A stretch of 64,000 nucleotides of DNA from Thermococcus sp. (GTDB taxonomy: Archaea > Methanobacteriota_B > Thermococci > Thermococcales > Thermococcaceae): NCBI RefSeq assembly GCF_027023865.1, contig NZ_JALVUC010000020.1, positions 1 to 64,000 of the forward strand. The letters are read 5' to 3'. A model generated the notes under the pieces. It searched no databases and was not told the origin of the DNA. It saw nothing but the letters and a program-made list of their open reading frames with translations. Shown here one piece after another: positions 1-64,000 of this stretch (position 1 is the first letter of the stretch; each line of letters opens with the position of its first letter). A program made the translations under genes and the position numbers.

Positions 1-372
1 TCTTGTGTCGATGTTATTTGTCCTTTTGAGTTTGACACAGTTCTTTATTGCTTCGTATTCTTCTTTTGTGATGATTTTTGCCTCGTACATGTATTTTGCA
101 AGGCTTCTGAGTGCGAGTCGTTGATTCTTCGAGCCGTCTTTCATTTGTAGTATATCATTGAAGGTTTGTACTTTTTTGAGTGCGTTTTCATACTCAATGA
201 GCGTCTTTTTTGACAGGTGCTGCATTCCCCATTTCTGCCATTCTCCAATCAGTCGTTCTTTTTCCAAAAGGAGCATTTTGAGAGGCTCACATTTTTCCAA
301 TTGGCCGTTTGTGAGTGTTCCATAGCCTGATAAGCGGGAGGTCCGGGGTTCGAAGCCCCGCGGGCCCACCAT
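1..372 (-). CDS. SSV-type integrase fragment, partial at window edge
   Basis: The minus strand is open from an ATG at 372 to the window edge and continues beyond it. The first residues, VGPRGFEPRTSRLSG, are the antisense reading of a tRNA 3' half. They are followed by a charged helical stretch (LIGEWQKWGMQHLSKKT, ALRSLAKYMYEAKIIT) of the kind seen in N-terminal SAM-like domains of archaeal tyrosine recombinases. Integrases of the SSV and Thermococcus-element type carry their attP inside the gene and are split on integration. I infer this is the C-terminal-side piece, at the right border of an element lying left of the window. The catalytic R..HxxR..Y residues would be outside the window and cannot be checked. 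The frame also stays open upstream to a stop near 477, so the exact start is uncertain. Confidence 0.72.
   Translation of the reverse strand, partial: MVGPRGFEPRTSRLSGYGTLTNGQLEKCEPLKMLLLEKERLIGEWQKWGMQHLSKKTLIEYENALKKVQTFNDILQMKDGSKNQRLALRSLAKYMYEAKIITKEEYEAIKNCVKLKRTNNIDTR
327..371 (+). mobile_element. Attachment site core: 3' half of tRNA-Ile(GAT)
   Basis: The stretch holds an anticodon loop CTGATAA (327-333), the 3' side of the anticodon stem, a variable region, a perfect T arm (CGGGG, TTCGAAG, CCCCG), a 7-base acceptor strand CGGGCCC, a discriminator A and CCA. The matching 5' half of the tRNA is absent: bases before 327 do not pair with the anticodon stem. This is what a duplicated tRNA 3' end left by an integrase looks like. 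Bases right of 371 should then be the original downstream flank of the intact tRNA-Ile, which is expected at the far end of the element. Confidence 0.75.
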
Positions 373-587
373 CGAAACTTTGCTGGGCAGAGTTTCATCA
401 AAGTTCGTAGCTCTCTTTCTAAAGTTGAATCTCAAGTGATTTTCTTTACTTCTTTCTCCCGAAAGCCTCGTTCTTTAGGGCGGGGAGGAAGTCAGGACTT
501 TTAGCTTTTGAAACGATGGAGTAATAATTATTACGTACGAAACCTATTTAAGCCCCATACGGATACCTTCCCTTGGAGATAGAGGCT
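373..587. other. Intergenic, no gene seen
   Basis: This 215-base gap holds no convincing gene. A TATA-like stretch (CCTATTTAAG, about 543-552) lies roughly 40 bases before the ATG at 588 and may serve the next gene. The stretch 488-540 has no recognisable element. Confidence 0.4.
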
Positions 588-1294
588 ATGAGGGCGATCA
601 TAATGTGCGCCCAAGTGGCGAGAGGATATTATGCATTCTGGCAAAGATTCTTCAAAGAAGTCCCCCCGTGTTCACGGATATCACCTCCCTATCAGATGCA
701 TTTGAAAAAATACGAACACAAATAGATAAAAACTCCGATGAGATCCTACAGAAACTCCTAAAGATCACTCCTGAAGAGGCAACCAAAGAATCTTATGAGA
801 GGGCAATAAGAGATATCCACGATATTATCATCTCTGAAATGTCTCAATTCTTAGATGAGCTCATAGAAGCCGCAGAAAACAACTACATGCGTCCAGAAGA
901 GGTCAAAGAGGAAATTCTCAATATTCTAATTCCTGAGATAGTAAAACTTCAGGCCCAAATGAATGAATCAAACACAAAGCTATGGGAAAAAGCGTTAAAC
1001 AAAGATACTCTGACTGAGGAAGAGATTAAACAATTCGAAACCCTTGACAAATTCTTATTCCTCGAATCAAACATCCTCAGGATAATGGCAGAGAACAGGG
1101 ATCTTAAAACCATGGAGGAACTAATTGGATACTCCCTCCTCTTGCTTCTGAGAGTCCTAAAGCTTGTTGAGGAAAAAAGAGACATAGCCAAACTTGAAAA
1201 AGACTTTAAAATCGTTGCAGAGAAAATAAAGTCCCTAAATCCTGAACCAAGAGCAATAGATGACTACTTCATTGACGAACTCCTAGAAGAGTGA
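588..1294 (+). CDS. Helical protein, possible antitoxin partner, probably frameshifted
   Basis: Function unknown. An uninterrupted frame runs from GTG 605 to 1294 (229 aa), but GTG 605 has no ribosome site. A better start is ATG 588, after GGAG (575-578), in a different frame (MRAIIMCAQVARGYYAFW). That frame joins the long one if the C6 run at 662-667 had a seventh C, giving KEVPPVFTDI across the join. So either a base is missing in the sequence or the 5' end is broken. The protein is almost wholly alpha-helical, rich in Glu, Lys and Leu, with no membrane segment or signal peptide. It ends 25 bases before a MazF-like gene in the same direction, so it could be its antitoxin, though it is far larger than usual antitoxins (70-100 aa). 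Confidence 0.5.
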
Positions 1295-1319
1295 TTCCCT
1301 AACCCAAGGAGGACAAAAC

Positions 1320-1724
1320 ATGTTCGAACAGGGTGAAATATGGACGGCACCATTTCCCTACTATGAACTCCAGAATAACACGGCATACAAAAGACAGTTC
1401 GTTTTAAAAGACAAAATACGGCCCGTCATAATAGTCTCAGAGAGTAACTTCAATTCAGACAAGTTAGATGTCATAGTCTGCCAAGTCTCCCGACACAAAG
1501 ACTATCGGATACTAACCCTACGTCCGGAACTCAAAAAGAGATTGATAATAATCTCAAACTCCAACCTAATACCCGGGACAGGAAACCTAAGAAACATAAG
1601 TATCATCAAGCCATTTAAATTATTCACCCTTCCCAAAGACCTCGTTCTAAATGGAAAACTGATCGGAAAACTCGACCAGCAAACACTCCAACAACTATTA
1701 AACAACATCCACAGCCTCTTTTAG
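1320..1724 (+). CDS. MazF/PemK-like toxin
   Basis: 134 aa, ATG preceded by a strong AGGAGG site. MazF/PemK toxins are small SH3-like-barrel endoribonucleases that cut mRNA. Family-like features are the N-terminal GEIWTAPFPY (the G-[DE]-[IV]-[WY] opening), the central RPVIIVSES (the RP-[VA]-[LIV]-V motif) and the following strand VIVCQVSRH. The C-terminal half is more divergent, so activity is not assured. The family has a conserved Arg in the RP-V motif, and it is present here. It probably forms a two-gene operon with the helical protein upstream. The pair lies just outside an integrated-element border, a usual place for toxin-antitoxin modules. Confidence 0.62.
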   Translation: MFEQGEIWTAPFPYYELQNNTAYKRQFVLKDKIRPVIIVSESNFNSDKLDVIVCQVSRHKDYRILTLRPELKKRLIIISNSNLIPGTGNLRNISIIKPFKLFTLPKDLVLNGKLIGKLDQQTLQQLLNNIHSLF

Positions 1725-1805
1725 CTCCTTGTCCCTAAGGGTAAACCTTACGAGGAATCTAACCATAAGAACAGTCTGCAAAATCATCACAGCCGAGGTG
1801 ATCCC

Positions 1806-2005
1806 ATGAAAGAAACCAAAGAACCACTAGCGAAGTTTCACGCGAAACTTGATCCAAAGGTAGGGTCCTGAAAAAGCTCCTAGCCCTCGGTATGGTTTAC
1901 GAGGATCGTGGGATGTACAAACTCTCCGAGCGCTTCTCAGAGCGTATGGAAAACCTAGCCAAGATGTGGAAGTTTGAGATCGGCAAAGTCGCTGAACTGT
2001 GGTGA
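1806..2005 (+). pseudogene. Small winged-helix-like protein, frameshifted
   Basis: ATG 1806 reads MKETKEPLAKFHAKLDPKVG and then stops at 1868-1870. A second frame starting about 1862 (RVLKKLLALGMVYEDR, then GMYKLSERFSERMENLAK) continues to a stop at 2003-2005. Joining the two needs one extra base near 1855-1862. The joined product of about 66 aa has the helix-then-beta-wing pattern of a small winged-helix DNA-binding protein. Family membership is inferred from this pattern only. It may be a decayed gene or a one-base sequence error, since similar single-base shifts occur elsewhere in this window. Confidence 0.4.
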
Positions 2006-2010
2006 AGACC

Positions 2011-2114
2011 ATGACCACAGTCCTAATAACTAACCAGGAGCCGCTTCATCGAGGAGGCGGTTATCATGAGGCTTTCGCATGAGAACTTGCTTTCTGGAGA
2101 AGTGAGGACGATTC
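2011..2114 (+). pseudogene. Gene remnant ending at tRNA-Lys
   Basis: ATG 2011 begins MTTVLITNQE, and after a one-base shift near 2041 a second frame reads RFIEEAVIMRLSHENLLSGE up to the 3' end of the tRNA-Lys gene. The remnant starts 6 bases after the stop of the preceding winged-helix fragment, so the two may once have formed an operon. The product is not recognised. Its abrupt end at a tRNA fits truncation by an integration or deletion event. Confidence 0.25.
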
Positions 2115-2192
2115 TGGCGGGCCGGGCGGGATTCGAACCCGCGGCCACGGGGTTAAAAGCCCCGCGCTCTAACCAGGCTGAGCTACCGGCCC
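2115..2192 (-). tRNA. tRNA-Lys (anticodon TTT)
   Basis: On the minus strand the gene starts GGGCCGG at 2192 and ends with an encoded CCA at 2117-2115. The cloverleaf is complete: acceptor GGGCCGG/CCGGCCC, D arm with GGTTAGAGC, anticodon loop CTTTTAA inside a GGGG/CCCC stem, and T loop TTCGAAT. The anticodon TTT assigns lysine. There is no intron. Confidence 0.96.
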
Positions 2193-2218
2193 ATTCCAAG
2201 GGGATACATGTGGGGAGA

Positions 2219-2228
2219 TTTTATAAGC
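2219..2228 (-). promoter_or_regulatory. TATA box of tRNA-Lys
   Basis: On the minus strand GCTTATAAAA lies about 27-36 bases before the 5' end of tRNA-Lys at 2192, the usual archaeal TATA position for a tRNA. Confidence 0.7.
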
Positions 2229-2263
2229 TTTGCCCCGTCCGTCGGCCCCATTAAAGGAAAAAA

Positions 2264-2272
2264 TTTATAAAT
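2264..2272 (+). promoter_or_regulatory. TATA box of tRNA-Gln
   Basis: TTTATAAAT preceded by a purine-rich run (AAAGGAAAAAA) that fits a BRE. The spacing to the tRNA 5' end at 2299 is 27 bases, as expected for an archaeal promoter. Confidence 0.75.
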
Positions 2273-2298
2273 CCCCTCCTTCATCTATCAGCGGGTAC

Positions 2299-2374
2299 AG
2301 CCCCGTGGTGTAGCGGCCAAGCATCGGGGACTCTGGATCCCTGGACCGGGGTTCGAATCCCCGCGGGGCTACCA
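2299..2374 (+). tRNA. tRNA-Gln (anticodon CTG)
   Basis: A complete cloverleaf with acceptor AGCCCCG/CGGGGCT, D arm GTGTAGCGGCCAAGCATC, anticodon stem GGGGA/TCCCT with loop CTCTGGA, T arm CGGGG TTCGAAT CCCCG and encoded CCA. The anticodon CTG decodes CAG (glutamine). There is no intron. Confidence 0.95.
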
Positions 2375-2745
2375 TTTAAACCCCGTCTTCGCTTTTCGAA
2401 CCTCATGTTATACCTCGTATTGTAATCCTCACTATAATGGTTTCTTTATGTCTGTGGGATTTTTCTGTGTGTTCCATCTTCAGGTCTTTAACTCATGGAA
2501 TTTTCTTACATTATTTTTAGGATATTGGAAAAACTCCAAGTCCTGTTTAAGAACCCCCGTTATGAAACGCTCTCATACTATCGCTTTTGTGGCTTATCTG
2601 CTTGATAAGACCCGTTTTTTGGATATCATAATTTGAGCGTTGTGATCGGTGAATAAAACTTTTTAGGAACTCTTAAATAAGATGGCGTCCAACTCTAATC
2701 AACATCCGGGTGTTACACACCGCGGGCTTAATGTGGGGTGATGGC
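2375..2745. other. Intergenic stretch, promoter only
   Basis: 370 bases, A+T-rich at first, with no supported gene. A 62-codon open frame at 2448-2636 has no ribosome site and an unlikely composition. A TATA-like AACTTTTTAGG (about 2656-2666) and a second TCTTAAATAAG (about 2670-2680) lie upstream of the winged-helix gene at 2746 and are its likely promoter region. Confidence 0.4.
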
Positions 2746-2961
2746 ATGAACGGTTCAGTGGACTTGGAGAGTGAAATCAGAGGCATGCTCCGCGCCCATG
2801 GGGAACTTAGCGTTGCGTTCATAACGAGGTTCCTCCATGAGAGGGGCCTGGACTGCACGAGGCAGGGGGTAGAAAGGGTTCTCAGGCGACTCGTTAGAAA
2901 GGGTGTGGTCGAGGCTTTCTACACAAACGGAAATCAAAGGAAGCACTACAGGTTAAGGTGA
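2746..2961 (+). CDS. Small winged-helix regulator
   Basis: 71 aa from ATG 2746, chosen because GGGGTGATG precedes it; an in-frame upstream start at 2710 has no ribosome site. The product looks like a single winged-helix domain: helix (SEIRGMLRAHG), helix (SVAFITRFLHERG), recognition helix (RQGVERVLRRLVRKG), then a wing (VVEAFYTNGNQRKHYRLR). It probably binds DNA. Its stop overlaps the GTG start of the next gene, so the two are co-translated. The position at the head of a fibre locus suggests it controls that locus, with the GTAAC repeats near 3445-3471 as a candidate target. That is inference. Confidence 0.6.
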   Translation: MNGSVDLESEIRGMLRAHGELSVAFITRFLHERGLDCTRQGVERVLRRLVRKGVVEAFYTNGNQRKHYRLR

Positions 2962-3401
2962 AAAACGTGGGGACCTCTTCGGTCATACTAGGAAACAGCA
3001 GGAGGATGCTGATGATAGAGTTCCTCCAGAACAGGGAGGGGCGAGCGGAGCTCAGGGAAGTGGTTGACTTCATTGCAGAGAAGGAAGGCGCGACCGACAG
3101 GAAGCACAGGAAGAGCGTTTACGTGAGCCTCGTCCAGACCCATATCCCGCGACTCCAGAGGGAGGGGGTTATCTCCTTCGATAGGGGCACCGTCACACTA
3201 CTGAGGATACCCGACGACGTGACCGTCTATATGGAGGTCGTGAAGAGGAATGACATAAGCTGGAGTGCCTTCTACACGGGTACCTCGCTCATCTTTCTCC
3301 TCACAGGTTTTTACCTCGGAAACGTCCACCTTATCTTCGCGTCACTCGTGTACCTCATTATCAGTTTTGTGCACCACCGGCGGGTTAGGCGGCTGGTGTG
3401 A
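2958..3401 (+). CDS. Membrane-anchored winged-helix regulator
   Basis: 147 aa from GTG 2958, overlapping the previous stop (GTGA). Residues about 15-85 look like a winged-helix DNA-binding domain (NSRRMLMIEFLQNREG, then LREVVDFIAEKEG, SLVQTHIPRLQREGV and the wing SFDRGTVTLL). Residues about 100-138 hold two hydrophobic segments (AFYTGTSLIFLLTGFYL and HLIFASLVYLIISFV) followed by a positive tail HHRRVRRLV. The layout suggests a DNA-binding domain tethered to the membrane, as in several archaeal surface-structure regulators. I cannot name a family with confidence. It is likely to sense envelope state and act on the fibre genes downstream. Confidence 0.6.
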   Translation: MKNVGTSSVILGNSRRMLMIEFLQNREGRAELREVVDFIAEKEGATDRKHRKSVYVSLVQTHIPRLQREGVISFDRGTVTLLRIPDDVTVYMEVVKRNDISWSAFYTGTSLIFLLTGFYLGNVHLIFASLVYLIISFVHHRRVRRLV

Positions 3402-3444
3402 GTTTTTCAGAGCTTCTTCAGGTAAGCGAGGCCTTTTACTGGGA

Positions 3445-3489
3445 GTAACGTAACGTTACCCCACCGGTAACCCGGAATTTACTATATAC
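3445..3489 (+). promoter_or_regulatory. Promoter with GTAAC operator repeats
   Basis: GTAAC occurs at 3445-3449, 3450-3454 and 3467-3471, and its complement GTTAC at 3455-3459. The palindrome GTAACGTTAC spans 3450-3459, and GTTACC/GGTAAC form a second inverted repeat around a 5-base spacer. A TATA box (ACTATATACC, 3481-3490) follows ten bases later. Sites just upstream of a TATA box fit an activator. The neighbouring winged-helix proteins are candidates. Confidence 0.5.
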
Positions 3490-3508
3490 CTTTGAGGCTA
3501 AGTTTGAT

Positions 3509-3656
3509 GTGGAGCAACCTTAGGGGGTTGCCCGCCTAAGGGGCACTGCTGTGATGCAGGGCCAAAGCTGTGTGTGTTCGTGGCACCGAGGGGTTCTAAA
3601 ACCCCCGCACCCAGGTTTGATCTGGTCCACGGTGCCTCCAAACGGAGGCGAAAAAA
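3509..3656 (+). promoter_or_regulatory. Structured leader RNA of the fibre gene, candidate riboswitch
   Basis: From the TATA box, transcription should start near 3509, giving a leader of about 148 bases. It can fold as: hairpin CCTTAGG/CCTAAGG (3518-3541) extended by GGG/CCC; stem GGC/GCC plus CTGC/GCAG (3542-3563); and a three-way junction closed by GGCACCG (3582-3588) with CGGTGCC (3630-3636), containing hairpins GGGGTT/AACCCC (3590-3605) and CCAG/CTGG (3611-3625). The last hairpin is GCCTCC (3634-3639) with GGAGGC (3644-3649). It buries the GGAGG ribosome site of the gene starting at 3657. Bases 3634-3636 can pair in the junction stem or the ribosome-site hairpin but not both, which is the layout of a translational switch. 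Ligand and family are unknown. Confidence 0.5.
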
Positions 3657-4259
3657 TTGAGAAAGAATCTTGCTTTGGGAATTTTTGGCCTGCTGGTGGC
3701 CTTTGGTCTCGTTTTGGGAGCCGGAGCCAACTTCAGGGATTACAACGCAGACAGGAGCGTCCACTGGAATATCGTGAGTGACGACAACGAGCTTATTGAC
3801 CTCACCCCGATCCAGCCCTACGCGTACATAAACAATGGCGGCGTCCTCGTCGTTGATATAAGCCCGAACAATCCGAACTGGCCGGGCTACGGAAACGGAC
3901 TCAGCCCGAACTCAGAGTACAACTTCGATGAGGTCTTCCAGGTAAGCAACCACCTCTGGGAGAACAACATGTCAATTGTTGTCAGGATAACCAACGCCAA
4001 CACCGCGATCCAGTTCTACGGTGCAGACATGAACGTACACGACAGTGCAAACGGCACAGTTGTTTACGCCAGTGACATGGCGAAGAACGACGTCTGCTTC
4101 ATCGTGAACAACGGCGACGCAGTTAAGGTTGGAATGGACTTTACGGTTGGAAACGACGCTACAAACACCACTCAGAGCAGTACCATCCACATACAGGCCT
4201 ACAGACTCGGCACCGAGCCGTCGGAGCTTGTTGGAAAGTGCGGACAGGGGAACAACTGA
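3657..4259 (+). CDS. TasA/DUF1102-like secreted fibre subunit A
   Basis: 200 aa from TTG 3657, eight bases after GGAGG and matching the paralogue's start. A signal peptide (KNLALGIFGLLVAFGLVLGAGA) is followed by a conserved mature N-terminus, NFRDYNADRS. Later features are DDNELIDLTPIQPY, NGLSPNSEYNFDEVFQVSNH (shared almost exactly with the next gene) and a beta-rich, Asn-rich C-terminal half with no C-terminal anchor. The protein resembles archaeal DUF1102 proteins and the bundling-pilus subunit AbpA of Pyrobaculum, which relate to bacterial TasA and polymerise by strand exchange. A dedicated signal peptidase lies downstream. I infer an extracellular fibre or biofilm-matrix subunit. The family link rests on sequence features I can see, not on a search. 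Confidence 0.68.
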   Translation: MRKNLALGIFGLLVAFGLVLGAGANFRDYNADRSVHWNIVSDDNELIDLTPIQPYAYINNGGVLVVDISPNNPNWPGYGNGLSPNSEYNFDEVFQVSNHLWENNMSIVVRITNANTAIQFYGADMNVHDSANGTVVYASDMAKNDVCFIVNNGDAVKVGMDFTVGNDATNTTQSSTIHIQAYRLGTEPSELVGKCGQGNN

Positions 4260-4273
4260 AGGAGGAATGAAGC

Positions 4274-4810
4274 ATGAATAAACTACTTGGATTGGCCGTA
4301 CTTATGATTGGAATGCTCCTAGCGGTTGGAGCGGGTGCGAACTTCCGCTACTACTCAGCGGACAGATCTGCATCATTCCAAGTCGTCTCGGACGACAACG
4401 AACTTATTGACCTTACTGCACTTCAGCCCTACGTGACCTACGACGCTGGAAAGCTCTACGTCGACATAAGCCAGTACAACCCCAACCACCCTGAGGGCGG
4501 CGGAAACGGCATGAGCCCGAACACGACCTACGTCTTTGAAGAAATGTTCCAGGTAAGCAACCACCTCTGGGAGAACAACCAGACCAACTACCCGATCTGC
4601 GTCAAGATAAAGAGCGACCACGACAACGTACTGCTCTTTGCAGGGAACTACACCAGCCCGATAGCGGGTCCAGGTGACAACATAGAGTTCACAGTCGAGC
4701 ACGGCAACCCAGTCCCCATAGGCATGATCTTCGACAACACCAACGCTACCGAGGGCATGGATCAGTTTCAGATGAGCTTTGAGGCACACGCAGGTGCATG
4801 CGGGCCGTGA
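4274..4810 (+). CDS. TasA/DUF1102-like secreted fibre subunit B
   Basis: 178 aa, ATG after GGAGG, 14 bases behind subunit A. It is a clear paralogue: signal peptide ending AVGAGA, mature start NFRYYSADRS, DDNELIDLTALQPY and FQVSNHLWENN at matching positions. The C-terminal half diverges and is shorter. Two similar subunits in tandem suggest a major and a minor or capping subunit of one fibre. A short GAGGC-TTTT-GCCTC hairpin follows the stop, which may end or weaken the transcript before the peptidase gene. Confidence 0.68.
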   Translation: MNKLLGLAVLMIGMLLAVGAGANFRYYSADRSASFQVVSDDNELIDLTALQPYVTYDAGKLYVDISQYNPNHPEGGGNGMSPNTTYVFEEMFQVSNHLWENNQTNYPICVKIKSDHDNVLLFAGNYTSPIAGPGDNIEFTVEHGNPVPIGMIFDNTNATEGMDQFQMSFEAHAGACGP

Positions 4811-4819
4811 TTTCAGTCT

Positions 4820-4833
4820 GAGGCTTTTGCCTC
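4820..4833 (+). terminator. Hairpin after fibre subunit B
   Basis: GAGGC-TTTT-GCCTC, a perfect 5-base stem with a 4-base loop, lies ten bases after the stop of subunit B. It could act as a terminator or an RNA stabiliser that separates abundant subunit mRNA from the genes behind it. There is no long T run. Confidence 0.35.
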
Positions 4834-4923
4834 CCACATTAACTTTGTGAATTGAATCGGTTTTCATAGCTCTCATACGCTCTAATCCGACGGCTCGTGC
4901 CGCGCTGTAAGGAAGGGATATCC

Positions 4924-5991
4924 ATGAAAGGATTGGTAAAAAACATTACGATAACCTTATTGCTCATGTTCCTGACCGCCTCAGTGGCGGGTTTTCTGCT
5001 CGACAGGCCTATTCTGATTTCCTACGCATACTCCGAGAGCATGACGCCTACAATAAACAAGGGCGACCTCTTTTTCATAAACCCGCTCTCAAGGACCGGA
5101 GACGTTGGGGACATCATAGTATTCCACAGGCGCGACGGCTGGACCGTCCACAGGATATTTGCGGTTTCTGAGAACGGTTACCTGACGAAGGGAGACAACA
5201 ACGTGGCCACAGACCAGCAGGATGGGATCTACCCCCCCGTCAAACCCTCCGATGTCGCCGGAAAGGTGATAACCCTCTCTGGCCATCCACTAGTCATAAG
5301 GGGAGGGGGAGCGTTCATAGAGTCAATGAGGAAGCGCCTGACGAGCGTCTATGCCGTAGTCATTTTCCTCATCCTCGGTGCCTTCCTGACGTTCTCCGGA
5401 GGGGGGAAGAAAAGAAGCCACTCGAAGAGAAGGAAGTTCATCCGCGTTAGGGCGAGAACCCTCTACGCCGTTCTGTCCGTCGGAATCATTGCCGGCTTTA
5501 TCTTCGTTACCGTGGCGTCGTGGGGCACCCTCGCGTTCACTTACTCCTCAACCCTTGCCGGCGGTCAGAAAGAGGGCTGGTACCTCCCAGGGAGTTCCTT
5601 CGAGAGAAACCTTACTGTAAAGAACAGCGCGGTATATCCATTCTACTACTTCGTCGGGGAGAAAGGGGAAGGGGCGGAAATCACAAACGCAAGGGCATTC
5701 AAGCTAGGCGGCGGTTCCTTCCACAACGTAACGGTGGACGTCAAGGTCCCAGCCGATACGAGGATCTACCGTGTGGAGGTGGCGGTTCGCTCCTATCCAG
5801 CCATACTGCCGGGGAACCTTGTGGCGGCACTCTACGGGGCGAATCCTTACCTTCCTTTGGTCGCTTACTCGGCCGAGCTGGCCCTAGTTCTCCTAGCCTT
5901 TTACCGACTGGCTGACATAGCGGACGGCGATGTTCTTAGAATACGAACCAGGAGGAGAAGCCTCCTGAGCAAACTCATGGGGGATGGTTGA
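4924..5991 (+). CDS. SipW-type signal peptidase I (S26B)
   Basis: 355 aa from ATG 4924, chosen for the GGAAGGG site; the frame also extends to 4897. A first membrane segment is followed by SESMTP with the catalytic Ser39, WTVHRI with His76 and TKGDNN with Asp91. This is the Ser-His-Asp form used by archaeal, eukaryal and SipW enzymes, instead of Ser-Lys. After the catalytic domain come a second and third membrane segment (about 132-150, 170-190), a beta-rich exposed domain (residues 200-300) and a last membrane segment. That makes it about twice the length of simple archaeal peptidases. It likely cleaves the signal peptides of the fibre subunits flanking it. The extra domain may bind or present them. 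Confidence 0.82.
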   Translation: MKGLVKNITITLLLMFLTASVAGFLLDRPILISYAYSESMTPTINKGDLFFINPLSRTGDVGDIIVFHRRDGWTVHRIFAVSENGYLTKGDNNVATDQQDGIYPPVKPSDVAGKVITLSGHPLVIRGGGAFIESMRKRLTSVYAVVIFLILGAFLTFSGGGKKRSHSKRRKFIRVRARTLYAVLSVGIIAGFIFVTVASWGTLAFTYSSTLAGGQKEGWYLPGSSFERNLTVKNSAVYPFYYFVGEKGEGAEITNARAFKLGGGSFHNVTVDVKVPADTRIYRVEVAVRSYPAILPGNLVAALYGANPYLPLVAYSAELALVLLAFYRLADIADGDVLRIRTRRRSLLSKLMGDG

Positions 5992-5992
5992 T

Positions 5993-6907
5993 ATGAGGAC
6001 ACTTTTCCTGGCTTTGGCGTTCATCCTTGGTCTCCTCCTGGTGGTGGGATCGAGCGGGAACTTCCAGGGCTACAGCTCGGTCAGGGACGTTTCGGTGGAC
6101 ATCGTGCCGCACGACCAGGAGTACGTTGGGTTCAGGTGTAACGATGGTTATGCGGCGGTCGTTACGGTGGGCCAGAACTCCACCGAGAACTTCGGTGCAC
6201 TGACGGTCATGAACTACCTGCCCGGAAACCATGAGGTAGCTGTGGCAGTTGAGCCGGATTACTCGTTGCTTCCCACAGGATTGGACGTTGAGGTTGAGAC
6301 TGAAAATGGGGGTTCGGCCGTTCTCTCACCTGGAGAGGAGCGTACTCTGATTGGAAGGGTTACCGCAGGGAACGTAAGTCCCGGGACGTACATAATCCCG
6401 CTTGGCCTCTACGCCAGCTGGGACGGCGGCTCGGCATCGCTCTCACCCTGTCCGATTAAGGTCATTGTGAGGGGCGATCCGAAGATAGAGAAGACCCTCA
6501 TCTTCGGAAACGCGACCGTTGAAAGGGGGGCGAGGGGTCCATGGACTTTCAGGATAACCGTTACGAATCCCACCTCCGAGCCGCTTGAGCTTACGGTGAC
6601 CGACTTCATTTCCACCGACTTCCGGATCGTCCCCTGTGGGATTAGGGCAAGTTCAGGCTCCTATTTCCTCGCACCCTCTGGCTGCGGTTGCAGGAGGGGA
6701 ACCAGACTGGTCTGGTACGTTAGGGTTCCGGCAGGGGGAAGCGAGCACATCGACGTTACGGTGCGGGCCGGACACTGCGGGCTTTCGTGTGGAACCCACA
6801 CCCTCAACTCCGGTGCGAGGATTGAGGGGTATGGGATAGTGAGCAACGGCCTGAATGTGAGGGCCGTTTGCAATGGAACTAGTTTTTCGGAGGAGGATGA
6901 TTCATGA
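5993..6907 (+). CDS. DUF1102-like secreted protein with extra beta domain
   Basis: 304 aa from ATG 5993; GGGGGATGG lies just before it, overlapping the end of the peptidase gene. A signal peptide (RTLFLALAFILGLLLVVGSS) leads to GNFQGYSSVRD, the same mature N-terminus type as the two fibre subunits. Residues about 50-150 form one beta domain. Residues about 160-300 resemble a DUF11-like or surface beta-sandwich (FRITVTNPTSEPLELTVTD) and carry ten Cys, several in close pairs (GCGCRRG, GHCGLSCG), which suggests disulphides. It ends without a membrane anchor. Probably an accessory, anchoring or tip component of the fibre. Confidence 0.55.
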   Translation: MRTLFLALAFILGLLLVVGSSGNFQGYSSVRDVSVDIVPHDQEYVGFRCNDGYAAVVTVGQNSTENFGALTVMNYLPGNHEVAVAVEPDYSLLPTGLDVEVETENGGSAVLSPGEERTLIGRVTAGNVSPGTYIIPLGLYASWDGGSASLSPCPIKVIVRGDPKIEKTLIFGNATVERGARGPWTFRITVTNPTSEPLELTVTDFISTDFRIVPCGIRASSGSYFLAPSGCGCRRGTRLVWYVRVPAGGSEHIDVTVRAGHCGLSCGTHTLNSGARIEGYGIVSNGLNVRAVCNGTSFSEEDDS

Positions 6908-7893
6908 TAAATTTCAGGATTGAACGGAGCAGGGCGATTACCATTGCACTCGTCGCTTTTATAAGTCTGGCAGTTCTTTTTGGCGGTTATTCGGCCGCGG
7001 CTTACCTAAAGAGTCCTACAACGACGGAGGTTTCTTACAGGACACTCTACGTTGAGAGGGGAAGTCTGAGTCATATGGGATTCTTCTCGAACGAGACGGT
7101 CTACAGAAACGGGACGCCGCTTGGATACTACCCGGAGAAGATAACCCGCGAGATAAGGGGTGCCTATGACTACTCCACAAGCCCCCCTGAAAGAGGAACC
7201 TACAGCGCGGTGCTGAGGGCTGACTACTACGTTACCGCCAACAAGAAGCGCATATCCCTGAAGAACACGACGATAAAGCGCTGGGAAGGGGACTTTTCAG
7301 GCTCGTTCTCGATTCCGGTTAACTTCAATATGACCAAACTCACCGGCGCCCTTGCTGATCTTCGCGAGGGAACGGGCCTTTATCGAGCGGCCTCGGATGT
7401 CTACCTGATCGTCAACGTCAGCGTTCCCGGAAGGAAAACCTTCACCCAGAGGATAAATCTCATCAGGAACACCGCTGGAATGTTGGCCCTTGAAGGATCA
7501 TTGAAGTCCTACAAGAAGGTCGGTAGAACTGTCAACACGACGGTAAACACCTTCAGTTTCTTGGGAAAGAACGTTCCAGTCTCGACCGGGAGGACGGTCT
7601 TTCCGGCTATGGCCTTTGCCTTTGCCCTTCCACCGCTGGGCTTTACTTACACAAGGCGGGAGAGGAAGCCGAAGGATGAGCTTAAGGGCCTGAGGAAGTT
7701 CGTGGTTGCGGGAACCCCGAGTGGAGTTCCGGATGACCCGATCGAGCTTGACTCCGTTGAAGACCTTGAGAGGGTCTTTGACCTCGTTGACAAGCCGATA
7801 GTGCACCGCGTTGAGAACGGGGAGGACGTTTACTCGATAACCGACGGTGAGGTGGTTTACGAGTACCGGGCTGGAAACAACGGCGCCAGCTGA
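6904..7893 (+). CDS. DUF5305-like membrane protein
   Basis: 329 aa, ATG 6904 after GGAGGATG, overlapping the previous stop (ATGA). An N-terminal membrane segment (ITIALVAFISLAVLFGGYSAA) is followed by an extracellular beta-rich region with many Asn-X-Ser/Thr sites. A second membrane segment at about 230-245 (VFPAMAFAFALPPLGFTY) leads to a cytoplasmic tail of about 80 residues. The order matches DUF5305 proteins that accompany archaeal SipW-type peptidases. It ends the fibre operon and could anchor or export subunits. The precise role is unknown. Confidence 0.55.
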   Translation: MINFRIERSRAITIALVAFISLAVLFGGYSAAAYLKSPTTTEVSYRTLYVERGSLSHMGFFSNETVYRNGTPLGYYPEKITREIRGAYDYSTSPPERGTYSAVLRADYYVTANKKRISLKNTTIKRWEGDFSGSFSIPVNFNMTKLTGALADLREGTGLYRAASDVYLIVNVSVPGRKTFTQRINLIRNTAGMLALEGSLKSYKKVGRTVNTTVNTFSFLGKNVPVSTGRTVFPAMAFAFALPPLGFTYTRRERKPKDELKGLRKFVVAGTPSGVPDDPIELDSVEDLERVFDLVDKPIVHRVENGEDVYSITDGEVVYEYRAGNNGAS

Positions 7894-7975
7894 TTGCTTT
7901 TCTCCCCCTCCCGACCAAAACTTTAAAAGCACTATCTGAAAGCCTAACTGTAGAGTTGGTGAGAGGTGATTAGAA

Positions 7976-8512
7976 ATGAACCCATTCCATGACATAGAAC
8001 CCGGACCGAACGCTCCGGAGGTTGTCAACGCCGTTATAGAGATCCCTAAGGGGAGCAGGAACAAGTACGAGCTTGACAAGAAACACGGCCTCATAAAGCT
8101 TGATAGGGTGCTCTACAGTCCGTTCTTCTACCCGGTTGACTACGGGCTCATCCCGCAGACATACTACGATGACGGCGACCCCTTTGACATCATGGTAATA
8201 ATGCGTGAGCCGGTTTACCCGCTCACCCTCATCGAGTCCAGGCCGATAGGCATAATGAAGATGAACGACAGTGGCGACAAGGACTGGAAGGTCTTGGCCG
8301 TTCCGGCTGATGACCCCTACTTCAAGGACTGGGAGGACATCGACGATGTCCCAAAGGCCTTCCTCGACGAGATAGCCCACTTCTTCCAGAGGTACAAGGA
8401 ACTCCAGGGCAAAACAACCAAGGTCGAGGGCTGGGGCAACGCCGAAGAGGCCAAGAAGGAAATCCTCCGCGCCATAGAGCTTTACAAAGAGAAGTTTGGG
8501 AAGAAGGAATGA
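7976..8512 (+). CDS. ppa: Inorganic pyrophosphatase, class I
   Basis: 178 aa, the normal family length. It hydrolyses pyrophosphate released by biosynthesis and drives those reactions forward in the cytoplasm. Class I signatures are visible: [11 protein letters not shown] near the N-terminus, [13 protein letters not shown], the metal-binding [10 protein letters not shown] and the later [13 protein letters not shown] and [12 protein letters not shown] 7976 follows GAGGTGA. A TATA-like CTTTAAAAGC at about 7919-7928 gives a short leader. It begins a run of housekeeping genes and is not linked to the fibre genes upstream. Confidence 0.96.
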
Positions 8513-8547
8513 CCTCTTCTCCCTTCTTACCTTTGGGAGGTTGAGGC

Positions 8548-9108
8548 ATGTACAAGCTCCTAACGATTAAGGACGTCGTCAGGATTCCGCCCAGGATGTT
8601 CACAATGGATCCGAAGGAGGCCGCCAAGGCAGTGCTCCGCGAGGCCTACGAGGGTATCTACGACCGTGACGAGGGCGTAGTTTTGGCCGTTATGGACGTC
8701 AGGGAGGTCGGCCAGGGCGTTATCGTTCCCGGAGACGGTGCCACCTACCACGAGGTGATCTTTGATATCATCGTCTGGAAGCCGGAGATGCACGAGGTCT
8801 TTGAGGGTGAGGTAATAGACGTTGCCCCATATGGAGCGTTCATCAGAATTGGCCCGATGGATGGCTTAGTTCACATCAGCCAGCTCATGGACGACTACGT
8901 TGTCTTTGATGAAAAGAACAAGCAGTTCATAGGCAAGGAGACCAACAGAACCCTCAAACTCGGCGACTACGTCAGGGCTAGGGTCATAGCGGTCAGCGTC
9001 AAGAGCCGTGTCATAAGGGAGAACAAGGTCGGCCTCACCATGCGCCAGCCAGGTCTCGGAAAGAGGGACTGGATAGAGAGGGAGAAGCGCAAGGAGAAGG
9101 AGGCGTGA
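8548..9108 (+). CDS. rpo7: RNA polymerase subunit Rpo7 (RpoE')
   Basis: 186 aa. With Rpo4 it forms the stalk of archaeal RNA polymerase, which binds nascent RNA and helps open-complex formation. The N-terminal tip domain (MYKLLTIKDVVRIPP) is followed by an S1/OB domain (FEGEVIDVAPYGAFIRIGPM, DGLVHISQL) and the VGLTMRQPGLGK end typical of archaeal Rpo7. The start follows GGGAGGTTGAGGC. Spt4 follows within four bases, an arrangement conserved in many archaea. Confidence 0.97.
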   Translation: MYKLLTIKDVVRIPPRMFTMDPKEAAKAVLREAYEGIYDRDEGVVLAVMDVREVGQGVIVPGDGATYHEVIFDIIVWKPEMHEVFEGEVIDVAPYGAFIRIGPMDGLVHISQLMDDYVVFDEKNKQFIGKETNRTLKLGDYVRARVIAVSVKSRVIRENKVGLTMRQPGLGKRDWIEREKRKEKEA

Positions 9109-9111
9109 TCC

Positions 9112-9300
9112 ATGGCCAAGGAGCGTGCCTGCAGGCACTGCCACTACATCACCACGGAAGACTGCTGTCCGATATGCGGTAGCAGGGACCTCAGCGACGA
9201 GTGGTTCGACCTGGTTATAATCACCGACCCCGAGAAGAGCATGATAGCCAAGAAGCTGGGGGTTAAAGTTCCCGGCAAATACGCGGTAAGGGTTAGATGA
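9112..9300 (+). CDS. spt4: Transcription elongation factor Spt4 (RpoE'')
   Basis: 62 aa zinc-finger protein that pairs with Spt5 to keep RNA polymerase processive. Four zinc ligands are visible as CRHC and CPIC. The segment WFDLVIITDPEKSMIAKKLG is characteristic. Its stop overlaps the start of the next gene (ATGA). The length is normal for archaeal Spt4. Confidence 0.95.
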   Translation: MAKERACRHCHYITTEDCCPICGSRDLSDEWFDLVIITDPEKSMIAKKLGVKVPGKYAVRVR

Positions 9301-9830
9301 TGAGGTTCGTGCTCACCCCAGAGCTTCGCGCTGCCCTGAAGGAACCAATGGGTGAGATTATACGGGGCGAGATTCCGGAGCCTTACCTCAAGATAATGGA
9401 CGAACTGAAGCGCGCCCCGTTCTTAGTAACTGTCGGTGATGTAGTTACTGAGAACGTCCTCCGGCTCGGTATCAAGCCGAGTATGGCCATCTACGACCAC
9501 AGAACGGAGAGACGGGACTACACTCCCAATATCGAGACTGATGCGGTTCTCATGACTGTCCAAAATCCCCCAGGGACGATAACGAAAGCTTTATTAAACG
9601 CAATCAGAAAGGGCTTTGGGCTGGCCGGACGTGGGAGGCGCGTTTACCTAAGCGTGAGCGGTGAGGAAGACCTAGCCGCGATTCCGGCAGTCCTCTACGC
9701 CCCCGTTGGCTCGGTAGTACTCTACGGCCAGCCCGACGAGGGGGTAGTGCTTATAAGGGTAACACCCGAATGCAAGCTCAGATGCGGGAAGCTCATGTCC
9801 AAGATGGAGGTGGTTCACGATGGAGATTAA
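9297..9830 (+). CDS. GTP-dependent dephospho-CoA kinase (DUF359)
   Basis: 177 aa. This archaeal family carries out the last step of CoA synthesis, phosphorylating dephospho-CoA with GTP, and was shown for the Thermococcus kodakarensis member. Conserved parts are [24 protein letters not shown], the loop [18 protein letters not shown] and [11 protein letters not shown]. There is no P-loop, as expected for this unusual kinase. Two adjacent ATG codons (9297, 9300) are possible starts; the first overlaps the spt4 stop. Its 3' end overlaps rps24e by 11 bases, so the block is co-translated. Confidence 0.9.
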
Positions 9831-10116
9831 GGTTACCGAAATGAAGGAGAACAAGCTCCTCAGAAGGAAAGAGATACACTTTGACGTCCTTCACGAGGGC
9901 GAGCCTACCCCGAGCAGGGAAGCGGTGAAGGGCAAGCTCGTCGCCATGCTAGACCTCGACCCCGAGACCGTTGTTGTCCAGTACATCCGGAGCTACTTCG
10001 GAAGCCACGTCAGCAAGGGCTACGCGAAGGCCTACGAGAGCAAGGAAAGGCTCCAGTATATCGAACCCGATTACGTTCTCCTTAGGAACGGGTTCATCCA
10101 GAAAGAGGAGGAGTGA
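9820..10116 (+). CDS. rps24e: Ribosomal protein S24e
   Basis: 98 aa small-subunit protein of archaea and eukaryotes. [21 protein letters not shown] at the start and the central region with [21 protein letters not shown] are diagnostic. The GGAGGTGG ribosome site lies inside the end of the upstream kinase gene. Together with S27ae directly after it, this is a standard archaeal gene pair. Confidence 0.96.
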
Positions 10117-10126
10117 GGTGGTCTGA

Positions 10127-10303
10127 ATGGCGAAGGGCAAGAAGAAGACCAGTCAGAAGTGGAAGCTCTACGAGGTTAAGGGTAGGAAGATCGTCAGGAA
10201 GAACAAGTTCTGCCCGCGCTGCGGGCCTGGAGTCTTCATGGCCGAGCACAAGGACCGCTGGAGCTGCGGCCGCTGTGGCTACACCGAGTGGAAGAGGAAG
10301 TGA
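10127..10303 (+). CDS. rps27ae: Ribosomal protein S27ae
   Basis: 58 aa, read directly from the sequence: ATG 10127 after GAGGTGGTCTGA, stop TGA at 10301-10303. It begins [18 protein letters not shown] zinc ribbon is formed by CPRCG and CGRCG, followed by the usual end YTEWKRK. In archaea S27ae stands alone and is not fused to ubiquitin. It is co-transcribed with rps24e. Confidence 0.96.
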
Positions 10304-10349
10304 CTTCCTTTTCCCCCTACACGCTTTTCTACTCCTTCCGGTGTTTCAT

Positions 10350-10931
10350 ATGCCCCTTTACTACGGCCTGAACATCAAACTTCATCCTCAGGTGTACGAG
10401 CCTGCCGAGGACACCTTCCTCCTCGCTGAGAATCTAACGGTTAGAGAGGGTGACCTCGCCCTCGACATGGGAACCGGGACGGGTTTGATAGCCCTCTTGA
10501 TGGCGAGGAAAGCTCAGTTCGTCCTCGGCGTTGATGTAAACCCTTTAGCAATTGAACTGGCCAAAGAAAACGCCCGGCTGAACGGTATCAAAAACGTTGA
10601 GTTCTGCGTGAGCAACCTCTTTGAGCGGGTTGGCGGAAAGTTTGACGTCATAACCTTCAACGCTCCCTACCTGCCCGGTGAGCCAGAGGAACCGATAGAC
10701 TTGGCCCTCATCGGTGGGAAAACCGGACGGGAAGTTCTCGATAAGTTTATCGGGAAGTTGCCCCATTACCTTAAGCCCGGTGGAACCGTCCAGATAGTCC
10801 AGAGTTCGATAACCGGTGTGGAAGAAACCCTAGAGGGGCTGGAAAAAGCTGGATTGACCACTAAGGTCACCACTAAGATGCACGTCTTCTTTGAGGACAT
10901 CGTTCTTATAAATGCTCAGGCTAAGTGGTAG
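10350..10931 (+). CDS. HemK/Mtq2-like SAM methyltransferase
   Basis: 193 aa from ATG 10350; the same frame is open further upstream only because it shadows rps27ae. It is a Rossmann-fold SAM enzyme: motif I LDMGTGTGLIALLMAR, acidic motif II GVDVNPLAIELAK, and motif IV FNAPYLPG, a variant of NPPY. The length and the N-terminal VYEPAEDTFLLAENL fit the Mtq2/HemK2 branch, which methylates the Gln of the GGQ motif in release factor 1. The second position of the motif is Ala where Pro is usual, a mild deviation. Substrate is inferred from family only. Confidence 0.85.
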   Translation: MPLYYGLNIKLHPQVYEPAEDTFLLAENLTVREGDLALDMGTGTGLIALLMARKAQFVLGVDVNPLAIELAKENARLNGIKNVEFCVSNLFERVGGKFDVITFNAPYLPGEPEEPIDLALIGGKTGREVLDKFIGKLPHYLKPGGTVQIVQSSITGVEETLEGLEKAGLTTKVTTKMHVFFEDIVLINAQAKW

Positions 10932-11053
10932 CGCCTGATCTCGAGGATGAGTTTAACCCTCGGTTTTTCGGTCCTCTCCTCTGGTTCCTCGAGTGGTCCC
11001 ATTTCAGCGGCCTTTTCCTTGAGTGGGAGTTCAGGTTTTATTCTCTCGAACAT
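10916..11053 (-). CDS. Small conserved-looking 45-aa protein
   Basis: Reads MFERIKPELPLKEKAAEMGP and ends VKLILEIRRYHLA. It is charged, Pro- and Glu-rich, and has no membrane segment. On the minus strand a TATA-like TTTAAAAGG (about 11075-11083) lies about 25 bases before the ATG, so the message would be almost leaderless. The gene overlaps the 3' end of the methyltransferase by 16 bases on the opposite strand. Function unknown. Coding potential is supported by the promoter and a protein-like composition. Confidence 0.5.
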   Translation of the reverse strand: MFERIKPELPLKEKAAEMGPLEEPEERTEKPRVKLILEIRRYHLA

Positions 11054-11199
11054 GATGACTGACACGGCTCAGACCTTTTAAACCTTTCGGGGATTGCCGA
11101 ACTGAGTTTCGACGGTAAATGACCGTTCCACAAAACCGGCCCATCACATTTTTAAAAGGCTCGTCCAAAGCCAGCCCAGAGAGGGATTAGGTGAGACTA

Positions 11200-12201
11200 A
11201 TGGCGATAACGTTCGTATCCAACCCCAACATGCCTGAGGAAATAACCGAACTCTTTAAGAAGCAGCACTACGCTTTAGTGGGCAGGCACAGCTCGGTGAA
11301 GCTCTGCCACTGGCTCAAGGAGAGCCTGAAGCACGACCGTTTCTGCTACAAGCAGAAGTTCTACGGCATAGCGAGCCACCGCTGTTTGCAGATGACGCCG
11401 GTTACCGCCTGGTGCACCCACAACTGCATATTCTGCTGGCGCCCGATGGAGGGCTTCCTGGGGACGGAACTTCCCCAGCCATGGGACGACCCTGCATTCA
11501 TAGTTGAGGAGAGCATCAAGGCCCAGAGAAAGCTCCTCGTCGGCTACAAGGGCATGCCCGGCATAAACATGAAGAAGTTTGAGGAGGCGTGGAACCCGAG
11601 GCATGCTGCCATAAGTCTCTCCGGCGAGCCTATGCTCTACCCCTACATGGGCGACCTCGTTGAGGAGTTCCACAAGAGGGGTTTTACTACCTTCATAGTC
11701 ACCAACGGAACCGTTCCTAAGAGACTCGAGGAGATGAAGCGCGAGGACAAACTCCCGACCCAGCTCTACGTCTCGCTGACCGCCCCTGACACCGAGACCT
11801 ATAACCGCGTCAACGTCCCGATGATTCCGGACGGCTGGGAGGGGATAAAGGGAACCCTCAAACTAATGAACGGCCTGCCGACTAGGACAGTGGTGAGGAT
11901 AACCCTCGTCAAGGGCGAGAACATGAACAATCCAGATGGCTACGCGAAGCTAATCAAAATAGCGAACCCGATGTTCGTGGAAGCGAAGGCTTACATGTTC
12001 GTCGGCTTCTCCCGGAACAGGCTTACCATCAACAACATGCCGCGCCACGAGGAGATCAGGGCCTTCGCGGAGGAGCTTGTGAAGCGCCTGCCGGGCTATC
12101 ACATCGAGGATGAGTACGGGCCGAGCAGGGTTGTACTCATAATGCGCGACGACGTTGACCCAAGCGGCCGCGGCACGGAAGGGCGCTTCGTAAAGCTCTG
12201 A
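11200..12201 (+). CDS. taw1: tRNA 4-demethylwyosine synthase Taw1 (radical SAM)
   Basis: 333 aa from ATG 11200, after GGTGAG; an in-frame GTG lies at 11191. Taw1 joins two carbons of pyruvate to N1-methylguanosine-37 of tRNA-Phe, the second step of wyosine formation. Landmarks are KQHYALVGRHSSVKLCHWLK with an N-terminal Cys, FCYKQKFYGI, the radical SAM cluster motif in WCTHNCIFCWRP (CxxxCxxC), and SLSGEPMLYP. The last part EDEYGPSRVVLI is also typical. TATA (TTTTTAAAAGG, about 11150-11160) supports its own promoter. Confidence 0.95.
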   Translation: MAITFVSNPNMPEEITELFKKQHYALVGRHSSVKLCHWLKESLKHDRFCYKQKFYGIASHRCLQMTPVTAWCTHNCIFCWRPMEGFLGTELPQPWDDPAFIVEESIKAQRKLLVGYKGMPGINMKKFEEAWNPRHAAISLSGEPMLYPYMGDLVEEFHKRGFTTFIVTNGTVPKRLEEMKREDKLPTQLYVSLTAPDTETYNRVNVPMIPDGWEGIKGTLKLMNGLPTRTVVRITLVKGENMNNPDGYAKLIKIANPMFVEAKAYMFVGFSRNRLTINNMPRHEEIRAFAEELVKRLPGYHIEDEYGPSRVVLIMRDDVDPSGRGTEGRFVKL

Positions 12202-12270
12202 CGATCTCTCCTTTTCCCCTGTGGAAAAGTTTATTTATTTTCATGGTCTAAGGTGCTTAGGTGTGATGAA

Positions 12271-14517
12271 ATGGGTAGGAGAATAATCCCGTTACTCCTG
12301 ATTATCCTGGTTTTAATCCCGTACGCGAGTGCGGCCAGCGTTATCGATGAGTCCCAGCCATTCCTCAATCCCGCGATTGACTACACGAACGAGGTTCCCC
12401 AGGAGGCTCTCCTGCTTGCGGCGTTAGCATCGACTGTTGGGAAGACTGTGAACACCAGTGTCGCCGCTGCCACCGTTCTTGATGCGGTTAACACACTCGA
12501 GAGCTGGCAGAATCCGGACGGCGGCTGGGGCTATTACAGAGGGAGCATCAGCACCCCACAGGATACTGCCTTGGCCATAATAGGTCTGACCACCGCAAAG
12601 CCGGTTGTGGAGAAGTACGCCGGTGAATCTGCCTTCAATGCCCTCGACACCAGTCTCCGCGACGGTAGGGCTTACCTCCTTGGCTCCTTCGAGGGAAAGG
12701 GATGGGGCTACATCAAAGATTCGCCCATTGAGTTCTACCCGACGGTTCTCTCGCTCTGGGCGCTTGGTGAGCTTGGTCTCAACATCAACAACAGCCTGGT
12801 CGTTGACTCCGCCTCCGACTACGTTGCCAACTTCACCGACTTAAGCCCCGACTACCTTGCCCTCAGGCTCATCGCCTTTAAAGCAATCGGTCACAAGCCC
12901 GTTGAAGGGGATCTCCAGAGATGTAGTGAACTCTTAGGTAGCGGCAACCTGAGCGGGCTTGAGCGGGCCATGCTGACCTACGCCCTGGTTCTCTACGAAC
13001 CCTTTGGCTTTGACACAGCCAAGGCCCTCACCGTTCTTGAGGAAGAAGGCCAGCACAACGGCACTTACTTCATTCTCAGCGGCAGCGGTGCCTTCCTCAA
13101 CGTTGATTCCTTAACCCCGACAGCCTATGCGGTTATGGCTTTCTCCCTGCTCGCCGACGAGCTTTCCAAGGGAACTTTTACCAGTCCAAAGTCAGTTCTC
13201 TGCTCTGAGCTTATAAAGAGTCAAAACCCGGACGGTGGCTGGGGAATCTATGCTGGAGGTGCCTCCTCCGCTAAAGCCACCTATTACGCGGTTGAGGCCC
13301 TCCACTACTGCACACCATTACCGGAGGGTGTTAAAAAAGGAATCGCTTGGGCGAGGGAGCACCTGGAGTCCGCGGAAGACAACGCCCTCAGGGCAGGAAC
13401 CATAACCGAGGACTACTACTACACGGTCCTCACCCTCGCGAGGTTTGGGAACCTCAGCGACTCGGAGAGGGTTGAACTCATCAACTTCACCCGGTCCCTT
13501 GAGTACGCCCCCGGACAGTGGAGGGGCCTCTTCTCAATCCCCCAGCCCTACGAGACGGCAATGGGCCTCTCCCTACTTCAGGCCCTGGGAGACCGCTCAA
13601 GCCGTGACGTTACCGCTGGAAAGAAGTGGCTGCTCTCCCTCACTAAGGGGGGCTGGGGCATCATCCTAAACCCCCTCTTTGGTGTAATGACCGCCGAGAA
13701 CGTTCCCACTACCGTTATGGTCCTTGAAGCGCTCTCAAACGTCTCCACGCCGGAGGAGCTGAAGCCCCACCTTGACTGGCTCCTCTCCCAGAGACTTCCG
13801 GACGGTGCCTGGGGCTACTTCAGGGAGAGCACCAACATGCTCGGTCAGGTTTTCACTGGAACTCCATCGGTTGAATACACCGCCAGGGCCGCGTTCCTCT
13901 TGGAGAGTTTTGGTTACAATGTGATGCCCTCCGTGATCAACTGGACCCTGAAAAACCTTAATCTAACTACGACGACCGTTGACAAGGCACTCGCCCTCGA
14001 ACTCATACGGAACGTTAAAATAATCCCTGAGGTTTCGATCTACGAGGTCATCAACGCCCTCTCAAGTGGGGTGTGGGAGGTCAACTATCTCGAACCCTAC
14101 GCAAACGTTGCATCCGTGATTGGAGATGCAGTCTCGGCCGTTGGTGCCACCGTTGAACTCAAGGAAGGCTCGCTGGACTTTGAGGAGGGCAACCACATCG
14201 TGCTAGCCCCCTTTGGTTCGTTCAACGTTTCAAACTACAACAGTGGGCTTTCGGTGGTTCTCAGCGGCAACCAGGTCATTATCAACGGGAGGGCATACCC
14301 CGAAACCACCACGATCCTCATAGCTCCCGGAAGGACGCAGAACGGCTACGTACTGGCGGTTCTCTTCGATCCGAAGAACATCGGGGCTGTGGAGACCATA
14401 TTCAGCTCGGGGATGTTCAAATACCTCCATGGGAATTACCTCATCCTTCGGGCCAGCGACATCAATGGGGACGGAAAGATAGAGCCAAACGAGATAATCC
14501 CCTTAGTGGCGGGGTGA
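12271..14517 (+). CDS. Secreted alpha/alpha-toroid repeat protein with EF-hand end
   Basis: About 748 aa from ATG 12271. A signal peptide (RRIIPLLLIILVLIPYASAA) is followed by repeats of the prenyltransferase/squalene-cyclase type, with copies at NPDGGWGYYRG, GKGWGYI, NPDGGWGIYAGG, KGGWGII and LPDGAWGYFRES. In enzymes of that fold the repeats line an active site. Here the acidic DxDD signature of squalene cyclases is not seen, so a binding or structural role is more likely. Residues about 580-700 form a separate region, and the C-terminus carries an EF-hand/dockerin-like calcium loop, DINGDGKIEPNEI. It stands 7 bases before the tubulin-like gene and shares its transcript. No C-terminal anchor is present. 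Confidence 0.65.
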   Translation: MGRRIIPLLLIILVLIPYASAASVIDESQPFLNPAIDYTNEVPQEALLLAALASTVGKTVNTSVAAATVLDAVNTLESWQNPDGGWGYYRGSISTPQDTALAIIGLTTAKPVVEKYAGESAFNALDTSLRDGRAYLLGSFEGKGWGYIKDSPIEFYPTVLSLWALGELGLNINNSLVVDSASDYVANFTDLSPDYLALRLIAFKAIGHKPVEGDLQRCSELLGSGNLSGLERAMLTYALVLYEPFGFDTAKALTVLEEEGQHNGTYFILSGSGAFLNVDSLTPTAYAVMAFSLLADELSKGTFTSPKSVLCSELIKSQNPDGGWGIYAGGASSAKATYYAVEALHYCTPLPEGVKKGIAWAREHLESAEDNALRAGTITEDYYYTVLTLARFGNLSDSERVELINFTRSLEYAPGQWRGLFSIPQPYETAMGLSLLQALGDRSSRDVTAGKKWLLSLTKGGWGIILNPLFGVMTAENVPTTVMVLEALSNVSTPEELKPHLDWLLSQRLPDGAWGYFRESTNMLGQVFTGTPSVEYTARAAFLLESFGYNVMPSVINWTLKNLNLTTTTVDKALALELIRNVKIIPEVSIYEVINALSSGVWEVNYLEPYANVASVIGDAVSAVGATVELKEGSLDFEEGNHIVLAPFGSFNVSNYNSGLSVVLSGNQVIINGRAYPETTTILIAPGRTQNGYVLAVLFDPKNIGAVETIFSSGMFKYLHGNYLILRASDINGDGKIEPNEIIPLVAG

Positions 14518-14524
14518 GCGGAAG

Positions 14525-15619
14525 GTGAGGGCTTTAATCATCGGGGTCGGCCAGTGTGGAACCAAGATCGCCGACCTCTTTTCCCTCGTCGATTTTGAAG
14601 CCTTGGCTATAAACACCTCACTGGGCGATCTAGACTACCTCAAGCACGTCCCCCAGGAAAGGAGAATCCTAATAGGTGAGGGCATCACCGGTGGAAAGGG
14701 CGTCAACGCGAATCCCATACTTGGAAGAGAAGCGATGAAGCGCGATTTACCGATGGTAATGCGCAAGATAAACTCCATCATCGGCTACGAAGACGTTGAC
14801 ATCTTCTTCCTGACCTTCGGCTTCGGCGGCGGAACCGGGGCTGGTGGAACGCCTCCCCTGGCCGAGGCACTGAAGGAGGAGTACCCCGACTCCCTCGTTG
14901 TCGCGATAGGCGCCCTCCCACTGAAGGAGGAGGGCATAAGACCCACCATAAACGCGGCCATAACGATAGACAAGCTTTCCAAGATAGCGGATTCGATAAT
15001 AGCCATCGACAACAACAAGCTCAAGGAGGGAAACGACGACATCAGCAGGGCCTACGAGCGCATTAACTACACGATAGTAGAGAGGATAGCATCACTCCTC
15101 GCTCTAGTCGACGTCCCTGGCGAGCAGACGCTCGATGCCAGCGATTTAAAGTTTGTCCTCAAGGCCCTCGGGAGCTTCGCCACAGTAGGCTACGCCAAGG
15201 CTGACGCCGGAAAGGTTAAGAGCCTGTCGAGGCTTATACTGAAGTCCTTCGAGAGCGAGGGGCTTTATCTTGAGGCGAACATAGAATCGGCACTCTACGG
15301 CCTCGTCGCGGTTCACGGTCCCCCCGAGGTTCTCAAGGCGGGTGACATCTTTGAAGCCCTTGACTACCTCACCGGTAAGATACGGGGCAAGCAGATATTC
15401 CGCGGCTTCTACCCAGATCCCCGCGAGAGAGAGGTGGAAGTTGTAACGCTCCTCAGCGGAATCTACGACAGCAAGAGCATCGAGGACATTGTAATCACCG
15501 CGAAGAATTACGCCCGTTCCTTTATGGAGGCAAAGGAAGAGGCTGAGACTAAGAAGAGGGAACTTCTCAGCGGTCTGCCGGATTTCGACGACGTCTATCC
15601 TGTGGAGGGAGGGAAATGA
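14525..15619 (+). CDS. Tubulin/FtsZ-superfamily GTPase
   Basis: 364 aa from GTG 14525. It has the N-terminal IIGVGQCGTKIADLF nucleotide-binding turn and the tubulin signature GGGTGAG at residues 101-107, preceded by FFLTFGF. Further on it has DNNKLKEGNDDIS and a conserved C-terminal half without a long tail. It differs from canonical FtsZ in the N-terminal region and in the loop 7 catalytic stretch, and is nearer the CetZ/FtsZ-like group that shapes archaeal cells. In this operon it is flanked by secreted and pilin-like genes, and its stop overlaps the next start (ATGA). A role in positioning a surface structure is an inference. It should not be taken as the division FtsZ. Confidence 0.82.
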   Translation: MRALIIGVGQCGTKIADLFSLVDFEALAINTSLGDLDYLKHVPQERRILIGEGITGGKGVNANPILGREAMKRDLPMVMRKINSIIGYEDVDIFFLTFGFGGGTGAGGTPPLAEALKEEYPDSLVVAIGALPLKEEGIRPTINAAITIDKLSKIADSIIAIDNNKLKEGNDDISRAYERINYTIVERIASLLALVDVPGEQTLDASDLKFVLKALGSFATVGYAKADAGKVKSLSRLILKSFESEGLYLEANIESALYGLVAVHGPPEVLKAGDIFEALDYLTGKIRGKQIFRGFYPDPREREVEVVTLLSGIYDSKSIEDIVITAKNYARSFMEAKEEAETKKRELLSGLPDFDDVYPVEGGK

Positions 15620-16263
15620 CCGAACCGGTTAAGGACTCGGTGGAAGTGGCCCTTGAGCTTGACGAGAGGGAGGTCTACTCTCACATCGCCCACGAAAGCG
15701 CCGAGGACATAACCAGGATAATCTCCTCCCTTGACGCAGAACGTGCGAGACTCCACGGCGAGGTAATCTACTACAGGGACGACTGGGACGACCTTATACG
15801 TGAGCGGATAGCCAAGGGAAAGCGGCATACTGCCTTTGACTTCTATAACCCTGCCCTTCTTGACATCTGGGAAGCAAAGGTGAAGGAGGGCAAGAGGGTG
15901 AAAAACCTTGAGAGGGCAGGCTACACTGGAATAACCCTTGTCCTTCTCCTGAGTACACTGGCTTCCTGGTTCACCTCGGAGCCTTACTTTCTCCTTGGAC
16001 TCTCACTTCTCCCCTTAGTCATCGTCATCCGCGACCTCTCACGGGAGCGCTTGGACCTCGTATACTACGAGCTTACACAGTTCTTCATCGATGAGCTTGC
16101 AAGCCTCGTTGGGGACCACGGCCTTGACCCTGATAGGTACAAGTTCAAAGTATTCAGCGGCGACTACTTCTCCATGGAGACGCGCAGAACCCCATCCGGG
16201 ATTTTCGCCGTTGTCAAATCTTCTGGTTCCAAAGGACAAGCATTAAATAGAGGTTCGGTGTAA
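15616..16263 (+). CDS. Membrane protein next to tubulin-like gene
   Basis: 215 aa, ATG 15616 after GGAGGGAGG, overlapping the tubulin-like stop by four bases. Residues 1-100 are charged and helical (EDITRIISSLDAERARLHGE). Two membrane segments lie at about 105-122 (YTGITLVLLLSTLASWF) and 128-140 (FLLGLSLLPLVIVI). A soluble C-terminal part of 70 residues follows. Both long ends should face the cytoplasm, so it could tie the tubulin-like filament to the membrane. The family is not recognised. Confidence 0.6.
   Translation: MTEPVKDSVEVALELDEREVYSHIAHESAEDITRIISSLDAERARLHGEVIYYRDDWDDLIRERIAKGKRHTAFDFYNPALLDIWEAKVKEGKRVKNLERAGYTGITLVLLLSTLASWFTSEPYFLLGLSLLPLVIVIRDLSRERLDLVYYELTQFFIDELASLVGDHGLDPDRYKFKVFSGDYFSMETRRTPSGIFAVVKSSGSKGQALNRGSV
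16236..16262 (+). promoter_or_regulatory. Possible internal promoter before pilin-like genes
   Basis: A TATA-like CATTAAATAG (about 16241-16250) lies in the 3' end of the preceding gene, about 33-42 bases before ATG 16283. It could add transcription of the pilin-like block independently of the tubulin-like gene. Confidence 0.3.
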
Positions 16264-16282
16264 TACACGTGGGAGTGAGAGA

Positions 16283-16939
16283 ATGCGGTCGTCTAAGCGA
16301 GGTCAGGTGACCCTTGAGTTCCTGTTCATCTTTGGTTTGCTCACGATACTGCTACTCTACTCAGTGAAGACCACCACGTTCAGCCAAGGTAGCCCCTCTG
16401 TTGAGGACCTCAGGATGCAGGTGGCGATTGAGGAGAAGGGGCTCGCCGATACCATCTCCAACACGATAAGCCAGGTCTATGCCCAGGGACCCGGTTCAAA
16501 GGCCACCTCCTATGTCCACCTCGTTTACCTCCGCAATGTAGAATACCTCAAAAAAGCCTGGCCCGTCCAAACCCCTAAGGTGTTCATAACCTACGGCCAC
16601 CTTCCAGGTGCCTCAGCAGTCAATGGAACTTACGTTCTTGTGATAAACGGAACTGGAACTACTGCGGCCGTGGTCAGCGGGGGCGACAAGAACGTTTTCC
16701 TCAGCCCCTCCATGTTCCAGAAAGACTTCGTCTTGAACATCTCCGTGTGGAACCCCCATGCGGACGTCACGCTTGATATCGTTGGCAGTCCGTCCACGTA
16801 TCACGGTCTTGCCATTGATCCTGCCACCCTGCCGGCGTCCCTCCGCATCGTGGTGGAGTGGAACCCGGACATACCAAACGGCTGGACTTACAATTCAACC
16901 GCCGGTGAACTTAGGATAAACATCAACCCCGGTGGGTGA
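16283..16939 (+). CDS. Class III signal peptide pilin-like protein 1
   Basis: 218 aa. It starts MRSSKRGQVTLEFLFIFGLL, an archaeal prepilin signal: basic residues, cleavage by PibD/EppA before QVTLEF, the Glu at +5, then a hydrophobic helix. The mature globular part is beta-rich with several Asn-X-Ser/Thr sites. It should be cleaved and assembled, or anchored, through its helix at the outer membrane face. It begins a run of similar genes joined by overlaps. Confidence 0.75.
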   Translation: MRSSKRGQVTLEFLFIFGLLTILLLYSVKTTTFSQGSPSVEDLRMQVAIEEKGLADTISNTISQVYAQGPGSKATSYVHLVYLRNVEYLKKAWPVQTPKVFITYGHLPGASAVNGTYVLVINGTGTTAAVVSGGDKNVFLSPSMFQKDFVLNISVWNPHADVTLDIVGSPSTYHGLAIDPATLPASLRIVVEWNPDIPNGWTYNSTAGELRININPGG

Positions 16940-16940
16940 G

Positions 16941-17390
16941 ATGAAGCGCGCTCAGCTCAGCATAGACCTACTATTTGCGGTTACCCTGATAAGTTTGACC
17001 ATCCTCAGTCTGGTTAGTATGTCCGTCCACGAGGCCCAGGGAGCGAGGACGCTCGACACGATGGCCAAGCTCAAGGTCTTCACCATCGATCTGAGGGACA
17101 CAGTAACAAAGGTTTACTCGACCGGCCAAGGGTTCGCCGTGAGAAAAGACTCCCCCATTCTCCTGGCGGCTGGAGACATCATAAACGTGACCCTCAATGC
17201 GTCCTCTGACCAGGTTGAGGTCAGTGCTTTAATAGGCGGTAGGAGATACTTCACGGCACAGAAGCTTCAGGTGCCCCTTGTTTCCGACAGCAACGTTACA
17301 CTGAGCTCATCCAATGAAATTATGTGGGTTGTCGCCGCTTACAATGAAACGGTAGGGATGGTAGATGTCAGGGTTAAACAACATCCGTAA
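16941..17390 (+). CDS. Class III signal peptide pilin-like protein 2
   Basis: 149 aa from ATG 16941, with GGTGGGTGAG just upstream; the preceding stop is at 16937-16939. The N-terminus MKRAQLSIDLLFAVTLISL is a pilin-like signal with cleavage expected before QLSID, where Asp takes the place of the usual Glu. A single hydrophobic helix leads to a small beta domain. The 3' end overlaps the next gene by 26 bases. Likely a minor subunit. Confidence 0.68.
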   Translation: MKRAQLSIDLLFAVTLISLTILSLVSMSVHEAQGARTLDTMAKLKVFTIDLRDTVTKVYSTGQGFAVRKDSPILLAAGDIINVTLNASSDQVEVSALIGGRRYFTAQKLQVPLVSDSNVTLSSSNEIMWVVAAYNETVGMVDVRVKQHP

Positions 17391-17871
17391 GGGCCAGACT
17401 GCAGTTGAGATGCTCTTCATCCTTGGGGTTATCCTAGCGGGGATAGTGGTGGTTGTTCCGGTCTACACCCAGCAGAGCTCGGACTCCGTTACGCTGACTG
17501 CCATTAGGGACGCCTCCTCACAGGCCGCTGCATATATAAACATGGGGGTTGTATCCAGTGATACTTCATACGCCCCGTTAAATGAGGTTATAAACAATTA
17601 CACCGGCTATTCAAACGTTGGCTTCAGGTTCGTTGGCCTTGAAGTCCTTTCGGAGAACTCCACATCACTAGTGGTGGCAGTCAAGTTTGAGCACGACCTT
17701 CCCCCCAACTCCACGAGGGATGGGAAAATTGCCCTTGCCATTGGAGAGTTCCTTAAGGGCTACCTCGGTGGCATACACGGTTTTACCCTCCGCAACGGAC
17801 ATCTCTACACTGATAACAGGCTCCTGAAGTTCAACGTTACGGTAGGTGAGACATGGGAGGTGGTATCGTGA
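17365..17871 (+). CDS. Class III signal peptide pilin-like protein 3
   Basis: 168 aa from ATG 17365. It begins MSGLNNIRKGQTAVEMLFIL, a textbook archaeal class III signal (KG, then QTAVEM with Glu at +5). The helix continues VILAGIVVVVPVY. The mature domain has several N-glycosylation sequons. Its start lies inside the previous gene and its stop overlaps the next GTG (GTGA), which indicates translational coupling. Confidence 0.75.
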   Translation: MSGLNNIRKGQTAVEMLFILGVILAGIVVVVPVYTQQSSDSVTLTAIRDASSQAAAYINMGVVSSDTSYAPLNEVINNYTGYSNVGFRFVGLEVLSENSTSLVVAVKFEHDLPPNSTRDGKIALAIGEFLKGYLGGIHGFTLRNGHLYTDNRLLKFNVTVGETWEVVS

Positions 17872-19367
17872 GACGCGGTCAGCTTCTCTCCATGGACGCC
17901 CTCGTGTCCCTTGTCCTTGTGATAATGATCCTTGGAACCGTTTCGGCAACGTCAGAGAGCCTGCGTAGCGGCATAACGTCGATGATAGGTTGGTATGAGA
18001 GGGCCAACATAGCGGACAACATGCTTGACGTTCTAACAAAGAGTCCCGGTGTTCCGGAGGACTGGTATACAAACATTAACTCACTCAAAGTCCTCGGACT
18101 TAAAAGTAACACATCCATACTGGGTTTAGATTATAACCGGGTTAGGGCTTTGGCCCTTAACTTCAATAACCCTTCCGTTTTAAGTGTATTAAAAAAGATG
18201 AGCTTGGGTAAGGACTTTTCCATTGAGTTTTACCTCTCCTCTTTCCAAGTGAGTATTGAGGGGAGCTTTCCGCGGATTTACATACCCAACATTACATTCA
18301 CAGGCAGGAACGGGAAAGGGGTTCGGTTTGATCTCCAAGGAAGCCCTCAGGGCAACGATTATTTCTCCGTGAGTTACATTAAGATCACGAAAGCAAACGG
18401 TAGTGTTTACATAGATGAAAATATAACAGCACTCACAGGAAAAAACGGAAAAAACATCAACATAAGTAAGGGGGACACAATTGAAATCGTCACAGGTTCA
18501 ACAACGTATCTAACAACCACGGGCGCGGATATCTCTTCGGAGTTATGTAACAAGGACTATTCCAGCGGAAACACCTGTGTGATTGGGCCGCTTCCAAAGA
18601 ACACAGAGATTATAATTTATGCCAAGAGCTTAATCAGCAACTTTCAGATACAACTGGAAACAAAGGGGGACTGGAGGACTATCCGTTTAACCTCGGGACA
18701 GGGGAGCATCGTCGTCACGGTCTTCGCCTATGACAACACCACCCCGAAGGTCTCCACCAACTACACACTCTTCACTAACCTTTGGGAGAAGAAGAGCCCC
18801 ACCTACTGGTTCGCGGTCATCAATGGGACCCCCACTCAGGACCGGGATCTCGTTGCTGCCTCCATGAACAGTTCTCCATGGGTGGAGTCGGCTGAGAGGG
18901 TGATAACGATAAGCCACTTCGATTACAACCTATCCGCAGGACCATCAGCCGTTGATCCTCTGGTTTATGGCATCCTCGTTCAGCCCGTGCCCTTAGGTGC
19001 CTACCTCTCGGTCAGCGCTCCGGATACAAAGGGAAACGCCACGTTCGTGGCACTGTCTGGCTCACATCCCATTGGGTTAATGATTTACAGGAACCAAAGG
19101 GGAGACCCGCTCAAAGGGGTCTTGGTAGAGAATACGACGGCGGGTGTTGTTGTCAAGCAGTATCCTGGAACAACATCGTCCGTTTCAATTCCCCTTAAGG
19201 ATATCTTTGGTGAGGAGGGCAACAGGTTTGCGGGCCTGTGGTTCTACTCCCTGGGAGGATGGGATAGGAGTGAGGTTTCCATTTATATTGTGCCGAGTAT
19301 AAAGTGGGACCTTGAACCGAAGTCTGAGCCTGCCCTTGTAAAACTGATGGTGTGGGATGACCCATGA
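17868..19367 (+). CDS. Large pilin-like surface protein (about 500 aa)
   Basis: 499 aa from GTG 17868, after GGGAGGTGG. The N-terminus VRRGQLLSMDALVSLVLVIM resembles the class III signal, with Asp in the Glu position and a Met-Asp-Ala core shared with the next gene. The rest is a long extracellular beta-rich region with many Asn-X-Ser/Thr sites and a Cys pair (CNKDYSSGNTC). Pilin-type heads of this size are unusual for a major subunit and suggest an adhesin or tip protein held by a pilin helix. Confidence 0.65.
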   Translation: MRRGQLLSMDALVSLVLVIMILGTVSATSESLRSGITSMIGWYERANIADNMLDVLTKSPGVPEDWYTNINSLKVLGLKSNTSILGLDYNRVRALALNFNNPSVLSVLKKMSLGKDFSIEFYLSSFQVSIEGSFPRIYIPNITFTGRNGKGVRFDLQGSPQGNDYFSVSYIKITKANGSVYIDENITALTGKNGKNINISKGDTIEIVTGSTTYLTTTGADISSELCNKDYSSGNTCVIGPLPKNTEIIIYAKSLISNFQIQLETKGDWRTIRLTSGQGSIVVTVFAYDNTTPKVSTNYTLFTNLWEKKSPTYWFAVINGTPTQDRDLVAASMNSSPWVESAERVITISHFDYNLSAGPSAVDPLVYGILVQPVPLGAYLSVSAPDTKGNATFVALSGSHPIGLMIYRNQRGDPLKGVLVENTTAGVVVKQYPGTTSSVSIPLKDIFGEEGNRFAGLWFYSLGGWDRSEVSIYIVPSIKWDLEPKSEPALVKLMVWDDP

Positions 19368-21466
19368 GGAGGGGGTTCATATTCACACTAGATGCACTGC
19401 TTTCGCTTCTGTTGGTCATGATGTTTGTGACCAGCATAGTCGTTATTATGAATAACACTTCCAGAGTTTATTCCACTTACATGCGCTCTCAGTCCCAGCA
19501 TATTGCATTCGATACCCTTGAAACCCTCAGGACGGTCCCGCTGAACCAGCTCGTGCCTCCGGGGAAGATAAACGAGTGGATTAAAAATGGGGTTATTAAC
19601 ACAACCTATGTAACTCCTGATATGACACCTTTGGACATTGTGGCTACTTACTGGGCTGTCGCTCCTATGTACAATGAGTCCATTCAGTCCAAGTTTAAGA
19701 ATAATTCCGCGAAGATCCTTGGCTACCTCCTCAACACGACCCTCAAGGGGTATGACTATGAACTAATGATAAACAACTACACAAGCCCGTATCTCAGAAA
19801 AGTGGGTTCCAACTACTCAAAGGCCCCTGATGTCTCTTCGGCAACCATCATAATGAGCGGCTACGCCTACAACCAGACCCCTAGGGGCTACATGGCGAGG
19901 GCTTATTTGACAAAGCTCGGGAGCAAGGAGAACGTTTACGTGATAAGGGGTGACTATATCTACGCTAGAACGGACTATTCAAGTCAGGCGGTTGATATAA
20001 AGTATATAGTCCCCGCCAATGCGATCCCATCGGATGCCTCAATAGAGCACATAACATGGTTCCTGGAACCGGCATGGGTCGGCTCCGAGTACAAGATATA
20101 CCTAAACGGACAGGAGATATGGAGTGGATACGTGAATGACAACCTTAAAGTCAGTGATAATTCCAGGGTAGAGAATGAGTTGAAGGCAAACTTTCACCCT
20201 GGAAAACAGAACGTATTCGAGGTCAGGGTTTACAAAAGAGGGTACGATGGTGGTGAGGACGGTGCTCAGTACATAAAAATCAAATACAGAACCTCCATAC
20301 CCTCAACCCTAGAATTCCCAAAAGAGTTCCATTTTGAGGATGTAACGGCGAATTACGGGATTGAAATCTGGAAGTATCTGTTCGTTCCGGGCAAGCTGAA
20401 CTCGCTGAGCATTCAAGTGGCCGTCGGAAACGTCAGTAAGAACACACCGATAACCCTCTCCTTCATGTTCAATCAGAGTGTCACCATAAGCCCTACAAAC
20501 TGTCAGTACAATACTTCCACGGAAATCAAGACCTGTTACTGGAGCAACTCAACGATATCGTCCACGCTTCAGAACGCCGGCTACAACTATACACAGATTT
20601 CGAGCAGGTACACCACAATAGTGGTTAATGCAGGAGGCAGGGACGCATACTACAACCCCAGAATACATCTAATCGGAAAAGACTCCTTTATTAAGGCCGA
20701 TTATGATACTGGACTTGTTTTAACACCGTACACTATAGATATCACGGAACCGATATCCCTCCCAGACAGTGACTGGACTAGGAACGTGATCATCAACTTC
20801 AACGTGCCCTCCGGTGTTACCCCGCTGTGGGTGAAATTCCAGTTTCCCTGGCTGTACTCCACCAACTACGGAGAGCCAGAGCAGGTGATAACCGTTGACA
20901 ACAGTAAGATCCCAGCCACGGACCTATACCGGCATCCTCCTGATCCATTTATATACGCACTGGCAAGGGTGGGTTATACCGCCAATACATTTGATTATCA
21001 ATACAAAAGTCTCCCCAACGCAATAGCAAACGGAGCTAACACTCTGCAAATTACCCTAGGCAACGGCTATCAACTACAGCCAAAAAATGGGGATGGTACA
21101 TTGACATATGTCATCCAGGCCTACGCCGGTTATGGCAACGTCTTCCCCAAGTTCATACGGGACGGTTGCGGGGGGTACAACATAACCTACTACTGGCAGG
21201 GTGACTCTAACCCGCACTACATCTTGGCGGGGAATGAACCGTACTGTAATATCAGCGCTACTCAGCTCTTAGAGGGCAGAAAAACCTACGCCGTGGACGA
21301 CGCCATAGTGCGCCTGTTCAACAATCTCGGGGGGAACGGAACCCAAGCCGATCCGTTACTAGTGGAACTCCCATCGACGGTCACGATTGACTTCGCCTCC
21401 ATGGGCAACATTCCCGGTCTCTTCCAGCCGATGCAGATAACCCTTAGGGTGTGGAGGGAGCACTGA
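19364..21466 (+). CDS. Large pilin-like surface protein (700 aa)
   Basis: 700 aa, ATG 19364 overlapping the previous stop by four bases. The N-terminus MRRGFIFTLDALLSLLLVMM has the same basic-Gly-hydrophobic plan with an acidic residue at the pilin Glu position. A long ectodomain follows with beta-sandwich-like stretches, about a dozen sequons and few Cys. The last 40 residues are soluble, with no second anchor. With the flanking genes it forms a family of N-terminally tethered large surface proteins. Specific function unknown. Confidence 0.65.
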   Translation: MRRGFIFTLDALLSLLLVMMFVTSIVVIMNNTSRVYSTYMRSQSQHIAFDTLETLRTVPLNQLVPPGKINEWIKNGVINTTYVTPDMTPLDIVATYWAVAPMYNESIQSKFKNNSAKILGYLLNTTLKGYDYELMINNYTSPYLRKVGSNYSKAPDVSSATIIMSGYAYNQTPRGYMARAYLTKLGSKENVYVIRGDYIYARTDYSSQAVDIKYIVPANAIPSDASIEHITWFLEPAWVGSEYKIYLNGQEIWSGYVNDNLKVSDNSRVENELKANFHPGKQNVFEVRVYKRGYDGGEDGAQYIKIKYRTSIPSTLEFPKEFHFEDVTANYGIEIWKYLFVPGKLNSLSIQVAVGNVSKNTPITLSFMFNQSVTISPTNCQYNTSTEIKTCYWSNSTISSTLQNAGYNYTQISSRYTTIVVNAGGRDAYYNPRIHLIGKDSFIKADYDTGLVLTPYTIDITEPISLPDSDWTRNVIINFNVPSGVTPLWVKFQFPWLYSTNYGEPEQVITVDNSKIPATDLYRHPPDPFIYALARVGYTANTFDYQYKSLPNAIANGANTLQITLGNGYQLQPKNGDGTLTYVIQAYAGYGNVFPKFIRDGCGGYNITYYWQGDSNPHYILAGNEPYCNISATQLLEGRKTYAVDDAIVRLFNNLGGNGTQADPLLVELPSTVTIDFASMGNIPGLFQPMQITLRVWREH

Positions 21467-23793
21467 TGAGGAGGGCTTTCCTGATAAACTCCACAGTGAT
21501 ACTCCTTCTGATACCCCTACTTCTGCTCCTGGCCACTTACGAGGATGCATCATCCCAGATAATAAACTCCCAAAGTGAGAGGACACAGGTTGAGAGGACG
21601 TTCGATGTCGTGTCCTACCTTGAACTGGATTTCCAGAAGGCTATGGAACTCTCGGGAAAGAGGGCCCTAGTGGCAGTTGTTGACTACGTGGCCACCACAG
21701 GGAACTTCATAAACCCCAACTATATGGTCAACAATACGATCAGGGATCTCATCCTGAAGGGTACCACCTACAGTCCCGTAGGGAATAGCCCCGATGTCCA
21801 GAGGATAATGAGGAACCAGGATCTGAAAAGCTGGATGTCAAACGTATCGGCCATGCTCAAAAAACAGGGATATATCCTCGAGCCCAGCCCGGCGAAGATA
21901 GCCAACAGCATCGAATTAACGGTCTCGCTCTTGGACGCGTTCCACGTTGTGATCAGGGGACGGATACCCAACGTCACCATCCGCGATCTCTCGGGGAACG
22001 TCGTCTACACGGGACCGATTCCGCGTAATGGCTACATCTACTCAATAATAAGCATCCAAAACCTTGAAGACCCCATGTACTCTGCTATGACAGGGGGCAG
22101 GTATCACCGCTCGGTGAGGGCATGCAACTACGCGTTCCCCGATTTCACCCCACCGTTCACCACGGCCAACGGCTCCGGTATCACAAATTACACCAGGGTG
22201 GTGGGCCTCTTTGGAAAGGATCTCCAGTACAACTCAACGTACATCTGGGCCCCAACCGAGGGTTACATGACAAACCTGACGATCAACGACTCACCGGTGA
22301 CTACGGACAGGATCATATTGAATGACGGTGACATGGGCGTGATGGTCTTCAACAGCACCTCCTCAGGCACCAGCGGAGGGACGGGCGGCTGGTGCTATCC
22401 CTCACTTGGGTATAGGGTGAACTTCACGATAAGTGGGGGGAGTCTCACCAACTACGACGGGTACCAGATACCTATAGTGATAACCAACTCGGAGATACTT
22501 GGCAAAACGTACTACACCGGGGACAATGCATCAATCAGGATTGTCGAGAAGGGAACATGTACTCAAGTTCCATTTTGGATCGAGTACTGGAGTTCCACAA
22601 AAGCCATAGTATGGATACGAGCGACAGCTTCAACGGAATACACTCTGTACTTTGGGGATGCCCCGACCTATGCAACCAGAGGGAACGGAACCAGTGTTTT
22701 TGAGTGGTTCCATGGTACAGAGGAGATAATCCAAGATGGCAAAGATAAGTCCTTTGATCTGAGTTCACTGGATTTAAGAGGGAGCATAGCGATAGACTTC
22801 CGGGCGAAACCCAGCATACCGAGCACCAACGAGGCCTGGGATAGTGGGATTTATGTTAGCACCACCGACGTAAACGGTAACCCACAGTGGATATACTTCA
22901 TTGACGACACTAAAAGCTTATCATACTCACTAGCCATATGGGATGTATATTATGTGTGGTGGTGGCCATGGCCATTGCAAGGTCCGGCAACTAATGATGG
23001 CGCAAGGGGGGACACGGATTTCCACACCTACGAGGCGATAATAAAGCCCAATATAAACGGGGCGTACGTAAATTTCCTGGATTACGGGGTTGACTACACC
23101 GGCTTTCCAACACCGGTAAGGGAAAACTTAGATGGGTACCTACGGCACTACCAGCCTCCCCTGAAATATCTATACCTGGTAAACCTCTACAACGGGAATA
23201 AAAATAAAGCCATATTCAAGTGGATATTCATACGAAAGTATATACAGACCCTGCCCACAGTGACGTTTGGGGGAATCGGGGAATATACCCCACCCACTAC
23301 TACCACCCAAACGGAAACAGCGGCAAGGGTCTATGACCTCCAGCCTTTCATCAACTGCCTTCGGGACAACCGCTACTTCGCGATACCCGGAGGTTGGTCA
23401 TTCTTTGAGCGTCTGGAGGGGAGTGACCAGAACCACAATGCATACGTTGCACTGGCACACTCAATGCAGGACGCCCTCGGGTACAAGTATGGGAACAGCT
23501 ACTATCCCATAGGTCTCGTCAGCTTCATGATACCCAACGCAAATTACGATGAGAAACTTCTCAACCTGTTTAACACCTTGGGTATCACCTTGGACAATGA
23601 GAGCAGTGTCGACTACTACTTCCTGCCCCACTACTTCAAGAAAGCGCCAAAGGTTCAGGGATACCGGGTCTGGGGAATATCCTACGGTACGTATTCTGGC
23701 GGTGATCTCTCGATCATACCATTTTACATAGATGAAAGGACAGCAGAGGAGATATTTGGCATATATGGGTCGAAGGATCTAACGGTGAGGTGA
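21466..23793 (+). CDS. Large surface protein with DUF2341-like domain
   Basis: 775 aa from ATG 21466, in the overlap TGATG with the previous stop and after GGAGGGAG. It begins MRRAFLINSTVILLLIPLLL, a tethering helix less like a pilin signal than its neighbours. Residues about 315-420 (VNFTISGGSLTNYDGYQIPI to VWIRATASTEYTLYFGD) look like a DUF2341 beta domain, followed by a laminin-G-like region. A short Gly/Ser-rich linker (STSSGTSGGTGG) separates it from the N-terminal domain and a Thr-rich linker (PPTTTTQT) lies before the C-terminal domain. Such domains occur in archaeal surface proteins with carbohydrate or adhesion roles. Confidence 0.65.
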   Translation: MRRAFLINSTVILLLIPLLLLLATYEDASSQIINSQSERTQVERTFDVVSYLELDFQKAMELSGKRALVAVVDYVATTGNFINPNYMVNNTIRDLILKGTTYSPVGNSPDVQRIMRNQDLKSWMSNVSAMLKKQGYILEPSPAKIANSIELTVSLLDAFHVVIRGRIPNVTIRDLSGNVVYTGPIPRNGYIYSIISIQNLEDPMYSAMTGGRYHRSVRACNYAFPDFTPPFTTANGSGITNYTRVVGLFGKDLQYNSTYIWAPTEGYMTNLTINDSPVTTDRIILNDGDMGVMVFNSTSSGTSGGTGGWCYPSLGYRVNFTISGGSLTNYDGYQIPIVITNSEILGKTYYTGDNASIRIVEKGTCTQVPFWIEYWSSTKAIVWIRATASTEYTLYFGDAPTYATRGNGTSVFEWFHGTEEIIQDGKDKSFDLSSLDLRGSIAIDFRAKPSIPSTNEAWDSGIYVSTTDVNGNPQWIYFIDDTKSLSYSLAIWDVYYVWWWPWPLQGPATNDGARGDTDFHTYEAIIKPNINGAYVNFLDYGVDYTGFPTPVRENLDGYLRHYQPPLKYLYLVNLYNGNKNKAIFKWIFIRKYIQTLPTVTFGGIGEYTPPTTTTQTETAARVYDLQPFINCLRDNRYFAIPGGWSFFERLEGSDQNHNAYVALAHSMQDALGYKYGNSYYPIGLVSFMIPNANYDEKLLNLFNTLGITLDNESSVDYYFLPHYFKKAPKVQGYRVWGISYGTYSGGDLSIIPFYIDERTAEEIFGIYGSKDLTVR

Positions 23794-23797
23794 AATC

Positions 23798-24541
23798 ATG
23801 CCCATTGAAGACGTTCTGTACGGGATAGGGGAGGCGGTAGACTCAGGTGTTGGGAAGCTCCGGGGGTTGCTCCTCCCGGCACCTTCAGAAAAACCCCCTT
23901 CCTTTAGACACCTGAGGCGTTTAATAAGAAGAAACCTTACCGTCCACGAGTTCCTGAGCCTAACATTACAACTTGCGTTTGTGTCCTATCTGATGATAAA
24001 CCTGATCCTCCTGCTCCTGAGGCTGGATGTGCTCTGGATTCTTCTAATCGCTCCACCGTACTTCCTGTACATTAGGTACATTCTAGTACGGAACAGAAGA
24101 TTTTTCCTAGAGCCGGATCTGTATAGGGTGTTTTACTACTGGATATCTATAATCTCATTTGCTTCATTCACCGGATACGCGGTAGTACGGGATATCTCAA
24201 CCACGGTGTACTATTATATTGGGTATCTCACGGCGATACTTGGGGTTGTGGTGGTGTTCAGGTATTATTTCAAGTCCCGCTACGGCCGCGACTACACCTA
24301 CGGTGTCGTTGAGGAGGTCAAGAACGACCTCGTTAGGGTCTTTGTCCACGATGATATAGCGGCCAACGTTAAGCCCGGCTACTACTGGCTCCCCGCCATT
24401 TCCGATGCCGAACCAGGGAGTGTTGTAAAAATATTGGTAGAGGAGAAGGCTCTGAAGAGCGCCCGACCGACGAGGATAATCGAGGTTTATCTTGATCAGT
24501 CCTCCCAAAGGGAGACAGAGCCAAAGGCCGCGACGGAGTAA
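23798..24541 (+). CDS. DUF2101-like membrane protein
   Basis: 247 aa, ATG after GAGGTGA. Four to five hydrophobic segments lie between residues 50 and 165 (LSLTLQLAFVSYLMINLILL, LWILLIAPPYFLYI, ISIISFASFTGYAV, IGYLTAILGVVVVF). A soluble C-terminal domain (YGVVEEVKNDLVRVFVHDD) follows. This resembles the DUF2101 family of Thermococcales. It ends the operon and could be the membrane platform for the tethered proteins. The tail overlaps a small minus-strand gene by 46 bases. Confidence 0.62.
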   Translation: MPIEDVLYGIGEAVDSGVGKLRGLLLPAPSEKPPSFRHLRRLIRRNLTVHEFLSLTLQLAFVSYLMINLILLLLRLDVLWILLIAPPYFLYIRYILVRNRRFFLEPDLYRVFYYWISIISFASFTGYAVVRDISTTVYYYIGYLTAILGVVVVFRYYFKSRYGRDYTYGVVEEVKNDLVRVFVHDDIAANVKPGYYWLPAISDAEPGSVVKILVEEKALKSARPTRIIEVYLDQSSQRETEPKAATE

Positions 24542-24771
24542 AGGATGAGAAGGTAGATCGAGTGGCATGGTTCAACAAGGTTTGTCTTTACGAATCCCTT
24601 CCCATTTTTCTCGATTACTAACATCTCAACGTGATTGCACGGTGCCCTCACTACCACGCTGTTCTTCAAAATTTTTGCTTCCCACTCAAGCCCACGACAC
24701 GCTTTCTTTACAAGGTGGGTGAACTCCTTCCATTTTTCCACGGAGGTGGAATAGTACAGGGTGTGCCCCAA
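24496..24771 (-). CDS. Small hypothetical protein (91 aa)
   Basis: Start TTG 24771 preceded by GGTGAT; a TATA-like CTTTATAACC lies about 30 bases further up. The sequence (GHTLYYSTSVEKWKEFTHLV, LKNSVVVRAPCNHVEMLVIE) looks like a compact alpha/beta domain. Its last third is hydrophobic (IYLLILYSVAAFGSV), which might be a membrane segment. It is convergent with, and overlaps, the end of the DUF2101-like gene. Function unknown. Confidence 0.5.
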   Translation of the reverse strand: MGHTLYYSTSVEKWKEFTHLVKKACRGLEWEAKILKNSVVVRAPCNHVEMLVIEKNGKGFVKTNLVEPCHSIYLLILYSVAAFGSVSLWED

Positions 24772-24864
24772 AGTATCACCATTACAAATACGAAAACAAC
24801 GGTTATAAAGTTTTCTGATTCTTATAATAAGAAATAGTAAGTAGTAACCCCTTACGCATGCCCC

Positions 24865-25431
24865 TTAAAGCACCTTGCAAAGCTCCACGAAGTTGCGGTA
24901 GACCTCTGCTCCACGCTCCGTGTGGGCAACCTCCGGGTGGAACTGAACGCCGTAGATTGGAAGGCTCTCGTGCTTCATGGCCTCGACCGGACAGGTCTCA
25001 CTCCTGGCAAGAATCTTGAATCCGGGGGGAAGTTCCTTCACCTCGTCCATGTGGCTCTCCCACACCTTTAACCTCTCGGGGAAGCCTTTGAATATCTCAT
25101 CCTCGTCGAGGATTTTGACCTCAACGAGGCTGTACTCAGCCTTATTCCCCCGTCCGATCTCTCCGCCGAAGTGCTTTGCTATGAGCTGATGCCCGAGGCA
25201 GATTCCCAAAATCGGAACGTTGAACTCGTCGTAGTGCTCCAAGATGGCTTTACAGTTGCCCGTTTTGTTTATGTCTGGCCCGCCGGAGAAGATTATTCCC
25301 TCCGGCTTCATCGTCTTGATTTCTTCCAGCGGCGTCGTGTTGGGGATTATCTTTGCCCCGACGCCGAGGTATCTCAAAGTCCTCCAAATCCTGTGGACGT
25401 ACTGTCCGCCGTTGTCCATAATCACTATCAT
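24865..25431 (-). CDS. guaAA: GMP synthase, glutamine amidotransferase subunit
   Basis: 188 aa. It releases ammonia from glutamine for amination of XMP by the separate ATP-pyrophosphatase subunit, as in most archaea where GMP synthase is two proteins. The class I amidotransferase triad is visible: Cys in [11 protein letters not shown], and His and Glu in VQFHPEVAH. Its ATG overlaps the stop of the VapC-like gene upstream by four bases, so translation of the two is coupled. Confidence 0.95.
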
Positions 25432-25874
25432 GGGCCCACCCCCAGGAGTTTGAAAAACTCGTCGGATTCTTCAACCAGATAGAATGCATTTAAATCTAAG
25501 GATTTTGCCAGTTCGGCCATTTTTCTGTCGTTGGTTATTAGAACTGCGTTTAGATGAAGGGCTGTTGCGATGAAGTAGATGTCAGAGGCCTTGTGGTGGG
25601 TTTGAAACGTCACCTCCTTCAAATCCCTGATTACTAGCTCTTCCGGAATCCAGGTGACTATGGTGCTATAAAAATCCAGGGTTTTCTGGACCCTTTCATA
25701 GCCGAAATATCTGGATAGGACCGCCACGAACTCAACCTCTCCAAGACGGGGAGCGTAAAGCTCCGTACCTCCCAACTGGGTGCCTTCAATGATCTTTTCT
25801 GCAACCACGGTTCGCTCCGGATAAAAGCTGGAAAATAGATGAAACACGACGGAGGTATCTATAACAGCTCTCAT
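25428..25874 (-). CDS. VapC-like PIN-domain toxin
   Basis: 148 aa PIN-domain protein, probably a ribonuclease toxin. The acidic residues are in place: Asp in [10 protein letters not shown], Glu in [11 protein letters not shown], Asp in [13 protein letters not shown] and Asp in [11 protein letters not shown]. It overlaps the antitoxin gene upstream and the guaAA start downstream by four bases each. PIN toxins normally stand apart from core metabolic genes, so this position inside the GMP synthase locus is unusual. Confidence 0.85.
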
Positions 25875-26080
25875 GTCTCCTCCTCCCTGAGGTGCAGAAG
25901 GTAATCGGTTGGATCCTCCTTAAAGCGCTCCTTAGTGACTTCCTTTCTCATTTCCCTGGCCAGCTCAAGAAAATCTCCAAGGTAAATCCTCACCCTGAGC
26001 TTCTGCCCTTCCTTCAGCTTCAGGGGTTTCAGAGGCTTCAGCACGCCATTTTCATAAACAACCTCAATTATCTCTTTCAT
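25871..26080 (-). CDS. VapB-like antitoxin (DUF104)
   Basis: 69 aa from ATG 26080, after GGTGG; an in-frame ATG lies 12 bases upstream. The N-terminal half ([19 protein letters not shown], then EGQKLRVRI) is the DUF104 / AF2212-like beta domain found in archaeal VapB antitoxins. The C-terminal half is a charged helix likely to mask the toxin. A T/A-rich stretch directly upstream (about 26093-26120) may contain its own promoter between guaAB and this gene. Confidence 0.82.
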
Positions 26081-26126
26081 CCCTGCCACCATATTTTAAA
26101 ATCTCTTCAAAAATAAATAAATGTTC

Positions 26127-27050
26127 TCACTCAAACTCTATCGTCGCCGGCGGCTTGTTGGTGATGTCGTAGAGGACCCTTCCAACTTCGGGAATCTCAC
26201 TCGTTACCCTGAAGGCTATCCTCTGGAGCACTTCGAAGGGAACCGCCATCGCGTTGGCCGTCATGCCGTCGAGACTCTCCACAACTCTGACCGCTACCGT
26301 CTCTTTGTAGGCCCTTATGTCGCCCTGGACGCCAACCGTTTTGACGCCGAGGAGGGCGGCGAAGGCCTGCCATGGTTTCAGCCCGGCCCTCTCAATCTCC
26401 TCCTCGACTATGGCGTTGGCCTCCCTAACGATGGCGACCTTCTCCGGCGTGACCTCTCCGAGAACCCTAATGGCCAGGCCCGGCCCGGGGAAGGGCATGC
26501 GATTGTATATCTTCTCAGGAAGACCGAGCTCCTTGGCGAGCTCCCTCACTTCGTCCTTGTAGAGGTCTCTAAGCGGTTCTATCAGCTTGAGGTTGAGCCT
26601 CTCCGGCAGACCACCGACGTTGTGGTGGCTCTTTATCTTTCCCTGACTCTCAATCCAGTCGGGGGCAATCGTCCCCTGGATGAGGAAGTCGGCGTTGATT
26701 TCCTTAGCGACCTCCTCAAAGACCTCGATGAAGACCCTTCCGATGGCCTTCCTCTTCTCCTCTGGCTCGGTTACTCCCTTAAGCTCGGCAAAAAAGCGCT
26801 CGCTCGCGTCAACGTAGTGGAGGTTGAGGCCGAACTCGCCGCGGAAGGTCTCCACGACGAACTCCGGTTCGTTCTTCCTCATGAAGCCCGTGTTGACGAA
26901 GACCGCGTGAAGCCTCTCACCTATTGCTTTATGGGCGAGCACCGCCGCGGTCGAGCTGTCAACCCCCCCCGAAAGTGCTATTATCGCCTTACCGTTCCCA
27001 ACGGTTTCTTTTATCTCCTCAACCTTCTCCTCGATGAACTTCTCCCACAT
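26127..27050 (-). CDS. guaAB: GMP synthase, ATP-pyrophosphatase subunit
   Basis: 307 aa from ATG 27050, after GGTGG; a GTG 9 bases upstream is less likely. It adenylates XMP and transfers ammonia to give GMP. The PP-loop [15 protein letters not shown], the XMP-binding [10 protein letters not shown] and the dimerisation end ([25 protein letters not shown]) are standard. The upstream region holds a TATA-like ATTTATAAAT (about 27083-27092). Confidence 0.95.
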
Positions 27051-27117
27051 GAGCACCACCTTTGGCCAGCATTTGAACGTTAATTTATAAATCTATTCTG
27101 CGAAATATTAAACAAAT

Positions 27118-30254
<3,137 letters not shown>

Positions 30255-30270
30255 TGTGAACCCTCCGGAA

Positions 30271-30292
30271 ATTGACGTATTAATGTAAAAAA
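30271..30292 (-). promoter_or_regulatory. Candidate purine operator, purL proximal
   Basis: On the plus strand it reads TTGAC, 5 bases, AATGTAAAAAA. It covers the expected purL start site, about 27 bases downstream of a TATA box (ACCTTAAAAACAG on the minus strand, 30296-30308). The same pattern occurs at 30313-30338 and before purT. Confidence 0.45.
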
Positions 30293-30312
30293 GAACTGTT
30301 TTTAAGGTTTAT

Positions 30313-30338
30313 TTTGACTAAAAAATGTTAAAAATTGG
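30313..30338 (-). promoter_or_regulatory. Candidate purine operator, purL distal
   Basis: On the plus strand TTGAC, 5 bases, AATGTTAAAAATTGG, upstream of the purL TATA box, so that the two sites flank the promoter. The right half is identical to the purT site (48142-48167) over AATGTTAAAAATTGG. Confidence 0.45.
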
Positions 30339-30346
30339 CGCTCCTC

Positions 30347-31840
30347 TCAAACTCCAAAGAGCATCTTTGGAACCTCCCTTACCCTCTCGTCCGTGTAGTT
30401 AATGAAAGCCTTGAGGAGGCGGTAGATTTCGAAGAGCCTCTTCTCCTCTTCACTCCTCGGTTCCGCCTCCCTGTCAGCGCGGGAGAATACACCCACAACA
30501 TCAAACCGCTCCGCGAGAATCCTCGGCGTTTCCTCCTCCATGAGCTCGTTTATGAAGTAGTAGACGTTGAAGGCCTTCTCCCTATCCGTGGAATAAAGCT
30601 CCCTGGCGAGTGAAAACGCCTTCAGGATAACCTCCTCCAGCCTCTCCGGAGAGAGCTCCCCAAGGGCCTCCACGTACTCATCCCTGAGTTCCTTTGTGAT
30701 CTCATCTTCCACATAGCTTGATTTCCAAAGCTCAATCCCCCTCAGAACCTTTTTTGGGTTCTTCACGTAGACAATCCCCGCGCTCCCATCAACGGTTACC
30801 TCGTCCCCCTCCCGTATTACCTCAACGTCAACCCCAACGACGCAGGGAATGCCGAGTTCCCTCGCGATTATCGCAGGATGGGAAAGCACGCCCTCCACTT
30901 TTGTCACTATTCCAGAGGCCTTTGCGAAGGTATTGTAATGTTCCGCGTGGAGAACATAGGTCACCAAAATAGCCCCTTCCGGAAAAAGCTTTTCCACTTC
31001 CTCAGGCGGCTGATCGTCGAGCACGAAGTACGCCCTTCCCTTCGCCTTTCCAGGACTGGCCGGGATTCCCCTGAGCCTGTGCCATCCCTGCGGTGCTTTA
31101 GCCTCCTTGCGCTTTTGCGCCAGTGCCGTTACGTCCCTCGACTGAAGGAGCCAGAGGGTTCCGTCGTAGGCCCACTCAATGTCCTGGGGCTTCCCGAAGA
31201 GAGCCTCAACCTCCAACCCGGTGGTGAGAAGTTCCTTCATTAGCGGATCCTCAACCTCTGAAGGATCGCGTGAAAGGGACAGCCTTTTTCCGCTGACTTC
31301 CCCGCCCACAAGCTTTTCGGGGGAGCCCTGGACGAACTCAACGAGCGCGGTTTCAGGATCGTTTGGGGAGCGCGTGAAGAGAACCCCTGAGAGTTTTGGG
31401 TTTATCTGTCTCTGGACGATGACGGCCATCTTGGGTTCTTCGCTTATCCCCCTTCGCTTCATGTAAAGCCTGACCCTTTTGGATGTTGCACTTCTAAAAA
31501 CCCTCTCAATCGCCTTGAGTAACTCATCGAAAGAGTTCACCTTGGTCACGCTCTCGAAAACGCCCGCAAAGCTCGCCTTTTTGCTGTCCTCCACCGTTGC
31601 TGAACTCCGCACGACGATGGGGAACTTGCCTTCAAGGACATAGGGGGAATAAAAGTATTCCCGAATTTCTTCAACGAGTTCCTTTGATAGCCGTCCTTCC
31701 CTTCTCCAGGTGTTGTAGGCCTCCGTTGTTACCACGAATCCCTCCGGGACGTTGAAGTATTTAGTTAGGATGGATAGGCGGTGGGCTTTTCCGCCGATTT
31801 CCTCAACAGTGCCTCCGGCTGAAATGGAGCGGACGAACAT
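30347..31840 (-). CDS. PEP-synthase-like phosphotransferase
   Basis: 497 aa. Residues about 1-250 resemble the PPDK/PEP-synthase ATP-grasp domain (IGGKAHRLSIL, PIVVRSSATVEDSKKASFAG, QDIEWAYDGTLWLLQSRDV). Residues about 290-370 are the swivelling phosphohistidine domain with GVLSHPAIIARELGIPCVVG, where His is the phosphate carrier. The PEP-binding TIM barrel of true PEP synthase is absent; a helical C-terminal region of about 110 residues takes its place. That build is shared with shorter phosphotransferases whose acceptors vary. It follows the ABC ATPase gene by 27 bases on the same strand, so it may belong to that operon. Substrate unknown. Confidence 0.75.
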   Translation of the reverse strand: MFVRSISAGGTVEEIGGKAHRLSILTKYFNVPEGFVVTTEAYNTWRREGRLSKELVEEIREYFYSPYVLEGKFPIVVRSSATVEDSKKASFAGVFESVTKVNSFDELLKAIERVFRSATSKRVRLYMKRRGISEEPKMAVIVQRQINPKLSGVLFTRSPNDPETALVEFVQGSPEKLVGGEVSGKRLSLSRDPSEVEDPLMKELLTTGLEVEALFGKPQDIEWAYDGTLWLLQSRDVTALAQKRKEAKAPQGWHRLRGIPASPGKAKGRAYFVLDDQPPEEVEKLFPEGAILVTYVLHAEHYNTFAKASGIVTKVEGVLSHPAIIARELGIPCVVGVDVEVIREGDEVTVDGSAGIVYVKNPKKVLRGIELWKSSYVEDEITKELRDEYVEALGELSPERLEEVILKAFSLARELYSTDREKAFNVYYFINELMEEETPRILAERFDVVGVFSRADREAEPRSEEEKRLFEIYRLLKAFINYTDERVREVPKMLFGV

Positions 31841-31867
31841 GTGATATCACCCTCTATCCGGGGAGTG

Positions 31868-32788
31868 CTATCGACGATGTGCCTCATTACCCCTAGAGAG
31901 TTCCATGAACAGCTTTTCGAGGGGCACCTCCTTAGGTCTCACCTGCAGAAGTCCAACACCGTTCTCGGCGAGAACACTCGTTATCTCGGGCACTTCAGAT
32001 GCGTAGCTGGATACACTGACAACGATGTTCCTGCCCTCAGCCCGGGTGTTGTATTCTTTCTCCTTCAGAACCCGAAGGGCCAGTTCTTGATTGGTCACGG
32101 TAAGGACAACCTCAACACTTCTGAGGAGTGATATGAGGTTCTCAAGCTTTTTTTCCAAAATGAGCTTCCCGTCCCGTATTATACCCACTCTGCAGTTCAC
32201 TCCTTCAAAGTGCTGAAGCTCACTCAAAATATGGGTTGAGAAGAGCACGATCTTTTCCTCCTTCAGCATTTCAATAATCCTCTCCCTCAGCTCCATTACG
32301 CTTGGAACGTCGAGGTTGCTGAAAGGCTCGTCCAAGACGAGTACCTCGGGATCATGTAGGAGAGCCCTCGCAAGGGCGAGCCTTTTCCTCAAACCCCTGC
32401 TCAGTTCCCCGGCTTTTTTGTCCCTGTGCTCATACAGCCCGAACTCCTTGAGGATCTTATTAATCCGCCCTTCGGGAACGCCGTAGATGCGGGAGAAGAA
32501 CAGAAGGTTTTTGTAGACGCTCAGATTGGGATAAACCCTTTCACCTTCTGGCAGGTATCCTATCATCACCTTGGCCTTTGTGGGTTCCTTCCATAAATCT
32601 ACTCCTTCAATCACCACCCTGCCACTGGAGAGGGGCAGTATTCCTGTGACGACCCTGAAAGTTGTCGTCTTCCCCGCTCCGTTCGTGCCCAGTAGTAAGT
32701 AGATCTCACCTCGAACTGCGGTGAATGAGATATCATGGATAACGTCCCCTCTGCCATAACCTGCACTCACGTTTATTACTTCAAGCAT
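31868..32788 (-). CDS. ABC transporter ATP-binding protein
   Basis: 306 aa, ATG after GAGGGGG. Walker A LLGTNGAGKTTTF, signature LSRGLRKRLALA (Gly-Gly of LSGG replaced by Arg-Gly), Walker B EVLVLDEPFSNLD, and the switch His in LFSTHILSEL. The C-terminal 90 residues form the extra domain seen in ABC-2 exporter ATPases (bacteriocin or daunorubicin type). It is paired with the permease 10 bases upstream. Likely an exporter, possibly of the peptide encoded at 38560-38775. Confidence 0.88.
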   Translation of the reverse strand: MLEVINVSAGYGRGDVIHDISFTAVRGEIYLLLGTNGAGKTTTFRVVTGILPLSSGRVVIEGVDLWKEPTKAKVMIGYLPEGERVYPNLSVYKNLLFFSRIYGVPEGRINKILKEFGLYEHRDKKAGELSRGLRKRLALARALLHDPEVLVLDEPFSNLDVPSVMELRERIIEMLKEEKIVLFSTHILSELQHFEGVNCRVGIIRDGKLILEKKLENLISLLRSVEVVLTVTNQELALRVLKEKEYNTRAEGRNIVVSVSSYASEVPEITSVLAENGVGLLQVRPKEVPLEKLFMELSRGNEAHRR

Positions 32789-32798
32789 CGGAACCCCC

Positions 32799-33587
32799 TC
32801 AGTTCGTTATGAACGCCAGCCTGTTTATTATTCTTCTTGAGAGCAGTGTAAGGAGTACAGCCAAGCCAGCACCCGCAATCGCTATTAGGAGCATCGTTCT
32901 GACATAATCAGTTGCCGAAAACCTCGATGCAAATATTAGGACCCCTATTGGGATGAACACTACAAACGTGCCTGAGGCCATCAAAACCTTGGATCCTCTC
33001 ATTCCAACCACTAACGCAACGGGGAATGCGAGGGCAGAGAAAGCTCCAGAAAAGAGTACCATGAGGAACAGATAGCTTCTGGTTGGCATCCACCATGTTC
33101 CGGCATAGTGATGAAAACCAGCTTCTATGCCCAGGGTGTTTATCAAAAAAGCAAGGATTACGAGTCCAATTCCAAGAAATGCTCCCGTTATCATCTTCGA
33201 AGCAATTATTTCGCTTTCATGAAGGGATGTTGAGAAGAGAACCTCTATCGTTTTATTTGTTTTCTCGGAAAGGATTGAGTTCGCTAGGTATGAATAAATG
33301 GCTATGTATATTGTTATGCCAAAAACCACCGGTATCTGAGCTACCATGGCCCCGAAATTGAACACCCACCTGCCTAATGACCTCACGATTTCCCCGGATA
33401 CTCCGAACAGTTCTGGGTTAGAAGTGATCTGATGATAAACGGCATACGAACTCTGGGGGGTTGGAGGAACGAGAACCGACAGCGCAGTTATAAATATTAT
33501 CATTCCAATCCCGGAAAAAAGTTGGGATAAGTTGTCCCTTAACATCCACCACTCTTTTTCGACTAGGGCCTTCATCTCGGGCCTCAT
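32799..33587 (-). CDS. ABC-2 type permease
   Basis: 262 aa with about six hydrophobic segments, the ABC-2 permease plan. The N-terminus MRPEMKALVEKEWWMLRDN is the usual amphipathic start before helix 1. The conserved stretch SYLANSILSEKTNKTIEVLFST matches the loop of Na+/peptide ABC-2 exporters. ATG 33587 has GGAGGGAGGTGA before it. On the minus strand a TATA-like GTTAAAAACC lies about 50 bases up, so a separate promoter is possible. Confidence 0.82.
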   Translation of the reverse strand: MRPEMKALVEKEWWMLRDNLSQLFSGIGMIIFITALSVLVPPTPQSSYAVYHQITSNPELFGVSGEIVRSLGRWVFNFGAMVAQIPVVFGITIYIAIYSYLANSILSEKTNKTIEVLFSTSLHESEIIASKMITGAFLGIGLVILAFLINTLGIEAGFHHYAGTWWMPTRSYLFLMVLFSGAFSALAFPVALVVGMRGSKVLMASGTFVVFIPIGVLIFASRFSATDYVRTMLLIAIAGAGLAVLLTLLSRRIINRLAFITN

Positions 33588-33753
33588 TCACCTCCCTCCA
33601 GGAGGACGCTATCCACAACCACTATTCCCCGATCGGTTTTTAACACGGTGCAGTATGGTGTAGTACAGTACACTTTGGCCGTTCCGTATTTAGTCCCTCC
33701 GGTAACTCTTTATGAAATCAATCTTACTCAATAAATCCCCCCAGAGGTTGCAT
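33588..33753 (-). promoter_or_regulatory. Promoter region before ABC exporter genes
   Basis: No gene. On the minus strand GTGTTAAAAACCG (about 33636-33648) is a likely TATA box for the permease-ATPase pair. The rest (CAGTATGGTGTAGTACAGTACACT, read in parts) contains a short inverted GTACAGTAC-like sequence with no clear role. Confidence 0.35.
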
Positions 33754-35289
33754 CTATTCAAACGCGACCGCTCTTTTGAGTTCTGTAATGTACACGAAGT
33801 AATGGTAGTTCAGCAGGCTCTCATCACCGCTTTTAGAGGGCTTTCTTTTGAACACGTCCGGAGTTCCCGCCATTAAAAGGACAAATCCTCCTCCCTCCGG
33901 ATTCCTAAGGGCTTCAACGAGGAAAACTCCCCTGGAGTACTCAACCCCATCGAGAACGACGGAGTTATTCCTTATCTCCACGTACCTGTTGAGCTTCCGG
34001 ACGATTGGAGAGTTTAATGGCACGATGACAATGAGGTTGCCACTTTCGAGCCTGTTCGTGAAGTTTACTTTAAAACCCGCCTTTCTAAGGGTCTCAACGT
34101 AGTTTCTGACGTAGGTGCTCTCTGAGAGGTTCCCTGCAACGTATATTTTAACGCCCTCTGTTTTAAATTTCAAAAACGCCATTCTAAGGGTCGGCTCAGG
34201 ATAGATGTTCTTCCAGAACCCTTCCCGATACCATCTACCCATAAGCTCTGCGAGCTCCGGCATAAAGCTGTTGAAGGTAGGATATCTGTTCCTATCTGAG
34301 AGGTAGTCCTCGAGGTATGCCCTGTAGACTCTCCCCACGAGGTAAAATCCGAGGGTTTCCTGAGTCTGTATAAATCTCTCCGCACTCAGGTTTCCCTGTG
34401 TTTCGAGAATGTAATATGCTTCAAACGCCCTCACGAGGGTCTCGTCAAGGTAAGTCTTCCAGCCCGAGTACCCCATGGAAGTCATGACATCCCTTACAGG
34501 CGAGAACATTTTCCTGTACTCTCTGAACTCCCTGTAATGTCTGTCCACCGCAGGGTTAACGAAGCTATGGGCAAGCTCGTGGGCAGAAGCACTGCAGTAT
34601 GATTGAGTCCCATTAAACGTCGAACAGATTCCGATAAAGGCGTAAACGGTGTTGTTCATCCAACCGCTGTAGCTGTAGTATGCTTCAAGGGGCTGGAGAA
34701 CGAAAACCCAGCGTTTCCTATTTTCTCCAAAGAACTTCTCCTCGAAGTGAGGAAGGTTGAAAATACCGGAGTTCTCCTTAAAAAAGAGCCTTATCTGCTC
34801 CCTGTAAAACCCGCTGTGGTTCTCGTAGAAGGCCGAAAAGTTCGATTCTCGGGCGAAATCTTTTATCGCTATGGAAAGTTCGTTGAGGAGCTTTTTATTT
34901 CCGTGTACTCTTGAAAGAAGGTATCCGCTCCACTCCGTGGAGTTCAGTTCCAGCGCGAACTTTGGAATTGCATCGTACTCCAGGCCCTCTCTCAGGGCTT
35001 TTTTAGCCAGGAGTACTGCCCTGTGGTTTCTGTAGGAGGAAAAGTAAGACTCAACCTCCTGAGAGTAGGGAGTAATGTTGCCGGAGTTCCAACCCGCAAG
35101 GTGGAAAACAACATCCGTCAGCTCGATGTAGGGATTCACCTCGACGCAGACGTTGCCGGAACACTCGAAAATCGGGGAGACGTTGAGCTGGAAGTCCGGC
35201 TTTGGAGGAGCAGGTGACTGAGTCAGGTAATATGTGAAAAGGAGTACTAACAGGGACAACGGCACCACTAAAGGTTTAACCTTGGGCAT
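33754..35289 (-). CDS. DUF4932-like secreted putative metalloprotease
   Basis: 511 aa. An N-terminal hydrophobic segment (VVPLSLLVLLFTYYLTQ) acts as a signal anchor. An extracellular part follows with many sequons and a zinc-binding motif SASAHELAHSFVNP (HExxH) at about residues 237-243. A second acidic residue (YLDETLVRAFEAY) lies about 40 residues on and could be the third ligand. The body resembles DUF4932 proteins. It sits in the same direction as the M1-like peptidase and the peptide maturase, so it may process the modified peptide or act on its targets. This link is inferred from position. Confidence 0.6.
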   Translation of the reverse strand: MPKVKPLVVPLSLLVLLFTYYLTQSPAPPKPDFQLNVSPIFECSGNVCVEVNPYIELTDVVFHLAGWNSGNITPYSQEVESYFSSYRNHRAVLLAKKALREGLEYDAIPKFALELNSTEWSGYLLSRVHGNKKLLNELSIAIKDFARESNFSAFYENHSGFYREQIRLFFKENSGIFNLPHFEEKFFGENRKRWVFVLQPLEAYYSYSGWMNNTVYAFIGICSTFNGTQSYCSASAHELAHSFVNPAVDRHYREFREYRKMFSPVRDVMTSMGYSGWKTYLDETLVRAFEAYYILETQGNLSAERFIQTQETLGFYLVGRVYRAYLEDYLSDRNRYPTFNSFMPELAELMGRWYREGFWKNIYPEPTLRMAFLKFKTEGVKIYVAGNLSESTYVRNYVETLRKAGFKVNFTNRLESGNLIVIVPLNSPIVRKLNRYVEIRNNSVVLDGVEYSRGVFLVEALRNPEGGGFVLLMAGTPDVFKRKPSKSGDESLLNYHYFVYITELKRAVAFE

Positions 35290-35348
35290 TGTTATTTCTC
35301 CTCCCGTTCATATGTGTGGTTTCGTTCTTATTTGTTTCTTTTTACGTC

Positions 35349-37076
35349 TTAATTAATGATTATCTCAACACCTTTTAAAGGGTAAACTCTGTTCTCGTTG
35401 ACCATCCATTCATCTGGGTCGAGGATTATTATCCTGGGTTTATCGTTTAATTCGAATTCCACCCTTGCAGTCCCGTTAACCCAGACTCTTTTGACGAAAC
35501 TCTTTGTTTGGGTTTTTACTTCGACATCGAGGGGCATTGTGAAGTTGTTTTCGTCGGTAATTTCAAAAGTTAGGAGATATTTTCCGTTTTTCCGATTTAA
35601 ACTCAGATTTCTTACGTAATAATCGGGCACTTTTGTGGTGTAAAACCACTCGTTGAAGAACCAGTCTAAATTCTGACCACTGACTTTCTCAAAAACGTTT
35701 TGAATGTCCGTCAAATTGCACTCTTTACCATGACACTCTTTTAAAAGCTCCCTCAAGCCCTTAAAGAAAGTCTCATTACCCAAGACGAACTGAAGTGAGC
35801 GAAAGACGAAAGCACCTTTGTAGTAAATGATTGCTTCTCTGATGGTTGGGTTTAGTATTCCCTCTTTATACGCATATATCAACGACATTGACTTCAAGTT
35901 TGGAAGTACATCAAGGTTTTCAATATCATCAAGATCATCAAGATAATTTGAATATTGTTTATCTGTTTTGGACATGGCTAAAAATTCCATAAACGTGGCA
36001 AGACTCTCGTCAATCCGACCGAATTTAGCGTAGTCCCCAAACCATAAATGTCCCAGCTCGTGAAAAATCAATCCTGGATTTGAGTAAACCACATTGCCAA
36101 CACTTGGGAGTTGATGCGAAGAGAAACATCCAATAACCACGGAGGGTACTGTAGTATCTGTTGTCGTCAGGCCTTCGTCCATAGGCCACGAGGGGTTTAA
36201 AATAATGTAGAATATATTAACCGGAACTATTTTCGTTACATTACTGTAAAGAGTAAGTGCCACTTGGAGTTTTTCTTCAAAGTTTTCCAATGACTGATGG
36301 GTATACTGACAGTTTGCAGGAATATAAATTTTAGCGTGCATACTCCCAGCGCTTATCTCCTGCACCTTGCCCACTCTCATAAAAAAGGCTCCATAAATCC
36401 TGTTGATATTGAAGTTCTTCATCTTAATCGTTGAATTTAAAAGTCCGTACCCAGGCAGGAAGAAAATATAACCTGAGGGAAATCTAACCGTTAAGTTTAC
36501 AAGGTTCCCTTTCCCGCTAATTGCCCACCAAGTTAATGGTGTTCCGATTGTCAACGAAGGGTTGAGAGTTCTCACAAAAGAATCATTAAGCTGGTACTTT
36601 ATCATTCCCTTTATTTCAGGAAGAGATGTTGAGACATTGATGACATAAACTTTAGCTCGCAGTCCAAGTGTATTGTTCCTGATGATGTACTTGTCGAGTC
36701 TATTCAGTTCAATATTATTTCCATTAAGGCTTACGTTGAGCTTCAAGGCATCTGGAATACCTATGGTAGCAAGATACAGAGTTAAATTATGGTGGATGTT
36801 CTTAATGGAGAAGTTATATTCTCCAGAGATACTCCCGTCGGGATGATAATTCACTGTGAGATTACCGGACTGGAGATAACTTACGGAGTTAGCCATGTTG
36901 TCTATTTCTTCCACTGATGTATGCAATGTACGGGGTTCTCTGGGGTATATTATTCTTAAATAGGCCGAGTGCTTTAATGTTTTTTGGTGATTGCTGTGAA
37001 AAGGACCCGTACACCCCATAATAATGAGCACAATTGTAATAATACTTAGAATACCCAACTCTCTCGTTCTTCTCAT
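35349..37076 (-). CDS. M1-family aminopeptidase-like lipoprotein
   Basis: 575 aa, directly joined to the maturase gene (TAA then ATG). The N-terminus ILSIITIVLIIMGCTG looks like a lipoprotein signal with Cys as the anchor. Residues about 80-330 are beta-rich. The zinc site is FHELGHLWFGDYAKF (HExxH at about 339-343) followed by RIDESLATFMEF with the third ligand Glu 18 residues later, the spacing of M1 peptidases. The GxMEN exopeptidase motif is not evident. It would act outside the cell. A role in trimming the exported Cys-rich peptide is plausible but unproven. Confidence 0.68.
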   Translation of the reverse strand: MRRTRELGILSIITIVLIIMGCTGPFHSNHQKTLKHSAYLRIIYPREPRTLHTSVEEIDNMANSVSYLQSGNLTVNYHPDGSISGEYNFSIKNIHHNLTLYLATIGIPDALKLNVSLNGNNIELNRLDKYIIRNNTLGLRAKVYVINVSTSLPEIKGMIKYQLNDSFVRTLNPSLTIGTPLTWWAISGKGNLVNLTVRFPSGYIFFLPGYGLLNSTIKMKNFNINRIYGAFFMRVGKVQEISAGSMHAKIYIPANCQYTHQSLENFEEKLQVALTLYSNVTKIVPVNIFYIILNPSWPMDEGLTTTDTTVPSVVIGCFSSHQLPSVGNVVYSNPGLIFHELGHLWFGDYAKFGRIDESLATFMEFLAMSKTDKQYSNYLDDLDDIENLDVLPNLKSMSLIYAYKEGILNPTIREAIIYYKGAFVFRSLQFVLGNETFFKGLRELLKECHGKECNLTDIQNVFEKVSGQNLDWFFNEWFYTTKVPDYYVRNLSLNRKNGKYLLTFEITDENNFTMPLDVEVKTQTKSFVKRVWVNGTARVEFELNDKPRIIILDPDEWMVNENRVYPLKGVEIIIN

Positions 37077-38514
37077 TTACCAACCCCCCACCTTGAATTC
37101 AAATGTTTTTGTATCATCTTTTACCCCCTCTGGAACTTTCCCTAAGATATCTACCAGTTCATCTGAAGTAAACAAGTGAGGATACCCTCTAGCGAGATAA
37201 AATTTCAACCCTTCCCTCCAAATGTATCTGTTCATATCGCATCCCGGTCCGTTGGGGTGCCCGTTTCTTCTTATTGATTCAGCGGCACAGCCACCGCCAC
37301 AGATGGGAAGAAATGGACATTTTTTGCATTCTTCGAATTCTGTTGGGTCTTTTGCTTTAACGTCATAATAATATGGCTTGACTTTAAAATGTCCGTCATC
37401 TGTTATCTCCCCCACAGAATATTTTTCATTACCGACAAATTCCCAACATGGGTATAGTTTCCGGTTGGGATCAACAACATAAGAGAATGGGTGGTCATAT
37501 ACATACAATATAATGTTCGGTAGTTTGGTCTAGTTTGAACTTCAAAACCTCGTACATATGCTTCCTTCCAGAGCTTTGGTAAATAGTCTCTTAATTCACT
37601 CCCAGTCAAGAGAGTGTTATTACAGGAATGCGAATGCTGAATATCTCCCCGGATAATGCCAAATGAAATACTAACTTCACTTATGCCTTCAGAAACGAGA
37701 TAATCCAGCAAGTCAGGAATTGCATGGACGTTTGTCTTATCAACATTTATTCGAATCCCTATATGAAACTTTTTATTCGTGACATTATCTAGTAAGAGCT
37801 TTATATTATGTATTATAGTGTCAAATGTCCCTTTACCGTCCTAGTTATCCTTCTTTTGTCATGAATCTCTTTGGGACCATCTAGAGTAATTTGCATTGAC
37901 ACAATGTTAAAATCATTAATAGCATCAATGACGTCCATGTTTATCAGTGTTCCATTCGTGACAAATCCTGCAGTATAATCTTCAATTTCTCCTTTCCTCT
38001 TAAGAGCCTCAAGTGATTCTAAAGTATATTTACAGCATTTCCAATTAAGAAGAGGCTCACCCCCATAGAAACTTACATCAATGCTAGGATTGCGTTTAAT
38101 TGGAAAGTATTTTTGATGGTTCAGAGCAAATTTTAAAATAATGTCAATATCTTTTTTTGATAAGAAATCTGCCTTCTGTGTTAGATTGCCCTCATAGCAA
38201 TAGGGGCACTTAAGATTACAGGCATAGGTCATAGTTAAGGTCAAACCAACTCTGAATGCAGAGTATAGTTTAGAGATTTCAAAATTATGCATCGTTTTAA
38301 TAATATTTAACTCTTCTAACTCATCATCAACTAAAAAACCAAAATTGTATAATTTCGACCTAATGTCTTGAGGAATATCCTCCAGGTTTCCTTTTAACAT
38401 TGCCTCTAATAGCTCAAAATCCACCTTAGAGATGCTATTGTACAGAGTATTATACAAAATATAGGTGTTTTCTCTTAATCTGAAAGCAATATTATATTTG
38501 GAAATCTTCACCAT
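37077..38514 (-). pseudogene. Radical SAM/SPASM peptide maturase, two frameshifts
   Basis: Three consecutive reading frames together make one protein of about 478 aa. Part 1 (ATG 38514 to about 37838): MVKISKYNIAFRLRENTYIL opening typical of Cys-rich peptide maturases, cluster motif ACNLKCPYCYEG (CxxxCxxC), FYGGEPLLNW, FVTNGTLI, MQITLDGPKEIHDKRR. Part 2 (about 37840-37508): KGTFDTIIHNIKLLL and so on. Part 3 (to 37077): SPASM region LYPCWEF, then ECKKCPFLPICGGGCAAE and GPGCDMNRY. Each join needs one extra base (near 37838 and 37508). All key residues are present, so the enzyme may be intact in the cell and the shifts sequence errors, or the gene may be recently dead. It is A+T-rich relative to the purine genes, which suggests transfer. 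Confidence 0.8.
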
Positions 38515-38559
38515 TGGCATCACCCCAACAATAAGGATAAAAATGCATAAACAAAAGCA

Positions 38560-38775
38560 TTAGTGGCATGTACAGTGGTATACGAGACAAAATACAGGTA
38601 TTGGAATCGGGATAGGTCCGTGCTCTATGCAAACTTCTGGACAGTAGATCGTACAATAATCCTCGCACTCATAGTTACAATTGCAATGGGGGCTACAATT
38701 GGGACTACAGTTAGGACTGCAGTAATTCCCTGCAAGGCTTTCCCCTGACCCCACTTCAATGATATCAAACTCCAT
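38560..38775 (-). CDS. Cys-rich RiPP precursor peptide
   Basis: 71 aa, ATG 38775 after an excellent AAGGAGGTGAGG site. The first 18 residues (MEFDIIEVGSGESLAGNY) form a Cys-free leader. Twelve Cys follow: 19, 23, 27, 31, then 33, 37, 41, 45, 49, then 63, 68 and 70. Two runs are spaced exactly four apart, opening with CSPNCSPNCSPHC, and a PIPIPIP segment separates the last three. The radical SAM/SPASM maturase starts 45 bases downstream. This combination matches thioether-forming peptides (sactipeptides or ranthipeptides). A plain metal-binding protein is the alternative. The cargo may be exported by one of the adjacent ABC systems. Confidence 0.75.
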   Translation of the reverse strand: MEFDIIEVGSGESLAGNYCSPNCSPNCSPHCNCNYECEDYCTIYCPEVCIEHGPIPIPIPVFCLVYHCTCH

Positions 38776-38950
38776 CTACCTCACCTCCTTCGGGTTTTTG
38801 CGTTTAATTCTTCACTGAAACAATCCATAAGTTTTACTGCAACTAATTTATAAACAACTGAAATCCATTTATAAATAAAGTGAAACAATTCATGAGCAAA
38901 AAAAAGGCAATATTTATAAGTAATTTCACTAATTGACTTCAGGTGGTCAA
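38776..38950. promoter_or_regulatory. Divergent promoter region with paired repeats
   Basis: The region separates the peptide gene (minus) from the ABC genes (plus). A direct repeat TGAAACAATYCATRAG lies at 38816-38831 and 38881-38896, 65 bases apart, with a partial copy CTGAAATCCAT near 38858. TATA boxes: TTTATAAAT on the minus strand at about 38865-38874 and again near 38848-38854 for the peptide; ATTTATAAG at 38912-38920 for the ABC genes. The repeat pair on both sides suggests one regulator controls both operons. The winged-helix protein at 39765 is the obvious candidate. Confidence 0.5.
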
Positions 38951-39754
38951 ATGGAGGCAGTGCAGGGCATTAGAACAATCAAAGCCTTCGTCTTCATCCA
39001 GAAGGAGGTCTTCTTCTCAAGGCGCTTTGATCTGCTCCTTCAGTTCATAGGCCTCGGCCTGAACATCCTCTTCATCGGAATCTTCGCAAAACTTGTCACA
39101 ATCAATGCAAACATCTCCCAGTACGGCACTCCAAACTACCTCGACTACCTCCTCATTGGCTCAATAATCCACAACCTCGTCTTCCTGCCGAGGGGAAGCA
39201 TATCATCCTTCGTCCTCGGGAGAATATTCCCAGTCCTTTACAACTCTCCTGCATCTCTAACATCCATTTTCATCGGAATCAACGCCTGGCGAATTCTGTG
39301 GAATCTGGGATTGACGTTCATCGTAACACTCGCATACATCCTGTTTTTCGGTTTAAGGATCCACCTCAACCTCGGCGTTCTGGTCGTCATTCTAAGCGGC
39401 ATTCTATTAATCTTCGCACTCGACCTTTTCTCAGCGGGGTTCAGAATAGCAACCAAAGCCCGACAAGATCCCCTAAACTGGTTCTTCAACATAACCGCTC
39501 AACTCGTCAGCGGGCTCTACTTCCCCCCGGAAAAGCTTCCCGGGTGGCTCCAACCTCTATCAAAAATCCATCCCGAGACGTACATCCTTCAAATGGGCAG
39601 GCTCACAATGGGTGGCGGCTACTCGTTATCCCAAATCCTTCCGAGTTTAATTAACATGCTCGTTATCACGGCCGTAATGCTCCTCATCGGATACATCACG
39701 TTCAGATGGGGATTTAACAAGGCCAGACAGCTGGGAACGCTGGGCCAGATGTGA
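38951..39754 (+). CDS. ABC-2 type permease, second system
   Basis: 267 aa from ATG 38951, after AGGTGG; a TTG at 38933 is a weaker option. Six hydrophobic segments fit an ABC-2 exporter: FDLLLQFIGLGLNILFIGIF, LDYLLIGSIIHNLVF, ILWNLGLTFIVTLAYILFFG, LGVLVVILSGILLIFALDLF, and LINMLVITAVMLLIGYITF near the end. It begins an operon with a winged-helix protein and an ATPase. It reads away from the peptide gene and is a candidate exporter or immunity pump. Confidence 0.82.
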   Translation: MEAVQGIRTIKAFVFIQKEVFFSRRFDLLLQFIGLGLNILFIGIFAKLVTINANISQYGTPNYLDYLLIGSIIHNLVFLPRGSISSFVLGRIFPVLYNSPASLTSIFIGINAWRILWNLGLTFIVTLAYILFFGLRIHLNLGVLVVILSGILLIFALDLFSAGFRIATKARQDPLNWFFNITAQLVSGLYFPPEKLPGWLQPLSKIHPETYILQMGRLTMGGGYSLSQILPSLINMLVITAVMLLIGYITFRWGFNKARQLGTLGQM

Positions 39755-39764
39755 GGTGGGCCTT

Positions 39765-40040
39765 ATGAGAGTGCACATCCTCAAGGAAGAGTGTGAAAAC
39801 GGGAAACTCGTTTTGCTTCTCAGAGTGGAGATTGAGATAAACAGCCTGCATAAACATGAACTGGGTGAGCTGGAGAGACAGATATTGGACTTCATTCTCG
39901 ACAATGATGAAGTAACACAAAGCGAACTGAGCCGGCTGTTCGGCAGAGCCCAAGCCTGCAGGGCAATAAAAAACCTCGAAAACATGGGATTAATTCAGCG
40001 TGAGAGGAAAGGGAGAACGTACGTTGTCAGGGTGGTCTGA
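39765..40040 (+). CDS. MarR-like winged-helix regulator in ABC operon
   Basis: 91 aa from ATG 39765, after GAGGTGG. Residues about 30-90 form a winged helix: HELGELERQILDFILDNDEV, the turn TQSELSRLFGRAQACRAIKN and the wing LIQRERKGRTYVVRVV. The N-terminal 30 residues are beta-like. It lies between the permease and ATPase genes, 10 bases after the permease, and ends exactly where the ATPase starts. It likely controls the divergent peptide/ABC promoters through the 16-base repeats there. Confidence 0.7.
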   Translation: MRVHILKEECENGKLVLLLRVEIEINSLHKHELGELERQILDFILDNDEVTQSELSRLFGRAQACRAIKNLENMGLIQRERKGRTYVVRVV

Positions 40041-41030
40041 GTGATAGAAGCCGTTAATCTGACCAAGTACTATCCTCCACCGATAAAGTCCCTGCTCGAC
40101 TTGAAGAGCCTCTGGGACTTTCTCAAAACTCCCCGTGAAGAAATTCCAGCCCTGGTTGATGTGAGCTTTAAAGTTAAAGAAGGCGAAATATACGGCCTTC
40201 TGGGTCCGAACGGGGCTGGAAAAACTACACTCTGTAAAATTGCCAATGGTCTCGTGATTCCAACGAGGGGCCACCTCTACATCAACGGACACGACTCAAT
40301 CCAGGAGCACGATAAAATTAGGGGCAAAATCTTCACAATCTTCGGGGGAAGCAGGGACTTATTCGGCCTCTTCCAGTGGCGCGTAAGTGTTGAAAAGAAC
40401 CTTAAGTTCATAGCCGAACTCTGGGGTGTTTTAGGGCAGGAGGCAGATAAAAGAATTAACTATGCCCTCAAGCTCTTGGACTTGGATGAAAAAAGAAACG
40501 AGTGGTACCAAAAGCTCTCCGCCGGAATGAGGCAGAAGGTCTACCTCGCATTGCCCTTCATCATTCAGCCCGAGGTCCTCATCTTGGATGAACCCACTGT
40601 GCATCTTGATATTTTCACAAGGAGGGAAGTTTGGAATGCTATCTTGAAACTTTCAGGGGAAATGGGAACAACGGTACTCCTGACGACCCACAACCTCAAC
40701 GAGGCTGAGAGGCTCTGCGATAGAATACTCTTCTTCAACAAGCGAAAAATAGCCGAGGGTAAACCTCGAGAACTCGTTGAGAAAGTTCAAGCCCTAAAAG
40801 CGGAGAGGAAACTAATCGCCAAAATTAAGGGGAAGGTGAACGCTGGTGAGTTCAAAAGCATAATCCAGAAAATCGAGGTCCAAAGTGATGGACAATTCAC
40901 GCACCTCCAGCTTTATTTCAGAGACGATGGGCTCCGGGAGGTTCTAAAGCGCCTCTCCAAGTACAACGTAGTTGACCTCCAAAGCGCCCCGGTGACCCTT
41001 GAGGAGGTCTTCGTGCAGTTATGTAAATAA
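40041..41030 (+). CDS. ABC transporter ATP-binding protein, second system
   Basis: 329 aa, GTG 40041 immediately after the previous stop. Walker A LLGPNGAGKTTLCKI, Q-loop region, signature LSAGMRQKVYLALP, Walker B EVLILDEPTVHLD and switch His in LLTTHNLNEAERLCD. An extra N-terminal insertion (PPPIKSLLDLKSLWDFLKTP) is typical of ATPases in the ABC-2/NatA type. It pairs with the permease two genes upstream. Convergent with purQ, which ends nine bases away. Confidence 0.86.
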   Translation: MIEAVNLTKYYPPPIKSLLDLKSLWDFLKTPREEIPALVDVSFKVKEGEIYGLLGPNGAGKTTLCKIANGLVIPTRGHLYINGHDSIQEHDKIRGKIFTIFGGSRDLFGLFQWRVSVEKNLKFIAELWGVLGQEADKRINYALKLLDLDEKRNEWYQKLSAGMRQKVYLALPFIIQPEVLILDEPTVHLDIFTRREVWNAILKLSGEMGTTVLLTTHNLNEAERLCDRILFFNKRKIAEGKPRELVEKVQALKAERKLIAKIKGKVNAGEFKSIIQKIEVQSDGQFTHLQLYFRDDGLREVLKRLSKYNVVDLQSAPVTLEEVFVQLCK

Positions 41031-41038
41031 TAAAGAAA

Positions 41039-41710
41039 TCACCTCTTCGCCCACTCAACCATGCTCTTGAAAACTCTCAACCCGTCCTCACTGCCCAGAA
41101 ACCTGTCGCTCGCCCTCTCCGGGTGTGGCATAGTTCCAAGGACGTTTCCCTTTTCGTTGGCTACCGCCGCTATGTTGAGGACGGAGCCGTTCGGGTTAGC
41201 ATCCTCCGTAACGTTGCCCTTTTTGTCACTGTACTGGAAGACGATTCTGAACTTTGACGGATCGTCGACGTAGTAGTTGCCCTCGGCATGCGCTATCGGC
41301 ATCCTTATGACTTCCCCGAGCTTGTAGAGGGGCGTGAACGGCGTCTCGTTGTCGGTGACCCTGAGGTGAACCCACCTGCAGAGGAAGCGCGGGACCCTGT
41401 TCGGCCTGAGCGCACCGGGCAAAAGGCCGGCCTCGGTGAGAACCTGGAAGCCGTTGCATACCCCGAGAACCGGTCTTCCCTCACGGGCGAACTCCCTGAC
41501 CTCCCCCATTATCTCCTGTCTCGCCGCTATCGCCCCGGCGCGGAGATAATCGGCGTAGCTGAAGCCGCCGGGCAGAACGACGCCGTCAAAGTCCTTTAGG
41601 CTGGTCTTGTACCAGACGCGTTCAGCCTCCGCTCCAGCCATCTTTATTGCCCTCTCTGTCTCGAAGTCGCAGTTGGTTCCCGGAAAGACCACCACGGCAA
41701 ACTTCACCAT
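41039..41710 (-). CDS. purQ: FGAM synthase glutaminase subunit PurQ
   Basis: 223 aa class I glutamine amidotransferase that supplies ammonia to PurL. Catalytic Cys in [14 protein letters not shown], His and Glu in [10 protein letters not shown]. The N-terminal [14 protein letters not shown] is diagnostic. Last gene of purD-purP-purS-purQ; it starts one base after the purS stop. Confidence 0.96.
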
Positions 41711-41711
41711 C

Positions 41712-41954
41712 TCAGCTCACCGGCTCGATTCTGTACTCCCAACTGTGGATCAGAGGGTTGGCGAGAAGCTTCCTGCACATCCCCTCGACCTCCTCCTCCG
41801 GGTTCTCACTCTCCAGCTCAAACTCGAAGTATTTCGGAACGTGGAGATTCTCGATGGCGTACCCAAGGTTCCTGAGCGCGTTTCCGATGACCCTCCCCTC
41901 GGGGTCGTTGAGGCCTTCCTTAAGGCGAACGATGACGGTAACCTTCCACTTCAT
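41712..41954 (-). CDS. purS: FGAM synthase subunit PurS
   Basis: 80 aa from ATG 41954, after AGGTGAT; the frame opens further upstream only by overlap with purP. PurS is the small dimeric subunit that joins PurQ and PurL. The sequence [20 protein letters not shown] and [19 protein letters not shown] is typical. Confidence 0.95.
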
Positions 41955-41964
41955 TGGGATCACC

Positions 41965-43107
41965 TCAAGTGACGACCTTCTCAAGCTCGTCCAGCTCAAT
42001 CGCGCGCTTTATCTCAAGTGCTATCCTCCGCCCTGTGCTCATCGGCTTCCTCCAGAGGGCATTTCCGTATGGGTGGCCAACCGCCATGTGAATGTTGGTT
42101 CCCCCACCGGTTCTCGGGGCAACGTCGTAGATGTAGAAGTTCAGATCTTTGTCCACGGCCGTCTGGAGGGTGAACGGCCCGATTATCCCGGGCGGGTAGT
42201 ACTCCTGCGTCGCCTTCACATAGCGCTCGGCCATGTCGAAGACCTTCTCCAAAAGCGACTCGCGGAGAGTCGAGGCGGCGTGGCCGGTTACCGTGTACTC
42301 AGGCTCGAACTGGTGCTCCGGGAGTGTTAGTTGCTGGCTCGCAGGAAGCCTCACGTGGCCGTCCAGACTCGTCTCGAAGCGCCAGTCTATTCCGAGTAGC
42401 TCAATCTCTCCATCTATTGGAGAGTAGAAAAAGTCGAAGTTGAATACCGGGCCGATTATGTAGCGCTCTATCCTCGCCTTGGCAAGGTCTTCCTCCGTAA
42501 TGACGCCGAGCTTCTTCAGTCTCTCGGCCTTCTCTCGGAACTCCTTGTAGGAAGCGGCGGTGAAGAAACCGCGCTCAAGCCTCTTCTTGGCGTGGGGGAG
42601 TTTGACTATCACGAGGCCCACTTCATCAATCTCCTCCGGCTTTACCGCCTCGGGGTACGGGAGGTTGGCCTTCTCGAGGAGCCAGTAGTAGCTCTTCTCC
42701 TCTCTCCTCTCCTCGCTCCTCAGGAGGTTCCTGCTCCCGAAGAGGGGAACGCGGAAGTCGTTTTCAACCCTGTCTATGCCGGTGTAAACCACGAAGGAGC
42801 GGTTGGGGACGAATATGACGTTCCTCTTAACTAGCTCCTCCTGGATTTCCACGATCTGGGCGAACTTCTCCAAAACCAGAACCTCATCTATGAAGCCCTT
42901 GGTTAGGCCGTCTCTGGCCCTCCTGAGCTTAAAATACTCCTCGTAAGTCCTGTGCCTGCCCCGTTGGGCAACGATGAGAACGGGTAAACTCTCCTCCCTT
43001 GCCCCGTCGGCTATGTCGAGGGCAGAGTGGCTTCCTATTGCTCCAACGGTTATCCTCTCCGGGTCGTATTTCTCAAGGATTCCCAAAACCTCATCACGGT
43101 TTATCAT
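41965..43107 (-). CDS. purP: PurP family, paralogue 2
   Basis: 380 aa from ATG 43107, after AGGTGG; the frame is open to 43137 inside purD. It is a longer ATP-grasp relative of the 331-aa PurP at 27118: TVGAIGSHSALDIADGAREE, VKLPHAKKRLERGFF and the C-terminal YDVAPRTGGGTNIHMAVGHP. The glycine-rich ATP loop GAGGGRGYF of paralogue 1 is replaced by HAKKRLERGFF, as in most long PurP forms. Two PurP copies are usual in Thermococcales. Which is the main FAICAR synthetase cannot be settled here. Confidence 0.88.
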   Translation of the reverse strand: MINRDEVLGILEKYDPERITVGAIGSHSALDIADGAREESLPVLIVAQRGRHRTYEEYFKLRRARDGLTKGFIDEVLVLEKFAQIVEIQEELVKRNVIFVPNRSFVVYTGIDRVENDFRVPLFGSRNLLRSEERREEKSYYWLLEKANLPYPEAVKPEEIDEVGLVIVKLPHAKKRLERGFFTAASYKEFREKAERLKKLGVITEEDLAKARIERYIIGPVFNFDFFYSPIDGEIELLGIDWRFETSLDGHVRLPASQQLTLPEHQFEPEYTVTGHAASTLRESLLEKVFDMAERYVKATQEYYPPGIIGPFTLQTAVDKDLNFYIYDVAPRTGGGTNIHMAVGHPYGNALWRKPMSTGRRIALEIKRAIELDELEKVVT

Positions 43108-43117
43108 ACCAACCACC

Positions 43118-44434
43118 TCAGCAGGAATTCGGCTCAAACTCCTTTCCGAGCTCCCTCATAATCCGAATTCTCTTCTCAATGCTCTCCTTCGTTCCAACGT
43201 CCTCCCGATAGAACAGCTCCCCCCTGATGTGCGGAACCGCGCTCTTTGCGATCCCCTCAGCTTCCCTAAGTGTGCCGGCGATTCCAACGACCGCTATTGC
43301 GCGCGAACCGAGGAGTGTGAAGTTCTCGTCTATGGAGGCATAGTAAAGCCTCGCTCCCGCCTTCTTTACCGCTTCCTCGTCTATCTCAAGCCTCAGGTTC
43401 TTCACAGGGTTCCCAGGATATCCCTTCGGCGCGAGGTACTTCACGACCGTTGCCCTTTCCTCGAACTCTACCTTCCCAAGTTTGCCGTCAACGATTCCCT
43501 CGGCCACCTCTGGCAGGGGCGTTTTGAGGAGCGGGAGAACGTTTATCGCCTCCGGGTCTCCGAAGCGGGCGTTGTACTCTATTAGAACAGGTCCATCTCT
43601 GGAGAGCATGAACTGTCCGTAGAGGATGCCCCTGTAAGGGGTTCCCTCCTTTCTCATCGCCTCGATTGTGGTCTTAAGTGTCTCGAGGGCCTTTTCGTAG
43701 TCCTCCTTAGTTACGAAGGGCAGAAGACCGTTTGAGCAGGAGTAGCTTCCCATACCGCCGGTTATCGGCCCCCTGTCGTTCTCGTGGGCGTGGGGGTAGT
43801 CCTGAACCAGGGGCATTGGGAGGATGTGCTTCCCGTCGCTGAAGACCTGAAAGGTGAACTCGACGCCATCAGTGCGCTCCTCTATCAGAACCCTCCCGTA
43901 TTTCCTGATCAGCTCCTCCGCGTAGGCCTTGGCCTCTTCGTTGTCCCTCAGCTGGTAGCCGACTACCTTGACGCCTTTCCCGCCTGTGAGGCCGATGGGC
44001 TTAACAACGACTGGCTTGCCGAAATCGTCTATCCACGAGCGCATTTCGGAGACGTAGTCGAAGACCCTGAAGGCTTTTCTTCCAGGGATTCTGTTGCGTT
44101 CCATGAAGGCCCTTGCGAAGGCCTTATCTGTTTCAAGCCTTGCCGCTTCCCTTTCCGGGCCAAGGGCCGGAATACCGTTCTCCTCAAGAACGTCCACGAT
44201 GCCCCTTTCAAGCGGCGCCTCCGGGCCGATGAAGGCCATGTCCACGCCGAACTTTTCCGCGTAAGCGAGAACCTTCTCCACGTCCGTTTCCCTGGCCAAG
44301 CCGTAATCCTTTGCGAGCCTTACCAGGCCGGGGTTTCTGTGCTTGGCAACAACATAAAGCTTGGCGCCCCCCCGGGCGAGGGCCTCGCCAATTGCGTGCT
44401 CCCTTCCACTGCCACCAACGAGCAGGATTCTCAT
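43118..44434 (-). CDS. purD: Phosphoribosylamine-glycine ligase PurD
   Basis: 438 aa from ATG 44434, after GGTGA; a second ATG lies 12 bases upstream. PurD joins glycine to phosphoribosylamine, the second purine step. The family signature is seen in MRILLVGGSGREHAIG, the ATP-grasp PVVVKPIGLTGGKGVKV, LPMPLVQDYPHAHENDRGPI and YNARFGDPEAINVLP. On the minus strand a TATA box GCTTAAAAACC lies about 45 bases up. First gene of a four-gene operon. Confidence 0.95.
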   Translation of the reverse strand: MRILLVGGSGREHAIGEALARGGAKLYVVAKHRNPGLVRLAKDYGLARETDVEKVLAYAEKFGVDMAFIGPEAPLERGIVDVLEENGIPALGPEREAARLETDKAFARAFMERNRIPGRKAFRVFDYVSEMRSWIDDFGKPVVVKPIGLTGGKGVKVVGYQLRDNEEAKAYAEELIRKYGRVLIEERTDGVEFTFQVFSDGKHILPMPLVQDYPHAHENDRGPITGGMGSYSCSNGLLPFVTKEDYEKALETLKTTIEAMRKEGTPYRGILYGQFMLSRDGPVLIEYNARFGDPEAINVLPLLKTPLPEVAEGIVDGKLGKVEFEERATVVKYLAPKGYPGNPVKNLRLEIDEEAVKKAGARLYYASIDENFTLLGSRAIAVVGIAGTLREAEGIAKSAVPHIRGELFYREDVGTKESIEKRIRIMRELGKEFEPNSC

Positions 44435-44544
44435 AAGTTTCACCATTTATTTGTTAAAATTTTTGGTTTTTAAGCTTTGTTTCTACATTGTTATGTTTAA
44501 AATTGTTTAATAACTTCAAACCCGATTATCTGGGGGGAGTTCAC

Positions 44545-45198
44545 ATGAACTACTCAGCGCTGATAGGATCAATCCATAGGAACGGTGTTCTGACTGTTAT
44601 AGCGAGGGGTGCGGAATCAAACGGAGACCTTCTCGGGATAAAGCTTTTGAAGGAACTTCTTAAGCTGAAGGAACCGATTTTCGTGGCCCTCTATGAGCCG
44701 CTTCTTGTCTTCCGCTCGAACCTCGCGAACGAGGGAATAATGCTTGAAGATGTTTTGGGTGACGATTTCTGGATTCTCGATGTTTTCGGAAACTTTAAGG
44801 GGATAGAACGGGATATCCCGCACGTCTACCAGATGAGCGGATACCTTGACGACGGTGTTTTTGTGAGCAAATACGGTGAGATGATGAAGGGGCTTTCTAA
44901 GAGTCTTTCATCGGAACGTGTTTGGTTCTTCTCCTACCTAAGTTCTGGGGCCTGCAAGCTCTTTTCCATGCCCCGGCGCACTTATCAGATTATATGGAAC
45001 CTGAAAATGGAAGTTGAGGAATACTTGCCTGACATAAGGTCAGTGCTTGTTTACGACAGTGCTGACTGTCCAGAGCTTGAGGACTACATATATACCATTT
45101 CAGACGTCGTTGTCGAGGCCGTTAAGAGGGGAACGAGAAGGCTGGCCTACATAACGAAGGGAGGAGAGGCCGTCTTTGATCCGTTCGGGGGTGAGTAA
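44545..45198 (+). CDS. KaiC/RecA-like protein, DUF257-like
   Basis: 217 aa from ATG 44545, after GGGGGAG. The fold pattern is RecA/KaiC-like: MNYSALIGSIHRNGVLTVIA, EPIFVALYEPLLVF, DFWILDVFGNFKG, and a strand-rich end DVVVEAVKRGTRRLAYITKG. No Walker A (GxxxxGK[ST]) is present, so ATPase activity is doubtful. It resembles the DUF257 proteins limited to Thermococcales. A second related gene follows. Their place between purD and purE interrupts the purine cluster; link to purines unknown. Confidence 0.5.
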   Translation: MNYSALIGSIHRNGVLTVIARGAESNGDLLGIKLLKELLKLKEPIFVALYEPLLVFRSNLANEGIMLEDVLGDDFWILDVFGNFKGIERDIPHVYQMSGYLDDGVFVSKYGEMMKGLSKSLSSERVWFFSYLSSGACKLFSMPRRTYQIIWNLKMEVEEYLPDIRSVLVYDSADCPELEDYIYTISDVVVEAVKRGTRRLAYITKGGEAVFDPFGGE

Positions 45199-45199
45199 A

Positions 45200-45939
45200 T
45201 TGTTCAAAACTGGGATGAAAGAGTTGGATAAACTCCTTGGAGGTATAAGGGAGCACGCTTACATACTCTTCCATGAAGAGGATCCGAGATCCCTTGGCCG
45301 GGAGCTGGTCTTCCGCTTCATTCGCTACAAGTTAGAGAATGACAACTTGATGGGTATTTTCAACATAAGCTACTCTCTCCCATTTCTGCTGGAGGTAATG
45401 TGCAAGAACGGCATCGACGCTGATTCCTACCTCGATTCACTAAATCTCGCAATAGTCGATACCTTTGGAAGCTTTTACGGGCCGCGCATCAGACGCAGGG
45501 GAGTCTGGTATCTTCCGGGTTCTCCCTCATATGAACTTCTCTCCAGGAAGTATGCAGAGGTTGTTCGGGCCCACAAAGAGCTTTGGGCGGAAAAGGGAAT
45601 GTTCTCGGGAAGGGAGCTGTGGGGGGTTGCGGTGGACGTTTCTGAATACATACGCATATTTGGGAGGCCAATACACTGAGCTACTTTGAGATCTCAGCGG
45701 AGGTCAGGAGACAGCATGAGGCCTACCGCAGGTATCCTGCCGGGACGAACATCTGGGTCTTCTCCGGTGATGTGGACAGGGTATTCTCTTCACTCTACCG
45801 TAGGGTTGACTACGTGTTTAGAACGAGGAGCGTGCTGACCGAGGACGGCGTCACACGCTATCTCTACGTCCTTAAGGCCCCGGGATTGTCGGACATTCCC
45901 GTTTTGAGTACCGCATTACTAAGGATGATGTTAAGGTAA
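45200..45939 (+). pseudogene. KaiC-like protein with one-base frameshift
   Basis: TTG 45200 follows GGGGGTGAG. Frame 1 (FKTGMKELDKLLGGIREHAY to AVDVSEYIRIFG) stops at 45677-45679, but another frame continues without a break from 45667: EANTLSYFEISAEVRRQHEA and on to TALLRMMLR at 45939. Adding one G to the GGG run near 45662 joins them into about 246 aa. The opening GMKELDKLLGGI is the hallmark start of KaiC-like domains, while the Walker A that should follow is replaced by REHAYILFHEEDPRS. So it is degenerate as an ATPase, like its upstream neighbour. The shift may be an assembly error. Confidence 0.55.
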
Positions 45940-46043
45940 AGAGGACTTGATACCCTGATGTCTGGATTTTGTAAGCATTTGCATGTTTATTGTTTAGGAA
46001 TATTTTTAAACTTTAGACATTTTTAAGTTAAGGGTGAGATCCA

Positions 46044-46478
46044 ATGAAGGTTCTCGTGGTTATGGGTAGCCGAAGTGACAGCCACATAGCAGAGAAGGTG
46101 ACCTCGGTTCTCGACGAGTTCGGCGTTGAATACGACGTTGAGGTTGCCTCAGCCCACAGAAACCCGGAAAAAGTTGAAGAGCTTGCAAAGAGTGACTATG
46201 ATGTTTTTATAGCAATAGCCGGCTTAAGCGCCGCTTTACCTGGGGTTATTGCCTCCCACACGATCAAACCCGTTATCGGTGTTCCAGTCTCGGCGAAGCT
46301 CGGTGGTCTCGACGCCCTGCTGAGCATCTCTCAGATGCCGCCGGGGATTCCCGTTGCATCTGTGGGGATAGACAACGGAAAGAACGCGGCCCTGCTCGCA
46401 ATTGAGATACTGGCGCTGGGCAATCAGGAGCTTGCTGAGAAGGTTGAGGAGTATCGTAGAGAAATGGGGAGGGCTTAA
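46044..46478 (+). CDS. purE: N5-carboxyaminoimidazole ribonucleotide mutase PurE
   Basis: 144 aa. It makes CAIR in purine synthesis. Characteristic parts are [29 protein letters not shown] with the catalytic His, [17 protein letters not shown] and [20 protein letters not shown]. No purK is seen in this window. TATA-like AATATTTTTAAAC (about 45998-46011) gives a short leader. A hairpin (46500-46513) follows. Confidence 0.96.
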
Positions 46479-46805
46479 TTACAAAGATCTAGAAATGAGG
46501 GGGAGATCCCCCGATTCTTAATTCTATTCATTTTAATTCTATTCACATCTTATTCAGCAACTTTCTTCATTTCATACCCTTCTTATTCAACGGCCCTTTG
46601 GCGTTCAGCTTCTTACTCGACTTTGTTCTGACTTTAGTGTATTATTTCATAGATGGGACATTCAATAATGCAGGGAATTAAATTTAAACTTTTCGGATAT
46701 TCTCCAAATCATTGGGCAAATATACACCTCTGTTCACCAACCTGGTGTACATACAGGGTAGAAAACACGCCTCCTACCCGGCGTTGAGGGCGCACTTTTT
46801 GGGCA
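46479..46805. other. Intergenic region with terminator-like hairpin and repeats
   Basis: No gene. A hairpin GGGGG-AGAT-CCCCC at 46500-46513 followed by a T-rich stretch is a plausible terminator of purE. Then TTAATTCTATTCA occurs twice in tandem (about 46518-46545). A+T-rich material fills the rest up to the purT end. Confidence 0.45.
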
Positions 46806-48125
46806 TTATCCCAAGTGGGAGTCACTTGGGTGATTGCCTGAACAGTGCTTCCGCCTTTCAAAGTCCTGCCCGTGCCAGCCCGAAGAACGCGTCCTCAGCT
46901 CTATCGAGTGGGCAACAATCTCGGCCCTTCTCTTTGCATCCTCAACGTTTTTATCCCATGCTATCGCAACACCGAGCCTCCTTCCGGGATAGGCCTCCGG
47001 CTTCCCGAAGAGCCTCACTGTCGCGTTGGGAACGCTCAAAGCCCTGGCGAGACCCCTGAAGCGAGGGGAATATCCGGAGACGTTCGCCTTTATGACGTGG
47101 GTTGCGGCCGGGCTGAGCATGTGGAAGAGCCTGTAGCCGTCAACCCATTCTCCGGGGATTGGGAGCCCGAGGACTGCCCTGAGGTGCAGGCCGAACTCGG
47201 AGAAGCCCGTTGGATGAGAAGCTAAAGTCACCATCCCGGTGTCGTGGGGCCTCGGGGAGACCTCGTTCGCCCACACCTTGTCGCCCTTCACGAACATCTC
47301 GATGCCGAAGAGGCCGAAGCCACCGAGGACGTCTGTGATGCGCTTCGCTATGCGGTAAACCTCGCGCTCGGCTCCCTCGCTTATTCCCGCTGGCTGCCAG
47401 CTGGCATGGTAGTCCCCGTCGATCTGGTAGTGGCCGACCGGCCTCGGAAAGGTCGTGACTATCTCGCCGTTATCGTCGTAGTGCCTCACAGCCAGCTCGG
47501 TTATCTCGACGTCGAAGTCTATGTGTTCCTCAACGATAAGCTTCTCCGCGCTTCCCCTGGCCTTCTTCTTTGCCACCTCCCATGCCTTCGGGACATCTTC
47601 GGGGCTCTTCACGAAGTATGAGCCCTTTCCCGAGGAGCTCATTATGGCCTTCGTGTGGCAGGGATAGCCTATCTTTTCGCAGGCTTCGTAGAGCTCGTCG
47701 AGGGTTGTGGCATAGGCGTAGCGCGAAGTCGGAACCTTGGCTTCTTTCGCGAGGGTCTCCCTAGTCCTCTCACGGTGCATGGCAATCCAAGTGGCTTTTG
47801 CGTTCGGAACAACGAAGTGGCCGTCCTTCTCCAACTCGAAGAGGGCGTCAAGGTTTATCGCCTCTATCTCCGGGATTATGGCATCTGGCCTCTCCCTCTC
47901 GACGACGGAGAAGAGGAAGTCAGCATTTCTCATATCACCGACATACGAGCGGTGGGCAACGTGCATTGCAGGAGCGTTGGCGTATCTGTCAACCGCCACC
48001 ACCTCAACGCCGAGCCTCTGAGCTTCGATCGCTATCTCCTTCCCGAGCTCACCGCTCCCCAATAGGAGGATCTTCTGGGCGGAGTCAGTCAAGGCCGTTC
48101 CGAGCTCGTCCCTTAAGCTTATCAT
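46806..48125 (-). CDS. purT: Formate-dependent GAR transformylase PurT
   Basis: 439 aa from ATG 48125, after GGTGGTG. PurT formylates GAR using formate and ATP, the third purine step. ATP-grasp residues TKAIMSSSGKGSYFVKSPED, IVEEHIDFDVEITELAVR, WANEVSPRPHDTGMVT and the N-terminal LLLGSGELGKEIAIEA are family features. The last residues of the gene lie in an 8-base-pair hairpin (46810-46830), a possible terminator. Together with PurP this makes the pathway depend on formate at both one-carbon steps. Confidence 0.95.
   Translation of the reverse strand: MISLRDELGTALTDSAQKILLLGSGELGKEIAIEAQRLGVEVVAVDRYANAPAMHVAHRSYVGDMRNADFLFSVVERERPDAIIPEIEAINLDALFELEKDGHFVVPNAKATWIAMHRERTRETLAKEAKVPTSRYAYATTLDELYEACEKIGYPCHTKAIMSSSGKGSYFVKSPEDVPKAWEVAKKKARGSAEKLIVEEHIDFDVEITELAVRHYDDNGEIVTTFPRPVGHYQIDGDYHASWQPAGISEGAEREVYRIAKRITDVLGGFGLFGIEMFVKGDKVWANEVSPRPHDTGMVTLASHPTGFSEFGLHLRAVLGLPIPGEWVDGYRLFHMLSPAATHVIKANVSGYSPRFRGLARALSVPNATVRLFGKPEAYPGRRLGVAIAWDKNVEDAKRRAEIVAHSIELRTRSSGWHGQDFERRKHCSGNHPSDSHLG
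46810..46830 (-). terminator. Hairpin at purT end
   Basis: CCCAAGTG, 5-base loop, CACTTGGG: a perfect 8-base stem that encodes the last codons of purT. It may end or protect the transcript. Confidence 0.35.
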
Positions 48126-48141
48126 GGGCACCACCCCGTTT

Positions 48142-48167
48142 ATTGACGTTAAAATGTTAAAAATTGG
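48142..48167 (-). promoter_or_regulatory. Candidate purine operator, purT
   Basis: Plus strand TTGACGTTAA then AATGTTAAAAATTGG. It lies between the purT TATA box (GGCTTAAATATTACC on the minus strand, 48166-48180) and the ATG at 48125, covering the expected start site. It closely matches both purL sites. Confidence 0.5.
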
Positions 48168-48353
48168 TAATATTTAAGCCTTTTTGAGCAGAAAAATGGC
48201 AAATAATTCACACCTCTTCATGAATACTAGAGGGTAATCAATTACTATCCCATGATTTTGACTTATCTTGGAACTTTTAGGACGTTTTAAATTCATTTAT
48301 TTAACGGAAAGGTTTTTATATGTTGAATAACTATCTAAGATTGGTGATTCCTT

Positions 48354-49502
48354 ATGTCGAAGTTTGGTTTGTGGTGGGTTCAGTGGAACGGCTCCGACTA
48401 CGAGTCGAGGATGACTTACAAGGGACAACTTCCAGTTTCTTTTCATGAAGCTGTCCAGTGGTTTAAAGATAGGGGCTTTGATGTTGCAGTTTTTCTTGGA
48501 GACATACATTATTCTGGGAGAAAATTAACAGAGTACACTATAAATAGTCTTAAAGAATACACCAAAACCTATACATGTGTAGAGGGAAAATACCAAACAG
48601 GTTATTCAGACGGGCAGCACTTTTCTCAGTGGGTTTCATCTAAGGTGAATAGTGCATTGGGATACTACATAGTAATTCCAGAATCTTATATGCTCAAAAG
48701 AATCATAACAGGCGTTGTGAACGGGGAGAGAGTGAAATACAACTCTATTCCAAGGGACTGCCCAGCGAATGGTTTCCATAGTTCATATTGGCATGGCTGG
48801 ATTGACGGTGTTCTCAGCGTGCCTGATAGTAGCAGACTTGGTTTTTACTGGGGCTACGAAAGTTGCCTCCAGGCAACCATTTATGATCCAAATCTGAAAT
48901 ACATATTTAATCCATTCTGCGACTATAACAACACAGAGTACATCGAGAAATACACATCATTCCTTAAAGACATGAGCAACTACATTCACAACCATGGGCT
49001 GGAACTTATCTGGATTCCCACGATTGGAAACAGAACTATGGAGCAGGTAAAGACTTTTTGTGCTATTCCCACTCTTGCGGGGTATTTTAATCACGTGTTT
49101 GTTCAGCCCCACTATTACCAGACTACTAAACTGAGTGATGGCAATGACTATACTCTCTATGAACTCGTTCGCCGTTTAAAGTGGATGAGGGAGAAGGGAG
49201 TCTCCATTGAGATGGAGGCCGACAACAGTATAATCGGAGAAAAAAGCAACTGCGCATACTGCAAAAGCACTCAGAACAGGAAAGGTTGTGACTTGACCCC
49301 TACTTCAGAGATAGAAGAAAAATGCATTAACCGCGCATGCGATTATGTAAACGCCATATTGGAGGCATATTCAGAGCTGTTTCACCGCCCACCATTATCG
49401 CCAGAAACGGTTATTAACGAACTCTTTCCCCAGCGGGCTTACTATTTCGGCACAGACTTTGAAGTAATAGACCGGGTGAGGTCGCAGTGTCCAGACTGGT
49501 GA
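48354..49502 (+). CDS. DUF4855-like protein
   Basis: 382 aa, ATG 48354. No signal peptide: it begins MSKFGLWWVQWNGSDYES. Blocks such as YYIVIPESYMLKR, DSSRLGFYWGYES, NHGLELIWIPTIGNR and YFNHVFVQPHYYQ resemble the TIM-barrel-like DUF4855 family, possibly glycoside hydrolase-like. Several Cys occur toward the end (NCAYCKSTQNRKGC). It overlaps the next gene, for a surface-anchored protein, by 16 bases. The region is more A+T-rich than the purine genes either side. TATA-like TTTTTATATG (about 48312-48321) precedes it. Confidence 0.55.
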   Translation: MSKFGLWWVQWNGSDYESRMTYKGQLPVSFHEAVQWFKDRGFDVAVFLGDIHYSGRKLTEYTINSLKEYTKTYTCVEGKYQTGYSDGQHFSQWVSSKVNSALGYYIVIPESYMLKRIITGVVNGERVKYNSIPRDCPANGFHSSYWHGWIDGVLSVPDSSRLGFYWGYESCLQATIYDPNLKYIFNPFCDYNNTEYIEKYTSFLKDMSNYIHNHGLELIWIPTIGNRTMEQVKTFCAIPTLAGYFNHVFVQPHYYQTTKLSDGNDYTLYELVRRLKWMREKGVSIEMEADNSIIGEKSNCAYCKSTQNRKGCDLTPTSEIEEKCINRACDYVNAILEAYSELFHRPPLSPETVINELFPQRAYYFGTDFEVIDRVRSQCPDW

Positions 49503-50500
49503 TTCCTCTTTTAATCCTCCTTCTTTTTGCCCCGGTTGCTTCGGCGGTTTACTCTGTAAAGCTCAACGGTTACTTCTACGTTGTCAGCTACAAGGTTTAC
49601 TCCAACGGGACAGCGGCATTAATCAATGCCGAAATCGACAACACGGGAACCACCTGCGACATGAAAGGAAACTGCTGGATGTCAGTTTATGGCGGTTACG
49701 AGTATCTTCTTTATTACAATGGTTCCCGGCTTTTTCTCTTGAACTTCACGTGGTGTCCTCCAACAATGCCAATCCCAGCGTACGTTAACGGCATTTGGTA
49801 CCTGAACGTAACAGCCTGCGGGATACTCCACTACGTTTACAGGTTAAACCTCACGAGGTTCTGCATTAACGAGGTCACCGTCAACTGGTCCCGGCTTTCA
49901 AAAAACAGCACATTCACCAACACAATAAACGGCTGGAAACTCGTAATCCCAAAGGAGTTTTTGCCTTCTCCTGGCTATGGGCCTTTTAGGGCTTACTTCT
50001 TTGTTGGGGTGAATTCAAGCGTCACGAAACCCACGAGCGTTCCACCGTTCCTGGCAATACCCCCCCACTCAAAGCTCCCGGTTTACTTCCTCCTTGAAAA
50101 GGACGGTCAAGTGAAAAACGTGACGCTCTTCTACATCAACGCGACTGAGAACTTAACCGGCTTCTGGCTTCCAGAGAGTGTTAAAATCGTTAACGTAACC
50201 TTCTGCAAACCGATTGTTGCTCCAGAGAACGCCACCTCGAACGGGACTATAGCTCAAACAACCATTTCGGAGAACACCACGCTCAACATCACGAACACCA
50301 GCGAGGAAACGAATGAAACGGTCACTTCAATTAGGTTAGTGAACACGACACGACCATCACCCACCGCTGGAGGGAATACTACTTCACTCCACGCGAACAC
50401 AACCACGACTTCAGTACCCACCAAAAAGAACATCTGCGGACCTGCGTTCGTAATCCTGGCTGCAATAACAGTTCTCCTGTTGAGGAGGCATCGAAATTAA
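49487..50500 (+). CDS. CGP-CTERM surface glycoprotein
   Basis: 337 aa from GTG 49487. Signal peptide SRLVIPLLILLLFAPVASA; ectodomain with many sequons and four or so Cys; a Thr/Asn-rich spacer (about 240-310), then the C-terminal sorting signal ICGPAFVILAAITVLLLRRH. That tripartite end (Cys-Gly-Pro, hydrophobic helix, Arg cluster) is the CGP-CTERM of Thermococcales, thought to be processed on export. It lies between purT and purM with the DUF4855-like gene as partner. Confidence 0.75.
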   Translation: MSRLVIPLLILLLFAPVASAVYSVKLNGYFYVVSYKVYSNGTAALINAEIDNTGTTCDMKGNCWMSVYGGYEYLLYYNGSRLFLLNFTWCPPTMPIPAYVNGIWYLNVTACGILHYVYRLNLTRFCINEVTVNWSRLSKNSTFTNTINGWKLVIPKEFLPSPGYGPFRAYFFVGVNSSVTKPTSVPPFLAIPPHSKLPVYFLLEKDGQVKNVTLFYINATENLTGFWLPESVKIVNVTFCKPIVAPENATSNGTIAQTTISENTTLNITNTSEETNETVTSIRLVNTTRPSPTAGGNTTSLHANTTTTSVPTKKNICGPAFVILAAITVLLLRRHRN

Positions 50501-50596
50501 CATTGATTTGTTTAATTTTTGAGTTTTCATCTTCTTTTTTACCATAAGTACGGCAAAGCTTTTAAGCCTTCACTGGAACTCTCACCGGTGGTGCTC

Positions 50597-51601
50597 ATGC
50601 TGACCTATGCCCAGGCTGGAGTTGACGACGAGAAGACTGCGAGGGCCTTGAAGAGCGTAATCTCCCTCGCAAAGGCGACCTTTGAGTTCAGAGGAGGGAA
50701 AACCGGCGAACCTGCGGAAGACCTCGGCCACTACTCGGCCCTGCTCGACTTTGGAAGCTTTTACCTCGCGATGACGACGGATGGAGTTGGGACGAAGGTT
50801 CTGGTCGCTGAAGTGGTGAGTAAGTTTGACACAATAGGGATAGACATGATAGCAATGAATGTGAACGATTTGCTCTGCGTCGGGGCCGAGCCTGTTGCGC
50901 TCGTTGATTATCTCGCAGTTAAGGATCCGGACGAGAAAGTCTTTGGGGAGATAGCGAAGGGTCTCTACGAGGGTGCAAAGCAGGCTGAAATAGCGATAGT
51001 CGGCGGCGAGACCGCGGTTATGCCTGACCTGATCAACGGCTTCGATCTGGCTGGAACCGCCATCGGAGTTGTTGAGAAGGGGAAAGCCATAACCGGAGAA
51101 AGGATAAGACCGGGTGATGCCGTGATAGGCATCTCAAGCTCGGGAATCCACTCGAACGGCTTGACTCTTGCGAGGAAGCTCCTGATTCCGAAGTATGGCC
51201 TTGATTACGAGTATGAGGGCAAAAAGCTCTGGGAGTGGCTTCTGGAGCCGACGAGGATCTACGTCAGGCCAATTTTAGAGCTCCTTGAGAGTGTCGAGGT
51301 TCACGGGCTGGCCCACATAACCGGCGGAGGACTGCTCAACCTAAAGCGCCTAACCGGTTACGGCTTCTCCCTGCAGATGCCCCCCATCGGGGGAATCTTC
51401 AGGCTCATCCACGAGAACGGCGTTCCGCTGGAGGAGATGTTCCGTGTTTTCAACATGGGCGTTGGAATGATCGCGATAGTTCCGCATGAGGAAAAGGAGG
51501 GGGTTCTTGAGGTCCTTAACAGGTACTACAGGAGCTTTGGGCTTGGAGTGGTTACAGAGGAGCCGGGGATAAAGGTGGAGAACTATAGGGTAATGCTTTA
51601 A
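50597..51601 (+). CDS. purM: AIR synthase PurM
   Basis: 334 aa from ATG 50597, after GGTGGTG. PurM closes the imidazole ring of FGAM. Characteristic: [81 protein letters not shown], and [18 protein letters not shown]-like GCTTTTAAGCC (about 50559-50569). Confidence 0.96.
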
Positions 51602-51632
51602 CATCCTCCTCCAATTCTTTTTGGGTGGTCCG

Positions 51633-51797
51633 ATGGAACTCACGGTTAAAGAGAAGGCTTTCCTTGAGAACCTTCCTGAACTCGTAGAGAAGGCCGTAGA
51701 TACCTACGGAATCCGACTGAGGAAAATAGTGATGGAGGAAGATGAAAAAGGATGCTACACCATTTTGATCACGTACGACTCGGAGTTTCGCCCGTAA
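51633..51797 (+). CDS. Small 54-aa protein after purM
   Basis: ATG 51633 behind GGGTGG. It reads MELTVKEKAFLENLPELVEK and ends ILITYDSEFRP. The composition is like a real soluble protein, with a helix then a beta strand pair. It follows purM by 31 bases and overlaps the 3' end of purC (minus) by 29 bases. Function unknown. Confidence 0.5.
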   Translation: MELTVKEKAFLENLPELVEKAVDTYGIRLRKIVMEEDEKGCYTILITYDSEFRP

Positions 51798-52476
51798 GCC
51801 TCTGATAGAGTTCCTCGTAGGCGTTTATGAGGTCCCCCCGGTCAAAGCGGAAGACGTCCTTATCGAGGCTCTTCTTTGTCTCCGCATCCCAGAAGCGGCA
51901 TGTGTCGGGGCTTATCTCGTCTCCCAGGATTATCTCCCCCCTCCCGTTCTTCCCAAACTCCAGCTTGAAGTCAACGAGGATTACCCCTCTCCCGGCGAAG
52001 TACTCCGTGAGAACCTCGTTAATCTTCAGGGCTATGCGCTCCATCTCCCTTACCTCTGCCTCGTCAATGCCCAGAACTTTTGCATGGTGGTGGTTTATCA
52101 TTGGGTCGCCCCTGCTGTCATCCTTGTAGTACAGCTCCACCAATGGCTCGGGCAGTTTCACCCCTTCCTCGAGGGGGAGACGTTTCTTCAGACTCCCGGC
52201 AACGATGTTCCTCACAACAACTTCGAGCGGATACATCTCGAGTTTTTCAACTATCAGCCTGTTGCCCCCGGCAACGCCTATGAAATGGGTCTTGATACCG
52301 TTCTCCTCGAGGACTTTAAAGAGGTAGGCGCTTATCTGGGCGTTGAGCCAGCCCTTTCCCCTGAATTGGGCCTTCTTTTTTCCGTCAAAGGCTGTGGCAT
52401 CATCCTTGAACTCCATTATTGCCTTTTCATCATCGAGCGGGATTACCTTCTTTGCCTTACCTTCGTAGACGTCCAT
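51769..52476 (-). CDS. purC: SAICAR synthetase PurC
   Basis: 235 aa from ATG 52476, after GGTGA; earlier in-frame ATGs at 52488 and upstream are weaker. It joins aspartate to CAIR. Signature parts: MDVYEGKAKKVIPLDD, DATAFDGKKKAQF, EMYPLEVVVRNIVAGSL, VLVDFKLEFGK-type (ILVDFKLEFGKNGRGE) and LGDEISPDTCRFWD. A TATA box GCTTAAAAACTTC on the minus strand (about 52512-52524) lies near the divergent purF promoter. Confidence 0.95.
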   Translation of the reverse strand: MDVYEGKAKKVIPLDDEKAIMEFKDDATAFDGKKKAQFRGKGWLNAQISAYLFKVLEENGIKTHFIGVAGGNRLIVEKLEMYPLEVVVRNIVAGSLKKRLPLEEGVKLPEPLVELYYKDDSRGDPMINHHHAKVLGIDEAEVREMERIALKINEVLTEYFAGRGVILVDFKLEFGKNGRGEIILGDEISPDTCRFWDAETKKSLDKDVFRFDRGDLINAYEELYQRLTGETPSRT

Positions 52477-52634
52477 AGACTTCACCATGTTTATGTAAAA
52501 TCTAGAAGTTTTTAAGCATTTTTTAAACATAAAAAAGTTAAATAATGGGCAAGGTTTTTAAACTTAAAACTGTAAACTCCAGCAAAACTCTCGGCCAGAA
52601 TAAACATCCTGACGGCAATGGAGTGGTGGTGAAG

Positions 52635-53984
52635 TTGAGAGAAAAGTGCGGAATCTTCGCGGCAGCAACAGAGAACGCGGCTAGGAAGGCCTACTACGCA
52701 CTTCTTACCCTTCAGCATCGGGGGCAGGAGAGCGCTGGAATAAGCGTCTGGAGGCGTAGAATAAGGACACTATCAGGAAGGGGTCTAGTTTCGGAGGTCT
52801 TCAAGAACGGAGAGCTGACAAGGTTGAAATCAAACATGGTCCTAGCCCACGTCCGCTATTCTACCTCTGGCTCGCTCAACGAGACCCAACCGCTCGAAAC
52901 TGAATGCTGCGGGAGGAGAATAGCGGTGGTCCACAACGGAACCCTAACGAACTTCGGATCCCTCCGGAAGAGGTATGAGAAGCTCGGTGTTAGATTCCGC
53001 CATTCCATGGATTCCGAGCTGTTGGGGATTTCATTCCTCTGGCATCTTAATGACACCGGAGACGAGTTTGAGGCTATGAAGAGAGTCTTTGAAGAGGTTA
53101 AAGGTGCTTACTCGCTTGCCTTCCTCTTCGACGGAAAAATTCTGGTGGCGAGGGATCCCGTCGGCTTCAGACCGCTGAGCTACGGGAAGGGAGAGGGCCA
53201 CTACTTCGCGAGCGAGGATTCCGCATTGAGACTGTTCGTCGATGAGCTGGATGGCGGGAGGATAAGGGACGTTGGGCCGGGAGAGGTATTTTTGCTCTCG
53301 GAGGAAAGCGTTGAAAGCAGGGTTCTGGCGAAAGAGGCCCACCACCACTGCGTCTTCGAGTACATCTACTTCGCCAGACCCGACAGTACGATCGACGGGG
53401 TAAACGTCTACTCCGCGAGGGTGAGGATGGGCGTCGAGCTGGCGAGAGAAAGCCCGGCCGATGGGGACGTCGTCATAGCGGTTCCTGATTCCGGAAGAGC
53501 TGCTGCCCTTGGTTTTTCCACGGAGAGCGGTGTTCCCTACGCCGAAGGGCTGATAAAGAACCGCTACATCGGGAGGACTTTTATAACACCGGGCCAGTTC
53601 TACCGCGAGTTGAAGGTCAAGCTGAAGCTCTCGCCCGTGAGGGAAGTTGTCAGTGGGAAGCGAGTGATTCTCGTTGACGATTCCATCGTCAGGGGGACTA
53701 CAATGAAGCGCATAGTGACCATGCTGCGAAATGCTGGCGCGAGAGAGGTTCACGTCAGGATTGCCTCTCCCCCCATAAGGTATCCCTGCTACATGGGGGT
53801 GGACATACCGACGAGGCACGAGCTTATAGCGGCTTTTGGTGGTGTTGAGAAAGTTAGGGAGACCATAAACGCCGACAGTTTGGCTTACCTCAGCGTTGAA
53901 GGCCTCATGCTGGCAGTGGGTAGGGGAGACCTCTGCACCGCCTGCCTCACCGGCGAATACCCCGGCTGGGCATTCAAGTTCTGA
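52635..53984 (+). CDS. purF: Amidophosphoribosyltransferase PurF
   Basis: 449 aa from TTG 52635. PurF catalyses the first committed purine step. A start here gives MREKCGIF, with the catalytic Cys exposed after removal of four residues; GGTGGTGA precedes it. Earlier starts would leave a long unlikely leader. The glutaminase half shows [11 protein letters not shown] and [11 protein letters not shown]. The phosphoribosyltransferase half shows [18 protein letters not shown]. The Fe-S-type Cys typical of long PurF may be in [12 protein letters not shown]. It diverges from purC, and TATA-like GGTTTTTAAACTT (about 52551-52563) precedes it. Confidence 0.94.
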
Positions 53985-55968
53985 GCCTTTTCACCCGGCA
54001 CGCTGAGTACTTGAACTCCGGCGTTCCGGCCTTGTTGAGCGCTGGACTCGTTATTCTGTTCGCCTTAAAGTGGAAGGGAATCGCTATCAGGCCCTCAGGG
54101 ACGCCACCGATTTTTGCGCGCATCCTTATCCTCCCGCGCCTCGTCTCTATCTCTACCCACTCCCCGTCGTCGATTCCAAGTTTCTCAGCGTCATGCTCAC
54201 TTATTAACGCTTTTGGTTCGCCCATAAACTTGACAAGGGAGGGCCCCCTAAGCGTCATCTCGCCGGTGTTGTAGTGGCCTACCAGTCTGACTGTTGTGAG
54301 TACGAATGGATATTCCTCGTCCGGCCGCTCCCACGGGTCTATCTGTTCCACTGCCACCAGTTTGGCTTTTCCATCGGGTGTTGCGAATTCCCATGTGTGG
54401 AGCCTTTTCTTCGGCAGGAAGATTCCCTCCGAGCTTTTAAGCTCTTTAACTGTCCTTTCCTCAAGCGACAGAAAGAGCTTAAAGTACTCCGCGGTTATCT
54501 CTTCCACCGAGCGGTAGTTGAAGCCGTTCAAACCGAGTGATCTACCCAACATGGTTAGTATCTCCCAGTCTGGCTTTGAGTCACCCGGAGGCTCGCAGAC
54601 CTTCTCGCTCCACTGGATCCTCCTCTCGCTGTTCATGTAGTTGCCAGCTTTTTCGCAGAAGGCACCCGCTGGGAGGAGGTAGTGAGCGTATCTGGAGGTT
54701 CTCGTAGGAAAGATATCCTGGACGACGAGGAGGTCCAGTTTTTTCAGGGCCTTCTTCACGTGGGTGGAGTCCGCCTCGCTCACGGCCGGGTTCTCGCCCA
54801 TTATGTAGAGTGCCCTGACGTCACCTTCCTCTATTGCATCCCACAACTCAGTTAGATAAAGCCCGCGCTCCGTCGGTAGATCATCGACACCCCATAGCGC
54901 GGCGACACGCTTCCTGAAGCGCTCGTCTGTGAGCGGGACGTAGCCGGGTAAGAACTCGCTCAAAGCCCCCATGTAAGCTGCCCCTTGCACGTTGTTCTGC
55001 CCGCGCATGGGGTATAGACCACCGTTCTCGCCGGTGTAGCCGAGGAGCAGAGCAAGGTCTATCACGGCCAGAACGTTCTCGACGCCTGAGACATGCTGAG
55101 TGAGGCCCATTCCCCACATTATGGCACCACTCCCTGCTAAAGCGAAGGCCCTCGCGACTTCCCTTGTAACTCCTGAGGGGATCCCGGTTACCCTCTCCGC
55201 GTACTCGGGGGTGTATTTTGTGACCGCCATCTTGACCTCCGAGAAGCCCCTCGTCCTCGAGCGGACAAAGTCCTCATTGTAAAGCTCCTCGCGGATTATC
55301 ACGTGCATCATCGCGTTTGCAAGGGTTATGTCGGTTCCGGGCTTTATTATAACCCTGTAATCGGCAAAGGCCATCGTCCTCGTTTCCCTGACGTCAACGA
55401 CGATGATTTTGGCCCCTCTTCTCTTTGCCCTCAGGAGGTAGTCCATCACAACCGGATGGGTCTCGGCAGGGTTGTAACCCCAGATGAGTATCGCTCCAAA
55501 GTTCTCAAGATCCTCGTAGGGGTTCGTCTGCGCCCCGGTTCCAACCGTCATCTTGAGGGCGTGAACGCTAGCTTCATGGCAGAGACGGGCACAGTTGTCA
55601 ATGTTATTGGTGCCGAAGAGCCTCGCCATCTTCTGGAGGAGGTAGTTTTCCTCGTTGCTAACCTTGGGGGAGGCCAGAAAAGCGACTGCGTCAACCCCGT
55701 AGAGCTCGCGAATTTCAAGGAGTTTGCCCGCTATTTCCTCGATTGCCCTGCCCCAGCTCAAGGGCAGCATCCTGTTCCCTTCCCTCTTCAGAGGACGCTT
55801 GAGTCTGTTCCTTGAGAGGACGAACTCGGTCGCGTGGAGGCCCTTGGGGCAGAGCTTGCTCCTGTTCGGCTCACCGCGGTATGGCCTTACCCTTAGTGTT
55901 TCCGGGTCTATGAGGAGGTTGCAGCCGAAGCCACAGTAAGGACAGACAACCTTCTTCAATTCTTTCAC
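53974..55968 (-). CDS. Molybdopterin/tungstopterin formate dehydrogenase-like
   Basis: 664 aa from GTG 55968, after GGTGGTG. N-terminal 4Fe-4S motif CPYCGFGC followed by [11 protein letters not shown]. The metal-ligand region is [12 protein letters not shown], with Cys where other family members have selenocysteine, and the partner His-Glu. It continues with [26 protein letters not shown], and the C-terminal pterin-binding [12 protein letters not shown]. Closest to FdhF-type formate dehydrogenases. No iron-sulphur beta subunit is beside it. It ends 11 bases inside purF (convergent). Surrounded by formate-using purine genes, it may set the formate level. Confidence 0.85.
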
Positions 55969-56042
55969 ACCACCACCTGATTTACAAAAATAACGCAAAA
56001 AATAAAAAGTTTTCTCTGATTTTTAACATGAAATTATAAAAA

Positions 56043-56636
56043 TCAAAGGACCTTCCCCAAAAAGTACTCATGAACCCGTGTGTCATCTGTCAGCTCGGGG
56101 TGGAACTCAAGGCCGATTACGTTGCCCTGTTCGACGCCAACGATTCTATCATCGAGCCAGGCTATCGGTTTCACCCTACCGCTCAAAAGCCCCATTATCC
56201 TTGGGGCACGAATGAAGACGCCGATGAAGGGTTCATTACTGAAGGCGAGCTTTACCGGTGCCTCGAAGCTGTCCACCTGCCTGCCGTAGGCGTTCCTGTT
56301 AACACGAACATCGAGCAGCCCCAGGAACCTCTGCCCCGACGTTGCCCCTATTACTTCCTTTGAGAGCATTATCAATCCCGCGCAGGTGCCCATTATTGGC
56401 AGTCCCTCTCTTCCCAGTTTTTTAACGGACTCAAAGAGGTCGTTCTTCACCATTAACCTCGATATCGTCGTGCTCTCGCCGCCCGGGACTATCACTGCCG
56501 AGATTCCCTCAAGTTGCTCCTGCTTCCTGAGCCAGATTACCTCCCCTGGGACACCTAGATTTTCGAGGGCCTTCTTTGCAGCATCGATGTGCTCGCTGAC
56601 ATCACCTTGAAGGCCTATAACCCCTACTTTAACCAC
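56043..56636 (-). CDS. pdxT: PLP synthase glutaminase subunit PdxT
   Basis: 197 aa from GTG 56636, after AGGTGG; another GTG is nine bases upstream. It feeds ammonia to PdxS for pyridoxal phosphate synthesis. Visible: VGVIGLQGDVSEH, VPGGESTTISRLM, catalytic Cys in MGTCAGLIML, and VIGLEFHPELTDD with His and Glu. It follows pdxS in one operon. Confidence 0.95.
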   Translation of the reverse strand: MVKVGVIGLQGDVSEHIDAAKKALENLGVPGEVIWLRKQEQLEGISAVIVPGGESTTISRLMVKNDLFESVKKLGREGLPIMGTCAGLIMLSKEVIGATSGQRFLGLLDVRVNRNAYGRQVDSFEAPVKLAFSNEPFIGVFIRAPRIMGLLSGRVKPIAWLDDRIVGVEQGNVIGLEFHPELTDDTRVHEYFLGKVL

Positions 56637-56669
56637 CTTGACCACCTCAAGTTAAACAAAAAAGGAGGG

Positions 56670-57677
56670 TCAGACACCCCTCTCCTCAAGGCGAACTTCC
56701 AGCTCCTCTATCTCCTGGCCACGCATTGGCTCGCCGATTTCCTTACTTATCTCGGCAAGAACATCGGGCTCGTCCCAGTGGTTGACGGCCTCGACTATCG
56801 CCCTCGCCATCTTCTTCGGGTTTGAACTCTTAAAGATTCCAGAACCGACGAAAACACCGTCCATTCCCATCTGCATCATAAGAGCGGCATCTGCTGGCGT
56901 TGAAACCCCTCCAGCGGCGAAGTTGACAACTGGAAGGCGACCAAGCTTCTTGATTTCGAGGAGTACCTTGTAGAGACCCTCAACGATCTCGCGGTAGGTG
57001 TAGTGGGCATAAACTGGCTCGTTCTCGAGGATCTGCCTCGGTAGGCCGCTTATCTCCCTGACCTCGAGGGCGAGTTTGAGATAAGGTTCCGCGAATTTTT
57101 CAGCCACACCGTAAACTTGCTCATCCGTCATCCTCTGGAGGAGGGCTATGTTGTCTTTAAGCAGGCGAACGTGTCTGACCGCCTCGACGATGTTGCCTGT
57201 CCCTGCCTCGCCTTTTGTCCTCATCATAGCTGCCCCTTCCCATATTCTCCTGACGGCCTCGCCGAGGTTCCTGTTGCCACAGACGAAGGGAACCTTGAAT
57301 TCACGCTTGTCTATATGGAAGTAGGGGTCCGAGGGTGTCAGGACCTCACTCTCGTCTATCATGTCAACCCCGAGGGCTTCAAGGATTCTGGCCTCGGCAA
57401 CGTGGCCTATCCTAACCTTGGCCATCACTGGAACCGTCACCGCGTCCATTATCTCTTGGATCTTCTCTATCGGGGCCATTCTGGCAACGCCACCGGCCTT
57501 CCTGATGTCGGCCGGAACACGGTGGAGGGCCATGACGGAGACCGCTCCAGCCTCTTCCGCGATGCGAGCCTGCTCGGCGTTGGTAACGTCCATTATGACG
57601 CCGCCCTTCACCATCTTGGCGAAACCGCGTTTCAGTCTCTCCGTGCCCTTGACCTCAATAACGTCAAACTTCCCCAT
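56670..57677 (-). CDS. pdxS: PLP synthase subunit PdxS
   Basis: 335 aa TIM-barrel enzyme that builds PLP from ribose phosphate, glyceraldehyde phosphate and ammonia. Signature: [57 protein letters not shown] and [20 protein letters not shown] with catalytic Lys residues in place. ATG 57677 follows GAGG. Confidence 0.97.
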
Positions 57678-57810
57678 GGCAATCGCCTCCTCAAGTTTTG
57701 ACCTGCAATTATTTCAAGGAAAAACTTGAATATAAAGCTTGCCGTTGTAAGCCCCGTAAGTTTCAGAAAAAGTCCCAAAAATTAACGGGGGAAGATGAAA
57801 GAAGCTCTGG

Positions 57811-58644
57811 TTAAACCTTTCCAATAACCTCAAGGCTAACGTCGAAGTTCCTGATGGAGTGCGTCAAATAGCCGAGGCTTATGATGTCGACTTCTAGCTT
57901 CGCGTACTCAGTAATATTTTCGGGGGTTATGCCGCCGGAGACCTCGATTTTGACCCTATCCCGGAGTCCTTCACGCTTTAAAGTCTCCAAAGTCTCCGCT
58001 ATCTCATCAGGCGTCATGTTGTCGAGCATCACAACGTCGGCCCCCGCCTTTGCTGCTTTAACCGCGTCCTCTAGGCTCTCGACCTCGACCTCGACGACCT
58101 TGTAAACGCTGAAGGCTTTGGCGCGCTTTATTGCCTCCTCCAGTGGAACCAGTGCGAGGTGGTTGTCCTTAATGAGTATCGCGTCACTGAGGGAAAAGCG
58201 GTGAGGCTCACCGCCACCGATGAGGAGCGCCCTCTTGTCGAGGGGTTTCAGCAGGGTTTTTCTCGTGCCTGCCACCCTAACGTTGGGGTTGACCGCCCTA
58301 ACCTTCTCGACGAGCTTCCTTACCTCGGTTGCAATCCCGCTCATTCTGCCCATCACGTTCAAGGCTGTCCTCTCGACAAGGAGGATTGCGCGGGCATTGC
58401 CTTCGAGTTCGAGGATAACCTCCCCCTTCCCCACTTCCCCGCCGTCGTGCTTTTTAACCCCAACTTTGATTCCGAAGTGATTGAAGAGGGCTTTGGCCTC
58501 CTCAACGCCGGCAATAATCCCTTCCTGCTTCGCTATAATGACGGCCCTTGCCGCAATATTATCTGGAATAACTGCCTCGCTCGTGACGTCGCCGAAGGGG
58601 GTATCCTCCCCAAGGAAGCGGAGGAGATACTCAAGGGATACCAT
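57811..58644 (-). CDS. nadC: Quinolinate phosphoribosyltransferase NadC
   Basis: 277 aa, ATG one base after the nadA stop. It converts quinolinate and PRPP to nicotinate mononucleotide. Family features: FGDVTSEAVIP, VERTALNVMGRMSGIAT, VAGTRKTLLKPLDKRALLIG, GGEPHRFSLSDAILIKDNHL and IEVSGGITPENI. Confidence 0.96.
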   Translation of the reverse strand: MVSLEYLLRFLGEDTPFGDVTSEAVIPDNIAARAVIIAKQEGIIAGVEEAKALFNHFGIKVGVKKHDGGEVGKGEVILELEGNARAILLVERTALNVMGRMSGIATEVRKLVEKVRAVNPNVRVAGTRKTLLKPLDKRALLIGGGEPHRFSLSDAILIKDNHLALVPLEEAIKRAKAFSVYKVVEVEVESLEDAVKAAKAGADVVMLDNMTPDEIAETLETLKREGLRDRVKIEVSGGITPENITEYAKLEVDIISLGYLTHSIRNFDVSLEVIGKV

Positions 58645-58645
58645 C

Positions 58646-59554
58646 TCAGCTCATCTCCAGCATTCTCTCGATAGCCCTCTTGGCCTTCTCCGCTGTTTCC
58701 TCCGGAACTTCGATGGTGTACTTCATGTCACGGAGCGACCGGTAAACGTCCTCGAGCGTTATGGCCTTCATCCCGATGCAGGCTGCATCTTCCCTGGCTG
58801 CGTGGAACTTAATGTTAGGATAAAGCCTGCTCAAACGATATACCATCTCCCTCTCTGTGAAGACCACCCACTCGCTCCACTCGGGCGCGTGCCTTATCAT
58901 CCCACCGGTGGAGACAATAATATCTGCCCTCTCCTGCACCTCGGGCTCGCACTCCGGATGGACCATCAGCTTGGCGTTTGGATACAGTCTTTTCGCACGT
59001 TCAACGTCCTCAACGGTGAACTTTTTGTGGACATAGCAGTGACCATACTCCGGAACAGGGATGACCTTCTTCCCGGTCTGCTTCGCAACATAGTGGGCAA
59101 GGTTCTTGTCGGGACCGAAGATGACAACGTCCGAATCGAGCTTTCCGACGATTTCTGCAGCGTTTGCAGAGGTGACCGTAACGTCAGCAAGGGCCTTACA
59201 CTCGGCGGTGCTGTTGACGTAGAGAACCACGGGGGCGGTGGGATATTTCTCTTTGGCCTCGATTATGTGCTCCGGTTTGAGCATGTTGGCCATCGCACAG
59301 GTTGCCCCCTTCGCGGGGAGCAGGACGGTCTTCTCTGGGTTGAGTATTTTAGCTGTCTCAGCCATGAAGTCCACACCGGCAAAGACTATCACGTCAGCGT
59401 CAACGTTGACGGCTTTCCTCGCGAGTTCAAGGCTGTCCCCTAGGAAGTCGGCTATGTCCTGAACCTCCGGCAACTGGTAATTGTGAGCCATGATTATGGC
59501 GTTGCGCTCCTCCTTGAGCCGGTTTATTTCCTCCACGAGCTTCTCACGTTCCAT
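58646..59554 (-). CDS. nadA: Quinolinate synthase NadA
   Basis: 302 aa from ATG 59554, after GGGGTGAG; the frame is open to 59611. The 4Fe-4S enzyme condenses iminoaspartate with DHAP. Its three cluster Cys are in [19 protein letters not shown] and [10 protein letters not shown]. Other anchors are [19 protein letters not shown] and [12 protein letters not shown]. Confidence 0.96.
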
Positions 59555-59617
59555 AATCTCACCCCTCTTAGGTGAAAATAAAGGGGGTATGTTAAAAGGG
59601 TTTTTGGACACCTTTGG

Positions 59618-61015
59618 TTAGAGCCTGCACCGTCCGTCAAAGAAGCTCGGTCTCTCGAATCCTTTCCTCATCGTCGGGAAGTCCCCGCGGTAGTGGCTTC
59701 CCCTGCTCTCCTCCCTCGCCAGGGCACACTCAAGGATGCCTCTCGCGAGGAGTTTCAACCTCCCATCCGCCTCTATTCCCTTCAGCTTTTTCAGTCCACT
59801 CCTAAGGCCTTCCGCACTCCTCACTATTCCCGCGTGCTCCCAGAGGAGTTCCCTGATGGCATCGACGTCTCCAAGGTCGTTGCATCTGCATTCGGGTTCT
59901 TTAACCGCCCTGTGCCTGGGTCTGTCCCTCTTTACCGTTCGGGCCACCTCGAGTCCCGAAACGACGCACTCGAGGAGTGAGTTGCTCGCGAGCCTGTTCG
60001 CCCCGTGGAAGCCGTTGGAAGCCGCTTCTCCGATTGCATAGAGGTGCCTTATTCCCGTTCTATACCAGATGTCGACGGCTACCCCGCCCATTGTGTAGTG
60101 CGCGATGGGGGCAACGGGGATCAAGTCCTTCGAGGGGTCTATACCGTCCCTGCGGAGGAAGGCGTATATCTGGGGGAAGCGCTTTTTGAAGTCCTTTATA
60201 GGGCTTGCATCCAGGAATACCCTCTTCCCGGCCTGTACCTGGTGATATATAGCCCTTGAGACGATATCGCGCGTGGAAATCTCGTTCACGAAGCGCTCTC
60301 CCTCATCAGTGATCAACCTCGCACCGGCCCCGCGAACTGCCTCGCTTATGAGCTTCACTCCGTTTCTGCCGATGTAGCCCGTCGGGTGGAACTGGACGAA
60401 CTCCAGATCCCTTGCTGGGGCGCCCTTTTGGACTGCCTCCCCTATGAGCAGGCCGATGTTCGTTCCCGAGCCGGCGGTGTATTTGAAAAGCCCTGAGAAG
60501 CCGCCCGAGGCTATAATCACAGCATCGAAGGGCAGGAACTCACCCTCTACGAAGACCCCATAGGCCGTCCCGTGCTTGATTCCGAGTCCGTTAACGAAGC
60601 CCCTGACAAAATTCACACCGAGTTCCCGGGCGCGGAGATGAAGGAGCCTCGTGATGTGCTTTCCGGTCTCGTTCTTTATCGTGAAGACCCTTGGGAACGA
60701 GTGCCCACCCTCGGTCTCGCTGGCTTCGAACTTCAGGCCGAGAGAGGTTAAGAAGTCATACACCTCGCTCGCCTTTGAGATTACCTCCCAGACGACCTCC
60801 TCATCGTTGAGGTACTTTCCCGCCTTGAGCGTGTCGAGGAAGTGCGCCTTTGGGGAGTCTCCCTCGGAGATTGGAAGGGCTACCCCCGCCTGGGCCAGGT
60901 AGGAGTTGCTCTTCCTGATGTCCGGACCGATGAGCGAGACCTCGAACCCCCGTTTTGCTAAGGCTATGGCCGCGGTCAGTCCCGCGATTCCGCCGCCTGC
61001 GATTCCAACTCTCAT
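59618..61015 (-). CDS. nadB: L-aspartate oxidase NadB
   Basis: 465 aa flavoprotein, somewhat shorter than the bacterial enzyme (about 540 aa). It oxidises aspartate to iminoaspartate for NadA. FAD motif GIAGGGIAGLTAAIALAKRG, then SYLAQAGVALP, QFHPTGYIGRNG, YTMGGVAVDIWYRTG and GEAASNGFHGANRLASNSLLE-type region. First in the nadB-nadA-nadC order of transcription. Confidence 0.95.
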   Translation of the reverse strand: MRVGIAGGGIAGLTAAIALAKRGFEVSLIGPDIRKSNSYLAQAGVALPISEGDSPKAHFLDTLKAGKYLNDEEVVWEVISKASEVYDFLTSLGLKFEASETEGGHSFPRVFTIKNETGKHITRLLHLRARELGVNFVRGFVNGLGIKHGTAYGVFVEGEFLPFDAVIIASGGFSGLFKYTAGSGTNIGLLIGEAVQKGAPARDLEFVQFHPTGYIGRNGVKLISEAVRGAGARLITDEGERFVNEISTRDIVSRAIYHQVQAGKRVFLDASPIKDFKKRFPQIYAFLRRDGIDPSKDLIPVAPIAHYTMGGVAVDIWYRTGIRHLYAIGEAASNGFHGANRLASNSLLECVVSGLEVARTVKRDRPRHRAVKEPECRCNDLGDVDAIRELLWEHAGIVRSAEGLRSGLKKLKGIEADGRLKLLARGILECALAREESRGSHYRGDFPTMRKGFERPSFFDGRCRL

Positions 61016-61066
61016 CCAACCACCGGGAGAAAAAGGGGAAAAGGGCTTAAACGCTTTTTCATTCCT

Positions 61067-62811
<1,745 letters not shown>

Positions 62812-63148
62812 ATGGAGGTAGTTGTTTCGATAAAGGCAAGGGGGGAGGGCCAAACCCTCCGCTGAGGGCGTTGAGAGCTTTGATTTTGAAGAACTTCTGT
62901 ATGAACTCCTGAAGGAGGGTCTTTTCTGGGCGGCGCTTGGAAGGCCGTCGGAAGTGATGCCGTTTCTGAGGGGCAAACTCCTGGGGAACGGCTTTGTGGC
63001 AGGAGAAGGGCGCAGGGACTACGTGGAGTACCTGCTCGACGAACTTGGGCGCTTTTACGAGCGCGTCTCGTGGAGTGGAAAGCTGGGCAAAAGCCACTGG
63101 AAGGCGCTGAAGTCCTTTCACAGGGATATACTCCTGTGCCTCTACTAA
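62812..63148 (+). pseudogene. Small protein with one-base frameshift
   Basis: ATG 62812 reads MEVVVSIKARGEGQTLR and stops. Removing one G from the six-G run at about 62841-62847 gives MEVVVSIKARGRAKPSAEG, which joins the frame VESFDFEELLYELLKEG that continues to TAA at 63146-63148. The joined protein is about 111 aa, soluble, with helix-rich C-terminus (SHWKALKSFHRDILLCLY). Not recognised. The extra base is at a homopolymer, so a sequence error is likely. Confidence 0.5.
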
Positions 63149-63288
63149 GGGGCCTACCTTTTTAACCCCTCTTCCGTACTCCACTTGGGATGATGAGGGA
63201 AGTTTCGACCGAACGATGAGGAAACTCGCATGGTCTGACCACCCTCAACCTTTTAAGCTTCTTTTCTCTCCGCTCACCGGGAGGAGAA

Positions 63289-64000
63289 ATGGGTGAGAAT
63301 GAAGTCCTTACAAAGTTCATCAATCATTTAAAAGAACTCGTTGAACTCGAGCGTAAGGCGGAGATAGAGGCCATGCGCCAGGAGATGCGGCGCCTTTCTG
63401 GAAGGGAGAGGGAAAAGGTGGGGAGGGCCATTCTCAGTCTCAACGGCAAAATCGTTGGCGAGGAGCTTGGCTACTTCCTGGTCAGATACGGGCGCGAGGG
63501 GGAAATAAAGACCGAGATAAGCGTTGGCGACCTGGTCGTAATAAGCAGGCACGATCCTTTGAAGAGCGATCTGGTTGGAACGGTCGTTGAGAAGGGGAAG
63601 CGCTTCATCACTGTTGCCCTTGAGACCGTCCCCGAGTGGGCGCTCAAGGGAGTTAGGGTTGATCTCTACGCCAACGACATAACCTTCAAGCGGTGGCTCG
63701 AGAACCTGAGCAACCTGCGCGAGAGTGGGAGGAAGGCCCTGGAGTTCTACCTCGGTCTCCGCGAGCCTGAGGAAGGCCAGCCCCTCAATTTCAAACCCTT
63801 TGATACAGGTCTCAACGCGAGCCAGAGAGGGGCTATATCTAGGGCCCTGGGCAGTCAGGACTTCTTTCTGATTCACGGTCCCTTTGGAACCGGCAAGACG
63901 AGAACCCTGGCAGAGCTGATAATGCAGGAAGTCGAGAGGGGCCATAAGGTTCTGGCTACTGCCGAAAGCAACGTTGCCGTTGACAACCTCGTGGAGAGGC
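63289..64000 (+). CDS. Superfamily 1 DNA/RNA helicase, partial
   Basis: ATG 63289 after GGGAGGAG; the frame is open to the window edge, 237 codons. The N-terminal region (FINHLKELVELERKAEIEAM) and an OB-like domain (VGDLVVISRHDPLKSDLVGT) precede the Walker A IHGPFGTGKTRTLAELIMQE and the motif Ia region LATAESNVAVDNLVER. This is the UPF1/IGHMBP2-like (SF1B) helicase plan found in all Thermococcales. TATA-like CCTTTTAAGCTT at 63249-63260. Confidence 0.9.
   Translation, partial: MGENEVLTKFINHLKELVELERKAEIEAMRQEMRRLSGREREKVGRAILSLNGKIVGEELGYFLVRYGREGEIKTEISVGDLVVISRHDPLKSDLVGTVVEKGKRFITVALETVPEWALKGVRVDLYANDITFKRWLENLSNLRESGRKALEFYLGLREPEEGQPLNFKPFDTGLNASQRGAISRALGSQDFFLIHGPFGTGKTRTLAELIMQEVERGHKVLATAESNVAVDNLVER

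Follow-up and report, generated by a model that had tools for sequence, protein, structure and literature searches.

A conserved leader RNA upstream of a pilin-like gene in Thermococcus: a probable new on/off switch of cell-surface fibre production

The locus analyzed here lies in a 64,000-nucleotide stretch of Thermococcus sp. DNA (the window), where two consecutive DUF1102 (PF06510) genes were found on the forward strand. The first (3657-4259; Pfam E = 2e-53) starts with TTG and encodes a predicted secreted, pilin-like protein that is putatively controlled by the leader in front of it, and the second (4274-4810; Pfam E = 1.3e-55) is the next gene in a likely operon, with an ordinary GGAGG and no long leader. 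The second gene starts 15 bases past the end of the first and its AGGAGG lacks a leader hairpin of the kind described below; the ratio of the two subunits may differ if only the first gene is switched. A signal-peptidase-like gene comes after both. Directly upstream, at 2710-3401, are two small winged-helix-type genes (one Penicillinase_R-like, the other a DUF7344 gene with membrane segments), which are candidate regulators of the pilin operon, and a similar gene end precedes the promoter in relatives. The window also has a PemK/MazF-type toxin gene at 1320-1724, which follows an unassigned gene (605-1294) and possibly forms a toxin-antitoxin pair with it.

The original prediction had described the first DUF1102 gene as coding for a fibre subunit. 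The AlphaFold model of its product (pLDDT 82) had a hydrophobic N-terminal helix and a beta-rich domain, and its best match in the PDB was AbpA, the bundling pilin of Pyrobaculum (7UEG; E = 4e-5), with FimA pilins next. However, the identity with AbpA was 12% and the TM-score only 0.32-0.35, and such low scores make a bundling-pilus-like fibre subunit a plausible rather than a proven product, so that a filament role of DUF1102 is a prediction. Sequence comparison of the protein with the PDB gave no close entry, and no mention of DUF1102 was found in the literature searched.

The region between the promoter and the TTG start appeared to be a long, structured and non-coding leader. The TATA box (TATATA) at 3483-3488 on the forward strand predicts a transcript start near 3509-3511, and the match of a covariance model (R1; E = 7.7e-28) spanned exactly 3509-3656 on the same strand, i.e. 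148 nt from the transcript start to the base before TTG; the two agree with the leader of about 148 bases that had been predicted. The fold of 3503-3665 (-68.5 kcal/mol) had a z-score of -2.86, with 4 of 200 shuffles as stable, which, together with elements conserved in 34 species, confirmed that the leader is structured. An upstream ORF or a coding leader was ruled out, since in-frame stops occurred at differing places and leader lengths were not constant modulo 3; a 10-codon ATG frame at 3507-3539 of the window genome was not shared by the relatives examined. A leader of this length had been regarded as unusual for Thermococcales. It is indeed uncommon: the T. kodakarensis median is 16 nt (PMC4247193), and that of T. 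onnurineus is 12 nt, with 84.6% of leaders within 0-50 nt (PMC5316973). It is not exceptional, however, because approximately 20% of T. kodakarensis mRNAs have leaders of 50-300 nt (PMC4247193). Upstream of the TATA box, 3441-3471 contains the repeats GTAAC, GTTACC and GGTAACC, and a GTAAN(1-14)TTAC pair, which is probably a transcription-factor site, was present upstream of 33 of 34 long-leader orthologues and 66 of 70 orthologues in the family. A strict two-box pattern (GGTAAY, 4-10 bases, GTTACC) had zero matches in the genome, the site at 3441-3471 included.

The distribution of the leader was analyzed in 94 Thermococcaceae (the genome of the window and 93 relatives) and in a phylum set of 115 genomes. 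Searching with the leader DNA gave matches in 36 of the 94 genomes, and the DUF1102 orthologue could be located in 85, whose upstream regions were then read. Homologous leaders were found in 34 of the 94 genomes, all of Thermococcus, each directly before the orthologous DUF1102 gene. Their alignment was anchored by hand on three motifs, namely a hairpin close to the 5' end (P1), a long-range stem (P2) and the Shine-Dalgarno (SD) sequence. The covariance model, built on 25 of these leaders, recovered exactly the 34 (E = 1e-19 to 1e-34; one copy per genome), including the nine outside the model-building set, and the next-best match anywhere had an E-value of 0.006. No leaders beyond the 34 were found by the model in the 115 phylum genomes, and in neither the 94 family genomes nor the phylum set did the element occur in front of another gene. 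A simpler SD-hairpin pattern occurred once per genome at the DUF1102 locus, with scattered and seemingly chance matches elsewhere. No Rfam family matched the window or the leader, either at the gathering score or with the limit relaxed to E = 5, in line with the earlier remark that the leader was not recognizable as any known archaeal riboswitch.

P1 (GCAACCU-uagg-GGGUUGC; 3514-3531, forward strand) had the consensus GCRRCC..GGYYGC and started 29-34 bases past the first TATA base in the 34 genomes, and thus lies at, or a few bases from, the predicted 5' end of the transcript. Its pairs were retained in 26-34 of the 34 leaders (the inner pairs k = 0-4 in 33-34), and RNAalifold recovered it as well. 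Four of its seven pairs had changed on both sides: A-U/G-C exchanges occurred at two pairs and also at the loop-closing pairs. P1 could either belong to the domain enclosed by P2 or shield the 5' end, and a stabilizing role at the 5' end may exist alongside the switch.

At the other end of the leader, the Shine-Dalgarno sequence GGAGG (3644-3648, forward strand) lies 8 bases before the TTG start and can be compared with the consensus GGDGRD reported for both T. kodakarensis (PMC4247193) and T. onnurineus (PMC5316973). The predicted final hairpin over it was found in the sequence at 3634-3649 of the same strand (GCCUCC-aaac-GGAGGC), and none of the 34 genomes had fewer than five pairs in it: 31 had six C-G, G-C or U-A pairs, one had a U-G pair and two had five pairs. 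All cells of this hairpin were paired, and its loop varied in length and sequence around an invariant stem, in which covariation is impossible and hence uninformative on pairing.

The same anti-SD strand has a second partner far upstream. Just past P1, the anti-anti-SD strand GGGGCACUG (3540-3548, forward strand; consensus GRGGCACUG, including the SD-core letters GRGGC) pairs with CGGUGCCUC (3630-3638, forward strand; consensus C(A/G)GUGCCUC, a short way ahead of the SD), which is common to both states and in which UGCCUC was invariant and changes 5' of it were compensated. A stem competing with the SD hairpin had been proposed before, and one is present, with nine pairs instead of seven and sharing five bases with the hairpin (GCCUC, 3634-3638) instead of three. 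Because GCCUC is common to both, P2 and the SD hairpin cannot both form fully, and both pairings were kept in all 34 species, so the mutual exclusion of the two states originally proposed was borne out.

P2 pairs k = 0 to 5 were formed in all 34 leaders, in the parts both shared and unshared with the SD hairpin, and the outer pair k = -1 was G-U or A-U in all 34 (after correction of the anchor in one genome, G072), with k = -2 being G-C in 28. In the 25 distinct sequences compared, the paired share of P2 cells was 89%, against 29-61% when partners were slid. Two-sided changes occurred in four P2 pairs, whereas shuffles gave 2.0, with 20 of 500 reaching four, and the covariation score was attained by none of 500 shuffles, a significance that is shuffle-based, not tree-aware, and leaves relatedness in. 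Variation at k = 4 (C-G, U-A, U-G) and k = 5 (U-A, C-G, U-G) included, on the gene tree, one concerted same-branch double change each; the remaining variation was mostly one-sided half-steps through G-U, with few independent double changes. The covariation in relatives on which the earlier proposal had been made to depend is therefore present but modest, with four two-sided pairs each in P1 and P2.

The interior of P2 (3549-3629, forward strand) varied from 44 to 95 nt across species. We looked in the 34 leaders for an interior helix common across clades and for a conserved ligand-binding core, and found neither such a helix nor a shared fold inside P2; only short strands next to P2 recurred (YGUUGA on the 5' side; CUUCC or CUGUUCC, then CCAC, on the 3' side). 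Given this variability of length and of helices, no conserved ligand pocket stands out. The three-way junction of the original prediction did not hold as a conserved feature: the interior helices differ by clade, the minimum-energy fold lacks the closing stem of the junction, and the junction appears to be one fold of one lineage. The stem GUGGA:UCCAC that closes the minimum-energy fold of this leader was also rejected as not conserved, as relatives starting with UUGAGC or UAUGAGC cannot form it. Reading the sequences showed a second possible anti-SD partner, GGCACCG at 3582-3588, only in the window and in G049, the relative closest to it.

The DUF1102 orthologues of some Thermococcus and of the other genera in the family had leaders of about 48-79 nt without P2. 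Most of these contained one 5' hairpin in which pairing persists despite changes of sequence (for example GGGUCUC/GAGACCC, GAGCCCUC/GGGGGCUC and GUGCCUC/GGGGCAC), and one genus (g4) has a further hairpin, CCUUCG..UGGAGG, that also hides the SD. It appears that a structured leader is general for this gene and that the two-state version is an elaboration of one group.

When each state was enforced in folding models, the SD-hairpin state was favored on average by 4.1 kcal/mol at 37 °C and 2.0 kcal/mol at 85 °C, values obtained with standard parameters far from their calibrated temperature and hence approximate for an organism whose growth temperature is near 80 °C. P2 was favored in three of the 34 leaders at each temperature. 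In the leader of the window, the cost of forcing P2 was 7.1 kcal/mol at 37 °C, falling to 4.4 kcal/mol at 85 °C, and P2 was absent from its minimum-energy fold. In these models the gap between the states is within the reach of a ligand or a protein, and a default OFF state with a reachable ON state would be the natural reading.

Based on the conserved alternative pairings and the modeled energies, we consider it fairly likely that the leader is a cis-acting translational switch of the pilin-like gene, with the SD hairpin as the OFF state and P2 as the ON state. Switching itself, the assignment of the ON state and the kind of trigger are what we infer from sequence comparison. Points against this reading are the small number of independent double changes in P2, an interior with neither sequence nor fold in common between clades, and the lack of the element in relatives outside these Thermococcus species. 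In the OFF state, C(A/G)GUGCCUC would pair with GGAGGC just downstream and hide the ribosome-binding site, and in the ON state the same strand would pair with GRGGCACUG 45-95 bases upstream, so that the anti-SD is taken and the ribosome-binding site freed. Since the OFF hairpin is the more stable one alone, the ON state would need help, which may come from a binder or from the fold of the P2-enclosed domain, or the ON state may be short-lived during transcription. Given the size of the modeled preference for the hidden state, a stabilizer of the P2 domain could turn translation on. That a dedicated metabolite or protein signal stabilizes P2 and frees the ribosome-binding site, which would represent a new archaeal switch class for surface filaments, is a tentative proposal that may well prove wrong. 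If it is true, the fast-changing interior would imply sensing by the P2-adjacent junction strands or by a co-evolving protein.

Different triggers would fit the same pair of states. SD, anti-SD and anti-anti-SD are arranged as in the expression platform of translational riboswitches, and conserved strands flank the P2 stem, as expected if a classical small-molecule aptamer lay inside P2; nevertheless, we regard such a riboswitch as quite unlikely, because in the family and phylum genomes searched the element occurs at one locus only and never before metabolic genes, and its clade-specific interior argues against a classical conserved aptamer, aptamers of known classes usually being the best-conserved part. 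With no conserved core in the interior, a metabolite is no more likely to be the trigger than a protein or an RNA-folding signal. The same switch could have a protein trigger, in which an RNA-binding protein on the P2 domain or P1, perhaps made upon filament assembly or in response to cell-surface state, sets the SD hairpin. Leaders bound by an autogenous or dedicated protein usually occur at a single locus per genome, as this one does, the combination of a variable interior and short conserved strands beside P2 would suit such a protein, and the L7Ae leader that switches SD access (PMC6298567) is an archaeal precedent. Yet L7Ae itself is unsupported as the partner, as no conserved k-turn (3-nt bulge, tandem G-A pairs) emerged and a loose k-turn motif was found in five of the 34 leaders compared with 2.0 expected from shuffles, and at no shared position; overall, protein control appears possible but somewhat unlikely.

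Other readings give P2 no regulatory role. The hairpins, above all P1, might guard an abundant pilin mRNA against 5'-3' decay, with the SD hairpin merely tuning the translation rate and P2 being a by-product. The position of P1 at the predicted 5' end and the covarying 5' hairpin that orthologues of other clades keep in short leaders of about 50-80 nt without P2 are consistent with such an mRNA-stability leader, which we consider unlikely, because it leaves unexplained why the anti-SD has a far upstream partner in all 34 leaders, with compensated changes. Opening of the SD hairpin by heat, as in an RNA thermometer, is very improbable: the gap between the states does shrink between 37 and 85 °C and the three P2-favoring leaders exist at either temperature, but for most sequences the folding models kept the SD largely paired at 80 °C, and a conserved P2 partner would be needless.

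The proposed translational switch resembles known systems in part. Like translational riboswitches, it has three strands, one of which pairs with either of the others and thereby hides or frees the SD, whereas it is a single-locus archaeal leader without a conserved aptamer core or an Rfam match (E up to 5). The autoregulatory L7Ae leader (PMC6298567) is likewise an archaeal RNA whose structure governs access to the ribosome-binding site; however, its free RNA is open and is closed by the protein via a k-turn, whereas the DUF1102 leader has no conserved k-turn and its closed state is the stable one in our models. Candidates for crcB (fluoride) and preQ1-like riboswitches, reported in Thermococcales (PMC4247193), are likewise transcribed in Thermococcus, as structured leader elements or as small RNAs, but they concern different genes, and the window has no riboswitch-family match in Rfam. 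The same T. kodakarensis transcriptome study noted no direct in vivo support at that time for archaeal attenuators or riboswitches (PMC4247193).

Regulation by structured leaders is poorly documented in archaea. The element described here is compact and conserved in 34 species, its two-state design is clear, and the bases to mutate are defined; because the genus includes the genetically tractable T. kodakarensis, both leader-controlled translation and the control of surface fibres would be directly testable.
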